From positions 496,001 through 560,000 of the forward strand of contig JAQTUV010000001.1 in NCBI GenBank assembly GCA_028707175.1: DNA of 64,000 nucleotides. Direction: 5' to 3'. The DNA comes from Sideroxydans sp. (GTDB lineage: Bacteria > Pseudomonadota > Gammaproteobacteria > Burkholderiales > Gallionellaceae). Shown piece by piece: positions 1 to 64,000 of this stretch. A program made the position numbers and the translations under genes. The stretch's first letter is position 1; the number at the start of each line of letters is the position of its first letter. The notes under the pieces were generated by a model. That model searched no databases. It saw only the letters and a list, made by a program, of their open reading frames with translations, and was not told the DNA's origin.

Positions 1-450
1 GGTTTCTTTGCGGGTAAGTCTTATGCCTGTGAGCCAGGCTTTGGACATCACGGCGGGCCACAAGCATTCATGTCTGGCAAGCCGATGGATGTAGAGCAGA
101 TGAACAAGTTTGCCGAGCGCGGTGTGAAACACATGCTGGATGAGGTGAAGGCGAACGATGAACAGAAGGCAAAAGCAACTGCCATCGTGAAAGCTTCAGT
201 AGAGAAGGGTGCTCCGCTGGCGGATAAATTACGCGGTAACCACGAGCAGATGCACAAGCTGATGTCCGCAGCGACGATAGATAAGGCCGCTATCGAGACC
301 TTGCGTGCGGAGCAGATCAAATTGGCGGATGAGGCCAGCAAGTTGGCGACGCAGACAATGGAAGATGTTGCCGAAGTGTTGACACCAGAACAACGCGCCA
401 AGCTGGCCGAGAAGATGGAGAAACGTCGCGGTTGGATGCATCACGGGTAA
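1..450 (+). CDS. Spy/CpxP family periplasmic protein (5' end outside window)
   Basis: The reading frame is open from base 1, so the start and the expected signal peptide lie outside the window. The visible part is helical and rich in Lys, Glu and Ala, with the LTPEQRAKL form of the LTxxQ motif near the C-terminus, the hallmark of Spy/CpxP envelope chaperones. Family members bind unfolded periplasmic proteins, and CpxP restrains the CpxA kinase. A CpxR/CpxA-like pair follows on the same strand after a 330-base repeat-filled gap, which supports an envelope-stress role. The first internal ATG is at 70, but in-frame upstream codons look coding (aromatic, Gly and His rich). Confidence 0.75.
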   Translation, partial: GFFAGKSYACEPGFGHHGGPQAFMSGKPMDVEQMNKFAERGVKHMLDEVKANDEQKAKATAIVKASVEKGAPLADKLRGNHEQMHKLMSAATIDKAAIETLRAEQIKLADEASKLATQTMEDVAEVLTPEQRAKLAEKMEKRRGWMHHG

Positions 451-467
451 GTAGGGTACCTCCTGTT

Positions 468-490
468 CCTTCCCCCATGCAGGGGGAAGG
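468..490. repeat. Short palindromic repeat, family A copy 1
   Basis: A perfect 9-base inverted repeat, CCTTCCCCC and GGGGGAAGG around an ATGCA loop. The same core occurs at 586-625, 2755-2780 and twice within 14277-14360. It lies just after the Spy-like gene and could form a hairpin in RNA. A further fragment, GGATGGGGGTA, lies at 551-561. Confidence 0.8.
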
Positions 491-585
491 TTACACCCGC
501 AAGGAGTAGGCCGTGGTTGTATGGGGCTGAAGCCCCAACAACACACGCTCGGATGGGGGTATAAGTTTTCGGAAACTCACAGTGT

Positions 586-625
586 CTACCCCCACCCCAA
601 CCCTCCCCCTGCATGGGGGAGGGAG
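586..625. repeat. Palindromic repeat, family A copy 2
   Basis: Contains CTACCCCCACCCCAACC followed by CTCCCCC, TGCAT and GGGGGAG, the same unit as one half of the 14277-14360 element. Together with copy 1 it fills the 451-782 gap between the Spy-like gene and the response regulator. I see no gene in that gap; the response-regulator promoter should lie between 626 and 782. Confidence 0.75.
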
Positions 626-782
626 CTAGAGCGTAGAGGCTTTGGGTTTAGTCCCTCTGATGGAACTACTAGCCAATCGACTAAGCCAGCAAGCTGGCAA
701 GTCGCTGGTTACCTGCAAGGGGGAGGGGATGTAAGACCGCCCTGCTTGGTATGATGCGGGGCAACTTTTTTGGAAATCTCAC

Positions 783-1484
783 ATGAACCATCACATCCTC
801 ATCATCGACGACGACGAACGTTTGTGCGCCATGTTGCAACAGTATCTGGGCGATGCCGGTTATCGCGTGACCTCGCGTCACACCATCGCCAGCGGCTTGC
901 AGGTGTTGAAGCAGGAGGCGTTCGATGCGCTGGTGTTAGATCTGATGTTGCCGGATGGCGATGGCTTGGATGCTTGTCGCCAGTTGCGCACCTTTTCTAC
1001 CATCCCCGTGTTGATGCTCACCGCGCGTGGTGAGGCGATGGATCGCATCCTCGGCTTGGAGATGGGCGCGGACGATTACCTGCCCAAGCCTTTCGAACCG
1101 CGCGAGTTGTTGGCACGACTCAAGGCTATCCTGCGTCGCGGCAAGGCGGGTGGCAATAGCGATGTGTTGCGCTTCGGCAAGTTGGAGATCGACCGTGGCG
1201 CGCGGCAGGTGCGCGTGGATGGCGCGGCATGCGAGTTGACTTCGTATCAGTTCGATCTGTTGCTGGCACTGGCAGAGAAGCCGGGGCGAGTGATGAGTCG
1301 TGAGCATTTGTTAGACGCGGTGAAGGGCGAGCCGCTAGAGGCGTTCGACCGTTCCATCGACGTACACATCTCGCGCATCCGCGCCGCAATTGAAGAAGAC
1401 CCGAAACATCCGCGCCGCATCATCACGCTGCGCGGTGCAGGTTATGTGTTTGCACGCAGCCAAGATGGCGAGGAGGCCGCATGA
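783..1484 (+). CDS. OmpR/CpxR-family response regulator
   Basis: A 233-residue two-domain regulator. The receiver domain (about 1-118) has the acidic pair in IIDDDE, phospho-acceptor Asp53 in LVLDLMLPD, Thr80 in LMLTARG and Lys102 in LPKPFEP. The C-terminal winged helix (about 130-228) ends with the typical TLRGAGYVF segment. It should bind DNA when phosphorylated by the kinase encoded next, with which it overlaps by 4 bases (ATGA), implying translational coupling. The upstream Spy/CpxP-like gene makes a CpxR-like role in envelope stress the best guess; RstA- or metal-sensing regulators of the same family cannot be excluded. Confidence 0.9.
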   Translation: MNHHILIIDDDERLCAMLQQYLGDAGYRVTSRHTIASGLQVLKQEAFDALVLDLMLPDGDGLDACRQLRTFSTIPVLMLTARGEAMDRILGLEMGADDYLPKPFEPRELLARLKAILRRGKAGGNSDVLRFGKLEIDRGARQVRVDGAACELTSYQFDLLLALAEKPGRVMSREHLLDAVKGEPLEAFDRSIDVHISRIRAAIEEDPKHPRRIITLRGAGYVFARSQDGEEAA

Positions 1485-2734
1485 GGAAACTCTATTTTCA
1501 GATTTACATGGGCGTGATCGCCAGCCTCGCCTTGCTGGTGGTGTTGGCCGCTGCGTTCTGGCATTTCCAAGGACAGAATTCTCCTCAGGGTGAGTTGATG
1601 CGCACGGTGCGTGATGTGATCGTGCTGGCACTCCCCGCGCCGGATGCGCCTGCCGCGCAACAACAGAGCGTGCTAGAAAAGTTGGCACGCCCCGCGTTGC
1701 CGCGCATCTCGCTGTATTCCGATGACCGTCAATTGCTAGCGCATGCAGGTGCACCGCTGATGGCACCGCCACCCGATGCGCACGACAACGACTGGTTACA
1801 TCGTAGTGGCCCCGATTCGGCATGGGCCATGCATCTGCCCGATGGCCGCTGGTTGTTGGCACAGCCGCAACATAATCCGCCGCGTATGCATTTCCCTTTC
1901 ATCTTGATGTTGGTGCTGATCGGCTTGGTGGTCGCGGTGGTGGCCTACCCGATGACGCGTCATATGACACGCCGCTTGGAGAGTTTGAAATCGGCAGTGG
2001 TGGCGCTGGGTGAAGGTGACTTCAAGACGCGTGTGGAGACTAGAGGATGTGATGAGGTGTCGTCGCTGGCGAAGAGTTTTAATCAGGCGGCGGAGCGTGT
2101 GGAGTCGTTGTTGCTGGCGCACAAACAATTGCTGGCGAACGCTTCGCACGAGTTGCGTTCACCGCTTACTCGCATTCGCCTCGCCTTGGAATTGCAGGCG
2201 GAACGTCCCGTGCCGGAGTTGCAAAAAGAGTTGCGCAAAGACATCGCAGAGTTAGATCAGCTTATTGAAGAAATCCTGTTGGCGAGTCGTTTGGATGCTA
2301 ATCGCGAGCCATTGCAAACGACGGATGTGGATCTGGCTGCCTTGCTGGCGGAAGAGTGCGCACGCAGTGATGCGCAATGCGAAGCTGTGCCGCTGAACAT
2401 CAAGGGTGACGACCGCCTGTTGCGACGTTTGCTGCGTAACCTGTTGGAGAACGCTAAGCGACACGGCGGTGAGGTGGTGCAAGCCAGCCTGACACAGGAT
2501 GCGCGCGATGCCGTGATCCAAGTGTGTGACAACGGTAGCGGCATCGCAGCGGAAGAACGCGAGCGCATCTTCGAACCGTTCTACCGCCCAGCGGGTAGTC
2601 GTGAAAAAGAAGGCAGCTACGGCCTAGGCTTGGCGCTAGTACGACAAATCGCCGAACGCCACGGTGGCAGTGTGCGTTGCCTGCCCCGTGCTGAAGGGGG
2701 GGCGTGCTTCGAGGTGAGGTTGGGGTTGGTTTGA
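1481..2734 (+). CDS. Sensor histidine kinase, CpxA-like
   Basis: A 417-residue inner-membrane kinase: TM1 about 7-28, a periplasmic sensor region about 30-135, TM2 about 138-158, then a HAMP linker, a HisKA domain with His223 in ANASHELRSPLTR, and a HATPase domain with N box (NLLENAKRHG), G1 (DNGSGI), F box (IFEPFYRP) and G2 (GLGLAL). It should autophosphorylate on His223 and phosphorylate the regulator encoded just upstream. The periplasmic domain is short and compatible with sensing through a Spy/CpxP-like protein. Its signal cannot be read from the sequence. Confidence 0.9.
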   Translation: MRKLYFQIYMGVIASLALLVVLAAAFWHFQGQNSPQGELMRTVRDVIVLALPAPDAPAAQQQSVLEKLARPALPRISLYSDDRQLLAHAGAPLMAPPPDAHDNDWLHRSGPDSAWAMHLPDGRWLLAQPQHNPPRMHFPFILMLVLIGLVVAVVAYPMTRHMTRRLESLKSAVVALGEGDFKTRVETRGCDEVSSLAKSFNQAAERVESLLLAHKQLLANASHELRSPLTRIRLALELQAERPVPELQKELRKDIAELDQLIEEILLASRLDANREPLQTTDVDLAALLAEECARSDAQCEAVPLNIKGDDRLLRRLLRNLLENAKRHGGEVVQASLTQDARDAVIQVCDNGSGIAAEERERIFEPFYRPAGSREKEGSYGLGLALVRQIAERHGGSVRCLPRAEGGACFEVRLGLV

Positions 2735-2754
2735 TGTAGCTATGAGTTACAACA

Positions 2755-2780
2755 TCCCCTCCCCCATGCAGGGGGAAGGA
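2755..2780. repeat. Palindromic repeat, family A copy 3
   Basis: CCCCTCCCCC, ATGCA and GGGGGAAGG, starting 20 bases after the kinase stop codon. It may act as an RNA hairpin at the end of the two-component transcript. The rest of the 2735-2970 gap shows no gene. Confidence 0.75.
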
Positions 2781-2970
2781 ACTGGTTTGATTGCTTTGCT
2801 ATGAACAGGTTTGTAGTCTTCGAGTTGCATTCAAATTCGCACTGTTTGCGTGATCATTTTTCGCATACGAGCGTTGATTTTTATTTTCAAGTCGCACGTG
2901 CATATTGAATTTCCATCGGATATGTACCGTTACTTGATTCACCTCCCTGCGGGAGAATGACGCCGCCGAA

Positions 2971-3642
2971 TCAATCAGGGTGTTGCGCAGTGATTGAGTC
3001 TAAATCGGCTTCCACGTTCGCGCCCATGATGGGCAAGCTTTCTCTAGGTAAGTTGAGCGCTTCGAACACTTTTAATGCGGCGTAGGCATCGTTGGCGGCA
3101 TACAAGATTTGTTGCGCGGTGAGCTCGGGTTGCGCCCAGTTGGTAGTGGTGATTTTTTTCGATTTGGCGAAACGCTGATTGAACACCAACGCGACTGCGG
3201 CGCGTACGCCCATCTCTTTGTTGTAGCCCTGTTTGCGGAACACGCTGTTCAAATCCACCACGCCACCAAAGCGGATGCCGAATTTTTTGAAGATGTGTCC
3301 GCTATCCGATTTAAGCCCAAAACCCACTTTCAGTAATTGTTCTGAGCGCAGTAATTCCATCAGGAAGGGGATGCTTTCTGGATGGTGTGGTTGGAACAGA
3401 TACGCTTTGTCATGCAGCGAAAATTGCACCACATGCGGCCCTTCGCTCACTTCGCCCGTTACAAAAGTGGGTTTGGATTCGGTGTCGAAGCCAACGATAC
3501 CTGCGGCCAAGATGTCCGCACTGGCGGTGGCGAATTCAGCTTGGGTTTGTGGTACATGGATGTGTTCAAGCGTGAGACCGATGAAAGGAGCGAGCAGCGC
3601 GATGTCGGCTTTGTTAGGGGTAGTTTTCGGCAGGGTATTCAT
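2971..3642 (-). CDS. DEDDy 3'-5' exonuclease (RNase D-like)
   Basis: A 223-residue single-domain exonuclease of the DnaQ/RNase D superfamily. Exo I is visible as VGFDTE, Exo II as VGFGLKSD and Exo III as YAANDAYA (YxxxD), giving the DEDDy metal-binding set. There is no HRDC domain, so it is not full-length RNase D. The substrate, RNA or DNA 3' ends, cannot be decided. It lies 12 bases after the cyclase-domain gene on the same strand and is probably the last gene of the lplT-cyclase-exonuclease transcript. Confidence 0.85.
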   Translation of the reverse strand: MNTLPKTTPNKADIALLAPFIGLTLEHIHVPQTQAEFATASADILAAGIVGFDTESKPTFVTGEVSEGPHVVQFSLHDKAYLFQPHHPESIPFLMELLRSEQLLKVGFGLKSDSGHIFKKFGIRFGGVVDLNSVFRKQGYNKEMGVRAAVALVFNQRFAKSKKITTTNWAQPELTAQQILYAANDAYAALKVFEALNLPRESLPIMGANVEADLDSITAQHPD

Positions 3643-3654
3643 TCAGAGGTGTGT

Positions 3655-5487
3655 TTACAGCGAGCAAAGTAATGCTGGTGGATGGTAGCGCGTGCGGATG
3701 TGGAACATGCGGAACGCGCCGAAGTTCTTAGCACTGGAGAGGGTGCCTGCGTATTCGAAGTTGGCCCAGCCTTCGCCTTCCAGTTCTAGCATGGCCACGA
3801 AAGGTTCTGTTCCGAATATTTCGCCCGGTGGGGTGATGGGTTCGATACGTGCGGTCTTGGTGACGTCGTTGCTGGAATAGGTGTAACACTCGGCGAGGTG
3901 GTCATACAGTTTGTACACAGGGCCGAAGTGCAGGCCGATGCGCATCATCAGCGGTTCTTTGATGTCCAACTTCGACTGATCGATTTCGGCGAGCACGGTG
4001 TTCAAGGCGACGGCGATTTTGGCGGCGGTGGAGGCTTTTTCGGTGACGAGAAAGATGGCATCGCCCCAAGTGTCGATGTGCTGAATGTCTGATTTGAACT
4101 CGGCAATTACTTTGGCCAACACGGGTTGCAGTTCGTTGTAGTACCAGAGGATGTCGCGGTCACTCAGCTTGCTGTAGCCGCGTATATCAGAGAACAAGAT
4201 GGCGTGTGGTTCGCGCCGATTTATGGGGTATTCCAGGCGCGACTTCTGTGCGGGTGGCTTGGGTGATATCTCCGGGCTGGGTACGAGTTGGGTGGGATGG
4301 CCGAGGCTGTTCCACTTGTTAATGTTGGAGATGGTGCCTCGGCTCTGTTTGGCGAGATTGGGATTGAGCACCGCTAACTGCAAGCGTTTCGATCCCAGCG
4401 AGTTCGCGCGCATGATGGCCATGCCCATCGCCACATCGGAGCAATAGCCGAACAGCGATTCATCGCCTAAGAAGTCCGATTCGGTGGCAAAAGAAACTGT
4501 GTTCGCTTTTTCGATGCAGACATGGAAGCGTTCTACCCACTGATTGCCAGCAGGGCGCACGGCGACATTGCAAAAATTTTCCTGTCCGAAGGGTAGCCAG
4601 ATGTTCAACTCACCACCTAGCCTCAAGATGGCTTCTGCGAAAAGGATATCTGAGCCTGCCATCAATGAACCATAGGCGATAGCGCAGTGGTTTTCGATCA
4701 GCAGTTTTTCGATCTGCTCCTTGAGTTCGCTTTCTTCCTGTTCATCAAGGGGATGATGGTTGTAGAAGGCGTGACCGCAATAGTGGATGACGGTTTCGGG
4801 CAAGATCGGGTCTAGGATGTCCAATCCGATGTGTTGATGTTTACAGATGAGCTTGAGTTGGTGATGAGTGCGCGCACGGGTGAGGATGTTTTGGTCGTTA
4901 TGCTTGGCGACTTCTGCAATCACGGTACGCGCTGCTTCTTCTCTGTGTAGTAGCAGATAGGCTTCAGCACGTGTGGCGAGTGGGAAATATTGAGGGCCGT
5001 CATCTTTTAAAGCGAGGGCAATGGCTTTGGCGGCAAGCAATTGTGCCAACTCGGTTTCACCCGACAATAGGTAAAGCGTGGCCGCATTGATAGCGGAGTA
5101 ATGCGCATCTGTTTGGTCATACGCTTGTTGGTACGTTCTTGCAGCGGCGTAGAACTTTTCTGCATCCAGACTCATGGGGGACGTAGATTCATCGACGCTG
5201 AGGAATGCTAGGTCCTTCAAGATGCGCGCTTCTAACGCGCGGATGTATTCGCTTTCGCTGGTATGTAATTTGTAGGAGTAGAAGGCATCGAGTGCGCGTT
5301 GTTTGGCGTTGCAGCGGGAAAGGGCAAGCACAGCGCAATAGCGGAAGAACTCATCATCTGGGTGGAGTTTGATGGCGGCACGCGCCAAGTCGTACTCGTT
5401 CAGATAGTCGCCTGATTTTTGGGCGCTGAGGAGTTTGGCTTTGATTTCTTCGGTCGCAGGATTCATCTGAGGGTTACGTCCATGCAT
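3655..5487 (-). CDS. TPR / SLOG-like / class III adenylate-guanylate cyclase protein
   Basis: A 610-residue soluble protein. About 10-220 is helical and TPR-like, resembling the TRAFs-binding region described in similar proteins. About 230-400 contains AYGSLMAGSDILFAEA and ELNIWLPFG, which resembles a SLOG/LOG nucleotide-binding Rossmann domain. About 425-590 is a class III cyclase domain with metal-binding Asp434 in FSDIRGYS and Asp476 in DTWGDAIF, plus an SSNDVTKTARIEP segment holding the candidate transition-state Arg547. It should make cAMP or cGMP in the cytosol. ATG at 5466 is an alternative start; neither start has a strong ribosome-binding site. The gene follows lplT by 27 bases and precedes the exonuclease by 12. 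Confidence 0.8.
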   Translation of the reverse strand: MHGRNPQMNPATEEIKAKLLSAQKSGDYLNEYDLARAAIKLHPDDEFFRYCAVLALSRCNAKQRALDAFYSYKLHTSESEYIRALEARILKDLAFLSVDESTSPMSLDAEKFYAAARTYQQAYDQTDAHYSAINAATLYLLSGETELAQLLAAKAIALALKDDGPQYFPLATRAEAYLLLHREEAARTVIAEVAKHNDQNILTRARTHHQLKLICKHQHIGLDILDPILPETVIHYCGHAFYNHHPLDEQEESELKEQIEKLLIENHCAIAYGSLMAGSDILFAEAILRLGGELNIWLPFGQENFCNVAVRPAGNQWVERFHVCIEKANTVSFATESDFLGDESLFGYCSDVAMGMAIMRANSLGSKRLQLAVLNPNLAKQSRGTISNINKWNSLGHPTQLVPSPEISPKPPAQKSRLEYPINRREPHAILFSDIRGYSKLSDRDILWYYNELQPVLAKVIAEFKSDIQHIDTWGDAIFLVTEKASTAAKIAVALNTVLAEIDQSKLDIKEPLMMRIGLHFGPVYKLYDHLAECYTYSSNDVTKTARIEPITPPGEIFGTEPFVAMLELEGEGWANFEYAGTLSSAKNFGAFRMFHIRTRYHPPALLCSL

Positions 5488-5514
5488 ACAGCCACGAGGC
5501 GTTATTGAGGCGGA

Positions 5515-6741
5515 TTAGATGCGTCCGCTGTCTTGATCGTGGCCGTGTTTTTTGTAAAGCAGGCTCATGATGCTGATCAGCAGCATGCCAAATACGAAGA
5601 TGATGACGTTGATCGAAAAGTCGAGTCTATCCATCAAGGCGTACAAGCCAAGCATGAGGAAGATGCTGATGTTCTCGTTGAAGTTTTGCACGGCGATAGA
5701 GCGACCGGCACCCATCAATAGGTGACCGCGATGTTGCAACAAGGCGTTCATGGGGACTACGAAGTAACCTGCCATCACGCCGATACAGATCAGTAGCAAG
5801 ATGGCCAACAATGGATTGGTGACGAACATCATGGCTAACACTGCAACGCCCATGCCGATGCCAACTGGGATGACTTTAACCGCGTGTTCCAGTTTCACGT
5901 AACGGGCAGCGAGCACCGAGCCGATGGCGATACCCACTGCAACCCATGCGGTGAGCTTGGCTGCTTCACCGATGCTGTAGTGCAGGGCGATGGCAGCCCA
6001 GGCCAATACCAGCAAACGCAAGGTGGCACCCGCACCCCAGAACAGGGTAGTGACGGCGAGTGAGACTTGGCCGAGCGGATCTTTCCAGAGCAATTTGAAG
6101 CAGTGAGCGAAATCTTTGATCAAAAAGATTGGGCTACGGCTGAGTGGTTTGTGTTCGATGGCGACTTGCGGAATGTATAGGTTGAACATCGCCGCAACGA
6201 GATAGATGAAGAAGATGACGAAGATTGCCAACTCCGCCGCCGATACGAAAGATGGTACGTTCAGGCTGTGCATGATGGCTTGCGAGATGGCTGGGGTGAT
6301 GAGCGAACCGCCTACGACGGCACCCATGATGATGGCTGCGACGGTCAGCCCTTCCATCCAACTATTGGCCCACACCAATCTTTCTGGGGGCAGGTATTCG
6401 GTAAGGATGCCGTATTTGGCGGGCGAGTAGGCTGCCGCGCCAAAACCAGCGAGTGCATAGGCGAGTAATGGATTCACGCCTGCCAACATGGCGAGACAGC
6501 CTAGCATCTTGATGGCGTTGCTGATGAACATCACGCGGCCTTTAGGCAGCGAGTCGGCAAAAGCGCCCACGAAGGGCGCTAGCAAAATGAAGGAGACGAT
6601 GAAGGCTTGTTGCAAAACGGGCGTTTGCCAGCTAGGGGCGTGCACCTGCTTGAGCAACGCGATGGCGGCGAATAAAAGTGCGTTGTCGGCTAGGGCAGAA
6701 AAGAACTGCGCTGCAAGGATGATGTAGAAGCCGCGTTTCAC
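5515..6741 (-). CDS. lplT: Lysophospholipid transporter LplT (MFS)
   Basis: A 408-residue major facilitator protein with about 12 hydrophobic segments. The N-terminus (FFSALADNALLFAA) and the segments AAYSPAKYGILTEYLP and WANSWMEG are characteristic of LplT, which flips lysophospholipids across the inner membrane for re-acylation. In E. coli lplT is coupled to aas; here no acyltransferase is adjacent. It is divergent from alr across a 97-base AT-rich promoter region, and it leads a minus-strand unit with the cyclase and exonuclease genes. Confidence 0.88.
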   Translation of the reverse strand: MKRGFYIILAAQFFSALADNALLFAAIALLKQVHAPSWQTPVLQQAFIVSFILLAPFVGAFADSLPKGRVMFISNAIKMLGCLAMLAGVNPLLAYALAGFGAAAYSPAKYGILTEYLPPERLVWANSWMEGLTVAAIIMGAVVGGSLITPAISQAIMHSLNVPSFVSAAELAIFVIFFIYLVAAMFNLYIPQVAIEHKPLSRSPIFLIKDFAHCFKLLWKDPLGQVSLAVTTLFWGAGATLRLLVLAWAAIALHYSIGEAAKLTAWVAVGIAIGSVLAARYVKLEHAVKVIPVGIGMGVAVLAMMFVTNPLLAILLLICIGVMAGYFVVPMNALLQHRGHLLMGAGRSIAVQNFNENISIFLMLGLYALMDRLDFSINVIIFVFGMLLISIMSLLYKKHGHDQDSGRI

Positions 6742-6838
6742 GTTATAGGTTTATTGTGTGGACGGCGTTTTATAACATGAAAATATATGGCCTGCTATCA
6801 TTCGCGCCACTTTAAATTGCTTGAGTCTTTAAATCTCC

Positions 6839-7900
6839 ATGTCCCGCCCGATCCGCGCTCACATCAACCTTTCCGCTCTGAAACACAATCTGCGTGTGGT
6901 GCGTCGCCACGCCTCAGCAAAGGTGATGGCCGTGGTGAAAGCCAACGCCTATGGGCATGGTTTGCTACGCGTGGCTGAAGCTTTGCGTGATGCGGAAGGC
7001 TTTGCACTATTAGACATACGCGATGCCATCATTTTGCGTGATGCGGGTTTCCGCCAAACCATCCTGTTGCTCGAAGGCTTCTTCACTCAAGAAGAAGTGC
7101 CTTTGCTGGCTGAGTACGAGTTGACCACCGTTGTGCACAACCATCAGCAACTGGCGTGGTTGGAAGCGTATCCGCGTAAGAATGGTTTGTCGGTTTGGCT
7201 CAAGATCAACACGGGTATGAATCGTTTGGGCTTTATGCCAGCTGATGTGCCTGCTGTGATGGAGCGCTTGAAATCCTATCGAGGTGTGCGAGACGTTACT
7301 TTGATGACGCATTTTGCGCAGGCGGATGAAGCAGTGGGAATCGCCAAGCAGCTTGAGGTGTTTAACCACGTGGCTGCGTCTTATCACGCGCCTCGGTCTT
7401 TAGCGAACTCGGCCACAATCTTGCGTCACCCCGATGCGCAGGGTGATTGGGTGCGTCCCGGCATCATGTTGTACGGCAGCTCGCCTTTTGCGGATGTCAG
7501 TGCGCAAGCGCTGGGATTGCAAGCTGTAGAAACATTGAGCAGCGAGCTCATCTCGGTGCGCGAGTTACGCCGTGGCGAGTGTGTGGGATATGGCGCGAGT
7601 TTCCGTGCAGAGAATACGATGCGTATTGGCACCGTGGCCTGTGGTTATGCCGATGGCTATCCACGCCATGCTGCAACGGGTACGCCTATCTTGGTGAATG
7701 GCAAACGTACTCGCACCTTAGGGCGCGTGTCGATGGATATGCTGGCGGTGGATTTGAGCGATATTTCCGACGCACAAATCGGCAGTCCGGTCGTGTTGTG
7801 GGGCGAGGGCTTGCCAGTGGACGAAGTGGCGAGTGCGGCAGGCACGATCAGTTATGAATTGCTATGTGCACTGGCGCAGCGGGTGCCTGTTTCTTATTGA
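6839..7900 (+). CDS. alr: Alanine racemase
   Basis: A 353-residue PLP enzyme that interconverts L- and D-alanine for peptidoglycan. Lys34 in AVVKANAYGHG is the PLP-binding lysine and Tyr251 in CVGYGASF the second catalytic base. The N-terminal barrel and C-terminal domain (GRVSMDMLAVD) are complete and the length is normal. The ATG at 6839 gives the expected N-terminus beginning SRPIRAHINLSAL. It is divergent from lplT, and its 3' side is a repeat-filled convergent gap with selU. Confidence 0.95.
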   Translation: MSRPIRAHINLSALKHNLRVVRRHASAKVMAVVKANAYGHGLLRVAEALRDAEGFALLDIRDAIILRDAGFRQTILLLEGFFTQEEVPLLAEYELTTVVHNHQQLAWLEAYPRKNGLSVWLKINTGMNRLGFMPADVPAVMERLKSYRGVRDVTLMTHFAQADEAVGIAKQLEVFNHVAASYHAPRSLANSATILRHPDAQGDWVRPGIMLYGSSPFADVSAQALGLQAVETLSSELISVRELRRGECVGYGASFRAENTMRIGTVACGYADGYPRHAATGTPILVNGKRTRTLGRVSMDMLAVDLSDISDAQIGSPVVLWGEGLPVDEVASAAGTISYELLCALAQRVPVSY

Positions 7901-7910
7901 GTTGTCTGTG

Positions 7911-8028
7911 GAGGTCGGGTTTAACCTGACTCTGAATCGTCAGGCTGAAGCCTGACCTACAATCCCTCTTGCCTTTGTAGGTCGGGTTTTAACCCGACGC
8001 AATTTGTCAGTCTGAAGCTTGATCTACA
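7911..8028. repeat. Tandem palindromic repeats, family B
   Basis: Several imperfect inverted units of the form AGGTCGGGTTTTAACCCGAC and CAGGCTGAAGCCTGACCTAC lie between the convergent alr and selU genes. Related units occur at 15425-15470 and 63126-63176. They can form hairpins on either strand and may serve as a two-way transcription end. Confidence 0.8.
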
Positions 8029-8039
8029 AAAAATCCAAA

Positions 8040-9101
8040 TCACTTTTGTGCCGCCATTTCAAAATCGAGTAGCGGCAGAGCCGCTTTGTTCAGCGCCGCT
8101 TCACTTAGATCATCCAGTTCGATCTTCCTCGCTTTATCCAAGTTTTTGAAATGTTTGCCCATCGAGCGCAAATAGCTTGGGTCGTAATGTAGTTTTAACA
8201 ACTCTGCCACCAACTGTGCAAAGTCTCCCTTGCGAATCAGCGTGTTCCAGTCGTCTAGTTGTTTATGACCGTGGAATGGCAACAGCACGAGCAGCTTTGC
8301 GATGAGTGATTCTGGATCGTCAAGGAAGTGGTGATAGTCCTCTAATAAAAAACGCACACGGGCTTCCAGCGTGGTTTCTAACGAGACACATTGGCTATCG
8401 TGCATGGTCGTTATTAACGCAGTAGGTAATGTGATGCGCCCAATCTTGTTACTTTCTGATTCTATGTAAACAGGCTTTGCCGTATCGAATCGCTGTAGTT
8501 GTTCTATCAGTAGCGTGTCGAACATCTTTTGCGAGGGTTGTGCATTGAGCGGTATTCCGCCCAGCACCGATCCACGATGTTGTGCCAATACTTCAAGGTC
8601 GAGAACTTGTGCACCATTGGCAGCCAGTGCGTTAAGCAAACGACTCTTGCCTGATCCTGTTGCACCGCATAACACGCGGTAATCAAAAGTGGCGGGCAGG
8701 GCTTCTAACTTATCCAACACTTCGCGTCGATACGTTTTGTAGCCGCCTTCCAACTTATGCGCAGCCCAGCCTACTTGCGCGAGGATGATGCTCATCGCAC
8801 CACTGCGTTGCCCACCGCGCCAGCAATAGATGAGCGGTTTCCATGATTTTGGTTTGTCATGAAAACGTGTTTCTAAATGATGGGCGATGTTCTTTGCCAC
8901 CAATGCGGCGCCGACTTTGCGCGCCTCGAAAGGCGACACTTGTTTGTACAACGTGCCGACGGTGATGCGTTCTTCGTTACTGAATACGGGGCAGTTGATG
9001 GCGCCCGGGATGTGGTCGTCGGCGAACTCGGCGGGCGTGCGCACGTCGATGATTTCGTCAAAATCATGAAGCTGTGATAGGTTCGCGGTTCTAAACAACA
9101 T
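8040..9101 (-). CDS. selU: tRNA 2-selenouridine synthase
   Basis: A 353-residue enzyme (SelU/MnmH/YbbB) that replaces sulfur with selenium at the wobble 2-thiouridine of tRNAs, using selenophosphate and a geranylated intermediate. The N-terminal rhodanese domain has EIIDVRTPAEF and the catalytic Cys in YCWRGGQRSG. A C-terminal P-loop domain has CGATGSGKS. The frame is open to 9248, but an upstream start would overlap selD, and MLFRTANL at 9101 matches the family N-terminus. Its start codon is only 16 bases from that of divergent selD, which supplies its substrate. Confidence 0.92.
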   Translation of the reverse strand: MLFRTANLSQLHDFDEIIDVRTPAEFADDHIPGAINCPVFSNEERITVGTLYKQVSPFEARKVGAALVAKNIAHHLETRFHDKPKSWKPLIYCWRGGQRSGAMSIILAQVGWAAHKLEGGYKTYRREVLDKLEALPATFDYRVLCGATGSGKSRLLNALAANGAQVLDLEVLAQHRGSVLGGIPLNAQPSQKMFDTLLIEQLQRFDTAKPVYIESESNKIGRITLPTALITTMHDSQCVSLETTLEARVRFLLEDYHHFLDDPESLIAKLLVLLPFHGHKQLDDWNTLIRKGDFAQLVAELLKLHYDPSYLRSMGKHFKNLDKARKIELDDLSEAALNKAALPLLDFEMAAQK

Positions 9102-9117
9102 ACGCAGTGGAGTGAAG

Positions 9118-10158
9118 ATGTCCGAAGTGAAATTGACCCGATTGTCGCACGGTGGCGGATGCGGCTGCAAAATCGCCCCAGCTTTATTGCAAGAGATTTT
9201 AGGCGCCGCTAAAGAAAAACTACCGTTCCCCGATCTGATGGTGGGCACGGAGACCAGTGACGATGCGGCGGTCTATCGTTTGAACGACGAGCAAGCCATT
9301 ATCGCCACTACCGATTTCTTCATGCCCATCGTGGATGATCCTTTCGACTTCGGGCGCATCGCCGCGACCAATGCTATCTCCGACATCTATGCCATGGGCG
9401 GCACGCCCATCATGGCACTCGCCATCGTTGGCATGCCTATCGACAAGTTATCCCCCGAAACCATTCGCAAGATATTGCAGGGCGGTGAATCCGTATGCCG
9501 TGATGCGGGTATCCCCATCGCAGGCGGACATTCCATCGACTCGCAAGAGCCGATCTATGGTTTGGTCGCACTCGGTGTCGTGCATCCCAAACTGGTGAAG
9601 AAGAACAGCGCAGCGCGTGACGGTGACGTACTCATCCTCGGTAAAGGTTTGGGTGTCGGTGTGTTGGCAGCAGCGTTGAAGAAAGAGATTCTGTCCGATG
9701 CGGGTTACCAGCAACTCGTCACGACGACAACGAAGCTGAACAAAGTAGGCAGCCAACTGGCGCCGATAGAGGGCGTCCACGCGCTCACCGATGTCACCGG
9801 CTTCGGTCTGCTTGGACATCTGCTGGAGATATGCCGAGGCTCGGGCTTAAGTGCTGAGGTGAAGTTCGATCAAGTGCCTGTGTTGTCCGAGGCATTGCCG
9901 TTGGCGCAGCAAGGCATTGGCCCCGGCGCGATCGGCCGCAATCTTGCCAGTTACGGACATGCCGTGGATTTCGCCCCAGCTTTGGATGAATGGAAACAAC
10001 GCTTGCTGGCGGATGCACAAACTAGCGGCGGGTTGCTGGTCGCGGTTGCACCTGAGAGTGTGGAAGATGTGTTGTCACGCTTCCGCGAAGCTGGATTTTC
10101 TCAAGCAGCTGTCATCGGAAAAATGAAACAGGGCGTGCCACGTGTAGTAGTCGAATAA
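9118..10158 (+). CDS. selD: Selenophosphate synthase
   Basis: A 346-residue ATP-dependent enzyme making selenophosphate from selenide. The glycine-rich N-terminus GGGCGCKIAP carries the catalytic Cys and Lys. The catalytic position is Cys, not selenocysteine. ATG 9118 has GGAG five bases upstream; GTG 9112 is an in-frame alternative that would give the same spacing to the Cys as in E. coli. Downstream DDAAVYRL, DIYAMGGTP and DVTGFGLLGH are AIRS/PurM-fold motifs. No selA or selB is visible, so tRNA modification by SelU is the evident use of its product. Confidence 0.95.
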   Translation: MSEVKLTRLSHGGGCGCKIAPALLQEILGAAKEKLPFPDLMVGTETSDDAAVYRLNDEQAIIATTDFFMPIVDDPFDFGRIAATNAISDIYAMGGTPIMALAIVGMPIDKLSPETIRKILQGGESVCRDAGIPIAGGHSIDSQEPIYGLVALGVVHPKLVKKNSAARDGDVLILGKGLGVGVLAAALKKEILSDAGYQQLVTTTTKLNKVGSQLAPIEGVHALTDVTGFGLLGHLLEICRGSGLSAEVKFDQVPVLSEALPLAQQGIGPGAIGRNLASYGHAVDFAPALDEWKQRLLADAQTSGGLLVAVAPESVEDVLSRFREAGFSQAAVIGKMKQGVPRVVVE

Positions 10159-10180
10159 GTCACTTCAACAATTTGCGCGC

Positions 10181-10217
10181 GTGCCCAAGATGAACTCCAT
10201 CTTGGGCACGTTTCTTT
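10181..10217 (+). terminator. Rho-independent terminator after selD
   Basis: A 12-base perfect stem, GTGCCCAAGATG and CATCTTGGGCAC, with a 5-base loop, followed by GTTTCTTT. It lies 22 bases after the selD stop. Confidence 0.85.
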
Positions 10218-10390
10218 GTGGTATTTGCGGGTATGCACAACTAAATCACTCAAGCATATTGAATGCATTGAAGTATTTCTCTCAGTCTTGCCTTGTTCCT
10301 TAAACTTTAGAACATTAGAATATTCTTAATAACTGTAAGGTTGTTCTGGTCATCTCGAAATCGGTTTAAGACTTATTGGAGGAAGTGAGC

Positions 10391-10939
10391 ATGTTGAAAG
10401 TCATCGGTGGTTTTTTCTTGGGATTGATCGTGTTGGGGGTGCTAGCTTATTCCTATGCGGGAAGCCTCATGTTCAGAGAAGTAGAGAGTCCGTTTGGTGT
10501 TGAAGAGACCATCGCGCGTATCCAACAAAACATCCAGAACACAGGTAATGGTTGGGCGTTGTCTGGGCTACGCAATCCGGGTAAAGCGGTAGAGGCTGAT
10601 GGGGGTAATACCTTGCCTGTGATGATGATCGAGGCATGCAGTACCAAATATTCCGGCCCGATCCTTAAAGACGATTCAGTACGTTTCCTGTCCATCCTGA
10701 TGCCTTGCAAGATATCTGTGTACAAGAAGAATGACGGTAAGACCTACATCGGCATGATGAATGCAGGATTGATGGGCAAGATGTTCGGCCCGATGGTGGG
10801 CGAGACGATGGGGCATGTTGCCGCAGATCAAGCGAAGTTCATCCAGTTCGACCCTAGCAAACCTGCTCCTGCAATGATCAAAGGCGTGCCTGGTGCAGCG
10901 GCTGGCGGCGCAGGTGCGAGTGCGGCAGGCGGTTGCTAA
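10391..10939 (+). CDS. DUF302-family membrane-anchored protein
   Basis: A 182-residue protein with an N-terminal hydrophobic segment (about 4-24, an uncleaved anchor or signal) and a domain resembling DUF302, including FLSILMPCKISVYKKNDGKT. It ends with a Gly/Ala-rich tail and a C-terminal Cys. ATG 10391 follows GGAGGA at good spacing; an in-frame TTG at 10376 is less likely. It is the first gene of a unit with the octaheme cytochrome (45-base gap) and a cytochrome b. DUF302 function is unknown; in this setting it may assist the periplasmic electron-transfer chain. The region upstream (10218-10390) is AT-rich and probably holds the promoter. Confidence 0.75.
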   Translation: MLKVIGGFFLGLIVLGVLAYSYAGSLMFREVESPFGVEETIARIQQNIQNTGNGWALSGLRNPGKAVEADGGNTLPVMMIEACSTKYSGPILKDDSVRFLSILMPCKISVYKKNDGKTYIGMMNAGLMGKMFGPMVGETMGHVAADQAKFIQFDPSKPAPAMIKGVPGAAAGGAGASAAGGC

Positions 10940-10984
10940 GCGGGATCTGCATCCCGTTCATTTCCTATCATTCAAGGGGACACC

Positions 10985-12637
10985 ATGTTAGCAAGACCTA
11001 AACTCATTCTGCCGTTAGCCGCCATCACGGCCATGCTGACAGCGCTGGTCGCGTTTGCGGCACCAGAACAGATCGTGGCGGCATCAGCACCTCAGGCGAC
11101 TAGTGCCGTGCCCGCTGCAATCGCTGTAAAAAAGAGTGTATCCACCGCTGATCACAGCAAGTTCAAAGAGTTGCAAAAGAACTTCAAGACCGGCCCCGAA
11201 GTGACGGAGGCATGTCTACTTTGCCATACCGAGGCGGCCAAGCAGGTGCAACACACCAAGCACTGGACATGGGAATCGAAAGACCCCAAGACCGGTCAGG
11301 TGCGTGGCAAGAAGAACATCATCAATAACTATTGCACCTCACCGATTTCTAACGAGAAGGATTGCATGGCTTGTCACGCAGGCTATGGTTGGAAGGACAG
11401 CACCTTTGATTTCAGTGTCGAGAAGAATGTGGATTGTCTGGTGTGTCACGACAATACCGGCACCTATCGCAAGCTCCCCGGTTTCGCTGGTCATCCCGTG
11501 TATGAGCGCATCGAGTTCCCAGCCAAGTCGGGCAAGTTCGTCGAAGCGGTCGATCTACAGAAAGCAGCACAGAGCATCGGCATGCCGACGCGTACCAACT
11601 GTGGTGCATGCCACTTCTTTGGTGCGGGTGCTAATGGTGCCAAGCACGGTGATCTAGATAGTTCGCTGCAACACCCGGGTAAATATCTAGACGTGCATAT
11701 GAATGAGAAGGGCTTGAATTTCTCTTGCACTCAGTGTCACGCCACATCTAGCCATGAAGTGTCCGGCAGTCGTTACAACACCTCAGCAGCGATGACGGGG
11801 CCTGCACACATTCGTGGCAAGGCAGATGCTTCGCCTGCGGCGTGTCAGTCATGTCACAGTGACAAACCGCACTCAGCAAAACATGCGCTGCTCAACCAAC
11901 ATACCGACAAGCTCGCTTGCCAGACCTGCCACATTCCTGAATATGCGCGTAACGATATCGGTACTGAGTTGAGCTGGGATTGGTCTAAAGCTACGACCAT
12001 GGGGCCGGATGGCAAACCTTTCGCACGCAAAGACAGCGCAGGCCGTCGTGCATTCGATTCCAAGAAAGGTGAGTGGGTGTGGGAGTCTTATGTGATTCCT
12101 GAGTACCGTTGGTTCAACGGCACTTCCACCTACAAAGTCATCGGCGACAAGATCGATCCTACTCATACCGTGCAGTTGAACGTGGTGGGCGGTGGGCCGA
12201 ACGATCCAGATTCACGCATCTGGCCGACCAAGGTGCATCGCGGAAAGCAACCTTACGATGTGGAGAATAAATACCTGACTGTGCAACATACTGCAGGTGA
12301 AGACGATACGGCCTTGTGGCACAACTACGATTGGCAGAAAGCCATCGGCACCGGCATGAAGGCGGCGAACCTGCCCTACAGCGGTAAGTACGATTTCGTA
12401 AATACGGAATTGACATGGCCCATCACCCACATGGTCGCCCCTAAAGAAGACGCGCTCAGCTGTGTTCTGTGCCACAGCAAGAACGGTCGGCTGAAAGACA
12501 TTCAAGGTGTGTACATGCCAGCACGTGACGGTAAACATTGGCTCGATGTCATCGGTTGGACGTTGGCCTTGTTAAGCCTGCTCGCATCGTTGATCCACGG
12601 CGGCATCCGCATCTATTCCAGCAAGAAGGAGGGCTAA
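10985..12637 (+). CDS. Octaheme c-type cytochrome, tetrathionate reductase (OTR) family
   Basis: A 550-residue protein with a signal peptide (about 1-26) and exactly eight CXXCH heme sites at residues 77, 127, 151, 206, 248, 287, 312 and 493. The layout, with a long heme-free stretch between sites 7 and 8, fits the OTR family, whose Shewanella member reduces tetrathionate, nitrite and hydroxylamine in vitro. A C-terminal hydrophobic segment (about 520-540) followed by SSKKEG suggests membrane anchoring. The next gene, 3 bases on, encodes a cytochrome b that can pass electrons from or to quinones. Heme attachment would use the Ccm system at 49.7-56.8 kb. The physiological substrate is not readable from the sequence. 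Confidence 0.88.
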   Translation: MLARPKLILPLAAITAMLTALVAFAAPEQIVAASAPQATSAVPAAIAVKKSVSTADHSKFKELQKNFKTGPEVTEACLLCHTEAAKQVQHTKHWTWESKDPKTGQVRGKKNIINNYCTSPISNEKDCMACHAGYGWKDSTFDFSVEKNVDCLVCHDNTGTYRKLPGFAGHPVYERIEFPAKSGKFVEAVDLQKAAQSIGMPTRTNCGACHFFGAGANGAKHGDLDSSLQHPGKYLDVHMNEKGLNFSCTQCHATSSHEVSGSRYNTSAAMTGPAHIRGKADASPAACQSCHSDKPHSAKHALLNQHTDKLACQTCHIPEYARNDIGTELSWDWSKATTMGPDGKPFARKDSAGRRAFDSKKGEWVWESYVIPEYRWFNGTSTYKVIGDKIDPTHTVQLNVVGGGPNDPDSRIWPTKVHRGKQPYDVENKYLTVQHTAGEDDTALWHNYDWQKAIGTGMKAANLPYSGKYDFVNTELTWPITHMVAPKEDALSCVLCHSKNGRLKDIQGVYMPARDGKHWLDVIGWTLALLSLLASLIHGGIRIYSSKKEG

Positions 12638-12640
12638 ATC

Positions 12641-13243
12641 ATGGCCGCTGAAAAAATCTACGTGTTCAAACGTTTCGAACGTTTCTGGCATTGGTCGCAG
12701 GCTTTGATCATCATCTCTATGCTCATCACGGGTTTTGAGGTGCATGGCAGCTACAAGCTGTTTGGTTTTGAGCATGCGGTGGGTTATCACACCGTGCTCG
12801 CTTGGTCTCTGGTCACGCTGTGGATATTCGCCATCTTTTGGCACATCACCACGGGGGAATGGAAGCAATACATCCCGACCACCGACAAGGTCGTCGCCAT
12901 CATGCGTTTCTACTCAGTGGGTATCTTCAAGGGAGAGCACCATCCTTATCGCCCGACTCAGTTGAAGAAACACAATCCTTTGCAACGTATCGCCTATCTC
13001 GGTGTGTTGTTGCTCATCGGCCCATTGCTGTGGCTGACGGGTTGGTTCTATCTGTTCTATGGTGATTGGGCTGCATGGGGAGTGAGCGGATTCTTGTCGC
13101 TGGAGTGGGTCGCGTTCTTCCACACCGTGGGCGCATTCCTGATGTTGACCTTCCTTATCTCTCACATCTATCTCGCAACCACAGGTCATACGCCTACTGC
13201 TCATATCAAGGCGATGATCACAGGATGGGATGAAGTGGATTGA
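12641..13243 (+). CDS. Membrane cytochrome b (cytochrome b561 / hydrogenase b-type family)
   Basis: A 200-residue integral membrane protein with four predicted helices (about 17-36, 45-68, 115-137 and 155-178). Histidines suited to b-heme ligation lie in FWHWSQA, GYHTVLAW, IFWHITTG, FFHTVGA and ISHIYLATTGH. This resembles the di-heme subunits of formate dehydrogenase, hydrogenase and thiosulfate reductase. It starts 3 bases after the octaheme cytochrome gene, so it should be the quinone-interacting partner of that periplasmic enzyme. The unit ends at a strong terminator at 13262. Confidence 0.85.
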   Translation: MAAEKIYVFKRFERFWHWSQALIIISMLITGFEVHGSYKLFGFEHAVGYHTVLAWSLVTLWIFAIFWHITTGEWKQYIPTTDKVVAIMRFYSVGIFKGEHHPYRPTQLKKHNPLQRIAYLGVLLLIGPLLWLTGWFYLFYGDWAAWGVSGFLSLEWVAFFHTVGAFLMLTFLISHIYLATTGHTPTAHIKAMITGWDEVD

Positions 13244-13261
13244 GTCTGTTTTTAGCACATG

Positions 13262-13290
13262 AAAAAGCCGCTCCTAGAGCGGCTTTTTCT
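13262..13290. terminator. Bidirectional terminator between the cytochrome b gene and cysB
   Basis: An 11-base perfect stem, AAAAAGCCGCT and AGCGGCTTTTT, with loop CCTAG. A tract on one side and T tract on the other let it end transcripts from both convergent sides. Confidence 0.9.
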
Positions 13291-13308
13291 TTGCATATTC
13301 CAACAAAG

Positions 13309-14232
13309 TCAGTCTGGATTCACCCCAGTTCGAATCGTTTGCTCATCCAACTTGGGTGAGCAGAGTTCGATGAAGCGGTAAGCGAAGCTACGCAGGTAAT
13401 GGCCGCGACGCAGAGCGATATAGGTCGTGTTGGCGGCGAACAGATGGTCGCATCTGAGCAGGCGCAGGTCGGTGTCTTTGGCAAGGTTGAACGCCATCGA
13501 AGCGATGATGCCGATACCTAATCCCAGCTCCACGTAGGTCTTGATCACATCCGAATCCAGTGCTGACATCGAGATGTCGGGCGTCACACCCGCTGTCTCA
13601 AAAGCCTCATCGATCCTAGCGCGCCCCGTGAGCCCTTCGTGGTAAGTGACGATGGGATATTCAGCGATGGCTTGTAAGGTCAGGTCCTTCACTTTTTCTA
13701 AAGGGTGTCCTACGGGCACGATCACTGCGTGATGCCATGTGTAGAAGGAGAAGGTATCCAACTGCTTCACATCCGCCAAGGCTTCTGTCGCGACGCCGAT
13801 GTCGGCCTCACCACTCAACAACATAGAAACGATCTCGGCAGGCCCAGCTTGATGTAATTTGAGATGCACCTTTGGGAAGGTTTTCTTGAAGTCGGTGATG
13901 ACTTTGGGCAGCGCGTAACGCGCTTGCGTGTGAGTCGCAACGACCGTGAGTTGTCCTTCATCGCGATGACTGTACTGCTCGACCAGATTTTTGATGTTGT
14001 TCGCATCGAGCAAGATACGTTCAACGATCTCTAGCAACTCGCTTCCCGGTTCAGTCAAACCCAGCAGGCGCTTACCTTTGCGCACGAACAACTCTACGCC
14101 TAGTTCATCCTCCAGATCTTTGATGTGTTTGGAGACGCCTGATTGCGAGGTAAACAGCGCATTGCCGACTTCGGTGAGATTGAAGTTGCAGCGTGCCGCT
14201 TCGCGGATGATTCTGAGTTGTTGGAAGTTCAT
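13309..14232 (-). CDS. cysB: CysB-type LysR-family regulator of sulfur assimilation
   Basis: A 307-residue LysR-type regulator. The N-terminal winged helix (MNFQQLRIIREA, LFTSQSGVSKHIKDLEDELG) is of the CysB/Cbl class and the C-terminal domain (about 90-300) has the effector-binding fold. CysB senses acetylserine and activates sulfate uptake and reduction genes. The start at 14232 is chosen because the upstream in-frame extension lacks family similarity. It is the last gene after sbp-cysTWA on the same strand, separated from cysA by an 84-base inverted repeat. Confidence 0.9.
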   Translation of the reverse strand: MNFQQLRIIREAARCNFNLTEVGNALFTSQSGVSKHIKDLEDELGVELFVRKGKRLLGLTEPGSELLEIVERILLDANNIKNLVEQYSHRDEGQLTVVATHTQARYALPKVITDFKKTFPKVHLKLHQAGPAEIVSMLLSGEADIGVATEALADVKQLDTFSFYTWHHAVIVPVGHPLEKVKDLTLQAIAEYPIVTYHEGLTGRARIDEAFETAGVTPDISMSALDSDVIKTYVELGLGIGIIASMAFNLAKDTDLRLLRCDHLFAANTTYIALRRGHYLRSFAYRFIELCSPKLDEQTIRTGVNPD

Positions 14233-14276
14233 GCTGTTTACCTTTTTGCAAAATTCAATATCAGCTGCATGTGTAA

Positions 14277-14360
14277 CTTCTACCCCCATCCCAACCTTCC
14301 CCCTGCATGGGGGAAGGAGTCTGTTCCCTCCCCCATGCAGGGCTAGGGTGGGGGTAGAAG
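14277..14360. repeat. 84-base composite inverted repeat, family A copies 4 and 5
   Basis: Terminal 11-base perfect inverted repeats, CTTCTACCCCC and GGGGGTAGAAG, enclose two oppositely oriented family A palindromes (CCTTCCCCC, TGCAT, GGGGGAAGG and CCCTCCCCCATGCAGGG). This looks like a small non-autonomous element or REP doublet. It fills the cysA-cysB gap and could form a long RNA hairpin. Confidence 0.85.
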
Positions 14361-14380
14361 CTTTAAACTATCTGAACAAA

Positions 14381-15406
14381 TTAAATAGCCTCTGCCTCGA
14401 ACACGCGGAACTGGCGTGGTCGTATGAATACCTTGTCACCTTCGAGTAGCGGACTGCTGTCGAAACGTTCGCGACTCAATTCGATCTCGATGAACTCGCT
14501 GCTACCGTCTGCCGCCACTTCTACGCGAACAATAGAGCCGATGGCACGTACCAGTTTTACTTCGACAGCGAGCGCTGTCTCGTCTTGTGCGACGCGGCTG
14601 ATGTCGATGTCGTGTGGACGCACATAGGCGACGGCATCACCATGTTCATCAGACCAAGGCGCATGGTCGCGGCTGTGGAACAGGTTCACGTTGCCGATGA
14701 ACTGGTACACGAACGGAGTCGCAGGGGTGGCGTACACCTCATCCGGTGTGCCCACCTGTTCGATCTTGCCTTTGTTCATCACCACCACGCGGTCAGCCAC
14801 TTCCAGTGCCTCTTCTTGATCGTGTGTCACGAAGATACTGGTGATGTGCAAATCGTTATGCAAGCGGCGCAACCAGCGACGCAACTCTTTACGCACCTGT
14901 GCATCAAGTGCGCCGAATGGCTCGTCCAACAACAGTATCTTGGGTTCGACCGCGAGTGCGCGCGCCAAGGCGATGCGTTGACGTTGACCGCCGGAAAGCT
15001 GGGAGGGATAACGATCCGCCAAGAAATCCAGTTGCACCAGATTCAGTAGCTCATGCACGCGGCGTTTGATCTCGGCTTCGTTATGGCGCTCCTTCTTGGG
15101 TTTCACACGCAGACCGAAAGCCACGTTCTCGAACACCGTCATGTGGCGGAACAAGGCGTAGTGCTGGAACACGAAGCCGACGTTGCGCTCGCGTGCATCA
15201 CGCTGTTGTATGTCCTCACCATGAAAGAGCAGGCTACCGGAATCGGCCAACTCCATGCCGCCGATGATGCGCAACAGAGAAGTCTTGCCGCAACCGGAGG
15301 GGCCGAGCAGCGCCAGCAATTCACCGCTGTTCACTTCGAGGTTGATGTTATCTAGCGCCTTGTAAGTGCCGAATTGTTTGTTCAGATTTTGGATCGTGAT
15401 GCTCAT
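14381..15406 (-). CDS. cysA: Sulfate/thiosulfate ABC transporter ATPase
   Basis: A 341-residue ABC ATPase with Walker [12 protein letters not shown], signature [15 protein letters not shown], Walker [13 protein letters not shown] and the switch His in [11 protein letters not shown]-terminal TOBE-like regulatory part (about 240-340) is typical of CysA. It powers import by CysT/CysW with the periplasmic binding protein Sbp. The gap to cysW holds a family B hairpin. Confidence 0.93.
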
Positions 15407-15424
15407 AGTAATGCTCCGTTTTTC

Positions 15425-15470
15425 GTAGGTCGGGCTTTAGCCCGACATGTCGGGTTGAAACCCGACCTAC
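15425..15470. repeat. Palindromic repeat, family B, between cysW and cysA
   Basis: Two facing units, GTAGGTCGGGCTTTAGCCCG and GTCGGGTTGAAACCCGACC, form nested inverted repeats. Being inside the cys operon, it may act in the mRNA as a processing or stability hairpin. Confidence 0.8.
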
Positions 15471-15476
15471 CTTTGT

Positions 15477-16331
15477 TCAATGCAAAATATCGCCGCTACG
15501 CTTTGCTTGCCACTCGACCGTCGATTTGACGATCAATGTCACAACTGCCAACAACGCCAACAGTGATGCCACGGAAAAGGCGGCGACGAAGTTGTATTCG
15601 TTGTAGAGGATCTCGACGTGCAGTGGCATGGTGTTGGTTAGCCCGCGTATGTGGCCGGACACTACCGACACCGCGCCGAACTCGCCCATGGCACGTGCGT
15701 TACACAAGATGACGCCGTACAACAGCCCCCACTTGATGTTCGGCAGCGTGACACGCCAGAAGGTCTGCCAACCGGATGCACCGAGCGACACCGCCGCTTC
15801 TTCCTCTTCTTTGCCTTGTGCTTGCATCAATGGAATCAACTGACGCGCGATAAAAGGGAAGGTGACGAAGATGGTCGCCAACACGATGCCGGGTACGGCA
15901 AAAATGAGCCTGATGTCATGTGCTTGCAGCCAATGCCCGAACCAACCTTGCGCGCCGAACAGCAACACAAACACCAGACCAGATACCACCGGACTCACCG
16001 CGAACGGCAAGTCGATGAGCGTGATGAGCAGGCTCTTGCCCTTGAAATCGAACTTGGCGATGGCCCATGCGGCTGATACACCGAAGACGAGATTGGCAGG
16101 AACGGCGATGCCAGCAGCGATGAAAGTGAGCTTGATGGCTTCCCACGCGACGGGTTCTTTCAGCGCAGTCCAATATAAATCCCAACCTTTGGCGAACGCT
16201 TCGATGAAGACGGTGACCAGTGGTAACACCAAGAACAGCGCCATGAAGACCAGCGCGATGGCGATCAACGTCACCGTCACTAATGGAGACTCTTGGGTCG
16301 AGATGCGTCTTTTTATATGTTGAGCGGACAT
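15477..16331 (-). CDS. cysW: Sulfate ABC transporter permease CysW
   Basis: A 284-residue inner-membrane permease with about six hydrophobic helices and the EAA loop [25 protein letters not shown] that contacts the ATPase. The conserved segments [16 protein letters not shown] and [17 protein letters not shown] mark CysW rather than CysT. It starts immediately after the cysT stop codon and is translated as part of the sbp/cysTWA set. Confidence 0.92.
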
Positions 16332-17162
16332 TTATCGTCCTCCCTTTCTAGAACTCCACCACTGCAAGCCATTGATGAACAGCAGCAGGGCGAACGAGAT
16401 CACCAGCATCGCGATGGCGATGGCTGTTGCACCCGCGTAGTCGTATTGCTCCAACTTGGCCACGATGAGCAACGGCGCTATCTCGGAGATGTAAGGCATG
16501 TTGCCCGCGATGAAGATGACCGAACCGTATTCACCGATGGCGCGTGCCAAGGCCATGGCAAAGCCCGCCAGCACCGCAGGGAAGATGGCGGGGAAGATGA
16601 TGCGGCGGAAAACGTCCCAACGCCCCGCACCCAGACTGGCTGCCGCTTCTTCGACCTCGGCTTCCACATCAACCAGCACGGGTTGCACGGTGCGTACGAC
16701 GAAGGGCAGGCCGATGAAGGTGAGCGCAACGACGATACCGATGGGGGTGTAAGCGATCTTGATGTCATGCGCCGCGAAATACTGGCCTATCAAACCATTG
16801 GGCGCGTAGATCGTGGCTAAGGTGATACCCGCCACCGCTGTGGGCAGCGCGAAAGGCAGATCGACCAAAGCATCGATGATGCGTTTGCCGGGGAAGGTGT
16901 AACGAATCAACACCCAAGCCACGATGATGCCGAAGAAGGCATTGATACCAGCAGCGATGAAAGAGGTAACGAAGGTCACGCGCAAAGAGGCGACCACACG
17001 GTCGCTAGTGACCACATCCCAGAAGCCGCCAAAGCCAAGCTCCGCCGTCTTAAAGAACAGCGAAGACAGTGGGATGAGCACGATCAACGATAGATAAAGT
17101 ACCGTGAAACCCAGCGCCAGATTGAATCCGGGCAGGACGGTATGAGCTTTGAAACGAGACAT
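16332..17162 (-). CDS. cysT: Sulfate ABC transporter permease CysT
   Basis: A 276-residue inner-membrane permease (CysT/CysU). The segment PGFNLALGFTVLYLSLIVLI at the N-terminus, the EAA loop VEEAAASLGAGRWDVFRRIIFP and ALARAIGEYGSVIFIAGN are typical. It pairs with CysW to form the channel. It is first of the cysTWA block and is separated from upstream sbp by 143 bases containing a terminator-like hairpin, so partial termination could make binding protein in excess of permease. Confidence 0.92.
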   Translation of the reverse strand: MSRFKAHTVLPGFNLALGFTVLYLSLIVLIPLSSLFFKTAELGFGGFWDVVTSDRVVASLRVTFVTSFIAAGINAFFGIIVAWVLIRYTFPGKRIIDALVDLPFALPTAVAGITLATIYAPNGLIGQYFAAHDIKIAYTPIGIVVALTFIGLPFVVRTVQPVLVDVEAEVEEAAASLGAGRWDVFRRIIFPAIFPAVLAGFAMALARAIGEYGSVIFIAGNMPYISEIAPLLIVAKLEQYDYAGATAIAIAMLVISFALLLFINGLQWWSSRKGGR

Positions 17163-17260
17163 CGTGTATTCCTAAAATTGGATGAGCGCGCAGTCTATTG
17201 ATGAGCGACTATGCCGAGAAATAATTAAATCTGCATTCGTTAGCAGTAATTGGAATAACG

Positions 17261-17290
17261 AAGACAGGGGCGTTTTCTCGCCCCTGTCTT
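17261..17290. terminator. Hairpin between sbp and cysT
   Basis: A 12-base perfect stem, AAGACAGGGGCG and CGCCCCTGTCTT, with a TTTTCT loop, located 15 bases after the sbp stop on the minus strand. No T tract follows on that strand, so it is more likely an attenuating or mRNA-stabilizing hairpin than a full terminator. Confidence 0.6.
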
Positions 17291-17305
17291 GGTGTGATAC
17301 GATCC

Positions 17306-18319
17306 TTACTTCTTGGTATAAATCTGATCGAAGATGCCGCCGTCAGCAAAGTGATCCTTCTGGGTCTTGGTCCAGCCGCCGAACACTTTGTCGATGGTGA
17401 TTAACTTCAGTTTTGGGAAACGCTTCTCGTACTTCTTAGCGATCTTTGCATCAGTCGGACGATAGAAGTTCTTCGCTGCGATCTCTTGGCCTTCGGGTGT
17501 GTACAAATATTCCAAGTAAGCTTGAGCAACGGCACGTGTGCCGTGTTTGTCTACGTTCTTGTCCACGACAGCAACGGGAGGCTCAGCCAAGATACTTTGT
17601 GAAGGGAACACTACGTCGAACTTGTCATCACCAAATTCCTTCTTCACCAGATAGGCTTCGTTCTCCCAAGTTATCAGCACGTCGCCGATGCCGCGTTCAG
17701 AGAAGGTGACAGTCGATCCACGCGCACCAGAATCCAACACGGGCACGTTAGCAAACAGTTTGCCTACGAACGCTTGTGCTTTAGCTTGGTCCCCCTTGTT
17801 TTTGTCCAAGGCATAGCCCCAAGCAGCCAAGTAGTTCCAACGTGCGCCGCCGGATGTCTTTGGATTGGGTGTGATGACCGCAACGCCTGGCTTGGCCAGA
17901 TCGTCCCAATCTTTGATGCTCTTTGGGTTACCTTTGCGTACCAACAAAACGATGGTGGAGGTGTAAGGCGAGCTGTTGTTCTTCAGCTTGGTTTGCCAAT
18001 TAGCGGGGATGAGATTGCCTTTGGTTGCTAGTGCATCGATGTCAGCCGCCAAGGCCAAGGTTGCTACGTCCGCATCCAAACCGTCGATGATGGAACGTGC
18101 TTGTTTGCCGGAGCCACCATGCGATTGACTGACTGTTACGTCATCGCCTGTTTTGGCTTTCCAGTATTTGGCGAATGCGGTGTTGTACTCTTGGTATAGC
18201 TCACGTGTTGGGTCGTAAGATACGTTCAATAGTTTGATCTCGGCGGCATAGCTGTTGCCCGCTAAGGCCAGCGTTAATGCGCTGGCGATGAGTGCGGCGT
18301 TTAGTTTGCTTAATTTCAT
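17306..18319 (-). CDS. sbp: Periplasmic sulfate-binding protein
   Basis: A 337-residue protein with a cleavable signal peptide (about 1-25, ending NSYAA). The mature protein has [44 protein letters not shown] and [18 protein letters not shown], characteristic of Sbp/CysP. It delivers sulfate (possibly thiosulfate) to CysTWA. The 160-base upstream region (18320-18479) likely holds a CysB-controlled promoter; it contains an inverted repeat, TGCATC and GATGCA, at 18373-18391. Confidence 0.92.
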
Positions 18320-18479
18320 TTTGATATTCCTTATTTAGTTAACCGATGTTTCATTTGGATTCGTGTGTGCATCACGACGGGATGCATCTTAGGAATGCCG
18401 ATGAAACATGAGAACCAATTAGTTCTCGTTTAGTTATCTAAATTTGGAATATGCGGAAGGGGGCGCTACTCGTGCGTGT

Positions 18480-19340
18480 TCACTTGCCTGATTTGGATGC
18501 GGCATCTTTGAGTAGTGGCAGATACCCGAGCCAATCATTCACTGGCCCATTGTGTGAGAACAGCACGATGCCGTATTTATCAATCACGTAGGTGGTGGGG
18601 AAGACGGCGGCGATGTCGCGGTCTTTGAGCTTCGTGCCATCGGCGAGTGTCAGTGTGTCGTCCTTTGAATCCTTCGCGCCGGAGTCATGCAACTGAAGAT
18701 CTAGATGTTGGCGGGTGATGGCCTTGCGTGAGGTGGCGAAGTCTTCTCGCACTTGCAGCAACACCATCTTGATGTCGGACGATTTGTGCAGGGCTTGCTG
18801 GAGCTTCAGCAATTCAGGTAGTTCGCGCTGACACGGTGGGCACCACGAACCCCAGAAATGTAGCAACACGACTTTGCCGCGCAGCTCAGAAACACGGAGG
18901 GTTTTGCCAGAGGTGTCTTTGAAACGCAGGTCGTAGAAACGGTCTCCACGCGCGATACCGATGGGGGCACGCTTTGCTGCGGTGCTGTTTGCATAGGGCT
19001 GCCAAGCCCTTGCCCATGCTTGGCTGTCGAACACGACATCATCGTTGGTCGCATACAACACACATTTTTGCTCGGTCTCGATCTGGCAGGCCAGCAGTGC
19101 TTCTTCAGCGGCTGACTCAGATGAGGACTCTGCTCCTTTCCATCCCCATGTGCCACCGGGTGCGATAGCGAAGGCGCGATGTTTGTCCGTAGCCAAGAAC
19201 TCGCGATAGCTGTCTTTACCTTGTTTGTTTAGATGGGGCACAGCATCGATGTCATTCAGTGCAGCGGCATTGACTACCGTGGGGGATATGAGCGTCAGGC
19301 TGAGCAGGATGGAGCGCACTAGCAAAGTCGAATAACACAT
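18480..19340 (-). CDS. Secreted TlpA-like thioredoxin with an N-terminal DUF4189-like domain
   Basis: A 286-residue protein with a signal peptide (about 1-26, ending VNAAA). About 50-115 (HRAFAIAPGGTWGWKGAESS, EEALLACQ, CVLYATNDDVV) resembles the small Cys-containing DUF4189 fold. About 140-275 is a TlpA/redoxin domain with the active site WGSWCPPCQRELPEL and cis-Pro in FPTTYVIDKYG. It should act as a periplasmic thiol-disulfide reductant. No electron donor such as a DsbD-like protein is adjacent. It sits between sbp and tRNA-Arg, apparently as a single-gene unit. The N-terminal domain call is tentative. Confidence 0.8.
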   Translation of the reverse strand: MCYSTLLVRSILLSLTLISPTVVNAAALNDIDAVPHLNKQGKDSYREFLATDKHRAFAIAPGGTWGWKGAESSSESAAEEALLACQIETEQKCVLYATNDDVVFDSQAWARAWQPYANSTAAKRAPIGIARGDRFYDLRFKDTSGKTLRVSELRGKVVLLHFWGSWCPPCQRELPELLKLQQALHKSSDIKMVLLQVREDFATSRKAITRQHLDLQLHDSGAKDSKDDTLTLADGTKLKDRDIAAVFPTTYVIDKYGIVLFSHNGPVNDWLGYLPLLKDAASKSGK

Positions 19341-19369
19341 GGGTCACCCCGTTGGGTAAGTCGTTTGAG

Positions 19370-19444
19370 TGGTGTCCCCGACAGGAATCGAACCTGTAAT
19401 TGCCCCTTAGGAGGGGGCGGTTATATCCATTTAACTACGGAGAC
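19370..19444 (-). tRNA. tRNA-Arg (anticodon CCU)
   Basis: The minus strand folds as a cloverleaf: acceptor GTCTCCG with CGGGGAC, anticodon loop CTCCTAA on a GCCCC/GGGGC stem (anticodon CCT), T arm GGTTCGATTCC, and an encoded CCA end. Confidence 0.95.
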
Positions 19445-19527
19445 TGAGTGTCGCGCGATGGAAGTACGCGATGCGGCGCGCATTCTAACGTAAAATCCCG
19501 CCCCCGCTGATGCGCAAGGAGAGCGAA

Positions 19528-20067
19528 ATGAAATGGATGATCTTGTTTGGCTTGGTCGCAGCATTCGGTTTGTTGGTGAGTCAGATGGCGCGAGCAGGGG
19601 AGTTGCCCAAGGTGGGGGAGCCGGCGCCGGATTTTAATTTGCCGGATCAAAACGGCGAGTCGCATCAACTCAAAGATTTCGCAGGTAAGTGGCTGGTGCT
19701 GTACTTCTATCCCAAAGACGATACGCCGGGTTGTACGCAAGAGGCGTGTGCGTTTCGTGATGATTTGAGCAAGCTCTCCAAGTTGGGGGCGCAAGTGGTA
19801 GGTGTCAGTGTGGATGATGGTGCGAGTCATGCTGAGTTCGCTAAAAAATATCATCTGCCGTTCCCTTTGCTGGCGGATAAATCCACTGAGGTGGCAGCGC
19901 GTTATGGCGCATTGATGAATTTTGGCCTGTTCAAGATCGCTAAACGCTACACGTTTCTGATCGACCCTCAGGGTAAGGTGGCTAAGGTGTACCAGAAGGT
20001 GGAAACGTCGAAGCATTCGACCGAGATCATCGAAGATTTGAAACAGTTATCAATAAAGGGGCAGTGA
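19528..20067 (+). CDS. Peroxiredoxin of the Bcp/PrxQ family, exported form
   Basis: A 179-residue thiol peroxidase. An N-terminal hydrophobic signal (about 2-23, ending MARAG) suggests periplasmic location, unlike classical cytoplasmic Bcp. The core has DFNLPDQNGE, the peroxidatic Cys in DDTPGCTQEACAFRD and the resolving Cys five residues later, as in atypical 2-Cys PrxQ. The ATG at 19528 follows AGGAGA; an in-frame ATG at 19510 is less well placed. It overlaps the next membrane-protein gene by one base (TGATG). Confidence 0.88.
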   Translation: MKWMILFGLVAAFGLLVSQMARAGELPKVGEPAPDFNLPDQNGESHQLKDFAGKWLVLYFYPKDDTPGCTQEACAFRDDLSKLSKLGAQVVGVSVDDGASHAEFAKKYHLPFPLLADKSTEVAARYGALMNFGLFKIAKRYTFLIDPQGKVAKVYQKVETSKHSTEIIEDLKQLSIKGQ

Positions 20068-20516
20068 TGAAGTATCCAAAGGTCAACATATTTGCAGCGT
20101 GGTTCTTTATGGTGGACACCATCTTTATGGGGTGGGTGGCAAAAACTGGAGAGATATTGCTGCAATTGTTGGGCGTACCTGCCGTGGAAGGTGACGTACC
20201 TAGCCGCATCATTGGGACGTTGCTATTGCTCGTTGCGGTGTTCGTGGTGTTGCACTACCGCAAGAGCTTGCCGCCCGAGGGCGCACCTGGCGAAAAGGAC
20301 TATGTTTTTGGTCATCGTTTGGTATTGGTCGGTAATTTGATGGCGCTTAGCCTATTCATTTTCCAGATGTTCGCGACCACCATCTCCGACTACAACACCC
20401 ATCTCGTCTTGAATAAATTCACGACTGCGTTTGGTTATCTCTGCATGGGATTCTTTGCAGTGGGGTTCTCTTTTATCTATCAATCATCAATGCGTCTGCA
20501 AGAAAAGAAAGAATAA
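20067..20516 (+). CDS. Unknown four-helix membrane protein
   Basis: A 149-residue integral membrane protein with four predicted helices (about 7-28, 47-63, 88-108 and 117-137) and a charged C-terminus. I do not recognise the family. Its start codon overlaps the stop of the exported peroxiredoxin, and its stop is directly followed by the uup start, so the three are probably co-transcribed. A role tied to the peroxiredoxin (heme or redox partner) is possible but unsupported by motifs; a few His residues are present without a clear heme pair. Confidence 0.7.
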   Translation: MKYPKVNIFAAWFFMVDTIFMGWVAKTGEILLQLLGVPAVEGDVPSRIIGTLLLLVAVFVVLHYRKSLPPEGAPGEKDYVFGHRLVLVGNLMALSLFIFQMFATTISDYNTHLVLNKFTTAFGYLCMGFFAVGFSFIYQSSMRLQEKKE

Positions 20517-22415
20517 ATGCCGTACATCACCTTAGATAAAGCCTCACTGGCTTTCGGACACGTTGCCCTGTTAGATCACGTTGATTTTCAATTGGATGAG
20601 GGGGAGCGCGTCGGACTCATTGGCCGTAATGGCGGCGGTAAATCGAGTTTGCTTAAAGCACTGGCAGGCGTGGCTAATTTGGATGATGGTGTTTTGTGGC
20701 GGCAAGCGACCGCGCAAATTTGTTATGTCAGCCAAGAGCCCGCATTGGATGCGAATGCCACTGTGTATGACGAAGTGGCACGTGGCTTGGGCGAGCTGCA
20801 CCAAATCATCATTGACTACCATCACCTATCGCATCAACTGGGTGAGCCAGATGCCGACTACGAAAAATTGTTGGAAGAGATGCAGCCCTTGCAAACGGCT
20901 CTTGAAGCGCAAAACGGTTGGGCAGTACAGGCGCGTATCGAGACCGCTATCCAGCGTTTAGAGTTGAATCCTGAAGCCTTGGTTGGTTCACTTTCAGGGG
21001 GCGTGCGCAAGCGTGTGGCTTTGGCACAAGCATTGGTGGCCGAACCTGAAGTGCTCATCCTCGATGAGCCAACCAACCATTTGGATTTCGCCTCTATCGA
21101 ATGGCTAGAAGGATTGCTCAAAGAGTTTCGCGGTAGCGTGTTGTTGGTCACCCATGATCGACGTTTTTTGGATAACGTTGTGACACGTATCGTTGAGCTT
21201 GATCGTGGCAAGTTATCTAGCTTCCCCGGAAATTTTGACGCTTATCAAAAGATCAAAGAGCGCATGTTGGCGGACGAGGCGGTGGTGAATGCTAAGTTCG
21301 ACAAAGTGTTGGCGCAGGAAGAAGTGTGGATTCGCCAAGGTGTGAAAGCACGTCGCACGCGCAATGAAGGCCGTGTGTTGCGCTTGGAACATTTGCGTTT
21401 GGAACGTGCGGCTCGTCGTGAAAAAGTCGGTAAGGTCGAGATGAATCTGGACACAGGTGACCGCTCCGGCAAGTTGGTGGCAGAGCTTACCAACGTGAGC
21501 AAGACCTATGGCACACGCAAGATCGTGAATGATTTCTCCTGTCGTATTCAGCGTGGCGACAAGATTGGTTTGCTTGGCCCAAATGGTGCAGGAAAGAGCA
21601 CCTTGCTCAAAATGATTCTGGGCGAATTAGCACCTGACACCGGCGAAGTGAAGCTGGGCACAAAGTTGAGCGTGGCCTATTTCGATCAGTTGCGTGCGCA
21701 GTTGGATGACAACGCCACACTGGCCGACACCATCAGCCAAGGTTCAGATTTCATCGAAATCGGCGGACAAAAGAAACACGTCATCAGTTACCTTGGCGAC
21801 TTCCTGTTCGCACCGGAGCGCGCACGTTCTCCCGTCAAATCATTGAGCGGTGGCGAGCGTAACCGTCTGCTGCTGGCGCGCTTGTTCACCCGTCCTAGCA
21901 ACGTGCTGGTGCTGGACGAGCCGACCAATGACTTGGATATCGAGACGCTGGAATTATTGGAAGAGATGCTCGATCAATACGATGGCACGTTGTTCCTCGT
22001 TAGCCATGACCGAACCTTCCTCGACAACGTCGTGACGCAAGTGATCGCCTTCGAAGGCGATGGCAAGCTGATGGAATACGTTGGTGGTTACGAAGATTGG
22101 GTGCGCGTGAAGAAATTCGAAGCCAACTCAAAAGCCCCTGTTGCTGTGCAAGCCAAGCCTGTCGCCAAGGCAGAACCCGTCAAGCCGAAGTCATCTGCAA
22201 AACTTAGCTTCAAAGAACAGAAAGAGTTGGACGAGATGCCTAAACGCATCGAAGTGTTGGAGCGCGAACAGGAAGACATCGTGGCTGCACTGGGCTCAGG
22301 TGCGCTCTACCGCGATAATCCTGCACACGCCAAACAATTGCAGCAACGCGCAAGCGAAGTAGAAGATGAACTGTTGAGTTTGATGGCGCGCTGGGAAGCG
22401 CTGGAGAATCGCTGA
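20517..22415 (+). CDS. uup: ABC-F ATPase Uup
   Basis: A 632-residue soluble protein with two ABC domains. The first has Walker A GRNGGGKSSLL, signature SLSGGVRKRVALAQAL and Walker B VLILDEPTNHLDF; the second has GPNGAGKSTLL, SLSGGERNRLLLARLF and VLVLDEPTNDLD. A charged linker lies between them (about 240-320), and a C-terminal coiled-coil domain (about 555-632) typical of Uup follows an Ala/Pro/Lys-rich stretch. ABC-F proteins act on ribosomes; Uup is also linked to precise excision of transposons. It starts directly after the preceding stop codon. Confidence 0.92.
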   Translation: MPYITLDKASLAFGHVALLDHVDFQLDEGERVGLIGRNGGGKSSLLKALAGVANLDDGVLWRQATAQICYVSQEPALDANATVYDEVARGLGELHQIIIDYHHLSHQLGEPDADYEKLLEEMQPLQTALEAQNGWAVQARIETAIQRLELNPEALVGSLSGGVRKRVALAQALVAEPEVLILDEPTNHLDFASIEWLEGLLKEFRGSVLLVTHDRRFLDNVVTRIVELDRGKLSSFPGNFDAYQKIKERMLADEAVVNAKFDKVLAQEEVWIRQGVKARRTRNEGRVLRLEHLRLERAARREKVGKVEMNLDTGDRSGKLVAELTNVSKTYGTRKIVNDFSCRIQRGDKIGLLGPNGAGKSTLLKMILGELAPDTGEVKLGTKLSVAYFDQLRAQLDDNATLADTISQGSDFIEIGGQKKHVISYLGDFLFAPERARSPVKSLSGGERNRLLLARLFTRPSNVLVLDEPTNDLDIETLELLEEMLDQYDGTLFLVSHDRTFLDNVVTQVIAFEGDGKLMEYVGGYEDWVRVKKFEANSKAPVAVQAKPVAKAEPVKPKSSAKLSFKEQKELDEMPKRIEVLEREQEDIVAALGSGALYRDNPAHAKQLQQRASEVEDELLSLMARWEALENR

Positions 22416-22457
22416 GTTGATGCAAGGGGAAGTCGTACTAGTTGTTAGCGAAGCACT

Positions 22458-22559
22458 GATTTATTCTTCCGTTCGTGGTGAGCTTGTCGAACCATGAACG
22501 GAAGATAAATCAATTCATGGATTAACCACAAAGCCCTTCGACAAGCTCAGGGCGAACGG
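22458..22559. repeat. Inverted repeat region, family C
   Basis: An outer stem (GATTTATTCTTCCGTTC with GAACGGAAGATAAATC, 22458-22511) encloses GTGGTGAGCTTGTCGAACC; a second copy of the core, CCCTTCGACAAGCTCAGGG plus CGAACGG, follows in inverse orientation. The GACAAGCTCAGGGCGAACGG type of sequence is a widespread intergenic palindrome in proteobacteria. It lies between the convergent uup and hemerythrin genes; no gene is present in 22416-22625. Confidence 0.8.
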
Positions 22560-22625
22560 ATTATCAGCGCTTCCGTAGGGCTTCCCTCTTGTTACAGGCA
22601 TAGCCCACGCTGCTTCTGGTAAACC

Positions 22626-23063
22626 TTACTTCAGATACAGCCCGTAAAACTCTTCTCCAATCGGACGCATGGTCGAGCTGCGTACGTATGTAGCTAGTTT
22701 TAAGTCTTCATTCACCACATGGTTGGCGAACCAGCTATGTAGCGTGGCCAGCACATCATCAGGAAATGCCTGCTTGCGATTGATCTTGGCGATGTACACA
22801 TTCGCTTGAGAGAGCAACTCTGAATGGATCTTTTCGTGTTCGCGCAAATTAGGATAGCCCAGTTCAGCCATCAGATTCTCTTCACTTAAAAAATGGAATT
22901 CGGTGAACAGTTTGATTTCCAGCAAGATGCCCATGATCACCTTGTGTTCCATTTTATTCTTAACGGCCATGTCCAATTTGCGCAACAACATCACCAACAT
23001 CCGATGTTGTGAATCGATCAGCTCATTGCCAATCTCCAATTCTTTTTTCCAGCTGATCAGCAT
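22626..23063 (-). CDS. Bacteriohemerythrin
   Basis: A 145-residue single-domain protein with the full non-heme di-iron ligand set: His20 (DSQHRML), His57 and Glu61 (EFHFLSEE), His76 and His80 (HEKIH), His115 and Asp120 (HVVNED). Family members bind O2 reversibly for storage, sensing or delivery; there is no attached signalling domain. ATG 23063 follows GGAGGT, a strong ribosome-binding site. Neighbours give no functional hint. Confidence 0.92.
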   Translation of the reverse strand: MLISWKKELEIGNELIDSQHRMLVMLLRKLDMAVKNKMEHKVIMGILLEIKLFTEFHFLSEENLMAELGYPNLREHEKIHSELLSQANVYIAKINRKQAFPDDVLATLHSWFANHVVNEDLKLATYVRSSTMRPIGEEFYGLYLK

Positions 23064-23124
23064 TTACACCTCCTGTGGGCATGGTCGATAAGGCAGGGGA
23101 ATTGTACTGCGCAGCCAAGCTGAT

Positions 23125-23574
23125 TTAGCGCACGTATTTGGCGAGAAACTTATCCAACTGATTCGCAAACGTCTGCTGGTCGCGCTGATTGAACACCGGC
23201 GGGCCGCCCGTCTCCACACCACTGCCGCGTAAATTCTCCATGAAGTTGCGCATTGTCAGCCGTTCTTGGATGGTGTCCTTGGTATAGAACTCCCCACGCG
23301 GATTTAACACATGCCCACCTTTTGCGATGACCTGTGCGGCGAGTGGGATGTCCGCCGTGATGACCAGATCACCCAGCTGCGTCATCTCCACGATCTTGTT
23401 ATCCGCCACATCGAAACCGGAAGGCACTTGTAACGCGCGGATGAAAGGTGAAGGCGGACAGTGCAACAACTTGTTCGCAACCAATGTGGTGAGTATCTGC
23501 CGCCTGTCCGCAGCGCGGAAGAGGATGTCTTTGATGACCTTGGGGCAGGCGTCGGCGTCGATGAGGATTTGCAT
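23125..23574 (-). CDS. YaiI/YqxD family protein (DUF188)
   Basis: A 149-residue protein with [18 protein letters not shown] at the N-terminus, [18 protein letters not shown] in the middle and a basic C-terminus, typical of the YaiI/YqxD family, which has a PIN-like nuclease fold and no firmly assigned role. The frame is open to 23628, but the start at 23574 matches the family and length. It is downstream of, and codirectional with, an unrelated membrane-protein gene. Confidence 0.87.
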
Positions 23575-23642
23575 ATTTTGATTTACGTAGCTTGGGTTGT
23601 GCGTAGTGATACCCAATAAAATTTTCACAATCCTTTAAGCGC

Positions 23643-23669
23643 GATGGGTATTGCCATGCTCAACCCATC
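23643..23669. repeat. Short inverted repeat, family D copy 1
   Basis: GATGGGTATTGCCATGCTCA followed by ACCCATC: a 7-base stem GATGGGT with ACCCATC. A near-identical copy lies at 58820-58846. It is in the gap before the YaiI-like gene. Confidence 0.65.
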
Positions 23670-23712
23670 TCACCTCGCTTTATTGGGTGCCTAGCTATTT
23701 CATTTGGTGAAG

Positions 23713-24309
23713 CTATTTCCTACTTTTGAAATAGAAAACCAGCGTAACTAGCAACCATCCAAGCAACAAATCCCAGAATTGTTGAATAAAAATGATCGGC
23801 ACAAGTGGTGCGAGCAATACGATTCTCGTCCACCCGGTGAGCGGGGCAAAACGAGAAGCAAAACTGCCCGAAGGGCAAACTGCCGGGTAGTCAAAGGTTG
23901 GTGGCATGCACCCCGCCATAGCAATCACTTTGCCAGAATTAACCGTGCCTATGAAGGGGGTTCCGAACGCGACAGAAAAAATGATAAAGCCAATAAGTGA
24001 TGTCCAAAAAAGTTTTAAGTAAATCTTCTCGAAGATCAGAGCAGATGCGTTGGTTAGTCCTGTGATTGAAAGCCCCCAGAATTTTAGGGTGGTTTGTGTT
24101 GCTGTCCCTTTAGCTAACCGTAATTGGGATGTAATTCCTTTCTTAAACAGTCCAGCCATGACTAGCAGCCCTCCAAGGGGCAGTGCGATATCAAAAAGTG
24201 CTACCTCAGACACATAAATCATATCTGAGGACCCTGTCCATTGGCCAACGGCAAGAAGCATTGCAGGGGCAACGGCTATGGAAAGTCCGATTGAGATGAG
24301 TCGGTTCAT
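23713..24309 (-). CDS. Unknown membrane protein
   Basis: A 198-residue protein with four to five hydrophobic helices (about 4-22, 36-55, 97-117, 160-180 and 182-195) and a loop with a Cys pair (AGCMPPTFDYPAVCPSG, about 132-148) that may face the periplasm and form a disulfide. I do not recognise the family. It appears monocistronic, with lower GC than its neighbours by eye, and sits in an accessory-looking stretch with the toxin-antitoxin pair, so recent acquisition is possible. Confidence 0.6.
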   Translation of the reverse strand: MNRLISIGLSIAVAPAMLLAVGQWTGSSDMIYVSEVALFDIALPLGGLLVMAGLFKKGITSQLRLAKGTATQTTLKFWGLSITGLTNASALIFEKIYLKLFWTSLIGFIIFSVAFGTPFIGTVNSGKVIAMAGCMPPTFDYPAVCPSGSFASRFAPLTGWTRIVLLAPLVPIIFIQQFWDLLLGWLLVTLVFYFKSRK

Positions 24310-24720
24310 AAACGCCTAATAGTTATTAGATGGACGCACAGGTCTGTATTATTAAAATCAGTGAAGCGTGCGCATTATTCGATAATCAATCGATTCATTC
24401 GCGATCTCGAAAATCTACTGTCCGCATATGCATTATGGTACGGGCGTGGGCCAAGTTTCTCTTGTGAGCCGATTTGAGACGCACGACATTATCCATTTAT
24501 GCCGCACTATAAATTCAAGCTCGTGAGAAATCCGTAACTCATCTCATGCCATCACGTAAAATCCCCGCCGCACTATAACGCCCTCCCGCACCATTAACCT
24601 ATGCCTTTCGGCCTATATACCCCTCTATACCTATCCTGGTGATCTGCGAGAGATGAATCAATGCGGGCGGCGATTTCCGTTAAAATGTACGCACTACAAC
24701 GCATCCGAGAGGGGCACACC
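24310..24720. other. Non-coding gap of about 410 bases
   Basis: I see no gene or RNA here. The gap separates the orphan membrane protein (minus) from the DUF433 antitoxin (plus). TAAAAT at 24681-24686 could be a -10 element for the toxin-antitoxin operon; no clear -35 or operator is visible. Confidence 0.5.
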
Positions 24721-24951
24721 ATGAGGCAACTGAATCGCATTACGACAGACCCCGCTGTGATGGGTGGCAAGCCGTGCATACGCGGACAGCGCGTGACGGT
24801 GGGCATGCTCATTGGTTTGGTTGCTAGCGGAAAAAATACGCAACAGATTCTGACTTTGTATCCCTACCTTGAAGCGGAAGATATCACGCAAGCGTTGCGC
24901 TACGCCGCATGGCGCGCAGAAGAGATTGATTTGCCTTTGGCTGCTGCATGA
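24721..24951 (+). CDS. DUF433 family antitoxin
   Basis: A 76-residue protein with ITTDPAVMGGKPCIRGQRVTV and a C-terminal helical region (EAEDITQALRYAAWRAEE), the pattern of DUF433 proteins with a Mut7-like winged helix-turn-helix. Such proteins are the predicted antitoxin half of VapBC-like modules and probably autoregulate. It overlaps the downstream DUF5615 gene by 4 bases (ATGA). ATG 24721 follows GAGAGGGG. Confidence 0.85.
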   Translation: MRQLNRITTDPAVMGGKPCIRGQRVTVGMLIGLVASGKNTQQILTLYPYLEAEDITQALRYAAWRAEEIDLPLAAA

Positions 24952-25325
24952 CGCTGCGCGTACTTATCGATATGAACCTCGCCCCATCATGGGTTGAGGT
25001 GTTGCGCGAATCTGGATTTGAGGCCGAGCACTGGTTTCGTGTTGGTGCAGTGAATGCGCTAGACAGTGAATTATTCTCTTGGGCGAGTCAGAACGGCTAC
25101 ATCGTATTTACCCATGATCTCGATTTTGGCGCTTTGCTGGCTGCGACACATGCTGTATCTCCTAGTGTCTTTCAAATTCGCACAGATGATGTAAGTCCAG
25201 ATGCGCTTGCGCCACGCGCCATTGCCTTGTTGCATCGCTTCGAGCCTCAGCTGGTATCTGGTGCATTGGTGGTGGTTGATGAAATGCGTGAGCGAGTTCG
25301 TATCCTTCCTTTAGGTGGCAGCTAG
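24948..25325 (+). CDS. DUF5615 PIN-like toxin
   Basis: A 125-residue protein with an N-terminal acidic motif (RVLIDMNLAPSW), a central FTHDLDFGALLA carrying two Asp residues and the C-terminal ALVVVDEMRERVRILPL. This matches DUF5615, a PIN-like fold expected to be a metal-dependent ribonuclease. It is coupled to the DUF433 gene by a 4-base overlap, the standard order for this pair. Its target RNA is unknown. Confidence 0.85.
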   Translation: MTLRVLIDMNLAPSWVEVLRESGFEAEHWFRVGAVNALDSELFSWASQNGYIVFTHDLDFGALLAATHAVSPSVFQIRTDDVSPDALAPRAIALLHRFEPQLVSGALVVVDEMRERVRILPLGGS

Positions 25326-25361
25326 TCATCCCTCTTTCTCAATACGCCTGAATATCTCCTT

Positions 25362-27311
25362 GTGACCTCCGAAGTCGAACGTTTCTTTTCCGAGCAAAGC
25401 CCACTTGCCACTGAGGTGGCTTCGTTCCGTCCGCGCGCGCAGCAGCGTGATATGGCAATGGCGGTGGCGGAGGCGATTCGCGACAACGCCATCCTCGTTG
25501 CCGAGGCGGGCACGGGTACGGGCAAGACCTTCGCCTATCTGGTGCCTGCGTTGTTGGCGGGGGGCAAGGTGGTGGTCTCTACGGGGACGAAGAACCTGCA
25601 AGACCAACTCTTTCAAAAAGACTTGCCGATGGTGCGCGATGCGCTGAAGGCGCCAGTGTCGGTGGCGCTGCTCAAGGGGCGCTCCAACTATGTGTGTCAC
25701 TACCATTTGGAGTTGGCGCAATCGAACGGGCTGTTCAAAACACGCGAGGATGTGAAGCATCTGGCGAAGATTGTGAACTACGCCAAGGTGTCGCAGAGCG
25801 GCGACAAGAGCGGGCTGGCGGATGTGCCGGAGACTGCGCCAATTTGGATGCACGTGACTTCCACGCGGGACAACTGTCTCGGCCAAGAATGTCCGCAGCA
25901 TGAGGAATGTTTCGTGCTCAAGGCGCGCAAAGAGGCGATGGAGGCGGACATCATCGTGGTGAACCATCACTTGTTCTTCGCCGACGTGATGTTGCGTGAT
26001 GAAGGTGTGGCGGAGTTGCTGCCTGCCTGCAATACGGTCATTTTCGACGAGGCGCATCAACTCCCCGAGACGGCGAGTCTGTTCTTCGGTGAGAGCCTTT
26101 CCACTTCGCAGTTGTTCGACCTGTCGCAAGATACGCGCATCGAGGCGCTGACCAGCGCGAAAGATTTTGCGCCGCTGCCAGTTGCTTGTGATGAGTTGGA
26201 CAAGGCGGCGCGTGATCTGCGTTTGGTGTTCAAGAAAGAAGGCCGCATGGCGGCAGAGGCGGCGGAAGCATTTAAGGATTTCGCGCCAGCGGTGAAAGTG
26301 TTGGGCGAGAAGTTGAGCAAGCTGGCTGGGCTGTTGGAGCAACAGGCGGAGCGCAGTGAAGGTTTGGAGAGTTGCTGGCAGCGCGCGTTGGCGTTGGTGG
26401 CGATGTTGAAGGTGTGGCGGGCGGAACAAACTACAGCTGAGTCATCGAAGGGCGGGGGAGGCGGAGTGGTGCGTTGGCTCGAAGTCTTCCACCACTCCAT
26501 GCAACTCAACACCACACCACTCTCCATCGCGGAGATCTTTGCCAAGCAGATCAGCGGCCATCCGCGCGCGTGGATTTTCACCTCGGCCACGTTGGCGGTG
26601 AAGCAGAACTTCGCGCATTACCAAGCCGAGATGGGATTGTTGGATGCGCGCACGGCGTGTTGGGATAGCCCGTTCAACTACCAAGAGCAGGCGTTGTTGT
26701 ATGTGCCGAACGGCCTGCCTGAGCCGAACAGCGAGGGCTACACCGACGCAGTGGTGCAGGCGGCGTTGCCACTCATCGAGGCGAGCAAGGGTAGAGCGTT
26801 CATGTTGTTCACCAGTCTGCGTGCGATGCAGCGTGCTTACGAGATATTACAAGCCGAGTTCGATCGCAAGAATCTAAAGTATCCGCTGATGATCCAAGGT
26901 GAAGGTTCGCGCAACGAGTTGTTGTCGCGCTTCCGCGAACACGGCAACGCGGTGTTGCTGGGCAGTCAGTCATTCTGGGAAGGGGTGGATGTGCGTGGTG
27001 AGGCATTGTCCTTGGTCATCATCGACAAACTACCGTTCGCGCCGCCTGACGACCCTGTGCTGGCGGCACGCATCGCGGAGATGAACAAACAAGGCCGCAA
27101 CGCCTTCATGGAATTCCAGTTGCCGCGCACCATCATCAATCTCAAGCAAGGGGCGGGGCGCTTGATTCGTGACGAGTCTGATCGTGGCGTGTTGATGATC
27201 TGCGACCCGCGCCTCATCTCGAAACATTACGGCAAGCGCATCTGGCAGAGCCTGCCGCCGTTCAAGCGCACCCGCGACGAAGCAGAAGCGGTCGCGTTCT
27301 TTCAAACCTAG
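25362..27311 (+). CDS. DinG/YoaA-family iron-sulfur DNA helicase
   Basis: A 649-residue XPD-like superfamily 2 helicase. Walker A is EAGTGTGKT (49-56), followed by an Fe-S domain with Cys112, Cys172, Cys177 and Cys183, the DEAH box at 229-232 (VIFDEAH), then C-terminal motifs including LGSQSFWEGVDVRG and the arginine finger region QGAGRLIRD. It should unwind forked or R-loop DNA 5'-3' using a 4Fe-4S cluster. Translation starts at GTG 25362; no ATG is nearby. The closest E. coli relative in layout is YoaA. It starts 36 bases after the toxin gene. Confidence 0.9.
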   Translation: MTSEVERFFSEQSPLATEVASFRPRAQQRDMAMAVAEAIRDNAILVAEAGTGTGKTFAYLVPALLAGGKVVVSTGTKNLQDQLFQKDLPMVRDALKAPVSVALLKGRSNYVCHYHLELAQSNGLFKTREDVKHLAKIVNYAKVSQSGDKSGLADVPETAPIWMHVTSTRDNCLGQECPQHEECFVLKARKEAMEADIIVVNHHLFFADVMLRDEGVAELLPACNTVIFDEAHQLPETASLFFGESLSTSQLFDLSQDTRIEALTSAKDFAPLPVACDELDKAARDLRLVFKKEGRMAAEAAEAFKDFAPAVKVLGEKLSKLAGLLEQQAERSEGLESCWQRALALVAMLKVWRAEQTTAESSKGGGGGVVRWLEVFHHSMQLNTTPLSIAEIFAKQISGHPRAWIFTSATLAVKQNFAHYQAEMGLLDARTACWDSPFNYQEQALLYVPNGLPEPNSEGYTDAVVQAALPLIEASKGRAFMLFTSLRAMQRAYEILQAEFDRKNLKYPLMIQGEGSRNELLSRFREHGNAVLLGSQSFWEGVDVRGEALSLVIIDKLPFAPPDDPVLAARIAEMNKQGRNAFMEFQLPRTIINLKQGAGRLIRDESDRGVLMICDPRLISKHYGKRIWQSLPPFKRTRDEAEAVAFFQT

Positions 27312-27404
27312 TCTTCGTGAGTGGTTATATTGCTTTAGCTTGGAGACATCGGCTGGATAGGGCGTTAAGATAGACAAATCTTCGAATCGGTATTGGATAT
27401 AGAT

Positions 27405-28289
27405 ATGATGAATCCAAGGTACTTTAATTTATTAGGTGGTAATGAGGGCTACTATCCCCTTGCACTGGAAGAGAAGTTTCCGAGGGTGTTCAATAAACTC
27501 GTTGAGTTATGGGAAACGTCCGAAGCGGATCCCTATTTGCAAGATTTGATGATGAATACGCGAGATGGCACTCGGAAGGGCTTCCCCTCTGATGTGGCTA
27601 CAGAGATATTTCGTCTCAGTACGTATTACAACAATTTGCACCGTCCAAAAGAAACCGTCGATGTATGGGCAAGTGACCGCAATGTGGTGCATAAAGAGGT
27701 TGAGAAGCCTAAGGTCAAATTCGTTCCCAAAACATTTTTTGATACGGTCGAAGAAGGAAATTTAGAAACGATCTCGCGCATGATTTCTGGCGGGGTCGAT
27801 ATTCATGTGCGTGATGATCGCAATTGGTGTGCATTGATGGTTGCCGCAGCAGCAGGTAAGGATGAGGTTGTTTCATTGCTCCTTAAATCGGGCGCCCAAT
27901 TTGGAGTGCGCGATTTCCAGGGGTTCTCTGCTTTACATTGGGCTGCATTTGGTGGACATGCCAAAGTAGTCAAAATGCTATTAGCCCTTGGAGACGAGCC
28001 GAATGCGAAGAGTCTGCATGGATTCACGCCGTTGATACAAGCTGCCGCCAAAGGACATTTTTTAGTTTGTGCGCTGTTGATTGAGCAGGGTGCGCAAGTG
28101 AATGTTTCTACGGACGAGGGCTGGACTGCTCTGCACAAGGCTTCATTGAACGGCCACGCGCAGATCGTTAAGTTGCTACTTGATCGAGGTGCTGATAAGA
28201 ACACTCATCTCAAGGACGGTACGACTCCGCTGGATTCTGCACTCAAGGTGGGTAATCCATCCATCATTGCCTTGTTAAAAATGGCTTGA
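27405..28289 (+). CDS. Ankyrin-repeat protein
   Basis: A 294-residue protein with a unique N-terminal part (about 1-115) and about five ankyrin repeats (about 115-290), seen as the recurring pattern of GWTALHKASLNGHAQIVKLL, GFTPLIQAAAKGHFLVCALL and GFSALHWAAFGGHAKVVKML. No signal peptide or membrane segment is evident, so it is probably a cytosolic protein-binding scaffold with an unknown partner. ATG 27405 or 27408 are both possible; an in-frame TTG at 27393 is unlikely. It is followed closely by the YhdH-like gene. Confidence 0.82.
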   Translation: MMNPRYFNLLGGNEGYYPLALEEKFPRVFNKLVELWETSEADPYLQDLMMNTRDGTRKGFPSDVATEIFRLSTYYNNLHRPKETVDVWASDRNVVHKEVEKPKVKFVPKTFFDTVEEGNLETISRMISGGVDIHVRDDRNWCALMVAAAAGKDEVVSLLLKSGAQFGVRDFQGFSALHWAAFGGHAKVVKMLLALGDEPNAKSLHGFTPLIQAAAKGHFLVCALLIEQGAQVNVSTDEGWTALHKASLNGHAQIVKLLLDRGADKNTHLKDGTTPLDSALKVGNPSIIALLKMA

Positions 28290-28321
28290 TGCCTTTAGAT
28301 ATTCACGCGGCACGCTTAATT

Positions 28322-29317
28322 ATGAATACATTTCCAGCATATAGAATTTTCGATGAGGGCGGAAAGTCCATCGGTCGTATCATCCAACTTACCTTGAATG
28401 ATCTTGATGAGGGAGATGTCCTTATCCGTACACATTTCGCGGGCGTGAATTACAAAGATGCGCTGGCTGCTACGGGCGCTGGTAAGGTGATTCGACGTTT
28501 TCCTTGTGTGGGCGGTGTTGATGTGTCTGGCATCGTGGAGTCTTCCTTAGATGCTCGTTTCAAGGTGGGTGATCAGGTCTTGGTGACTGGTTATGACATG
28601 GGCGTGTCGCATGATGGTGGTTTTGCTCAATATGTCAGAGTGTCTGCAGATTGGGTGGTGCCGCTGCCAGTTGGTATGTCGTTGTTTGATGCGATGACCT
28701 TAGGGACCGCAGGTTTTACTGCTGCGCTCGCGATTGAGCGTCTAGAACAAAACGAACTTACACCCAGCAAAGGAAAGGTGCTCGTGACGGGCGCAACGGG
28801 CGGGGTGGGTAGTTTGGCAATTAAGATGTTGTCGCAACTCGGATACTCCGTCGTCGCACTGACCAGTAAGCGGGATGAGCAGGCGTATCTGCGCTCACTC
28901 GGTGCAAGTGAGGTCTTATTGCGTAGTGAGGTTGATTTCTCGAGTTCGAAGCCGTTGGAGAAGTCGCAATGGGCGGGTGCGATCGATGCGGTCGGTGGCG
29001 ATACGTTGGCTTGGATTGTGCGTACGATGCAAATTGATGGTGCAATTGCGAGTGTCGGCAACGCGGGGGGCGCTGGATTGAATACCTCGGTGTTCCCATT
29101 CATCCTGCGTGGCGTTAGGTTGTTGGGTATTGATTCCGTCGGTGTGCCGATGCCATTGCGGAAAAAACTGTGGCAAAGATTGTCGAGTGACCTGCGTATC
29201 GTTGATGCCGAGCTCGTCGCGCATCGTATTTCATTGCAGGAATTGCCTCAGGCATGCGCATCTCTCGTTGCAGGGACATCGCACGGGCGTTTTGTTGTCG
29301 ATTTTTCGAACACCTAA
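28322..29317 (+). CDS. YhdH/AcuI-family zinc-free NADPH oxidoreductase
   Basis: A 331-residue medium-chain dehydrogenase/reductase of the quinone oxidoreductase branch. The N-terminal catalytic part has FAGVNYKDALAATGAGKVIRRFP, and the nucleotide-binding part has VTGATGGVGSLAIKML; no zinc ligands are present. It aligns along its length with E. coli YhdH, an acrylyl-CoA reductase. The start at 28322 matches the family; in-frame starts at 28286-28289 would add 12 residues and overlap the ankyrin gene. Confidence 0.87.
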   Translation: MNTFPAYRIFDEGGKSIGRIIQLTLNDLDEGDVLIRTHFAGVNYKDALAATGAGKVIRRFPCVGGVDVSGIVESSLDARFKVGDQVLVTGYDMGVSHDGGFAQYVRVSADWVVPLPVGMSLFDAMTLGTAGFTAALAIERLEQNELTPSKGKVLVTGATGGVGSLAIKMLSQLGYSVVALTSKRDEQAYLRSLGASEVLLRSEVDFSSSKPLEKSQWAGAIDAVGGDTLAWIVRTMQIDGAIASVGNAGGAGLNTSVFPFILRGVRLLGIDSVGVPMPLRKKLWQRLSSDLRIVDAELVAHRISLQELPQACASLVAGTSHGRFVVDFSNT

Positions 29318-29369
29318 AATAACTCTCGGTTATAATGCGCGCCCTTCGAGACCGACAGGTCTTCGAAAT

Positions 29370-29454
29370 GCGAAAGTGGCGGAATTGGTAGACGCACTGG
29401 ATTTAGGTTCCAGCGCCGTGAGGCGTGAGAGTTCGAGTCTCTCCTTTCGCACCA
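29370..29454 (+). tRNA. tRNA-Leu (anticodon UAG)
   Basis: An 85-base class II tRNA with acceptor GCGAAAG and CTTTCGC, anticodon loop TTTAGGT on a CTGGA/TCCAG stem, a long variable arm (CGCCGTGAGGCG), T arm GAGTTCGAGTCTC and an encoded CCA end. A TATAAT -10 element lies at 29331-29336. Confidence 0.97.
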
Positions 29455-29577
29455 TAAGGTGTTTCAAGTACGCTCTTGGAGTACCCTTTTTTTCATCTAG
29501 CGTTCTTTCTGATGTAATCTCTTTTACGTTGTCCAATTCGCTGTAAAGGGCTATATTGCGGCCTAGGGAGCGAATAC

Positions 29578-31749
29578 ATGTCGAATGATAACGAGAATAA
29601 GCGCGCCGTATTAGAAGCGCGTCACCATGATCCTTTTTCATATCTAGGGTTACATCAAAGCAAGTCTGATTGGGTGTTGCGCGTATTCCAGCCTTACGCC
29701 ACCAATATATCGGTGCATGATGGTTCTAAGTGGCAACCATTAGAGCGCGTAGATGCTGCGGGTTTGTTTATTTGGCGTGGCAAAACTCAGCTTCCTGCTC
29801 CCTGCAAGCTTCAGCTTAATTTCTTCAATCACGTGCTGGAAATGCACGATGCTTACACATTCAATACCAGCATCACCGAGCATGATCTACATCTGTTCTC
29901 GCAAGGGCGCTTAGAGCAGTCCTACCGCATGTTGGGCGCGCACCACATGGAGTTGCAAGGTGTGTGGGGTGTTCGTTTCGCTGTTTGGGCGCCTAATGCC
30001 GAGCGCGTCAGTGTCGTAGGGGATTTCAACGGTTGGGATGGTCGCGTGCATCCGATGCGTTCGTTGGGCGGTAGCGGCGTGTGGGAGGTGTTCGTGCCGG
30101 ACATCGGTCTGGGCGAGTTCTACAAATTCGAATTACGTAATCGCCATACCGGTGAATTGCTGACCAAGACTGATCCTTACGGATTCAGTTTTGAGATGCG
30201 TCCTGGCACTGCTTCGCGTGTGACCACGCTAGATGGATTCGCTTGGAGCGATCAGGCGTGGATGGCGCAGCGTGCATTGCAGGATTGGCAGCATCTTCCT
30301 TTGAATATTTATGAGATCCATGCTGGCTCTTGGCGCAGACACTGGGATGGTCGTTTCTACAATTTCCGCGAATTGGCGGAAAGCTTAGTTCCCTATGTGC
30401 AAGAGATGGGTTTCACACACATCGAGTTGATGCCGATCAGCGAGCATCCGCTGGATGAGTCGTGGGGTTATCAGACCACAGGTTATTTTGGTGTCACTAG
30501 CCGCTTCGGCACACCAGATGATTTCCGCTATTTTGTGAATGCCTGCCATGCGGCGAACATCGGTGTCATTCTTGATTGGGTGCCCGCACATTTTCCCAAG
30601 GACTCCTTCGCCTTGGCGCGTTTTGATGGTACGGCGCTGTATGAGCATGAAGACCCTCGTTTAGGTGAGCATCAAGACTGGGGTACGCTGATATTTAACT
30701 ATGGGCGAAATGAAGTACGTAACTTCTTATTAGCCAACGCGCATTTCTGGTTGAGTGAATTCCACATAGATGGTGTGCGTGTTGATGCAGTCGCTTCCAT
30801 GCTTTACTTGGATTATTCACGCAAGGCTGGACAGTGGTTGCCGAACAAATACGGTGGTCGCGAGAACCTTGAAGCCGTGGATTTTTTCCGCGAACTGAAT
30901 GTGATGACGCATCAGCATTTCCCCGGAACCTTGACCATCGCAGAGGAATCAACCTCATGGCCGATGGTGTCGCGCCCAACCTATTTGGGAGGGCTTGGTT
31001 TCTCTATGAAGTGGAATATGGGGTGGATGAACGACACGTTGTCGTATATCGAGAATGATCCGGTTCATCGCCGCTATCACCAGAACATGCTGACCTTTGG
31101 GCAGTTGTATGCCTACACCGAGAACTTCGTGATGCCGTTCTCGCATGACGAAGTGGTGCATGGGAAACATTCTTTGCTGGATAAGATGCCAGGTGACGGA
31201 TGGCAGAAGTTCGCTAATTTGCGTTTGTTGTTCACTTATCAGATGACCAACTCAGGCAAGAAGCTGAACTTCATGGGGAATGAGATCGCGCAAGGTCAAG
31301 AGTGGAAAGTCGGCGGTGAGATCGATTGGTATCTGTTAGGTCGTAACGAGCATAGTGGTATCAAGGCGCTGGTGCGCGATGTGAATCGTTTGTATCGCGA
31401 TGTGCCAGCCTTACACCAGTTAGATTTCTCGCACGAAGGTTTTGCTTGGGTGGATTGCAACAATGCGGATCAGTCTTTACTGATCTTCCGTCGGATGGCA
31501 CTTGATGGTTCCTACGTCATCGTGGCGTTGAACTTCACGCCTGTGCCGCGTGAGGGATATCGCGTTGGTGTGCCTAACAAGGGTGGTTACCGTGAGATAT
31601 TCAACAGTGACTCACATTTCTATGGAGGCTCGAATATGGGCAATGGATTTGGCCTGTATTCTAGCGATATCGGTAGCCATGGCTTCGATCAATCCATCGA
31701 GGTTACGTTGCCCCCGCTTTCGGGCATCGTCCTTGAAAGGATGCGCTGA
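29578..31749 (+). CDS. glgB: 1,4-alpha-glucan branching enzyme
   Basis: A 723-residue GH13 enzyme with an N-terminal domain, a CBM48 module (about 100-200, [20 protein letters not shown]) and a catalytic barrel with [19 protein letters not shown] (nucleophile Asp), the acid Glu in TIAEEST and FSHDEVVHG. It transfers alpha-1,4 segments to alpha-1,6 branch points of glycogen. It opens the seven-gene glycogen cluster. ATG 29578 follows AGGGAG. The length is usual for bacterial GlgB. Confidence 0.96.
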
Positions 31750-31811
31750 TCTAATCCAGTTGGGTGGCTAGCGGTACAAACAAAAATAAGCAGGCTCAGA
31801 TAGGTTTTGAT

Positions 31812-33470
31812 ATGTCTCAATTGACTCAATCTCCAGCATGGCAAGCCCTGCATAAACATCGAAAAGACCTCGGGCAATATTCATTGCGCGAGGCTTTTGC
31901 TTCCGATCCGCAACGCTTCGAGCGTTTTTCTGTGCGCTTGGAAGATCTGTTACTGGATTATTCCAAAAATCTCATCTCGCAAGATACTCTGCCGCTGCTG
32001 ATGGCATTGGCACGTCAAGCCAAGGTGGAAGAATGGCGCGAAAAAATGTTCGCCGGAGAGAAGATCAACTTCACCGAGAACCGCGCCGTGCTTCACACGG
32101 CACTGCGTGCGGCGACTGATCCCAAACATCCCCCTTTGCGCTTAGAAAAGACCGATGTTCTGATCGGCATCCGCCACGTTTTGGAGAAGATGCGCTTGTT
32201 CAGCAACAGCGTGCGCAATGGTGTGTGGCGCGGTTATACCGGCAAGCCCATCACCGATGTGGTGAACATCGGCATCGGCGGTTCCTTCCTCGGCCCATTG
32301 ATGGTGTGCCAAGCATTACAACCCTATTCCAGCCCTAAGTTGCGTGCGCATTTCGTCTCCAATGTGGACGGTGCCGACATCGCGACTAAATTGGCATTGC
32401 TTGATCCCGAGACTACGCTGTTCATCATTGCTTCCAAGACTTTCACTACGCAGGAGACGCTAATGAATGCGCGCTCTGCGAAGGAGTGGTTCTTGAGTCA
32501 CGCTAACGATCAAAAGCAAGTCGCCAAACACTTCGTGGCACTCTCCACCAATGCGAAGTTGGTGACGGACTTCGGCATCGACCCTGCCAATATGTTTGAG
32601 TTCTCGGATTGGGTTGGTGGTCGTTATTCCCTGTGGTCTTCCATCGGTCTGTCTATCGCCCTGTATGTGGGCATGGATAAGTTCGAGGAATTATTGATGG
32701 GCGGATACGACATGGATGTGCATTTCCGTGAAGCGCCGCTGGAGCAGAATATGCCGGTCATCATGGCCTTGGTCGGTCTGTGGTATCGCAACTTCTTCGA
32801 TGCTACCAGCTACGCAATCCTGCCGTATGACCAGTCCATGGAATCTTTCATGGCTTATTTCCAGCAAGCGGACATGGAGAGCAACGGCAAGAGCGTTGAC
32901 CGTGAAGGCAACGCGGTGGATTACGAGACAGGCCCTGTTTTGTGGGGTGGTACAGGCACTAACGGACAGCACGCTTATTATCAGTTGATCCACCAAGGTA
33001 CGCAGATGATCCCAGCGGATTTCATCGCGCCAGCACGTAGCCAACATCCTATCGGTGAGCATCATGCGACGCTGTTATCGAACTACTTTGCACAAGCTGA
33101 AGCGTTGATGAAGGGCAAGACAGCGGCGGAAGCGCGGGCTGAGTTGGAAGCAGCGGGTATGGAGGCCGGAGCGATTGAGACGTTGTTGCCGCACAAGGTA
33201 TTCGCAGGGAATAAACCGACCAATTCCATCATGTTCGATCTACTGACGCCGCGTACCTTGGGGCGCTTGGTCGCGCTATATGAACATAAGATATTCGTGC
33301 AAGGCATCATCTGGAACCTTAATTCGTATGACCAATGGGGAGTCGAGTTGGGCAAGCAGTTGGCTTTGCACATCCAACCTGAGTTGCGTGGAACTGAGGC
33401 TGTCACCTCGCATGATGCCTCCACCAACGGACTCATCAACTATTACAAATCTCTGGCGCAGAAAAAATGA
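31812..33470 (+). CDS. pgi: Glucose-6-phosphate isomerase
   Basis: A 552-residue enzyme interconverting glucose-6-P and fructose-6-P. SIS-domain motifs [13 protein letters not shown] and [13 protein letters not shown], the signature [19 protein letters not shown] and [19 protein letters not shown] are present. The start at 31812 removes a 16-residue non-conserved extension of the open frame. Its position inside a glycogen cluster links gluconeogenic fructose-6-P to glycogen. Its stop overlaps the glgA start by 4 bases. Confidence 0.95.
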
Positions 33471-34906
33471 CTCGCATCCTGTTTGCTACTTCTGAAGTTC
33501 ATCCCCTCATTAAGACGGGCGGCTTGGCCGATGTGAGTGCATCGTTGCCCGCTGCGTTGCAAGACTTGAAGCAGGATGTGCGTTTGTTGATACCTGGCTA
33601 TACACAAGTTCTCGATGCATTGACGACAAAGAAAGTGGTGGCGACTTTCACTGTATTTACGGGGCAGCCGCAGGTGAAGTTGTTGAGCGCCAAGATGCCC
33701 GGCACCAATGTGCCCGTATATATATTGGATGCACCGCAGTATTTTTGCCGTGTAGCAGGACCTTATCAATACCACCTCGGTGGCGATTGGCCAGACAATC
33801 CGATGCGTTTCGGTATGCTGTCCAAAGTGGCTGCGATGCTGGGAAGTACGCAATCCCCTATTGCTTGGCAAGCTGACTTGGTGCACTGCAACGATTGGCA
33901 GACAGGGCTGACACCAGCCTATCTGCAAATGATGGATCAGCCTCGTGCGCGTAGTGTCATGACGGTGCACAACATCGCCTTCCAAGGTAATTTCGACCGA
34001 GATTGGATCAAGGCGCTGGAGATTCCTGTCTCTATGTTCCATATGCATGGTGTGGAATTTCACGGCAATCTGTCTTTCTTGAAGTCTGGGCTGCAATATG
34101 CGGATCGTATCGTTACGGTCAGTCCGACTTACGCGCATGAGATTCAAGCGACCGAGATGGGGTATGGCATGCAAGGCTTGCTGACTGCTCGGCGTATGGA
34201 TGTGAGCGGCATCCTCAACGGAATCGATGAGGATGAATGGAATGCGGCGACGGACAAACATCTGGAAGTCAATTATGACGAGCATGATTTGTCGAAGAAG
34301 ACGCAGGGCAAGTTGGCGTTGCAGAAGCGTCTGGGTCTTGAAGTTAACGAACATGCACCTTTGTTGGGTGTAGTGAGTCGCCTAACCTTCCAGAAGGGTT
34401 TGGATTTGCTGCATGAATGTTTGCCCACACTGCTAGATAGTGGTGCGCAGTTGGCGGTGTTGGGAAGTGGCGATGCCGATTTCGAGCGGCGTTATCTGCA
34501 ATTGGCGCAACGTTATGCGGGACGTGTCTCCGTTACCGTCGGCTTCAACGAGGCATTGTCACATCAGATCATGGCAGGCGCGGATATCTTTCTGATGCCA
34601 TCCCGTTTTGAGCCTTGCGGCTTGAATCAGATGTACGGCATGCGATATGGCACGCCCCCCGTTGTTCGCAGGACAGGTGGTTTGGCAGATTCAGTGACGA
34701 ATGCTAGCTTGGACGGTGGTACGGGTTTTGTGTTCGATGATCCTGGCTCACAGGCGCTACAACAGACTATCAAATGGGCCATTGAGTGTTATCGAGATTC
34801 GAATACTTTCCGTCGTATTCAACTTAATGGCATGCATAAAGATCTTGGTTGGCGTCACAGTGCACAATTATATTTAGATTTGTACAACAGCATTTTGCAG
34901 CATTAA
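33467..34906 (+). CDS. glgA: Glycogen synthase
   Basis: A 479-residue GT5 glucosyltransferase that adds glucose from ADP-glucose. The N-terminal [16 protein letters not shown] loop binds ADP-glucose, and the C-terminal domain has [38 protein letters not shown] and the TGGLADSV repeat of the loop. The length and both Rossmann domains are complete. It overlaps pgi (ATGA) and is followed 31 bases on by glgC. Confidence 0.96.
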
Positions 34907-34937
34907 ATCGGGGTAGGTAAATAACAGGGAGAGCAAC

Positions 34938-36221
34938 ATGGCACAGGACATGCATTCACCACGTTTCATCAGCGCGCTAACAAAAAATACCGTCGCGCTA
35001 GTATTGGCAGGCGGTCGAGGAAGCCGTCTGCACAATTTGACTGATTGGAATGCTAAGCCGGCAGTTCAGTTCGGCGGTAAGTTCCGCATCATCGATTTTC
35101 CACTATCGAACTGTATGAATTCTGGCATCCGCCGCATTGGTGTGGTGACGCAATACAAGGCGCATAGTCTGATTGAGCACATCCAAAAGGGCTGGGGTTT
35201 CTTGCGCGGTGAGTTCAACGAGTTTGTTGCCTTGTTGCCAGCGCAGCAGCGTATCCAAGAGGAGTGGTATCGGGGCACGGCAGATGCGGTGTTCCAGAAC
35301 ATCGATATTTTGCGTGGTTACAACCCTGAATACATCGTTATTTTGGCGGGCGATCACATCTACAAGATGGACTATGGCGAGATGTTGGCAGCCCATGTAC
35401 GTAGCGAAGCGGACATGACCATTGGTTGCATCGAGGTGTCAGTGGAAGAGGCGACAGGCTTTGGTGTGATGACGGTGAATGAAGAAGACCGCATCGTCAA
35501 GTTTGCGGAGAAGCCAGCGAATCCAACTGAGTTGCCAGGCAAGCCTGGTCGCGCATTGGCGAGCATGGGTATCTACGTGTTCAATTCAAAATTCTTGTAC
35601 GAACAATTGGTGCGTGATGCTGATACGAAGTCGTCCACACATGATTTCGGCCATGACATCATCCCTTACCTGATTGAGCGTTATCGTGTGTATGCCCATC
35701 GTTATGAGCATAGTTGCGTTGGTTTTAAAGAAGGCGGGCAAGCATACTGGCGCGACGTGGGAACGATCGATGCTTATTGGGAAGCCAATATGGAGATGGT
35801 TAACGTCGTTCCCGACCTGGATCTGTACGACAAAAAATGGCCGATCTGGACTTATCAAGAACAGCTGCCTCCAGCCAAGTTTGTGTTCAATGATGATGGT
35901 AGACGTGGTGAAGCCATTGATTCTATGGTGTCGGGCGGTTGCATCATCAGTGGCGCACGAGTTCAGCACACGCTTTTGTTTTCCGATGTTCGAGTGGGTG
36001 AGCGGACTGAGGTAACTGACTCGGTGATCCTATCGGGTTGCCGCATTGGAAGTAATGTGAAATTGCATCGTGTGGTGCTGGATAATCGATGTGAGATCCC
36101 TGACGGTATGCAAATTGGTTTCAATCGTGAAGAGGATGCTAAGCGCTTCCACGTATCCAAGGGGGGAATTACCTTGGTTACTCCAGACATGCTGGGGCAA
36201 TCTATTCACCACGTTCGCTAA
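34938..36221 (+). CDS. glgC: Glucose-1-phosphate adenylyltransferase
   Basis: A 427-residue ADP-glucose pyrophosphorylase, the control point of bacterial glycogen synthesis. It has an N-terminal nucleotidyltransferase domain ([44 protein letters not shown]) and a C-terminal left-handed beta-helix (about 310-427) for allosteric control. The ATG at 34938 follows GGGAGAG. It feeds GlgA just upstream. Confidence 0.96.
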
Positions 36222-36242
36222 GAATCAACTACGGAAATTTCT

Positions 36243-37988
36243 ATGCCGCATCGCAACAAAAAAGTCTCTGAAAAAAAATTGCAACTTGTGCTGTGTTGGC
36301 ATATGCATCAACCAGACTATCGCAACTATCTGACGGGCGAGTTCGTCTTGCCGTGGACTTATCTGCATGCCATGAAGGATTACACCGACATGGCTTATCA
36401 CCTAGAGCAGCATCCTAAAGCTAAAGCGGTAGTGAATTTTGTACCCATCTTGGTCGAACAGTTGCTCGACTATGAACAGCAGTTCAAGTCTGGCAAGGTG
36501 AAAGATGGTTTGCTCAAGATGTTGTGTATGGAGCAATTGGATGGCTTGAGCGAAAAAGACCGTTTGCATATTCTGGATAGCTGCTTCAAGAGTAATCACG
36601 CCAAGATGCTGCAACCGTATCGTGCCTATCAGCATCTGTTCGACCTGCAAAAGATGATGGAAGGTCGGGGGCGTGAGTCGTTCATCTACTTGTCAGGCCA
36701 ATACATGGCTGACTTGCTGGTTTGGTATCACTTGGTGTGGATGGGGGAGAGTGTGCGTCGCGAGAACGAGGTCATCGCGCGTCTGATGACCAAGGGGAGT
36801 CAGTTCACTTTTGCCGAGCGAATGGAGTTGTTCAAGCTCATCGGTGAGTTGATCGCAGGTGTCATCCCGCGCTACAAGGCACTCTCGGATCGCGGGCAAG
36901 TGGAGATATCCACCACGCCGTATAACCATCCCATCTTGCCTTTGTTGTTGGATTTTAATTCGGCACGCGAGAGTGAGCCGAATGCACCACTACCGCAAGC
37001 CAGCTATTACCCAGGTGGTTTGCGTCGTGCACAGGCGCATCTGGCAAAAGCGGTGGAGAGCCATCAGCAGCACTTTGGTGTCAAACCCAATGGGATGTGG
37101 CCGTCGGAAGGAAGTCTTTCGCGCCCTACGCTGAAGCTATTGGGTGAACACGGTATTACATGGGCTGCGACAGGGCAGGCCGTTCTTGCGCATAGTCTGC
37201 AACGCGAATCAAACGGGCATGACTTGCCTGATAAGTCATCCTATCTTTACAAGCCTTATGTGATGGAGGATATGGCGAAGCCGGTGTACACATTCTTCCG
37301 TGACGACCAATTGTCAGACCGCATCGGTTTTGAATACGCGAAATGGAAAGGTGATGATGCCGCTGCGGACATGATCCATCATCTGGAAGAGATACTGCGT
37401 AACTCTCATGGTGAGCATGATCCTGTCGTATCCGTGATCTTGGACGGTGAAAATGCATGGGAATACTTCCCTTACAATGGTTATTACTTCCTGTCTGAGC
37501 TTTACGCTAAGTTGGAAAAACATCCTTCCATTCAAACGACGACATTCAATGAATGTGTGCAGGGCATAGAGTCCAAAAAGTCCACCGCTGAAACGGGTAA
37601 GCTGAAACAGTTGGTCTCGGGGAGTTGGGTGTATGGCACATTCAGTACGTGGATCGGCTCGCCCGACAAGAATCGCGGCTGGGATCTTTTGTGCGAGGCG
37701 AAACGTAGTTACGACATCGTGACTAACAGCGGAAGATTGAGTGCAGAAGAGTTGCGTCTGGCCACTGAGCAGCTAGCCGATTGCGAAGGCTCGGATTGGT
37801 TCTGGTGGTTCGGTGATTACAACTCGGCGCAGAGCGTGTCTTCTTTCGATCTATTGTTCCGTCAGAATCTGGCGAATCTCTACCGTCTGCTCAAGCTGCC
37901 AGCGCCTGTCGATCTACAGCATGTGATCAGCGTAGGCGGGGGAGATCCCGCTGCAGGGGGCACGATGCGCCGCTCAGATGTGGCTTGA
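36243..37988 (+). CDS. GH57 family alpha-glucan-active enzyme
   Basis: A 581-residue glycoside hydrolase family 57 protein. The conserved regions are visible in order: HMHQPDY (20-26), EISTTPYNHPILPLL, GMWPSEGSLS with candidate nucleophile Glu289, and VILDGENAWEYF with candidate acid Asp401. GH57 includes alpha-amylases, amylopullulanases, branching enzymes and 4-alpha-glucanotransferases; which one applies here is not certain. No signal peptide, so it is cytosolic. It lies where a glgX debranching gene or malQ might be expected, and I see neither in the cluster, so a glycogen debranching or disproportionating role is a reasonable inference. Confidence 0.87.
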   Translation: MPHRNKKVSEKKLQLVLCWHMHQPDYRNYLTGEFVLPWTYLHAMKDYTDMAYHLEQHPKAKAVVNFVPILVEQLLDYEQQFKSGKVKDGLLKMLCMEQLDGLSEKDRLHILDSCFKSNHAKMLQPYRAYQHLFDLQKMMEGRGRESFIYLSGQYMADLLVWYHLVWMGESVRRENEVIARLMTKGSQFTFAERMELFKLIGELIAGVIPRYKALSDRGQVEISTTPYNHPILPLLLDFNSARESEPNAPLPQASYYPGGLRRAQAHLAKAVESHQQHFGVKPNGMWPSEGSLSRPTLKLLGEHGITWAATGQAVLAHSLQRESNGHDLPDKSSYLYKPYVMEDMAKPVYTFFRDDQLSDRIGFEYAKWKGDDAAADMIHHLEEILRNSHGEHDPVVSVILDGENAWEYFPYNGYYFLSELYAKLEKHPSIQTTTFNECVQGIESKKSTAETGKLKQLVSGSWVYGTFSTWIGSPDKNRGWDLLCEAKRSYDIVTNSGRLSAEELRLATEQLADCEGSDWFWWFGDYNSAQSVSSFDLLFRQNLANLYRLLKLPAPVDLQHVISVGGGDPAAGGTMRRSDVA

Positions 37989-37991
37989 TCC

Positions 37992-38918
37992 ATGTCTGAT
38001 GCATTTATCGGCATAGATGTAGGTGGGACCAACTTCCGTCTAGGGGTCGTTCAAGATTTGCAGGTGGTGTGGGAGAAGCGATTTCAAGCGGACTTCTCCG
38101 GGGTATGCCGGAGGCTATCCGCTGTCGAAGCGTTAGACACCATCACTGCGACATTGAATGATGCAGTGACTGAGGCGCGAATGGCTTATCCATCCATACG
38201 CGCCATCGGTATCGGTTTTCCCGGTTTCATCGACCCGGCTTCACACCAGGTCATCTCTTCTCCTAACCTCCCAGGTCTGTCGAATGCAGACATCATCACG
38301 CCCTTGGAACAATGTAGTGGGCTTTCCGTAGTGCTGGAAAATGATGCGTCTGCCGCTGCTTATGGTGAGTTCGCGCTGTCGCAAAAAAGTGATGGTGATC
38401 TGATCTACATGGGGCTCGGCACAGGGGTTGGGGGTGGTTTGGTCTTGCAAAGTAAATTGCATGGCGGTGTGCATGGCGTCGCGATGGAAGTTGGTCACAT
38501 TACGGTTGAGCGCGGAGGCCGTTTGTGTGGCTGCGGCAATCGTGGTTGTTTGGAACAGTACGCGTCGACCAATGGCGTGGTGCAGACCTATGTGGAATTG
38601 ACGGGTAAGACACTCAGTGCTTTTGACATCGCGCAGGCGGTGCTGCAGCACGATGATGCAGCCGTTAAAGCCTTTGAGCAGGCGGGTGAATATCTGGCCA
38701 GTGCGCTGGCACACATCGCCAAAGTGGTTGATGTGGGTGATGTGGTCGTTGGGGGGGGTATGAGCGCATCTTGGTCTTTGATGCAAGCTGCATTCGAACG
38801 ACGTCTGAATGAGGACCTTATCCCAACATTACGTGGCAAGGTAAAAGTCCGCATATCTCAAGCACAAGACCAAGCCGGTATCATCGGTGCGGCGATGCTT
38901 GCGCGTCGTCACGGCTAA
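37992..38918 (+). CDS. ROK-family glucokinase
   Basis: A 308-residue sugar kinase. The N-terminal ATP motif is IGIDVGGTNFRLGVV, the sugar-binding stretch is VLENDASAAAYGEF, and the ROK signature with its zinc-binding site is VGHITVERGGRLCGCGNRGCLEQYAS. It most likely phosphorylates glucose released from glycogen by the GH57 enzyme encoded 3 bases upstream, returning it to glucose-6-P next to Pgi. Mannose or N-acetylglucosamine as substrate cannot be excluded from the sequence. Confidence 0.88.
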   Translation: MSDAFIGIDVGGTNFRLGVVQDLQVVWEKRFQADFSGVCRRLSAVEALDTITATLNDAVTEARMAYPSIRAIGIGFPGFIDPASHQVISSPNLPGLSNADIITPLEQCSGLSVVLENDASAAAYGEFALSQKSDGDLIYMGLGTGVGGGLVLQSKLHGGVHGVAMEVGHITVERGGRLCGCGNRGCLEQYASTNGVVQTYVELTGKTLSAFDIAQAVLQHDDAAVKAFEQAGEYLASALAHIAKVVDVGDVVVGGGMSASWSLMQAAFERRLNEDLIPTLRGKVKVRISQAQDQAGIIGAAMLARRHG

Positions 38919-39007
38919 TCAGTTCTGGGTCGTGGCACTAAATTTGGTAGAATCTACCCACTGAATTGCTCAGCCTTTTATTTTATAGTCCGTTCTAGGA
39001 AGTTACC

Positions 39008-41515
39008 GTGAATACGCCAATCAATCCTGCAATTCCCAAACAACACAGTATTTTGAAGATGCCTCCCTTGGGCACAGACTCCATCAGCGTGATGGAAGAT
39101 TTTCGCCGTTACTTCAGCCATACCTTGGGCTGGGAGAAGTCCACATTGTCGGGTTATCCGGTCTATTCCTCGCTTTCTTCCACGCTGCGTGATCGCTTGA
39201 TCGAGCGTTGGAGGAATACGCAACGTGCTTACGACGAATCGGATTGCAAACAAGCTTACTACTTGTCGCTCGAATTTTTGATGGGGCGTGCAATGGGCAA
39301 TGCCATGCTCAACCTAGATATGCAGCAAGAAGTCTCTGAGGCGATGCACAACTTCGGTGTGGCACTGGAAGATGTGCAGGATCAAGAGAGTGATGCAGGT
39401 TTGGGTAACGGAGGTCTGGGACGTTTGGCGGCATGTTTCTTGGATAGTTGCGCCACCTTGCAGCTACCTGTGACGGGTTATGGTTTGCGTTATGAATACG
39501 GCATGTTCCGTCAGCGCTTGGAGAACGGCGCCCAGTTGGAAGATCCAGATCATTGGTTGCGTAACGGTAATCCATGGGAGATCGAGCGCCCTGAATATGC
39601 CGTGCGCATCAAGTTCGGCGGTCGTAGCGAGTTGTTTAAGGATGTTGACGGCAAGTTGCATGCGCGCTGGGTAGATTCGCAGGATGTGATGGCGGTTCCT
39701 TTCGATATGCCTATCCCAGGCTATCGCAATGGCACAGTGAACACCTTGCGTCTGTGGAAATCCACGGCGACTGACGAATTTAATCTGGAAGAGTTCAACG
39801 CAGGCAGCTACACCGAAGCGGTCGCCGCCAAGAATGCTGCAGAGCACATCACCATGGTGCTTTACCCGAACGATGCAAGCGAGAACGGCAAAGAATTGCG
39901 TCTGCGTCAGCAATATCTGTTGGCTTCCGCGAGTCTGCAAGACGTATTGCGCCGCTGGGTGAGCAAGCATGGCAAAGATTTCACGCATTTCGCCGAGAAG
40001 AACGCGTTCCAGTTGAACGATACGCATCCGACTTGTTCGGTCGCAGAATTGATGCGTCTGTTGATGGATGAGCAAGGTCTGGGCTGGGATGCCGCATGGA
40101 AGATCACTAGCAAGACCATGGCTTACACTAACCACACGCTGTTACCAGAAGCGTTGGAAAAGTGGCCTGTCAGTATGTTTGGTCGTCTATTGCCGCGCCT
40201 GTTGGAGATTATTTACGAGATCAATGCACGTTATCTGGCTGAAGTGGCCTTGCGTTGGCCTGGTGATGTGACGCGTCAGCGCCGCATGTCCATCATCGAA
40301 GAAGGTCACGTGCCGCATGTGCGCATGGCTTATCTGGCGGTTGTGGCTTGTCACTCCGTTAATGGCGTCGCTGAGTTGCACTCGAAGCTGCTACAACAAT
40401 ACCTGTTCCATGATTTCTTCGAGTTGTGGCCAAATAAATTTAACAACAAGACCAATGGTGTGACACCACGTCGTTGGGTGGCTTGGAGCAATCCAGCGAT
40501 GAGTGAGTTGATCGACAACACCATCGGCGAAGAATGGCGCACGGATCTATCTAAGCTGAGTGGACTGAGCAAGTTCGCTGATAACAAGACGTTCCGTGCC
40601 AAGTGGCGCGCGATCAAATTGGGTAACAAGGAACGCTTGGCGGCACTGGTCGAGCGTGATTGTGGCGTGAAGTTTGATACCAACGCGATGTTCGATGTGC
40701 AGGTGAAGCGTATTCACGAATACAAGCGCCAGTTGCTCAACGTGTTGCACGTCATCCATCTGTATGACCGTATCAAGCGTGGTGACACCAAAAATTGGAC
40801 ACCTCGTTGTGTGCTTATCGGCGGAAAGGCTGCCCCCGGTTATGTGATGGCGAAACGTACCATCCGTCTGGTGACCGCAGTAGCTGAGATCATCAATCAA
40901 GACCCAGATACCAAAGGTTTATTGCAACTGGTGTTCTTGCCAGACTATCGTGTGACTGCGATGGAGATCATCTCGCCGGCAGCAGATTTGTCCGAGCAGA
41001 TATCGACGGCAGGTAAAGAGGCTTCTGGTACGGGCAACATGAAGTTCATGATGAACGGTGCGCTGACCATCGGTACATTGGATGGTGCGAATATTGAGAT
41101 TCGTGAAGAGGCAGGCGATGACAATTTCTTCTTGTTCGGCTTGACGGCAGAGCAAGTCGAAGCGACTCGTGGTCATTACGATCCGACTGCTATCGTAAAT
41201 GCGGACGATGATTTGAAGCGGGTTATCCAGTTGCTGAAGAGCAACCATTTCAACCTGTTCGAGCCAGGCTTGTTTGAGCCTATCTTGGAATCTATTCTCA
41301 ATCCGCACGATCCGTGGCTGACGCTGGCAGATTTCCGTAGCTACGTTGATGCGCAGAAGCGAGTTGATGCGGCTTATCAAGATGAGGAGAATTGGACGCG
41401 TATGAGCATCATCAATACGGCGACTAGCGGCAAATTCTCCAGTGACCGCACTATCATGGATTACAACCGTGACGTATGGCACTTGCCTCAGGTGAAAGCG
41501 CATCAAGAGTCATGA
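39008..41515 (+). CDS. glgP: Glycogen phosphorylase
   Basis: An 835-residue GT35 enzyme releasing glucose-1-phosphate from alpha-glucan. The PLP-binding lysine is in EASGTGNMKFMMNGALTIG; other family blocks are GNGGLGRLAACFLDS and TCSVAELMRLLMDEQG. The start is GTG 39008 after an AGGAAGTTACC ribosome-binding site. It ends the glycogen cluster; a weak terminator candidate follows. Confidence 0.95.
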   Translation: MNTPINPAIPKQHSILKMPPLGTDSISVMEDFRRYFSHTLGWEKSTLSGYPVYSSLSSTLRDRLIERWRNTQRAYDESDCKQAYYLSLEFLMGRAMGNAMLNLDMQQEVSEAMHNFGVALEDVQDQESDAGLGNGGLGRLAACFLDSCATLQLPVTGYGLRYEYGMFRQRLENGAQLEDPDHWLRNGNPWEIERPEYAVRIKFGGRSELFKDVDGKLHARWVDSQDVMAVPFDMPIPGYRNGTVNTLRLWKSTATDEFNLEEFNAGSYTEAVAAKNAAEHITMVLYPNDASENGKELRLRQQYLLASASLQDVLRRWVSKHGKDFTHFAEKNAFQLNDTHPTCSVAELMRLLMDEQGLGWDAAWKITSKTMAYTNHTLLPEALEKWPVSMFGRLLPRLLEIIYEINARYLAEVALRWPGDVTRQRRMSIIEEGHVPHVRMAYLAVVACHSVNGVAELHSKLLQQYLFHDFFELWPNKFNNKTNGVTPRRWVAWSNPAMSELIDNTIGEEWRTDLSKLSGLSKFADNKTFRAKWRAIKLGNKERLAALVERDCGVKFDTNAMFDVQVKRIHEYKRQLLNVLHVIHLYDRIKRGDTKNWTPRCVLIGGKAAPGYVMAKRTIRLVTAVAEIINQDPDTKGLLQLVFLPDYRVTAMEIISPAADLSEQISTAGKEASGTGNMKFMMNGALTIGTLDGANIEIREEAGDDNFFLFGLTAEQVEATRGHYDPTAIVNADDDLKRVIQLLKSNHFNLFEPGLFEPILESILNPHDPWLTLADFRSYVDAQKRVDAAYQDEENWTRMSIINTATSGKFSSDRTIMDYNRDVWHLPQVKAHQES

Positions 41516-41526
41516 TCGATACTAGG

Positions 41527-41551
41527 GCGGGCGGGTCATTCCGTCCGCTTT
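41527..41551 (+). terminator. Weak terminator candidate after glgP
   Basis: GCGGGCGG and CCGTCCGC pair (one G-U) around GTCATT, followed by only TTTC. It is 11 bases after the glgP stop. Confidence 0.45.
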
Positions 41552-41611
41552 CATGTATCATTCGACACCATTTTTATTCCCAAAGTCTATCTAATTGAAG
41601 GAAGCATCAGT

Positions 41612-42913
41612 ATGTCTAATGTAGAAATCCTAGGCGGTTTGCAACGTCGTTTGAATGCATCTATCCCGCAACAAAGTATTCGTAGCGAAGTTGAAGCTCG
41701 TTTGAAGCGTTTGGGCCGCACCGCTAAAGTACACGGTTTCCGTCCAGGTAAAGTGCCTTTTAAAGTGTTGGAGCAGCAATATGGTTCTTCCGTACAGCAA
41801 GAAGTGTTGGGAGACAGTTTGCAGCGCTCGTTCGCAGAGGCGGCCATCGCTAGCCAGTTACAAGTGGCGGGTTATCCTCAGTTCGAGATCAAAACGGCCG
41901 ACTTGAATGCGCCAGAGATCGAATTTAGTGCGACATTCGAAGTGTATCCAGAAGTGACTATCGGTAATGTCGGCGGCGAGAGTGTGACACGCGCTACCTT
42001 TGCACTAAGCGAAGCAGATGTCGATGCAACTATCGCTACCCTGCGTAAACAGCGCGCTGTCTTCACGAAGACAGACCGTGCGGCGCAGCAGGATGATCAA
42101 GTCAAGATCGACTTCGTAGGTACGCTGAATGGTGTGAAGTTCGAAGGCGGTGAAGCCAAAGACTTTACCGTGGTGCCAGGTGCTGGGCGCATGCTGCCAG
42201 AGTTCGAAGCCGCCGTCGTTGGTATGAAGGCGGGCGAGACCAAATCATTCGACATGACCTTCCCTGAGGATTATCACGGCAAGGACGTCGCTGGTAAGCA
42301 AGTGACTTTCACTCTCACTGCGCACAGCGTGGAAGAGCCTGTTCTGCCAGAAGTGAATGCTGAGTTCGCCAAGGCGATGGGCGTCGCTGAGGGCGATGTT
42401 GAGAAATTGAAGCAAGAGATTCGCGACAATATCGGTCGTGAAGCGCAACGTCGCGTCAAAGTGCGCAACAAAGACGGCGCGATGGAAGTGTTGTTGAAAG
42501 TGGCGCAATTGGAAGTGCCGAAGGCGTTGCTGGATAGCGAGTCTGAGCGCTTGATGGAGCAGACATTGCAAGACATGGGGCAACGCGGCATGAAAATCCC
42601 TAAGGGTATGAAATTGCCGATCGACATGTTCGCTGAGCGTGCTACCAAGCGCGTCAAGTTGGGTTTGATCTTGGCTGAGTTGGTCAAGAAGCATGAGCTG
42701 AGCGCTAAGCCTGATCAAGTGACTGCGCTAATCGAAGAGTATGCATTGAGCTTCGAGCGTCCGGAAGAAGTTAGGTCTTGGTATCGTGCCGATCCTTCAC
42801 GTATGCGTGAAGTAGAGAACTTGGTGTTGGAAGACAATGTCGTGGCATGGGTAATGGCGGGCGCGAAAGTGACTGACCAAGCCGTGGCACTGAACGATTT
42901 GATGGGAGAGTGA
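41612..42913 (+). CDS. tig: Trigger factor
   Basis: A 433-residue ribosome-associated chaperone. The N-terminal ribosome-binding domain has the signature region [14 protein letters not shown], the FKBP-type prolyl isomerase domain spans about 160-240 ([20 protein letters not shown]), and a helical C-terminal domain follows. It begins the conserved tig-clpP-clpX-lon block. The stop overlaps the region of the clpP start, so the two are probably co-transcribed. Confidence 0.95.
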
Positions 42914-42915
42914 GC

Positions 42916-43542
42916 ATGCTGTTCGACGCGACAAACAAGTTGATAGAGCCTCAGGATTCGGGACTCGTTCCGATGGTGGTTGAGACCAGTGGTCGCGGCG
43001 AACGTGCCTACGACATCTTTTCGCGCCTGCTGAAAGAGCGCGTCATATTCTTGGTCGGTCCGATCAACGATCATGTGGCCAATCTGGTGGTGGCGCAGTT
43101 GTTGTTCTTGGAATCGGAAAATCCTGAGAAGGACATCCATTTGTACATCAACTCGCCTGGCGGCTCTATCTCCGCTGGGATGGCGATCTACGACACCATG
43201 CAGTTCATCAAGCCTCAGGTGTCGACCTTGTGTATCGGCATGGCGGCATCCATGGGGGCGTTTCTGTTGCAAGCTGGGGCCAAAGGAAAGCGCTTTGCTT
43301 TGCCTAACTCGACCGTGATGATCCATCAGCCACTCGGTGGTTTTCAAGGTCAGGCAACGGATATCGAGATTCATGCCAAATACATCTTGAGTCTGCGTGA
43401 GCAATTGTACAAATTGATGGCGCACCATACAGGTCGTACGGTAGAAGAGATCGCGCGCGATAGTGAGCGAGATAACTTCTTGCCAGCGCAAGCGGCATTA
43501 GAGTACGGTCTGATCGACCAAGTATTGGATAAACGAGCTTAA
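42916..43542 (+). CDS. clpP: ATP-dependent Clp protease proteolytic subunit
   Basis: A 208-residue serine protease subunit. The catalytic Ser is in [11 protein letters not shown], the His in MIHQPLGG, with the Asp further on, and [18 protein letters not shown] is the family block. ATG 42916 follows GGGAGAG; an in-frame GTG lies at 42910. It assembles with ClpX, encoded next. Confidence 0.96.
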
Positions 43543-43582
43543 TTATTTTGTTAGCTGCCTAAATATATGGGCGGAGGTGATG

Positions 43583-44839
43583 ATGACAACGGATAAAAAC
43601 AAGGGTGACAAGCTGTTGTATTGCTCGTTCTGTGGCAAGAGTCAGCACGAGGTGCGTAAGTTGATCGCAGGGCCGTCAGTATTTGTGTGTGACGAATGTA
43701 TTGCCCTGTGTAACGACATCATCAAAGAAGAAGCGCAGAGTACCATCGGTGCCGAGAAGTCAGATAAGAATGACCTCCCTGTGCCGCATGAGATATGCGA
43801 ACGTTTGGATGAATATGTGATCGGTCAGCGTCAGGCTAAGAAAATCCTGTCGGTGGCGGTGTACAACCACTACAAACGTCTGAAATACAAGAGCGATGAT
43901 GGCGTCGAGTTGGCTAAGAGCAACATACTCTTGGTCGGTCCAACAGGGTCGGGTAAGACTTTATTGGCGCAGACGCTGGCAAGATTGCTGAATGTGCCGT
44001 TCGTGATGGCAGATGCAACTACACTGACCGAAGCGGGCTATGTGGGTGAGGATGTCGAGAACATCATTCAGAAGCTATTGCAGGCATGCGAATACGATGT
44101 GGAGAAAGCGCAGCGGGGTATCGTCTACATCGACGAGATCGACAAGATCTCGCGCAAGTCGGACAACCCTTCCATTACGCGTGACGTGTCTGGCGAGGGC
44201 GTACAACAAGCATTGCTTAAACTCATCGAAGGTACGAAAGCTTCTATTCCTCCTCAAGGCGGACGTAAGCATCCGAACACGGAGTTCCTGCAAGTGGATA
44301 CGACCAATATCCTATTCATCTGCGGTGGCGCATTCGACGGTTTGGAGAAGGTCATCCTTAATCGCTCTGAGAAAGTTGGCATCGGTTTCTCGGCGAATCT
44401 AGCCAAGCGCAAGGACGACAAAGATATCGGTACGGTGTTGCACGGTGTCGAGCCAGAGGACTTGATCAAATTCGGTTTGATCCCCGAGTTCGTAGGTCGT
44501 TTACCAGTTGTGGCGACATTGGAAGGTCTGGATGAAGCTGCGCTGATCCAGATTTTGTCGGAGCCTAAGAACGCACTGACCAAGCAATACCAGAAGCTGT
44601 TCTCGCTCGAAGGTGTGGAACTTGAGTTCCGCGAAGGTGTGTTGAATGCCATCGCAAAGAAAGCGCTTGCTCGCAAGACGGGGGCGCGTGGTCTGCGCTC
44701 GATATTGGAGCAAGCCTTGCTGGACACCATGTTCGACCTGCCTTCAGAAACTAACGTGAGCAAGGTCGTGCTGGATGAGAACGGTGCGGGAGACCTCAAA
44801 CCCATCGTTATTTATGCGGATGAACCCAAGGTCGCTTGA
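43583..44839 (+). CDS. clpX: Clp protease ATPase subunit ClpX
   Basis: A 418-residue AAA+ unfoldase. The N-terminal zinc domain has CSFCGKSQ and CDECIALC (four Cys), Walker A is [15 protein letters not shown], Walker B is [10 protein letters not shown], and the IGF-type ClpP-docking loop appears as IGFSAN ([13 protein letters not shown]). ATG 43583 is preferred because GGAGG lies five bases upstream; ATG 43580 and GTG 43577 are in frame. It partners with ClpP. Confidence 0.96.
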
Positions 44840-44854
44840 GACCCATTGGGCAGC

Positions 44855-44883
44855 GGGGACTTGAATTCCTGATCCAAGTCCCC
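44855..44883 (+). other. Hairpin between clpX and lon
   Basis: GGGGACTTG and CAAGTCCCC form a 9-base stem with an 11-base loop, 15 bases after clpX. No T tract follows, so it is not a clear terminator; it may separate or process the clpX and lon transcripts. Confidence 0.5.
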
Positions 44884-44916
44884 ATCTCGCTCTTAACCTA
44901 ACTGAGAGTAACCGCC

Positions 44917-47334
44917 ATGTCTGAAATCAACCCCATCCCTACCAATGTGGACTTATACCCACTGTTGCCTTTGCGTGACGTGGTGGTGTTCCCGCATATG
45001 GTCATTCCGCTATTCGTGGGACGCGCCAAGTCCATCAAAGCACTTGAAGCTGCGATGGAAGCGGGCAAGAGCATCGTGCTTGTCGCGCAGAAATCTGCAG
45101 CGAAAGACGAGCCGGCCACAGAAGACATCTATCGTATCGGTAGCATCGCTAACATCTTGCAGATGCTCAAGCTGCCAGATGGCACCGTGAAGGTGTTGGT
45201 TGAGGGGACTCAACGAGCTAAAGTATTGAAGATATTCGATGACAAGTCACATCTGGATGCGGAGATCATGCCCGTACCTGCGGACGAAAACATCGGTAAT
45301 GAGGCGGAGGCGATGCGCCGTGCTCTCATCAGCCAGTTCGATCAATACGTCAAACTGAATAAGAAGATACCTCCTGAGATTTTGACATCCCTCGCGGGTA
45401 TCGATGACGCAGGTCGCCTAGCCGATACCATCGCCGCTCATTTGCCGCTCAAGTTGGAGCAGAAGCAGGAAGTGTTGGAGATATTCGATGTGCGTCTACG
45501 CCTCGAACATTTGCTCGGTCTGCTCGAAGCAGAGCTAGACATCATGCAGGTTGAGAAGCGCATCCGTGGGCGTGTGAAACGTCAGATGGAAAAGAGTCAG
45601 CGCGAGTATTACTTGAATGAGCAAGTCAAAGCCATCCAAAAGGAATTGGGCGAGGGCGAAGACGGCGCGGATATCGAAGAGATCGAGAAGAAGATCAAAG
45701 CAGCGCATATGCCTAAGGATGCGCGCGCCAAGGCGGAAGCTGAATTGAAGAAGTTGCGCCTGATGTCGCCGATGTCAGCTGAAGCGACCGTGGTGCGCAA
45801 CTACATCGACATCCTCGTGGGATTGCCTTGGAAGAAAAAAACTAAGATCGATACGCATCTGCAACATGCAGAGGATGTGTTGGAAGCAGATCACTACGGT
45901 CTGGAAAAGGTCAAAGAACGTATCGTTGAATATCTGGCCGTGCAGCAGCGCGTCGAGAAAATGAAGGCGCCTATCTTGTGTTTGGTGGGGCCTCCTGGTG
46001 TAGGTAAGACCTCGCTGGGGCAGTCCATCGCGCGTGCAACCAATCGTAAGTTCGTGCGTATGTCGTTGGGTGGTGTGCGTGATGAATCCGAGATTCGTGG
46101 CCACCGTCGTACTTACATTGGTTCTATGCCCGGCAAGATTTTGCAGAACATGAGCAAGGTCGGCGTGAAGAATCCGTTGTTCCTCTTGGATGAAGTAGAC
46201 AAGATGGGGCAGGACTTCCGTGGTGACCCTTCTTCTGCTTTGTTGGAGGTGTTGGATCCAGAGCAGAACAACACTTTTGTCGATCACTATGTCGAAGTCG
46301 AGTATGACTTGTCGGATGTGATGTTCGTGGCTACGTCCAATAGCATGAATATTCCAGCGCCATTGCTGGATCGTATGGAAGTCATTTTTGTTTCCAGCTA
46401 CACCGAAGACGAAAAGGTGAATATCGCCACGCGTTATCTGCTTCCAAAGTCGGTCAAAAACAATGGCCTGAAAGCAGAAGAGATTAGCGTGTCCGAAAGT
46501 GCCATCCGCGACATCTTGCGTTACTACACCCGCGAAGCAGGTGTGCGTAGCTTGGAGCGCGAACTGTCCAAGATATGCCGCAAGGTTGTGAAGTCTTTAT
46601 TGCTAAAAGGTCGCGACACCAAGGTTGTGATCAACGCTCGCAATTTGGATAAATACCTAGGGGTTCGTCGCTATAGCTACGGCATCGCTGAAAAGAATAA
46701 CCAAGTGGGACAAGTCACTGGTTTGGCTTGGACTGAGGTGGGAGGCGAATTGCTGACCATCGAAACGGCGGTATTGCCTGGCAAAGGTAAGACTACGACC
46801 ACAGGTAAGTTGGGCGAGGTGATGCAAGAGTCTATTCAGGCTGCGTTGAGTGTGGTGCGTAGTCGCGCAAAGTCATTAGGTATCGCGGAAAATTTCTACG
46901 AGAAGTGTGACCTACACATTCACTTGCCAGAAGGTGCAACACCTAAAGATGGCCCAAGTGCGGGGGCAGGTATCTGCACCGCGATGGTGTCTGCGCTGAC
47001 GGGCATACCTGTGCGCGCCGATGTGGCAATGACGGGCGAGATCACATTGCGTGGTGAAGTTCTACCTATCGGTGGATTGAAAGAAAAGTTGTTGGCGGCG
47101 CAACGTGGCGGCATCAAGTTGGTGCTGATCCCCGAAGAGAACGTCAAAGACTTGGTTGAGATACCCGATAGTGTTAAGAACAAGCTCGAGATTCATCCGG
47201 TCAAGTGGATAGAGCAGGTGTTGGGGTTGGCGTTGGAGCGCAAGCCTGAACCGTTGCCGGAGATCGTTGCGCCCATTCAGGCACAGCAGGCGCCAGCAAG
47301 TGAATCTAGTGTTTCGGTTTCAATTAAACACTGA
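44917..47334 (+). CDS. lon: ATP-dependent protease La (Lon)
   Basis: An 805-residue protease with an N-terminal substrate-binding domain (about 10-200), an AAA+ domain with Walker [16 protein letters not shown] and Walker [16 protein letters not shown], and a C-terminal protease domain with the Ser-Lys dyad (catalytic Ser in [14 protein letters not shown]). Lon degrades damaged and regulatory proteins. It follows clpX as in many proteobacteria. Downstream, where hupB often lies, there are two tRNA genes. Confidence 0.96.
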
Positions 47335-47382
47335 TTAAAAAATTAATGTGTGAGCCAATATGAATAAAAATGTAATTGGGTG

Positions 47383-47411
47383 TTGGCAAAGCGTACATAG
47401 TTCTATATAAT
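47383..47411 (+). promoter_or_regulatory. Sigma-70 promoter for the tRNA-Val/tRNA-Asp unit
   Basis: TTGGCA (47383-47388) and TATAAT (47406-47411) are separated by exactly 17 bases. The expected start near 47418 is about 7 bases before tRNA-Val. Confidence 0.85.
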
Positions 47412-47424
47412 GCTGCGCTTTCAC

Positions 47425-47500
47425 GGGTGCTTAGCTCAGCTGGTAGAGCACCGCCCTTACAAGGCGATTGTCAGCGGTTCGATCCCGTTAGCACCCACCA
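47425..47500 (+). tRNA. tRNA-Val (anticodon UAC)
   Basis: Acceptor GGGTGCT with AGCACCC, D arm GCTCAGCTGGTAGAGC, anticodon loop CTTACAA (TAC), T arm GCGGTTCGATCCCGT, and an encoded CCA. Confidence 0.97.
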
Positions 47501-47521
47501 GTTTTTTGTAGTAGATGTTTT

Positions 47522-47598
47522 GGAGTGGTAGTTCAGTTGGTTAGAATACCGGCCTGTCACGCCGGGGGTCGCGGGTTCGAGTCCCGTCCACTCCGCCA
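47522..47598 (+). tRNA. tRNA-Asp (anticodon GUC)
   Basis: Acceptor GGAGTGG with CCACTCC, anticodon loop CTGTCAC (GTC), T arm GCGGGTTCGAGTCCCGT, and an encoded CCA. It lies 21 bases after tRNA-Val and is probably on the same transcript. Confidence 0.97.
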
Positions 47599-47611
47599 AT
47601 TTGTAGGCGAA

Positions 47612-47637
47612 AAGGCGAACGAAAGTTCGCCTTTTTT
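47612..47637 (+). terminator. Terminator after tRNA-Asp
   Basis: AAGGCGAAC and GTTCGCCTT form a 9-base stem with a GAAA tetraloop, followed by a T run. Confidence 0.92.
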
Positions 47638-47682
47638 CATATGTATCGTCCGCTCGTGGCGAATATTATTAGGTAGCTTGCT

Positions 47683-49572
47683 ATGTTTGATTTCGTACAT
47701 GAAAAAAAGCGCTTGGTGCAAATCGTACTGGCGCTCATTGTTTTGCCCTTTGCTTTGTGGGGCGTGGACTCATACCGGAATTCTGGTGATGTCGCTTCTC
47801 TTGCTGAGGTGAATGGCGAAAAAATTGGGCAGCAGGAATTTGATAGTGCTTTAGAGCAGCAACGTCAGCGTATGCGTGAGATGGCGGGCGAAAACTTTGA
47901 TCCCACATTGTTTGATAGCCCTGAGATAAAAAAATCTGTACTTGATGGCGTTGTTACGCAACACCTGCTATTTGCCGAAGCCAAAAATGCGGGATTGGTT
48001 GTAAGTGACGAGCAAATGGCTCAGATCATCGCGAGCGTGCCAGCTTTTCAGAAAGATGGAAAATTCGACAAGCAGCAATATGAGTCTGCGCTTCGTGGTC
48101 GTGATATGACACCCTCCATGTTTGAGTATCGTGTTCGACAAGATCTAACTACCCGCCAATTGACCGACGTGTTTATGCAAGGCGGCTATGCCTCCAATTT
48201 TGTTGCGGAAAAATTGATTCGTTTGAATGAGCAACAACGTATGGTTTCTGTTGCAAAGTTAGATACGCCAGATGTGTTGGCGCGAGTTAATGTTGATGAC
48301 AAGATGGTGGGCGACTATTACGCCGCTAATCCTCAAGAATTTCAAATAGCAGAGCGTGCAAAAATTGAGTTCGTTAAATTTTCCGTCGATTCATTAATGG
48401 TTGATATGAACGTCTCTGATGCCGCAGTTAAGGCATATTACGACGAGCATTTAAGCGAGTTTGGTACTGCGGAGCAGCGCGAAGCGGCACACATTCTGAT
48501 CGCTATGGCTAAGCAAGCCTCAGATGCCGATAAACAAGCGGCTAAAGCAAAAGCTGAGCAGGTGTTGAAGCAAGTCCAGCAGTCTCCAAATAAATTTTCA
48601 GAATTGGCAAAGCAGTATTCTCAAGATCCTGGTTCTGCAGTTAATGGCGGAAGCTTGGGCGCATTTGGTCGTGGTGCCATGGTGAAGCCGTTTGAAGACG
48701 CTGTATTTTCTTTGAAAGTGGGAGAAATTAGCGGCTTGGTTGAATCTGACTTTGGTTATCACATCATCAAGTTGACTGCTGTAAATGCAGCGAAAGTTAA
48801 GCCACTTAGTGAAGTAAAAGCAGCGATCGCGCAACGCGTTAAATTTCAGCAGGCAAGTGATCGGTTCGCAGAGTTGGCTGAGAAATTCAGTAACACAGTG
48901 TATGAACAGAGCGATAGTTTGAAGCCGGCTGCGGAACTGGTTAAAGCTCCGATACAAGATAACGTTTGGGTCAGTAAAGACCGATCTAGTGCAGCGGCAT
49001 GGAATGAAAAAGTTGTTCAAGCGATCTTCTCTGACGACGTTTTGAAGAACAAGCGGAATACATCTGCAATCGAAATAGCGCCGAATACTTTGATGGCGGC
49101 GCGTGTTGCAGAATATCAGGCGGCAACATTGCGTCCATTGGCAGAGGTTGCAGTAGCGATTCGTGCGAAATTGCAGCGCGAGCAAGTGAAAAAAGTAATT
49201 GCGCAGCAAGGGAAAACGTTGTCTGAACAATTGCAGCGAGGTGAAAAGTCACCAGTTAATTGGTCGCCAGCGCAGGCTTTGACGCGCTCTCAGCATGCAG
49301 GCCTAACGCAGGAGGTTGTTAAGGCTTTGTTTGCAGCTGATTTGAGCAAGTTGCCTGCTTATGTGGGTGTTGAGGATGCTCAGCAAGGGTATGTGTTGGC
49401 TCGAATTGATGCGGTAAAAGACGTTGACGCGATTGATGAGGGGAAACGTGCTCGTTATGCTCAGCAAATTGGTCAAATTGCAGGCGAGGAGTTAATGACA
49501 GCCTATCTGGCAGGTCTGAAGAAGAGTGCAAAAATCACAATGAAAGAATTCACATTGGCGGAGAAGAAATAA
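47683..49572 (+). CDS. ppiD: Periplasmic folding chaperone PpiD
   Basis: A 629-residue protein anchored by one N-terminal helix (about 11-29, VQIVLALIVLPFALWG), followed by a SurA_N-like chaperone region (about 35-220), a parvulin domain (about 265-365; REAAHILIA, GGSLGAFGRGAMVKPFEDAV, SDFGYHIIKL) and a C-terminal helical region. PpiD works at the exit of the Sec translocon on newly exported proteins. Position downstream of lon is conserved. ATG 47683 is preceded by TAGGTAGC. Confidence 0.92.
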   Translation: MFDFVHEKKRLVQIVLALIVLPFALWGVDSYRNSGDVASLAEVNGEKIGQQEFDSALEQQRQRMREMAGENFDPTLFDSPEIKKSVLDGVVTQHLLFAEAKNAGLVVSDEQMAQIIASVPAFQKDGKFDKQQYESALRGRDMTPSMFEYRVRQDLTTRQLTDVFMQGGYASNFVAEKLIRLNEQQRMVSVAKLDTPDVLARVNVDDKMVGDYYAANPQEFQIAERAKIEFVKFSVDSLMVDMNVSDAAVKAYYDEHLSEFGTAEQREAAHILIAMAKQASDADKQAAKAKAEQVLKQVQQSPNKFSELAKQYSQDPGSAVNGGSLGAFGRGAMVKPFEDAVFSLKVGEISGLVESDFGYHIIKLTAVNAAKVKPLSEVKAAIAQRVKFQQASDRFAELAEKFSNTVYEQSDSLKPAAELVKAPIQDNVWVSKDRSSAAAWNEKVVQAIFSDDVLKNKRNTSAIEIAPNTLMAARVAEYQAATLRPLAEVAVAIRAKLQREQVKKVIAQQGKTLSEQLQRGEKSPVNWSPAQALTRSQHAGLTQEVVKALFAADLSKLPAYVGVEDAQQGYVLARIDAVKDVDAIDEGKRARYAQQIGQIAGEELMTAYLAGLKKSAKITMKEFTLAEKK

Positions 49573-49596
49573 ATTCCGTTTGTCGTGAATTATAAG

Positions 49597-49622
49597 ACGC
49601 CGCTATCAGCGGCGTTTTTTTT
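49597..49622 (+). terminator. Terminator after ppiD
   Basis: ACGCCGCT and AGCGGCGT stem with a three-base loop, followed by a run of eight T. Confidence 0.93.
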
Positions 49623-49732
49623 AATAAAACGTTTCCATAAAAGGGCATTGGTTATTGATGTGATGGGCCTTGATGTGGGCTATCGTATATAATTCCGCGC
49701 TGTTTTATTTGAGATAAATTCACAATTCCCTT

Positions 49733-50362
49733 ATGCAACAAGCATTCAAATTAGCAGTGGTCGATCTCGCTTGTGAGCGGGGTGATCTGCGCTTGTTCAG
49801 CGGTTTGAGTTTCGAGCTTGGGGCTGGCGAGTTGATGCAAGTACAGGGCGAGAATGGTAGTGGTAAGACGACCTTGTTGCGTACGTTGTGTGGTTTCGTT
49901 CAGCCAGTTGAAGGCAAGGTGTTGTGGAGCGGGCAGGACATCGCTGAATGGAGCGATACCTATCATGAGCAGATGTGTTATCTCGGGCACTTAAATGCTA
50001 TCAAGGATGAATTGAGTGCGATCGAGAATTTACAGATGAGTGCAGGATTGGCTGGCTTCAGTGTGAGTGAACAGGATGCGATCGCGGTGCTACGTCGCAT
50101 GGGCTTGCGTCGCAAGGAGCATCTACCCGTGCGCGTGTTGTCGCAAGGTCAGCGCCGACGTGTGGCCTTGAGTCGTTTGCTCGTGGGTGATTCTAAATTG
50201 TGGATATTGGACGAGCCCTTGACCGCACTCGATGTGGGGGCAGTAGGGCTCATGCAGGAACTTATTGGCGAACACCTGTCGAACGGCGGCATGGTGATAT
50301 TCACGACACATCAACCCTTGCAGGTGGCAGGGGTACAGACTAGGCAGTTGGCGCTGTCATGA
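49733..50362 (+). CDS. ccmA: Heme exporter ATP-binding protein CcmA
   Basis: A 209-residue ABC ATPase with Walker A GENGSGKTTLLRTL, signature VLSQGQRRRVALSRLL and Walker B LWILDEPLTALD. With CcmB, CcmC and CcmD it releases holo-CcmE during System I cytochrome c maturation. First gene of the ccm operon; a TATAAT-like -10 lies at 49688-49693. A 97-base gap without a gene separates it from ccmB. Confidence 0.94.
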   Translation: MQQAFKLAVVDLACERGDLRLFSGLSFELGAGELMQVQGENGSGKTTLLRTLCGFVQPVEGKVLWSGQDIAEWSDTYHEQMCYLGHLNAIKDELSAIENLQMSAGLAGFSVSEQDAIAVLRRMGLRRKEHLPVRVLSQGQRRRVALSRLLVGDSKLWILDEPLTALDVGAVGLMQELIGEHLSNGGMVIFTTHQPLQVAGVQTRQLALS

Positions 50363-50459
50363 CAATGCGTGCGAACCTGATGAATGGAGCAATGACAGCG
50401 TTGCACCTCCTCCCGCAATCGGCTGGCTATGCCAGTAGCGTGTCTGAGGTGCTGCTCTC

Positions 50460-51143
50460 ATGAACAAACTCTCCCTGTTCGGACTGTTGGGGTTGGTGAT
50501 ACGACGTGACCTGTTGTTGGCGATGCGTCGCCGTGCGGATGTGCTGACCACGCTGGTGTTCTTTGTCATGGTGGTGAGTCTGTTTCCGCTAGGGGTCGGG
50601 CCAGAGCCGGATATGTTGCGCAAGATGGCGGCGGGTGTGTTGTGGGTCGCAGCGTTGCTGGCTTCCATGTTGTCCTTGCCGCGTATGTTCTCGGCAGATT
50701 ATTTGGACGGCACCTTGGAGCAGATGATGCTCGCACCGCAATCGCTCACGATGATGGTGCTGGGAAAGATCATCGCGCATTGGATGTTGTCTGGGTTGCC
50801 GCTGGTGTTGATTGCTCCGGTGCTAGGTTTGCAGTTCGATATGTCAGTGCAGGCGCTGTGGGTGTTGATGCTCGCATTGCTTCTGGGTACACCTGTATTG
50901 AGTATGATCGGTGCGATAGGCGCAGCTTTGACCTTGGGGCTGCGTGGCGGTGGAGTATTGGTTTCATTGTTAGTGTTGCCCTTGTGTATCCCTGTGCTGA
51001 TCTTCGGTGCGGGTGCAGTTGAAGCAGTGAATAGCGGCATGGATGCGATTTCCAACTTGTCATTGTTGGGTGCGTTCTTGTTATTTGCCTTGGTGTTCAC
51101 GCCCTTTGTGGCGGCACAGGCGTTAAAGATTTCGATGGAGTGA
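50460..51143 (+). CDS. ccmB: Heme exporter membrane protein CcmB
   Basis: A 227-residue inner-membrane protein with about six helices. The N-terminal LVIRRDLLLAMRRRADVLTT and the block FPLGVGPEPDMLRKMAAGVLWVAAL are typical of CcmB. It forms the membrane half of the CcmAB ABC unit. The gene ends one base into ccmC (TGATG overlap), so translation is coupled. Confidence 0.94.
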   Translation: MNKLSLFGLLGLVIRRDLLLAMRRRADVLTTLVFFVMVVSLFPLGVGPEPDMLRKMAAGVLWVAALLASMLSLPRMFSADYLDGTLEQMMLAPQSLTMMVLGKIIAHWMLSGLPLVLIAPVLGLQFDMSVQALWVLMLALLLGTPVLSMIGAIGAALTLGLRGGGVLVSLLVLPLCIPVLIFGAGAVEAVNSGMDAISNLSLLGAFLLFALVFTPFVAAQALKISME

Positions 51144-51883
51144 TGAGATTGGCGATCAACTGGTTTAAATATTCGGCTCCCACCACCTTCTACGGATTGG
51201 CAGGAAAACTCATTCCCTTCTTTGCTTGGCCTGCTGCGATTCTATTTGCGGTCGGTCTATACATCGGTTTCTTCGTTGCGCCGACCGATGCAGTACAGAG
51301 CGAGGCTTACCGCATCATGTTCATCCATGTGCCGGCATCCATCCTCTCTATGTTCATCTATCTCATCATGGCGGGCTATGCCGCCTTGGGATTGATCTTC
51401 AAGACACGCTTGTCTTCCATGATGGCTTCTGCCCTCGCGCCAACTGGTGCATTGTTCGCGTTCATCTCCTTGTGGACAGGCGCACTGTGGGGCAAGCCGA
51501 TGTGGGGGGCTTGGTGGGTATGGGATGCGCGTCTGACTTCTGAGTTGATCCTACTGTTCTTGTACTTGGGCTTCATCGCCTTGCAAGCGTCTATCGAAGA
51601 TCCGCGCCGCGCAGATCGCGCCAGCGCCTTGTTGGCTATCGTCGGTTCGGTGAACGTGCCCATCATCTATTACTCCGTGCAGTGGTGGAACACTTTGCAT
51701 CAAGGTTCGTCCATCAAATTCAGTGGCACCAGCATGCATGTCGCGATGCAGCAATCCATGTTCACCATCTTGGTGGCCTGTTGGTTGTACGTCATCGCAG
51801 TCGTCTTGGCGCGGGTGCGCAGCATCATCTTGGAGCGTGAGTCCAACACGCAATGGGTCAAAGATCTAGCGGAGACAAAATGA
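51143..51883 (+). CDS. ccmC: Heme export protein CcmC
   Basis: A 246-residue six-helix membrane protein that loads heme onto CcmE. The tryptophan-rich WWD-type motif is visible as WGKPMWGAWWVWDARLTSELIL, with conserved His residues in MFIHVPASILS and VQWWNTLHQGSSI. The ATG at 51143 overlaps the ccmB stop; the stop overlaps the ccmD start. Confidence 0.95.
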   Translation: MRLAINWFKYSAPTTFYGLAGKLIPFFAWPAAILFAVGLYIGFFVAPTDAVQSEAYRIMFIHVPASILSMFIYLIMAGYAALGLIFKTRLSSMMASALAPTGALFAFISLWTGALWGKPMWGAWWVWDARLTSELILLFLYLGFIALQASIEDPRRADRASALLAIVGSVNVPIIYYSVQWWNTLHQGSSIKFSGTSMHVAMQQSMFTILVACWLYVIAVVLARVRSIILERESNTQWVKDLAETK

Positions 51884-52047
51884 TGAATTGGTCTGAATTT
51901 TTTGCCATGAATGGTTATGGCTTCTATGTTTGGGGTTCGTATGGTGTGGCATTTCTCGTTTTCATCATCGAGATATTCATGGTGAGAAATCGTAGGAAAC
52001 TGGCGCTACGTCAGTTGAGATTGTTGAATGAAAGTGGAGAAGCGTAA
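51880..52047 (+). CDS. ccmD: Heme exporter protein CcmD
   Basis: A 55-residue protein with one membrane helix (FMNGYGFYVWGSYGVAF-like N-terminus of the CcmD family, helix about 12-33) and a basic cytosolic tail. It stabilizes the CcmABC complex and aids CcmE release. ATG 51880 sits five bases after GGAG and overlaps the ccmC stop; ATG 51883 is the next codon. The gene's stop overlaps the ccmE start (TAATG). Confidence 0.9.
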   Translation: MMNWSEFFAMNGYGFYVWGSYGVAFLVFIIEIFMVRNRRKLALRQLRLLNESGEA

Positions 52048-52523
52048 TGACACCTAGGCAGAAGAGATTGACGTGGATCGTGGCAGGCGTGGCATTGGTT
52101 GCCGCTGCTGTCGGATTGGTGCTGTTCGCGCTGAAGAACAATGTGAGTCTGTATTTCACGCCAACTCAGGTCTACAACAAAGAAGCGCCACAAGGCCGCA
52201 ACTTCCGCATCGGAGGTCTAGTTGAGACGGGTAGCATTCAACGCCAAACCGATGGCTTGACCGTCCATTTCAGTATCACCGATACCGTACAGAAGATGCC
52301 AGTTATCTATAAAGGCATCCTTCCTGATCTATTCAAAGAAGGTAAAGGGGTCGTCGCACAAGGCAAGATCGAAGCAGACGGTGTGTTTCACGCTGAAGAA
52401 GTTTTGGCGAAGCATGATGAGAATTACATGCCACCGGAAGCGATTGATGCGATCAATAAAGCTGAGGCAGGCAAGGCAGCTTCAGCCAGTGCACCCGCAG
52501 TATCCAATCCCGTCGCAAAATAA
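52047..52523 (+). CDS. ccmE: Heme chaperone CcmE
   Basis: A 158-residue protein with one N-terminal membrane anchor (about 8-30) and a periplasmic OB-fold. The covalent heme-binding His is His123 in VLAKHDENYMPPEA, the HxxxY form. The start overlaps ccmD by one base. It passes heme from CcmC to CcmF/CcmH. Confidence 0.95.
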   Translation: MTPRQKRLTWIVAGVALVAAAVGLVLFALKNNVSLYFTPTQVYNKEAPQGRNFRIGGLVETGSIQRQTDGLTVHFSITDTVQKMPVIYKGILPDLFKEGKGVVAQGKIEADGVFHAEEVLAKHDENYMPPEAIDAINKAEAGKAASASAPAVSNPVAK

Positions 52524-52540
52524 TTTTTGAAAGCACCAGA

Positions 52541-54511
52541 ATGATTCCTGAAATCGGTAATTTCACGCTCGTTGTTGCATTGTTCCTCGCGCTCGTACAA
52601 GGCGTGCTTCCCATCGTAGGTGCGGCACGTGGCAATGCGGTTTGGATGGACTCTGCACGTACCTTGGCGTTGGGGCAGTTCATCTTCGTCGGTATCGCAA
52701 TAGCCTGTTTGACCTATTCCTTCATCGCTAACGATTTCTCCGTGCTGTACGTAGCGCAACATTCGAACTCGCAACTTCCCACTGCTTATCGCGTCGCGGC
52801 GTTATGGGGTGGGCATGAAGGCTCCTTGTTGTTGTGGGCTTTCATCCTCACCATGTGGACAGTCGCAGTGGCAATGTTTAGCAAACATCTGCCGCAAGAG
52901 ATGGTGGCGCGTGTGATCGGTGTGATGGGTTTGATCTCCGTTGGATTCCTGCTGTTCATGTTGTTTACATCGAATCCTTTTGATCGTCTGTTCCCAGCAG
53001 CGATGGATGGACGTGATCTGAACCCCTTGTTGCAAGACCCCGGCTTGGTAATCCATCCGCCGATGTTGTACATGGGCTACGTTGGTTTCTCGGTTGCTTT
53101 CGCTTTTGCATTGTCGGCCTTGTTGGGTGGCAAGCTGGATTCCACTTGGGCGCGTTGGTCACGTCCGTGGACAACGGTAGCGTGGGTGTTTATGACCATT
53201 GGTATCGCATTGGGTAGCTGGTGGGCATATTACGAATTAGGTTGGGGCGGCTGGTGGTTCTGGGATCCTGTCGAGAACGCCTCTTTCATGCCTTGGTTGG
53301 TTGGTACTGCGTTGATCCACTCATTGGCTGTGACAGAAAAGCGTGGTGCATTCAAGAGCTGGACTGTGTTGTTGGCAATTGCAGCATTTTCCTTGTCCTT
53401 GCTGGGTACGTTCTTGGTGCGTTCCGGTGTGCTGACATCGGTGCATGCGTTCGCCACCGACCCTAAGCGCGGTATCTTCATCCTATCGTTCTTGGTCATC
53501 GTCATCGGCGCCTCATTGTTGCTGTTCGCATGGCGCGCACCCAAGATTGGACTGGGTGGTAAGTTCGAGTTGGTCTCGCGCGAGACCATGTTGCTGACTA
53601 ACAACGTCTTGTTATCCGTGGCTTCTGCTTCCGTGTTCTTGGGTACCTTGTATCCCTTGTTCATGGATGCGCTGGGTTACGGCAAGTTATCAGTTGGTGC
53701 GCCGTATTTCAATGCAGTGTTCGTGCCGCTGATGATCCCGATGGTGATGATGATGGGCTTGGGCCCTATCGCACGTTGGAAGCAGGCGAGCCTGCCTGAC
53801 ATCTGGCAGCGCATCCGTTGGGCACTGGGGGCAAGTATCGCTATCGCCTTGTTGTTGCCGCTAGTGTTGGGCAAGTGGACGTCGATGATCGCACTGGGCT
53901 TGTTGTTGGCCGCGTGGCTCATCATCACAGGTGCGCTCGATCTGCGTCGTCGCATGGGTAACGAAGGTAGCTTCATGCAACGCCTCAAGACACCGACACG
54001 TAGCTACTACGGCATGCAACTCGCGCACCTTGGTATCGCCGTGTTCATCATTGGTGTGACGATGGTGAAGGGTTACGAGACAGAGCGTGATGTGCGCATG
54101 GACGTGGGCGACACCGTGATGGCGGGCGGTTACGAGTTCCGCTTTGATGGCGTGACCGAAGTGCAAGGGGCGAACTACGTTGCTGCACAAGGGCGTGTGA
54201 GTGTGAGCAAAGACGGGAAATTCGTGACCGAACTGAATCCTGAGAAACGCCAATACAACGCTTCCGGTATGCCGATGACCGAAGCCGCGATTCGCACCGG
54301 ACTGTTGCGCGACCTGTATGTCTCCTTGGGTGAACCTATCCCCGACAGCGAAGCGTGGGCGGTACGTGTCTATATCAAACCATTTGTTGATTGGATATGG
54401 GCGGGCTGCTTCCTGATGGCATTGGGCGGCATCTTGGCCATTACGGATCGTCGTTATCGTATCCAAGGAAAATTAGTTAAGAGTGAAGCAGCGAAGGAGG
54501 CTACAGCATGA
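52541..54511 (+). CDS. ccmF: Cytochrome c heme lyase subunit CcmF
   Basis: A 656-residue membrane protein with about 14-15 helices. The WWD domain is visible as WGGWWFWDPVENASFMPWL, with conserved His residues in GGHEGSLLLW, VIHPPMLYMGYVG and TALIHSLAVTEKRG. It joins heme to apocytochrome with CcmH/I. It overlaps ccmG by 4 bases. Confidence 0.96.
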   Translation: MIPEIGNFTLVVALFLALVQGVLPIVGAARGNAVWMDSARTLALGQFIFVGIAIACLTYSFIANDFSVLYVAQHSNSQLPTAYRVAALWGGHEGSLLLWAFILTMWTVAVAMFSKHLPQEMVARVIGVMGLISVGFLLFMLFTSNPFDRLFPAAMDGRDLNPLLQDPGLVIHPPMLYMGYVGFSVAFAFALSALLGGKLDSTWARWSRPWTTVAWVFMTIGIALGSWWAYYELGWGGWWFWDPVENASFMPWLVGTALIHSLAVTEKRGAFKSWTVLLAIAAFSLSLLGTFLVRSGVLTSVHAFATDPKRGIFILSFLVIVIGASLLLFAWRAPKIGLGGKFELVSRETMLLTNNVLLSVASASVFLGTLYPLFMDALGYGKLSVGAPYFNAVFVPLMIPMVMMMGLGPIARWKQASLPDIWQRIRWALGASIAIALLLPLVLGKWTSMIALGLLLAAWLIITGALDLRRRMGNEGSFMQRLKTPTRSYYGMQLAHLGIAVFIIGVTMVKGYETERDVRMDVGDTVMAGGYEFRFDGVTEVQGANYVAAQGRVSVSKDGKFVTELNPEKRQYNASGMPMTEAAIRTGLLRDLYVSLGEPIPDSEAWAVRVYIKPFVDWIWAGCFLMALGGILAITDRRYRIQGKLVKSEAAKEATA

Positions 54512-55035
54512 TGCGTTTCATATTGCCATTCGTGGTATTTCTTGTGCTGTCGGTGTTTTTATACATCGGCCTTGGAAGAGACCCACGTGAAGTTCCTTCG
54601 CCATTGATCGACAAGCCAGCCCCTGCTTTCAGCTTGCCATTACTGCATGACGCCAAGAAACAGTTCGCCACAGAAGACATGAAAGGCCAAGTTTGGTTGT
54701 TGAACGTGTGGGCTTCATGGTGCGGCGCATGTAAAGACGAACATCCTGTGTTGATGGATTTGGCAGCTCAAAAGATCGTGCCTGTGATGGGGTTGAACTA
54801 CAAAGATACGCGTGAAGCAGGCGAAGCGGTGCTCAGCAAATCAGGCGACCCTTATGCGCTGACCATTTTTGATGCCGATGGAAAAGTCGGATTCGACTAT
54901 GGTGTGTATGGTGTTCCCGAGACTTATGTCATCGATAAACAGGGCGTCATTCGCGACAAAATTATCGGTGCGGTGACCCCGCAAAATCTGCGTGACCGTA
55001 TTTTGCCTCTCGTTGCGGAGCTGAATAAAAAATGA
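54508..55035 (+). CDS. ccmG: Thiol-disulfide oxidoreductase CcmG/DsbE
   Basis: A 175-residue membrane-anchored thioredoxin-fold protein. One helix at about 5-22 is followed by the active site WASWCGACKDEHPVL and the family cis-Pro in YGVPETYVIDKQG. It reduces apocytochrome or CcmH thiols in the periplasm. It overlaps both neighbours by 4 bases. Confidence 0.94.
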   Translation: MMRFILPFVVFLVLSVFLYIGLGRDPREVPSPLIDKPAPAFSLPLLHDAKKQFATEDMKGQVWLLNVWASWCGACKDEHPVLMDLAAQKIVPVMGLNYKDTREAGEAVLSKSGDPYALTIFDADGKVGFDYGVYGVPETYVIDKQGVIRDKIIGAVTPQNLRDRILPLVAELNKK

Positions 55036-55493
55036 AGAACTTCTTGATCGCATTGCTGTTGATATTGCCCACCTTCGCTTATGCAGGTGAGGCCAAAGAC
55101 TTAGCGGATGATCCCGTGATGGAAAGACGCATGATCGACTTGGCCGAGAAGGTGCGTTGCTTGGTATGTCAAAGTGAGAACGTCGCCAGTTCACATTCCG
55201 ATTGGTCGAACGACGTACGCCAGATCATGCGCGACAAGATGAAAGCGGGCGCCAGTGACCAAGAGATCATGGACATGTTGGTAGAACGCTTTGGCAAGTC
55301 TGTTCTGTTTGATCCACCTGTCGACAAAGAAACGATGCCATTGTGGGCTGCACCTTTTGTGATGCTGTTGCTGGGCATCGTGGTGTTGTTCTTCCAGTTG
55401 CGTAAACGCCGCGAAACGGTTTTGCAAGTGTCTGAATTGACTTCCGAGGCACAAACACGCGCAGCTAATCTACTGAAAGAAGATAACAAATGA
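55032..55493 (+). CDS. ccmH: Cytochrome c maturation protein CcmH
   Basis: A 153-residue protein with a signal peptide (about 1-18, ending TFAYA), a periplasmic three-helix domain with the redox motif VRCLVCQSENVASS, and a C-terminal membrane helix (about 106-124). It lacks the TPR part, which is a separate gene (ccmI) as in many proteobacteria. It overlaps ccmG and ccmI by 4 bases each. Confidence 0.94.
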   Translation: MKNFLIALLLILPTFAYAGEAKDLADDPVMERRMIDLAEKVRCLVCQSENVASSHSDWSNDVRQIMRDKMKAGASDQEIMDMLVERFGKSVLFDPPVDKETMPLWAAPFVMLLLGIVVLFFQLRKRRETVLQVSELTSEAQTRAANLLKEDNK

Positions 55494-56752
55494 CAGTGTT
55501 CTGGATAATCTGTGCGGTGTTGCTACTCATCGCCATCCCCTTCATCGCTTTGCCACTGTGGCGCGGTACGGTTAAGAGCAACACCGTTGCGCGTGACGCG
55601 GCCAACCTAGAGATCCTGCGCGATCAGATCAACGAGATGGATGTTGATTTGAAGAATGGTCTGCTCTCAGCAGATCTGCACGAACAAGGTAAGAGCGAAT
55701 TGCAAAGCCGCGTCTTGGAAGAGGTCGGCAATGAGGCGACGGCCACGGAAGTATCCGTGACGCACAACCCCTATAAAAAATTGGCGATCATCTTGTCCGT
55801 ATTGTTACCCGTATTGGCCGTTGGTCTTTACACCCAGGTGGGTGATCTGAATGCATTTTCTGATCGGCCAGCTCATGGTGGTATGAGTGACATGGGGATG
55901 CCCGCTGGTGGCGCTTCGATCAAAGCCTTAGAACAAAAGGTAGAGGCCAATCCTGCTGATGGTGAATCACTCCTGCTGTTGGCAAGAGCCTATATGGAAG
56001 CGGAGCGCTTCGCAGATTCTGCCAAGGCTTTTGAAAGTTTGACTCAATACATTTCAGATGAAGCATGGATATGGGCCGACTACGCCGATGCATTAGCCAT
56101 GGCGCAAGGGCAGAGCTTGCGTGGCAAGCCGACCGAACTCATCAACAAAGCATTGTCTATTGATGCGGACAGCATGAAGGGTCTAGCACTGGCTGGGTCA
56201 GCAGCAATGGAACGTGGAGATTTCGCCGCAGCCATCAAACATTGGGAAAGACTACGTAGCTTGCTGCCTGCGGATAGTGAAGATGGCAAGATGATTGAAA
56301 GTGGCTTGGCCGAAGCGCGTCAGATGATGTCGCATATCAAGGGCGGTCCAGCACCCATGGCGTTGGAAGAGATCGCCCCTCAGACGCAAGCAACAGCAGC
56401 GAGTGGTAAAGAACGTATCACCGGTAAGGTGACATTGAGTGATGCGCTGAAAGGCAAGTACAGCCCAGACGACACCGTATTCGTGTTGGCTCGTGCAGCC
56501 GAAGGCCCCAAGATGCCACTGGCGATTTTGCGTAAACAAGTGCGTGATTTGCCTATCACCTTTGAGCTAGACGACAGCATGGCTATGCAGCCGCAGATGA
56601 AGCTGTCCGCCTTTGACAAAGTTGTGGTTGTTGCGCGTATCTCAAAATCAGGCACGGCAATGCCAGAAGCAGGGGATGCGCAAGGCATGAGCCAAGCGAT
56701 GAGCCCTGGCGCTCAAGGCGTTAATTTAAAGATCGATCAGATCGTTAAGTAA
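55490..56752 (+). CDS. ccmI: Cytochrome c maturation protein CcmI
   Basis: A 420-residue protein with two membrane helices (about 3-22 and 96-115), an intervening cytosolic loop and a periplasmic TPR region (about 140-290; GESLLLLARAYMEAERFADSA), plus a C-terminal domain about 310-415. It binds apocytochrome c C-termini and presents them to CcmFH. Last gene of the ccm operon, followed by a strong terminator. Confidence 0.93.
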   Translation: MTVFWIICAVLLLIAIPFIALPLWRGTVKSNTVARDAANLEILRDQINEMDVDLKNGLLSADLHEQGKSELQSRVLEEVGNEATATEVSVTHNPYKKLAIILSVLLPVLAVGLYTQVGDLNAFSDRPAHGGMSDMGMPAGGASIKALEQKVEANPADGESLLLLARAYMEAERFADSAKAFESLTQYISDEAWIWADYADALAMAQGQSLRGKPTELINKALSIDADSMKGLALAGSAAMERGDFAAAIKHWERLRSLLPADSEDGKMIESGLAEARQMMSHIKGGPAPMALEEIAPQTQATAASGKERITGKVTLSDALKGKYSPDDTVFVLARAAEGPKMPLAILRKQVRDLPITFELDDSMAMQPQMKLSAFDKVVVVARISKSGTAMPEAGDAQGMSQAMSPGAQGVNLKIDQIVK

Positions 56753-56767
56753 TTTTGTGGTCACTCA

Positions 56768-56801
56768 AAAAAGCCGCATCGTTCACACGATGCGGCTTTT
56801 T
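56768..56801. terminator. Terminator after ccmI (bidirectional)
   Basis: AAAAAGCCGCATCG and CGATGCGGCTTTTT form a 14-base perfect stem with loop TTCACA. It serves the ccm operon and the convergent barrel-like gene. Confidence 0.93.
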
Positions 56802-56819
56802 GTTTTTGCATCACAAGCA

Positions 56820-57311
56820 TCAATAAAGCTTAACTTTCAGCTGCACTGAAACAGCCCCGTACAAACGATTTTGAATTGACGGTACGAAAGCGATGTTCGC
56901 CCCCACGCGCTCATACTCCACACTGGCGATGGGAATGAGGGCAGGGAACCAGCCTCCGTTGAGCATCCTCGGATATCCATCGAACCCGCCGATGACTGCC
57001 CCCAACTTCACCTTGCCCCAAGTGACCGGCTCCCAATACATCCCTGCATAGTGAGACGTCTCACGGTCGCTGTTGTAGAACTGCCCCACCGTCAACGAAC
57101 TGGTGCTGGAGTAGCGATACTCCACGCCCAAGCCATAGTTGGAATTGTTCAGCCCCAAGCTGGGGTCGAAGTGGAAAGAATAGAAACCCGCATTCACCCA
57201 TAGTTGGCGCTGAGGTTGCACTTCGGTCCACGTGAGCGGCGGCAAGCCGTCGGCGTGCGCTTTGGCACAGCAGGCGAACATCAGCAATAGCGAGGCGAGT
57301 AGGTGGCGCAT
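56820..57311 (-). CDS. Secreted barrel-like protein, paralog 1 of the acpH-flanking pair
   Basis: A 163-residue protein with a signal peptide (about 1-19, ending AKAHA). The mature part has alternating polar/hydrophobic strands rich in Tyr, Gly and Asn and ends in VKVKLY, an aromatic C-terminus expected of outer-membrane barrels. It shares NNSNYGLGVEYRYSS, SHYAGMYWEP, KLGAVIGGFDGYP and VEYERVGANI-type blocks with the protein at 58044-58562. I do not recognise a named family. The start at 57311 gives a proper signal peptide; upstream in-frame codons look non-coding. Confidence 0.72.
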   Translation of the reverse strand: MRHLLASLLLMFACCAKAHADGLPPLTWTEVQPQRQLWVNAGFYSFHFDPSLGLNNSNYGLGVEYRYSSTSSLTVGQFYNSDRETSHYAGMYWEPVTWGKVKLGAVIGGFDGYPRMLNGGWFPALIPIASVEYERVGANIAFVPSIQNRLYGAVSVQLKVKLY

Positions 57312-57453
57312 GGTGCGATGGAGTGTACTAAATTCAATGATGCTCGCGGACAGAAAATAGCTATTGAGGTGGGCATGTAAATTCCCCTTTGTCGCTTGCT
57401 TGGTGGAGAATATCAAGCGTGTCTAGCACAAGCCCTTTACCGAAAGATATACC

Positions 57454-58035
57454 GTGAACTTCCTCGCCCATGCGCTGCTTGCAGGTGACTCTCCCGCCTT
57501 GATCGTGGGCGGAGTCGTGGGCGATTGGATCAAAGGCACCTTGCCCGGCGCATTGCCGCCTGACCTCGCCAAGGGCGTCGCCCTACATCGCGCCATTGAT
57601 GAACATGCAGAAACCCATCCCGCTTTCTGCCGCAGCCGCACCCGTGTCTCATCCCAGCGCAGACGTTATGCCGGCGTCCTCGTTGATGTGTTCTACGACC
57701 ACCTGCTGGCGAAGCATTGGGCAGACATCCATCACCGCCCATTGGATGAATATTGCAACGAAGTCTATCGCCACATCCAAGACCGATTACACGACCTGCC
57801 ACCCGATTCACACTTCGCTTTGAACATGATGGCGCAGCAAGATTGGCTCAGCAGCTACGCACACATGGCCGAGCTCGCCGACGTATTGGCGCGTATGTCA
57901 CGCCGCGCAAGGCAACCCAATCCCTTAGCGAATGGCGAGCTTGAGTTGCTTGCGGATGTTGAGGGATTTACGGGGGACTTCTACGAGTGGTTCGGTGATG
58001 CAAGAACATTCTGTCTACAGTGGCAGCGTGAGTGA
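57454..58035 (+). CDS. acpH: ACP phosphodiesterase
   Basis: A 193-residue metal-dependent hydrolase of the HD-like AcpH family (DUF479) that removes 4'-phosphopantetheine from acyl carrier protein. The signature N-terminus NFLAHALLAGDSP, GGVVGDWIKG, LHRAIDEHAETHP and the metal-ligand region VLVDVFYDHLLAKHW are present. It starts at GTG 57454. It lies between two minus-strand paralogous genes, divergent from the first and convergent with the second. Confidence 0.87.
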   Translation: MNFLAHALLAGDSPALIVGGVVGDWIKGTLPGALPPDLAKGVALHRAIDEHAETHPAFCRSRTRVSSQRRRYAGVLVDVFYDHLLAKHWADIHHRPLDEYCNEVYRHIQDRLHDLPPDSHFALNMMAQQDWLSSYAHMAELADVLARMSRRARQPNPLANGELELLADVEGFTGDFYEWFGDARTFCLQWQRE

Positions 58036-58043
58036 ATCGCTAG

Positions 58044-58562
58044 CTATTCCAGCGCTAACTTAAATTGGAACGAAACTGCACCTACGACTTGAGGGGTAGG
58101 CGGGATGATCAAGATATTCACGCCGAGTTTCTGGTATTCAAAACTGATGGTCGGTATGGCAGCAAGAAAATATTTCCCGTTATTCATCGCAGGGTAACCA
58201 TCCATCACCCCCACGACGGCACCTAGACGTGCTCTGCCCAGTTGGATCGGTTGGCAATATATGCCAGCGTAATGGGAGGGGCGATACAGACTGTTTTTGT
58301 AGTAACCAATGGTATAGGCATATATCGAAGAGAAGCGATGCTCGACCCCGAGTCCGATATTGCTGTCATTAAAATCTTGAACAGCCTCGTTTTCATCGAC
58401 ATGTTTTGAGTGCACCCCAAAATTGATCCACGTCTCGTCTAATTCCTCGTCCTCGATAAAGTTGCGCCCATGCACGAAGTCCCCCCCCGCATTGGCAGTA
58501 AAAATCGTAGCGCTGAGTAACAGCGCACACAGAAACTGGATGCGAGATCGAAGCCTTGGCAT
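58044..58562 (-). CDS. Secreted barrel-like protein, paralog 2 of the acpH-flanking pair
   Basis: A 172-residue protein with a signal peptide (about 1-25, ending FTANA). From about residue 65 it parallels the protein at 56820-57311: NDSNIGLGVEHRFSS, SHYAGIYCQPIQ, RLGAVVGVMDGYP and a strand-rich C-terminus. The N-terminal third is acidic and different. ATG 58562 follows GGGGGTAACC. Probably periplasmic or outer-membrane; function unknown. The two copies suggest a duplication around acpH. Confidence 0.7.
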   Translation of the reverse strand: MPRLRSRIQFLCALLLSATIFTANAGGDFVHGRNFIEDEELDETWINFGVHSKHVDENEAVQDFNDSNIGLGVEHRFSSIYAYTIGYYKNSLYRPSHYAGIYCQPIQLGRARLGAVVGVMDGYPAMNNGKYFLAAIPTISFEYQKLGVNILIIPPTPQVVGAVSFQFKLALE

Positions 58563-58768
58563 GGTTACCCCCTAGATACATATTCATGAAATACGAACTA
58601 GTTATCGGATGCAGGTACGGAATGTTTAGGCTTAAACCAGCTTAAATATTTGAATCTGCGCGGGAATAGCGCGGAAGGTGCGGGGGGATATTAGAGAGTT
58701 TGAACAGAGGGGCGCAGTGCGGGTGGTTGAAAACAATTCGATGCTGAGCTAACCCGTTTAACTCTTCT
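58563..58768. other. Gap upstream of paralog 2
   Basis: I see no gene. The stretch from 58563 to about 58620 is probably the promoter region of the minus-strand barrel-like gene. The gap continues into the nrdJ relic and a family D repeat. Confidence 0.5.
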
Positions 58769-58809
58769 GGAATCTCTAGCACGCCCGCCTGTTGGATCAG
58801 ATAGCGGTG
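58769..58809 (-). pseudogene. Relic of the nrdJ 3' end
   Basis: On the minus strand this reads YLIQQAGVLEIPEE, matching [14 protein letters not shown] near the C-terminus of NrdJ (encoded at about 59240-59280). Shared DNA includes ATCTCTAGCACGCCC and CTGTTGGATC with scattered mismatches. The similarity stops on both sides, and no zinc-binding tail follows. Confidence 0.75.
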
Positions 58810-58819
58810 CGATGAAATT

Positions 58820-58850
58820 GATGGGTATCGCTACGCTCAACCCATCCTAC
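58820..58850. repeat. Short inverted repeat, family D copy 2
   Basis: GATGGGTATCGCTACGCTCA then ACCCATCCTACG, nearly identical to 23643-23669. It lies just after the 56-residue membrane-protein gene. Confidence 0.65.
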
Positions 58851-58864
58851 GCTAGCTACGCAGG

Positions 58865-59035
58865 CTACCCAATTTTTATCAAGCCAGATGTAAAAGCAAC
58901 CAAGATAAGCCAAGTGATTGCGAAGATTCCAGCTTTTGAGAAATCTCCGTCCTGCATTTTCCCAAGAAGTCCTTTGAGAATATAAAACATAACCAACAGC
59001 CCCATGAGCCATTCGATGAAATTGAGGATTGCCAT
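58865..59035 (-). CDS. Small membrane protein, 56 residues
   Basis: Starts MAILNFIEWLMGLLVMFYIL and ends SGLIKIG, with two predicted helices (about 6-24 and 36-53) joined by a short charged stretch (KGLLGKMQDGDFSKAG). The ATG at 59035 follows AGGA at 5-base spacing. Codon use and the clear two-helix hairpin suggest a real gene. It lies between nrdJ and the nrdJ relic, on the same strand. No family recognised. Confidence 0.6.
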   Translation of the reverse strand: MAILNFIEWLMGLLVMFYILKGLLGKMQDGDFSKAGIFAITWLILVAFTSGLIKIG

Positions 59036-59106
59036 AGTGTCCTAACCTAAAGTGGGTACGGAATTGGTGGAGGTACAATCAAAAAATTGCGGTAGTCATT
59101 TACTGC

Positions 59107-62100
59107 TTAACCGCACGCCCCAATCGCCCCGCAACTCGTACAGAACTCACACCCATCCTTCTTGATGAGCGTGGCGTTTCCGCACTCCTTGCACACCTTG
59201 CCGACGATGGGTTTGATAGTGGTGGGTTTGATCTGGCCTTCGGGGATCTCTAGCACGCCCATCTGTTGGATCGGGTAGCCGTTCGCATCGAGGATGCCGA
59301 GCATGGAGAAGCGGTGGATGATGAGCTTCGCCACATACGACACGGTGGAGGGGTAGCTCTCCATCTTGGCGCCACCGGGTACACGCGCCATGAAGTCACC
59401 CAAGGGTTCGCCGAAGTTGAGCAGTTTGCGCAGCTTCATGCCGATCCAAGCGGGGTCGATGACGCGCATGTCCAGACTCAACACTTTGCACAGTCCATCG
59501 AGTGCGCGCGGATACACGCCGGACAACCACATGGAATAGGGGCGACGTTGACCGTCGGGCAGCACGAGTTCTTTCAGGCCCAAAACGAAATCGTCACCGC
59601 TGCCTGCGTTGGAGATGTCCACCGTCCAACTCATGGTGCCGTCGGTGCCGGTCTTGGGTTCTTTCTTGGCGAACAGTGCGTCCATCATCGGCGTGGTCAC
59701 GCCGTCGCTGACTTCCAATGCGCCCAATGCTTCGATGCGATATTTCAGCAAGTGCGCGAAAGCGGCGACCAAGCTGGGCATACGTTTCACTTCGCCATCA
59801 GGTGGCATCTGCATGTCGAAGGCGTCATCGCCCGCTGTCTTCATCAACATTTCTAATTTCATGCGAATCCACACGGGGTCGCGTGTGCGCATGTCCATCG
59901 ACAAGGATTTTGCCAATGCGCCTAAGCCGCGCGGTTGCTCGGAGCCATTTACCCAAACTTCAAAAGGATGGTTGTGGCCATTTGAGGTGTGAGATACGAA
60001 TGCCACAAAGCTGCCCAGCGGATGTTTCACCACTTGCGATGTCCAGCCTTCGCTACCTGAGGGAAGTGAAGGGCGACCTGGCCAACGCAGCGAGGCGAGC
60101 GCAGGTTTGGGGGCGGCTTCCAACACGATGCGGCGGTCTTGGTCGAACACGAAGTCCTGCGGTTGATCTTCCTTCTTGGGTTCTGGCGTGACGGAAAGCA
60201 CGGAGCCCAACACGCTGTTGGGGCGATAGGTCGCCAAGCCCTTCAGCCCAGCTTTCCATGCCTCGGTGTAGAGGTCTTTGAATTCTTCGAACGGGTAGTC
60301 GGCAGGCACGTTCACCGTCTTGCTGATAGAGGTGTCGATGAAAGGCGCGACAGCCGCCACCATCTTCATGTGGTCGATGGCGGAGATATCCAGTGCGGTG
60401 ACGAACTGGTGTGGCAGATTCTCCACATCGCCGCCCATCTTCTTGAACAAGCGCCATGCGTGGTCTTCTACCGAGTAGTCTTTGGTGGTGCCGTCCATCA
60501 TGCGTTTCTTGCGTGTGTAGAACCACGAGAACGCAGGTTCGATACCGTTGGAGGCGTTGTCCGCGAAAGCCAACGAGATGGTGCCCGTGGGCGCGATGGA
60601 GAGTAGGTGACTGTTGCGGATGCCGTGCTTACGGATCTTGTCTTTTAACTCGTCGGGCAGACGCGAGGCGAAGCGCGGTGCAGCGAGATATTTGTCTGCA
60701 TCAAGTAGCGGGAACTTACCGCGCTCGATAGCGAGGTCGACCGAGGCTTGATACGACTCGTCGCGCATGATGCGGGTGATGTCGGCGGCAAAGGCACGCG
60801 CCTCATCGGTGTCATAACGCTTGCCCAACATCACCAGCGCATCGCCAAGGCCAGTGAAGCCCAAACCGACGCGGCGTTTGTTCGCCGCTTCTTGTTGTTG
60901 CTCAGGCAACGGCCATGCGGTCACGTCCAGCACGTTGTCCAACATACGAATGGCGACACGCACCAGTTGCTTGAATGGTTCGTAATCGAAGCCCGCGTGG
61001 TTGGAGAACGGGTTCTTCACCATACGCGACAGGTCGATAGAGCCGAGGCAGCAGCAGCCGTAAGGCGGCAAGGGTTGCTCGGCGCAGTTGTGAACATACA
61101 AGCCGTTGGCATCGAAGGCGTGCACATCGGCTACGGTCACGTCATACACATCTTCCACGCCATCCTCTTCCAGCGATTGCACGGTGGCGACGAAACGCTC
61201 CGCATTTGGTTTGCGTTGGTAATCGGCGAGCAGGTTATTCAGCCTGTCCATCTTGTCACTGTCGGAAAAGCCGATCAACGAGGCGAAACGTCCGAGGTTC
61301 TCACCGCTGATGATGAGTTCGTGCAGGGCTTGGCAGTCGTATTTTTTATTGCCGCCTTTGCCATCAGGTAAAGACTTCAATCCGGCGGGGCGACGATCTT
61401 TATAGATCGTGGCGATGATGCCCAAGCGTTGCAACATGCGCTGAACCGCTTGCAGATTGCCGAGGTCGATCTGTGTTAGTCGAACGCTGACACCTTTGTC
61501 CTGCGTACCTTGCACCGAACCATCGGCATCGAACATGCCACGCAATACGCCGCGATAGAAATCGGAGGAGGCTTGCTCGATGGCGGGCGTGAAGCGTTTG
61601 TTGCCGGGCGTCATGCCTAGCTCCAATGCCAGCGTGCGTAGCGCGCCTGTTGCCAAACGGAATTCACCGCGCCCCTCGATGGGTTTTTGCCAGCCGTTGA
61701 AATCTGCACGGTGGGGGAGCGTGCGTGCCGCATGTTCAGCAGCGCGCATCACACTTGAGATGCCTGCGCCGGGTTGAATGTCATCCCCGTTTGATACTTT
61801 TAATGCACTCGCATCCCAGACGCTCAACACGGCTTTGTCGTTCTTGAGTGTGCCGTCGCCGATGAGTAACCCGATCAAATAACCTTCGGCTTCGCTGTGC
61901 ATGCCTTCCCACGCTGTCAGCGCGCGATGGTCATTCAAGATGATCTGGTCGTTGGCTTTGAGTTCGCCTGCCTTGACCCATTCCGTTTCGCGCACGTAAC
62001 GTGTCATTTTGGAAACACGCAATACTTGATGGTCTGCGGTGAGGCGCAATGTGTGGCCTTCAGTCGTGTTTAATCGCAGGACAGGTTTTGTGCCTGTGAA

Positions 62101-63072
62101 AAAGAAACCTTGCGATTCGGTGGCGTAGGGCTTGCCATCGACCATCGCGTTGAAAGGTTTGCCGATCAATGCGCTGACTTGGCGCGCGCCCTGTTGTGTC
62201 ATCACCCATGTATCAGCGGTGACACAAGGATTCGTAGCCTCGATGACTTCGCAATACGACAGGTTGTTGTCGCGGTTCATCAGGTCGATGAATAACACGC
62301 CCGGCTCGGCGTGGTCGTAGGTGCTTTCGATGATTTGCTTCCACAGGTCGGTAGCGCGCACTTTGCGATACACCCACTTGCCATCGGCGCGTAGTGTCGC
62401 GCCTTCAGCCAAGAGGAGGTCGGAAGGTTTGGCGCTATGCACCAGTTCGAATTCGTTGTCGGCTTCCACGGCTTGCATCAGCGCATCAGTAACGCCGACG
62501 GAGATGTTGAAGTTGCGCAGGTCGCCTTTGTCTTTGGCGCTGATGAATTTCTCGATATCGGGATGGTCGCAACGCAACACGCCCATCTGCGCACCGCGCC
62601 GCGCACCGGCGGATTCCACTGTCTCACAAGAACGGTCGAACACACGCATGTAGGAGATGGGGCCGCTGGCGCGTGAGTTGGTGCCTTTCACATGTGCGCC
62701 TTCGGGGCGGATGCTGGAGAAGTCGTAACCCACACCACCACCACGGCGCATGGTCTCGGCGGCTTGTTGCAAGGCATCGTAGATGCCGGGCTTGCCATCG
62801 ATGCTGCCAGAGATGGCATCACCCACGGGTTGCACGAAACAGTTGATGAGCGTGGCTTGTATCGTCAGACCCGCAGCGGAGTTGATGCGACCTGCGGGCA
62901 CGAAGCCGTTCTCCTGGGCGAGGAAGAACGCCTCTTCCCACTTCGTGCGCTGTTCCGGCTTCTCCGCCTGCGCCAGACCGCGCGCTACGCGGCGACGCAC
63001 ATCCTGCACCGACGTCTCATCCGCTTCCGCGTATTTTTCCAACAGGACTTCGATGCTGATCTCTTGCGTCAT
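59107..63072 (-). CDS. nrdJ: Adenosylcobalamin-dependent ribonucleotide reductase with intein
   Basis: The 1321-codon frame encodes a class II reductase interrupted by a 380-residue intein (residues 283-662), leaving a 941-residue enzyme after splicing. The N-extein has [13 protein letters not shown] (redox Cys78), [15 protein letters not shown] and [11 protein letters not shown]. The C-extein begins [19 protein letters not shown], where Cys663 is the predicted thiyl-radical cysteine and one of Cys673-675 the redox partner. The C-terminal part has two similar segments (about 1030-1120 and 1150-1250) and ends in a zinc-ribbon-like [20 protein letters not shown] tail. It reduces ribonucleotides to deoxyribonucleotides using B12, independent of oxygen. 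It is downstream of serB, separated by 111 bases. Confidence 0.94.
61087..62226 (-). mobile_element. Intein with LAGLIDADG homing endonuclease, in nrdJ
   Basis: Block A begins with Cys283 ([13 protein letters not shown]), block B has TADHQV, and blocks F and G are [21 protein letters not shown] ending in His661-Asn662, followed by extein Cys663. These are all the residues needed for class 1 splicing (C1, block B Thr and His, terminal HN, +1 Cys). Between them are two dodecapeptide motifs, [12 protein letters not shown] and [15 protein letters not shown], of a DOD homing endonuclease, both with their acidic residue, so endonuclease activity may persist. Confidence 0.95.
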
Positions 63073-63125
63073 GGTGTTGCTCCTTGGCGTTAGTTATTTT
63101 TCGCCGAAAATCGGGTGTTGCGGTT

Positions 63126-63176
63126 GTAGGTTAGGCTTGAGCCTGACAGCAAGCGTCGGGGTAAATCCCGACCTAC
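63126..63176. repeat. Palindromic repeat, family B, upstream of nrdJ
   Basis: GTAGGTTAGGCTTGAGCCTGAC followed by GTCGGGGTAAATCCCGACCTAC-type arms: nested inverted repeats related to 7911-8028 and 15425-15470. It occupies most of the 111-base serB-nrdJ gap. Confidence 0.75.
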
Positions 63177-63183
63177 ACGTGTT

Positions 63184-64000
63184 CTAGTGGCCGAACAGAT
63201 TGACCAATCCATCCAGTCCAACAAAATTCAATGCGTAGCTAGCTTGTGCGCGCACAACGGGTTTGGCGTGATAGGCGATGCTGCTGCCGGCCTCGGCCAT
63301 CATCTTTAGGTCGTTCGCACCATCTCCCATCGCGATGACTTGTTCCGGTTTCAATTCCAATTCCACGCGGATGCGGTTCAGCCAATCGGCTTTACCCTGT
63401 GCATCCACGATCTTGCCTTGCACTTCGCCGGTGAGTCTGCCGTTCACAATTTCTAACTCGTTGGCGTGGGCAAAATCGAGGCCGAGGCGTTCTTTCAAAC
63501 GTTGGGTGAAGAACACGAAACCGCCGGAGACCAGTAAGGTCTTGATGCCGTGCTTCTTCAGCTCGGCCAGCATCAGTTCCGCGCCGGGATTTAACTTCAA
63601 GCGTTCGTCATACACGCGTTGCAATGCGCTCTCGTCCAGATTGCGCAACAAGGCGACGCGACGACGCAGACTTTCAGCGAAGTCGATCTCGCCACGCATC
63701 GCCGCTTCGGTGATCTCTGCGACTTGGGGTTTGATGCCTTGCATGTCGGCGATTTCGTCGATGCATTCAATGTTGATGAGGGTGGAATCCATATCCATCA
63801 CCACCAAGCCGAAATCGGCCAAGGTCTTGTCCGCAGGCACGAAGCCGTAGTCGATCTGATGCTCGAAGCAATAGTCGGCGATGCTGTCGTTTGGTTTTGC
63901 GTCACGTAGACGATAGATATGGGCAGCGATCTGCTCGGTACGGGTGGCGTTGGATAACTTGGCGAGGTGTTCTACCTGCGCGGAAGGGATGTCGTGTAGG
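63184..64000 (-). CDS. serB: Phosphoserine phosphatase (5' end outside window)
   Basis: The frame is open through the right edge, so the start is outside. The HAD core has VVMDMDSTLINIECIDEIA (nucleophile Asp), LLVSGGFVFFTQ and the metal-binding MGDGANDLKMM, all typical of SerB, which makes L-serine from phosphoserine in the last step of the phosphorylated pathway. The part upstream of the core (about 55 residues visible) continues as an N-terminal regulatory region as in other SerB proteins. An internal GTG at 63840 is not the true start. nrdJ follows on the same strand. Confidence 0.94.
   Translation of the reverse strand, partial: LHDIPSAQVEHLAKLSNATRTEQIAAHIYRLRDAKPNDSIADYCFEHQIDYGFVPADKTLADFGLVVMDMDSTLINIECIDEIADMQGIKPQVAEITEAAMRGEIDFAESLRRRVALLRNLDESALQRVYDERLKLNPGAELMLAELKKHGIKTLLVSGGFVFFTQRLKERLGLDFAHANELEIVNGRLTGEVQGKIVDAQGKADWLNRIRVELELKPEQVIAMGDGANDLKMMAEAGSSIAYHAKPVVRAQASYALNFVGLDGLVNLFGH

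Follow-up and report, generated by a model that had tools for sequence, protein, structure and literature searches.

A class 1 LAGLIDADG intein, very probably of the rir1-b allele, at the predicted radical cysteine of a Sideroxydans class II ribonucleotide reductase

Class 1 LAGLIDADG inteins feature a nucleophile at position 1, a TxxH motif, a penultimate His, a terminal Asn, and a Cys, Ser, or Thr at the +1 position of the extein, together with two motifs that each carry an acidic residue. The rir1-b allele of ribonucleotide reductase is listed, in the accessible part of its description, for Methylococcus capsulatus, Acidovorax sp. CF316, Polaromonas sp. JS666, three Halomonas species, and others (Soucy et al. 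2014, PMC4071816); Sideroxydans is not mentioned in that part. A limited literature search for inteins together with Gallionella returned no paper, and reports may exist elsewhere. The predominant finger-loop motif around the catalytic cysteine of class II reductases is given as NPCXE in the available text of PMC9669993. For NrdB of Aquifex aeolicus, a construct with the intein gave more iron and activity, according to the accessible portion of PMC8772380. How a homing endonuclease stays functional over long times without fixation and decay is posed as an open question in the part of PMC1654191 at hand.

The window, a stretch of 64,000 nucleotides from Sideroxydans sp. of the family Gallionellaceae, carries at positions 59107–63072 on the minus strand—the strand of all features described here—a single open frame of 1321 codons without stops. 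By homology, the product is the precursor of an nrdJ/nrdZ-type class II (B12-dependent) ribonucleotide reductase, with the dependence on adenosylcobalamin named by homology only. The precursor matches the reductase barrel PF02867 (E 1.6e-125), which straddles the domains of the intein, as well as PF00317 and the NCBIfam model TIGR02504 NrdJ_Z (584.8 bits against a cut-off of 399.95), and aligns with the Thermotoga class II enzyme 1xje (E 4.3e-72). In the 1xje chain, the counterparts of Cys663, Cys78, and Cys674 are Cys322, Cys134, and Cys333; Cys78 and Cys674 are presumably the partner redox pair. The protein thus has what marks class II NrdJ: a barrel with an NPCXE finger loop (here NP/CAEQ, the slash marking the insertion site) and the partner cysteines. 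The N-extein (62227–63072; 282 aa) ends in EATNP and holds Cys78, its border being taken from relatives with an empty site, and the C-extein (59107–61086; 659 aa) comprises the remaining barrel and a C-terminal region with CxxC...CxxC at its end. This end resembles a zinc ribbon; a match to A2L_zn_ribbon lies below the cut-off of that model. No riboswitch for nrdJ is found in the window, which yields nothing but four tRNAs at the Rfam gathering thresholds.

The intein spans positions 61087–62226 and comprises 380 residues, from Cys1 to Asn380. Its borders are exact to the codon in the precursor (Cys283 ... His661-Asn662/Cys663), and its removal leaves a predicted spliced product of 941 aa. Within the reductase frame, Intein_splicing PF14890 (E 1.3e-12) and LAGLIDADG_3 PF14528 (E 9.3e-25) are matched. 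The N-terminal splicing part (residues 1–110; 61897–62226) carries Cys1, Thr63, and His66, the latter two forming the TxxH of block B; the homing endonuclease part (residues 111–335; 61222–61896) carries the motifs LIGLLIGDG with Asp124 (61852–61878) and LRGMFDADG with Asp235 (61519–61545); and the C-terminal splicing part (residues 336–380; 61087–61221) ends in GLYVHN, with His379 and Asn380 as penultimate and terminal residues, all three part boundaries being approximate. All 36 family inteins retain Cys1, Thr63, His66, His379, Asn380, Asp124, and Asp235, and the +1 residue is a Cys in all 36 parsed intein-bearing genes of the family. An AlphaFold2 model of the intein based on 62 sequences reaches a mean pLDDT of 95.8 and has the fold of VMA inteins, PI-SceI, and PI-PfuI as judged by Foldseek; an earlier model, built on 14 close sequences, reached a poor pLDDT of 48.3 and was set aside. 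Motifs and modeled fold identify the insert as a class 1 intein that contains a LAGLIDADG homing endonuclease; a chance origin of these features is excluded. Mini-inteins devoid of the endonuclease are not found among the 36 full family inteins (0/36); the shortest, of 312 aa, belongs to genome G119 and lacks 68 residues of the endonuclease part (259–326).

As read from the alignment with Cys322 of 1xje, the intein separates NP from the predicted finger-loop radical cysteine, Cys663 (codon 61084–61086), which is at once the +1 extein nucleophile. The same site is occupied elsewhere: 79 of 80 loci from a wide search read TNP/C (the contig of L046 begins inside the intein), 79 of 80 read HN/C[AG]EQ (the pattern missed L103), and 78 show both. 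Those with the intein between TNP and C[AG]EQ include L068 of Methylococcus capsulatus, at 71% identity, and L102 of Acidovorax sp. CF316, at 63%. The intein therefore very probably belongs to the known rir1-b allele, the name following from organism and site, not from protein accessions. Neither the kind of element nor the site is new; the intein is a further instance of a selfish element already known to be widespread. Plasmids or isolated phages carrying a close copy were not found—29 phage records match at 22–31% identity and two plasmid records at about 30%—and viral contigs hold relatives at 31–51%, so that no immediate vector is found among phage records, plasmid records, and viral contigs. 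The initial annotation, which had proposed a 380-residue intein at 61087–62226, is borne out by the Pfam domains, the codon-exact borders, the empty-site relatives, and the predicted fold. Its further statements also hold: the +1 nucleophile coincides with the predicted radical cysteine according to the 1xje alignment and the NPCXE motif, the site is one at which rir1-b members carry their intein, and the endonuclease looks intact and selected, with the Asp of both motifs in 36 of 36.

A survey of 158 genomes of the family, mostly drafts and from their names iron oxidizers, yielded 113 with a match at the gene region. The intein is present in 38 of these and the site is empty in 74; in the remaining one (G118), the contig ends before the site. 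Fully parsed were 36 intein-bearing and 70 empty alleles, in addition to two and four partial ones, respectively. Within the genus, 34 genomes including that of the window comprise 13 with the intein, 15 with an uninterrupted stretch of 14 residues across the site, and six without a readable site. The empty sites are free of scars: all 70 fully parsed ones read NP/C[AG]EQP. On the tree of the 106 genes, presence of the intein changes 27 times, with 23 of these changes forced by well-supported branches. Shuffled presence labels gave counts as low in 60–63 of 500 trials; presence and absence are scattered nearly at random.

The mean synonymous difference is 0.53 for the extein and 0.57 for the intein, with a correlation of r 0.60 over 386 of 630 pairs (kept at extein pS < 0.6 and intein pS < 0.75). 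In 28 main-clade inteins, dN/dS amounts to 0.135 for the N-terminal splicing part, 0.102 for the endonuclease part, and 0.076 for residues 345–380, compared with 0.090 for the extein of the same 28 genes; the endonuclease part is under purifying selection. A general co-conversion gradient along the extein was not found overall. In the pair G136 (intein) and G137 (empty), the empty gene is closest to other lineages across the 40 codons flanking the site on either side, and closest to G136 elsewhere. This pattern is suggestive of the import of an empty tract; alternatively, G136 may have gained its intein from a G134-like donor.

The C-extein codons 0 to +8 (61060–61086) form a synonymous hotspot. 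In the main clade, alleles with and without the intein differ there in their wobble bases; the gene of the window has CAA at +3 and CCC at +4. Among 701 windows in the family, the one within eight codons of the site comes second or first for synonymous changes. When wobble bases are tested for association with the intein, codons 0 to +7 rank fourth of 654 windows, the three above being the neighbors at +1 to +3; a wider window (−6 to +8) ranks only fourth of 706, the three higher ones lying about 575 codons away. This search was exploratory, and several window widths were tried. CAA at +3 occurs in 25 of 28 intein-bearing alleles (11.1 expected from the codon use of their own genes), 38 of 63 empty alleles (23.6 expected), and 18 of 46 loci from other families (7.9 expected). 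Enrichment of CCC at +4 or +6 is absent from these 46 loci. Such a footprint is what homing would leave, and the data suggest it, borderline once kinship is allowed for.

These observations are probably best read as a selfish class 1 intein, very probably rir1-b, in a long-running cycle of invasion and loss that takes place mostly within species; splicing, cleavage, and within-species homing we infer, the collection holding one genome per species. In such a cycle, the intein would split the NPCxE finger loop of the precursor and so leave it inactive. Cys1 would attack, the +1 cysteine—the future radical cysteine—would take over the thioester, and cyclization of Asn380 would release the 941-residue reductase. 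The freed 380-residue intein would then act as a site-specific endonuclease: where intein-bearing and empty DNA meet, the empty allele would be cut near the codon of the radical cysteine and repaired from the intein-bearing allele, and empty alleles would return by recombination. The long and mostly within-species course is suggested by the similar synonymous divergence, the shared clades, the selected endonuclease, and the near-random scatter. An ancient intein that entered once and was only inherited and lost since, with empty alleles as independent precise deletions or replacements and an endonuclease kept for folding or splicing, is unlikely. The similar synonymous divergence and the many clades shared by intein and extein agree with it as well, as do the inteins of 363–364 aa and the longer ones in following the two main extein clades, and the flanks of G136 and G137 if an empty tract was imported. 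However, on the midpoint-rooted tree a single gain would have to be followed by 40 losses, compared with 27 changes when gains and losses are mixed; the lack of mini-inteins and the main-clade wobble bases that track intein presence by the site also speak against it. Moreover, some inteins moved: those of G003 and G027 are sisters at 100/99 with a pS of 0.28, compared with 0.41 for their exteins. Against the main reading itself stand the lack of a general co-conversion gradient, the loss of 68 endonuclease residues in G119, and the places where intein and extein trees disagree, which make part of the pattern between-species transfer. The cycle of invasion and loss also accords with the earlier suggestion that the element may still be mobile, which gains strength from the repeated changes and the possible codon footprint. 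The initial annotation had further raised post-translational control, for instance through the redox state; under such control, splicing would be delayed and the oxygen-independent reductase switched on only when needed. Activity formally requires splicing, the genome of the window also encodes a class Ia reductase and gives no match to class III, and PMC6195587 (accessible part) reports that DnaB inteins of mycobacteria sense oxidative stress. Nevertheless, such control is very improbable here. Cys1 is the only invariant cysteine among the 36 inteins (the next commonest column, residue 298 in the endonuclease part, reaches 27/36), the extein has a cysteine at −9 at similar frequency with (25/36) and without (49/70) the intein, and no conserved cysteine able to pair with Cys1 or the +1 Cys was found in these inteins or the exteins of the 106 alleles. 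Seven of 274 variable main-clade residue columns are tied to presence (p < 0.01), the nearest lying 270 residues from the site. In addition, the intein is lacking in 74 of the 113 relatives, and four intein-bearing drafts have neither another PF02867 gene nor a class III match, so that splicing must work there in ordinary growth, unless a gene was missed. A redox switch was hence rejected for want of a partner cysteine and of presence-linked residues near the site. The position in the active site is best explained as a choice of target, with residues that the host cannot alter, not as a regulatory role.

The footprint would allow a stronger reading, which is held here with considerable doubt: a very old and still active gene drive with a permanent polymorphism of invasion and loss inside species, in which intein-bearing alleles keep a target-like synonymous haplotype (CCT before the site, then ...CAA CCC) beside the codon of the radical cysteine and empty alleles drifted or escaped by silent recoding of residues that they must keep. 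The active-site codons would then rank with those of the gene that change fastest at silent positions. As a counterpoint, homing endonucleases are said to tolerate individual synonymous substitutions (available text of PMC3024317). That the footprint stems instead from a local relaxation of codon preference in nrdJ, or from shared ancestry of some intein-bearing lineages, is a real possibility, if short of probable. In 18 independent pairs, the median p is borderline (0.039 at +4, 0.070 at +3, 0.375 at +6), and the association is absent in a divergent clade of 15 genes. The hotspot, weaker in a subset of 29 genes (rank 61/760), appears in the intein-only (6/662 windows) and empty-only (11/710 windows) sets alike, and empty alleles share part of the bias, with an excess of CAA at +3 and CCT at −1. 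Against such causes, the hotspot recurs in the 46 loci from other families (second or first of 348 windows), which all carry the intein and hence provide no test of the presence association itself; the homologous loop of the class Ia NrdA shows no hotspot (rank 494/811); and intein-bearing alleles deviate from their own codon use more than empty ones.

With 113 family genomes, at least 23 changes, key residues in 36 of 36 inteins, and a possible footprint, the family represents a replicated natural system, which could help decide between asynchronous homing, a balancing cost, and repeated transfer. Its value lies in the turnover: frequent gain and loss among related bacteria leave a natural record of the spread of a selfish element. 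That the splicing nucleophile is also the predicted radical cysteine would, in addition, provide an activity readout for splicing.

In fold, the modeled intein is close to PI-PfuI (1dq3, E 8.8e-15)—itself, we take it, a ribonucleotide reductase intein—and PI-SceI (1vde, E 2.5e-16), both at a Foldseek probability of 1.00, whereas identity is 13–16% and hosts and sites differ. The bnrdE intein of the Bacillus phages SPbeta and phi3T covers 87–92% of the query at 29–30% identity; its host is annotated as a class Ib NrdE, unlike the class II host in Sideroxydans, and the similarity seen is one of overall sequence. The intein of Aquifex aeolicus NrdB (R2) likewise separates residues of a reductase catalytic center and its spliced product is active, but it lies in the small subunit between metal ligands, according to the accessible portion of PMC8772380. 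The PRP8 intein and other long-lived homing endonucleases share the endonuclease long under purifying selection and the patchy presence; the examples in the available parts of PMC1654191 and PMC3229294 are an intein of fungi and an intron of an amoeba, whereas here a single bacterial family shows at least 23 changes between presence and absence.

The nrdJ gene lies on the minus strand of the window (59107–63072) as a single frame of 1321 codons without stops. Its outer parts are those of a ribonucleotide reductase of class II, by matches to PF02867 (E 1.6e-125) and TIGR02504 (584.8 bits at a cut-off of 399.95), and the nearest solved enzyme is the B12-dependent reductase 1xje of Thermotoga maritima (E 4.3e-72). 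Between residues 282 and 663, the frame carries an intein of 380 residues (61087–62226, minus strand), which matches PF14890 and PF14528 and features Cys1, Thr63-x-x-His66, His379-Asn380, and two LAGLIDADG motifs. A structure model of the intein, built from 62 relatives, has a mean pLDDT of 95.8 and matches solved intein homing endonucleases including TliVMA, PI-SceI, and PI-PfuI with a probability of 1.00. The domain matches, splicing residues, and model bear out the intein identified in the initial annotation, whose coordinates and residue numbers are exact to the codon: the intein is real and was well described, and its kind is already known. Downstream of nrdJ, an ORF of 172 aa (58044–58562, minus strand) has no Pfam match at E 0.001. 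Positions 59238–59285, 58764–58821, and 59007–59025 carry two direct repeats, one of 48 bases (83%) and one of 19 bases; a 3′-end fragment of nrdJ seems to be duplicated just downstream of the gene.

The +1 residue, Cys663, aligns with Cys322, the NPC cysteine of 1xje. According to excerpts of PMC9669993, NXCXE is the finger-loop motif around the catalytic cysteine in classes O, I, and II, with NPCXE being the commonest class II form (3,175 of 3,347 sequences). By this alignment and motif, the intein splits the finger loop, and one cysteine is predicted to serve both splicing and catalysis—as had been proposed initially. The scan of genome contigs yielded at least 533 stretches encoding a relative; among the 80 loci kept, the borders TNP/C and HN/C[AG]EQ (slash, insertion point) each occur in 79 and both in 78, the exceptions being L046, which starts inside the intein, and L103, whose end was missed by the pattern. 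The predicted sharing of one cysteine is general for this intein allele. Among 50 relatives on viral contigs, the upstream border is readable in 49 and reads NP/C in 44 and NPC/C in 5 (L268, L279, L280, L284, and L288), where a related intein sits one codon further downstream. Four of these five have an identified downstream border; their +1 residue, a Cys or Ser, occupies the X position and is not the radical cysteine, nucleophile and radical cysteine being separate residues. The coincidence is therefore frequent, not obligatory.

Presence of the intein varies among close relatives. In the 34 genomes of the same genus, including that of the window, 13 carry it, 15 have the empty site that the initial annotation had suggested looking for in near relatives, and 6 have no readable site. 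Across the family Gallionellaceae, 158 genomes were searched, of which 113 gave a match around the site; 106 genes were fully parsed, 36 with the intein and 70 without, and all 70 read NP/C without any remnant. Seven other matching genomes comprise two with the intein (G001, G109), four empty (G127, G149, G166, G171), and one whose contig ends before the site (G118). The tree of the 106 exteins requires 27 presence/absence changes, of which well-supported branches force 23, compared with a mean of 30.0 for shuffled labels (as low as observed in 60–63 of 500); intein presence is therefore scattered almost as by chance. In one sister pair, the intein-bearing L158 (G136) and the empty L183 (G137), the latter is closest to other lineages near the site and to G136 elsewhere, so that its empty tract was possibly imported.

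The intein itself appears old. For pairs with a synonymous difference under 0.6 in the extein and under 0.75 in the intein (386 of 630), the means are 0.53 and 0.57, respectively, with r 0.60. The intein tree preserves many extein clades, as judged by eye and by correlation, and the shorter inteins (363–364 aa, 8 genes) group with one of two main extein clades; the two trees conflict on some branches, most clearly in placing G003 with G027. In the 28 intein-bearing genes of the main clade, dN/dS is 0.102 for the endonuclease part, 0.135 and 0.076 for the splicing parts, and 0.090 for the extein, and the key residues of splicing and endonuclease are invariant in all 36 family inteins—in keeping with the seemingly intact endonuclease noted initially. 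Taken together with the similar synonymous differences, these values suggest that selection for endonuclease function spans about the same time as the divergence of the host genes. The shortest intein (G119, 312 aa) lacks 68 residues at 259–326, and its endonuclease may be damaged. Inserts that keep the frame, 14 to 60 aa long, occur in 4 of the 36 parsed inteins (L042 of G019, L043 of G020, L169 of G073, and L010 of G033), and one of 5 aa in G087. The first three, from different lineages, share the position of a ...SLSPNSLPQAGERDAVSLRE-like insert, which follows residue 340 of the intein and in G019 and G020 folds as RNA into a strong hairpin. It is an interspersed genome repeat with 2–10 matches per genome in five of five genomes, including that of the window; being palindromic and inserted in frame, it is comparable to the Rickettsia palindromic elements.

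A redox or other switch acting through the intein, the post-translational control envisaged in the initial annotation, is not favored by cysteine, residue-association, or reductase-complement data. Cys1 is the sole invariant intein cysteine, leaving no invariant partner, and the extein cysteine nine residues upstream of the site is unlinked to the intein (present in 25 of the 36 genes with the intein and in 49 of the 70 without). In the main clade, intein presence is linked at p<0.01 to 7 of the 274 residue columns that vary, none less than 270 residues from the site. The genome of the window also encodes a class Ia-type reductase (NrdA, 960 aa with an ATP cone, and NrdB), with no match to class III. 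A search with NrdA in 99 family genomes of 90% completeness or more left about 20 without a class Ia-like match; in the 20 checked (G115 left out), a PF02867 gene is found in 19—a single match in 18, divided between two contigs in G143—and class III in two, G112 with classes II and III and G081 with class III only. Class II would seem to be the only ribonucleotide reductase in 18 genomes, including the intein-bearing G068, G140, G143, and G180, which have no class III match; if these drafts are complete here, splicing supplies all their reductase. The other class-II-only genomes are G025, G069, G075, G082, G111, G114, G125, G130, G131, G137, G146, G148, G151, and G181; the set is 92–100% complete and has relatives also with class Ia.

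The surroundings of the site bear a silent-codon pattern, which was explored by counting third-position changes on the tree at conserved-residue codons, corrected for residue type. Taking 8 codons to either side, the segment at the site comes no lower than second, out of 701 in the family and out of 348 in a set of 46 other-family loci that bear the intein (of 56; 9 too short, L103 unparsed). At half-widths 5, 10, and 15, it ranks 4/742, 15/761, and 39/771 in the family and 4/431, 20/380, and 65/374 in the others. The equivalent loop of class Ia NrdA in 30 family genomes is no hotspot (494/811 at half-width 8); nrdJ of 29 of these gives a weaker one (61/760). Just downstream of the site, wobble bases differ between the 28 intein-bearing and 63 empty main-clade alleles: codons 0 to +7 rank 4th of 654 segments, the three higher being neighbors at +1 to +3, and the value for codons 0 to +8 is reached in 0 of 5000 label shuffles, which ignore kinship. 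The segment −6 to +8 likewise ranks 4th, among 706, and the three above it are about 575 codons distant. Upstream (−8 to −1), no association is found (159/649), nor is there one with intein presence in the divergent clade of 15 genes. Across 18 independent tree pairs, the median p is 0.070 (+3), 0.039 (+4), and 0.375 (+6). Intein-bearing alleles carry CCT at −1 in 13 (3.0 expected from their own genes), CAA at +3 in 25 (11.1), and CCC at +4 in 20 (10.1).

In this exploratory analysis, the downstream pattern is read as a putative trace of homing, by target match or short co-conversion. That it instead stems from relaxed codon preference at this spot of nrdJ or from shared ancestry is plausible, if short of probable: empty alleles share part of the bias, with CCT at −1 in 14 (7.2 expected) and CAA at +3 in 38 (23.6). 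At +4, they have no such excess (CCC 18, 18.7 expected; CCG 34, 32.2). The other-family loci repeat the excess of CCT at −1 (11, 2.4 expected) and CAA at +3 (18, 7.9) and not that of CCC at +4 (19, 18.8) or +6 (14, 18.8). An old, still active gene drive in the family, from which empty alleles drifted or escaped by silent change, is doubtful, escape being a bolder option than a homing trace; strong escape is disfavored because homing endonucleases tolerate single synonymous changes, as passages of PMC3024317 indicate. A single entry of the intein followed only by inheritance and loss is quite unlikely, since it needs 40 losses on the midpoint-rooted tree. The main reading, a selfish intein in a long-running cycle of invasion and loss, is probable; it and the gene drive receive slightly lower weight, and codon preference and loss alone somewhat more, because empty alleles share part of the bias and two of the enriched codons fail to replicate in the other families. 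The element is of lasting interest for its replicated record of gain and loss and for a possible footprint in silent codons, not for regulation.

A literature search for "intein" with "Gallionella", the only direct one for the host group, found no reports in the collection searched. In the consulted part of Soucy et al. (PMC4071816), the rir1-b allele includes members from Methylococcus capsulatus, Acidovorax sp. CF316, and Polaromonas. Because the Methylococcus capsulatus and Acidovorax sp. CF316 loci found here share intein and site with the window, we infer that its intein is rir1-b, and the initial remark that the site is not new holds. Passages from further sources describe inteins in phage reductases (PMC3653736) and already discuss long persistence of active endonucleases (PMC1654191; PMC3229294). 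The Aquifex R2 intein, as excerpted from PMC8772380, likewise interrupts a reductase gene at or near the catalytic center.
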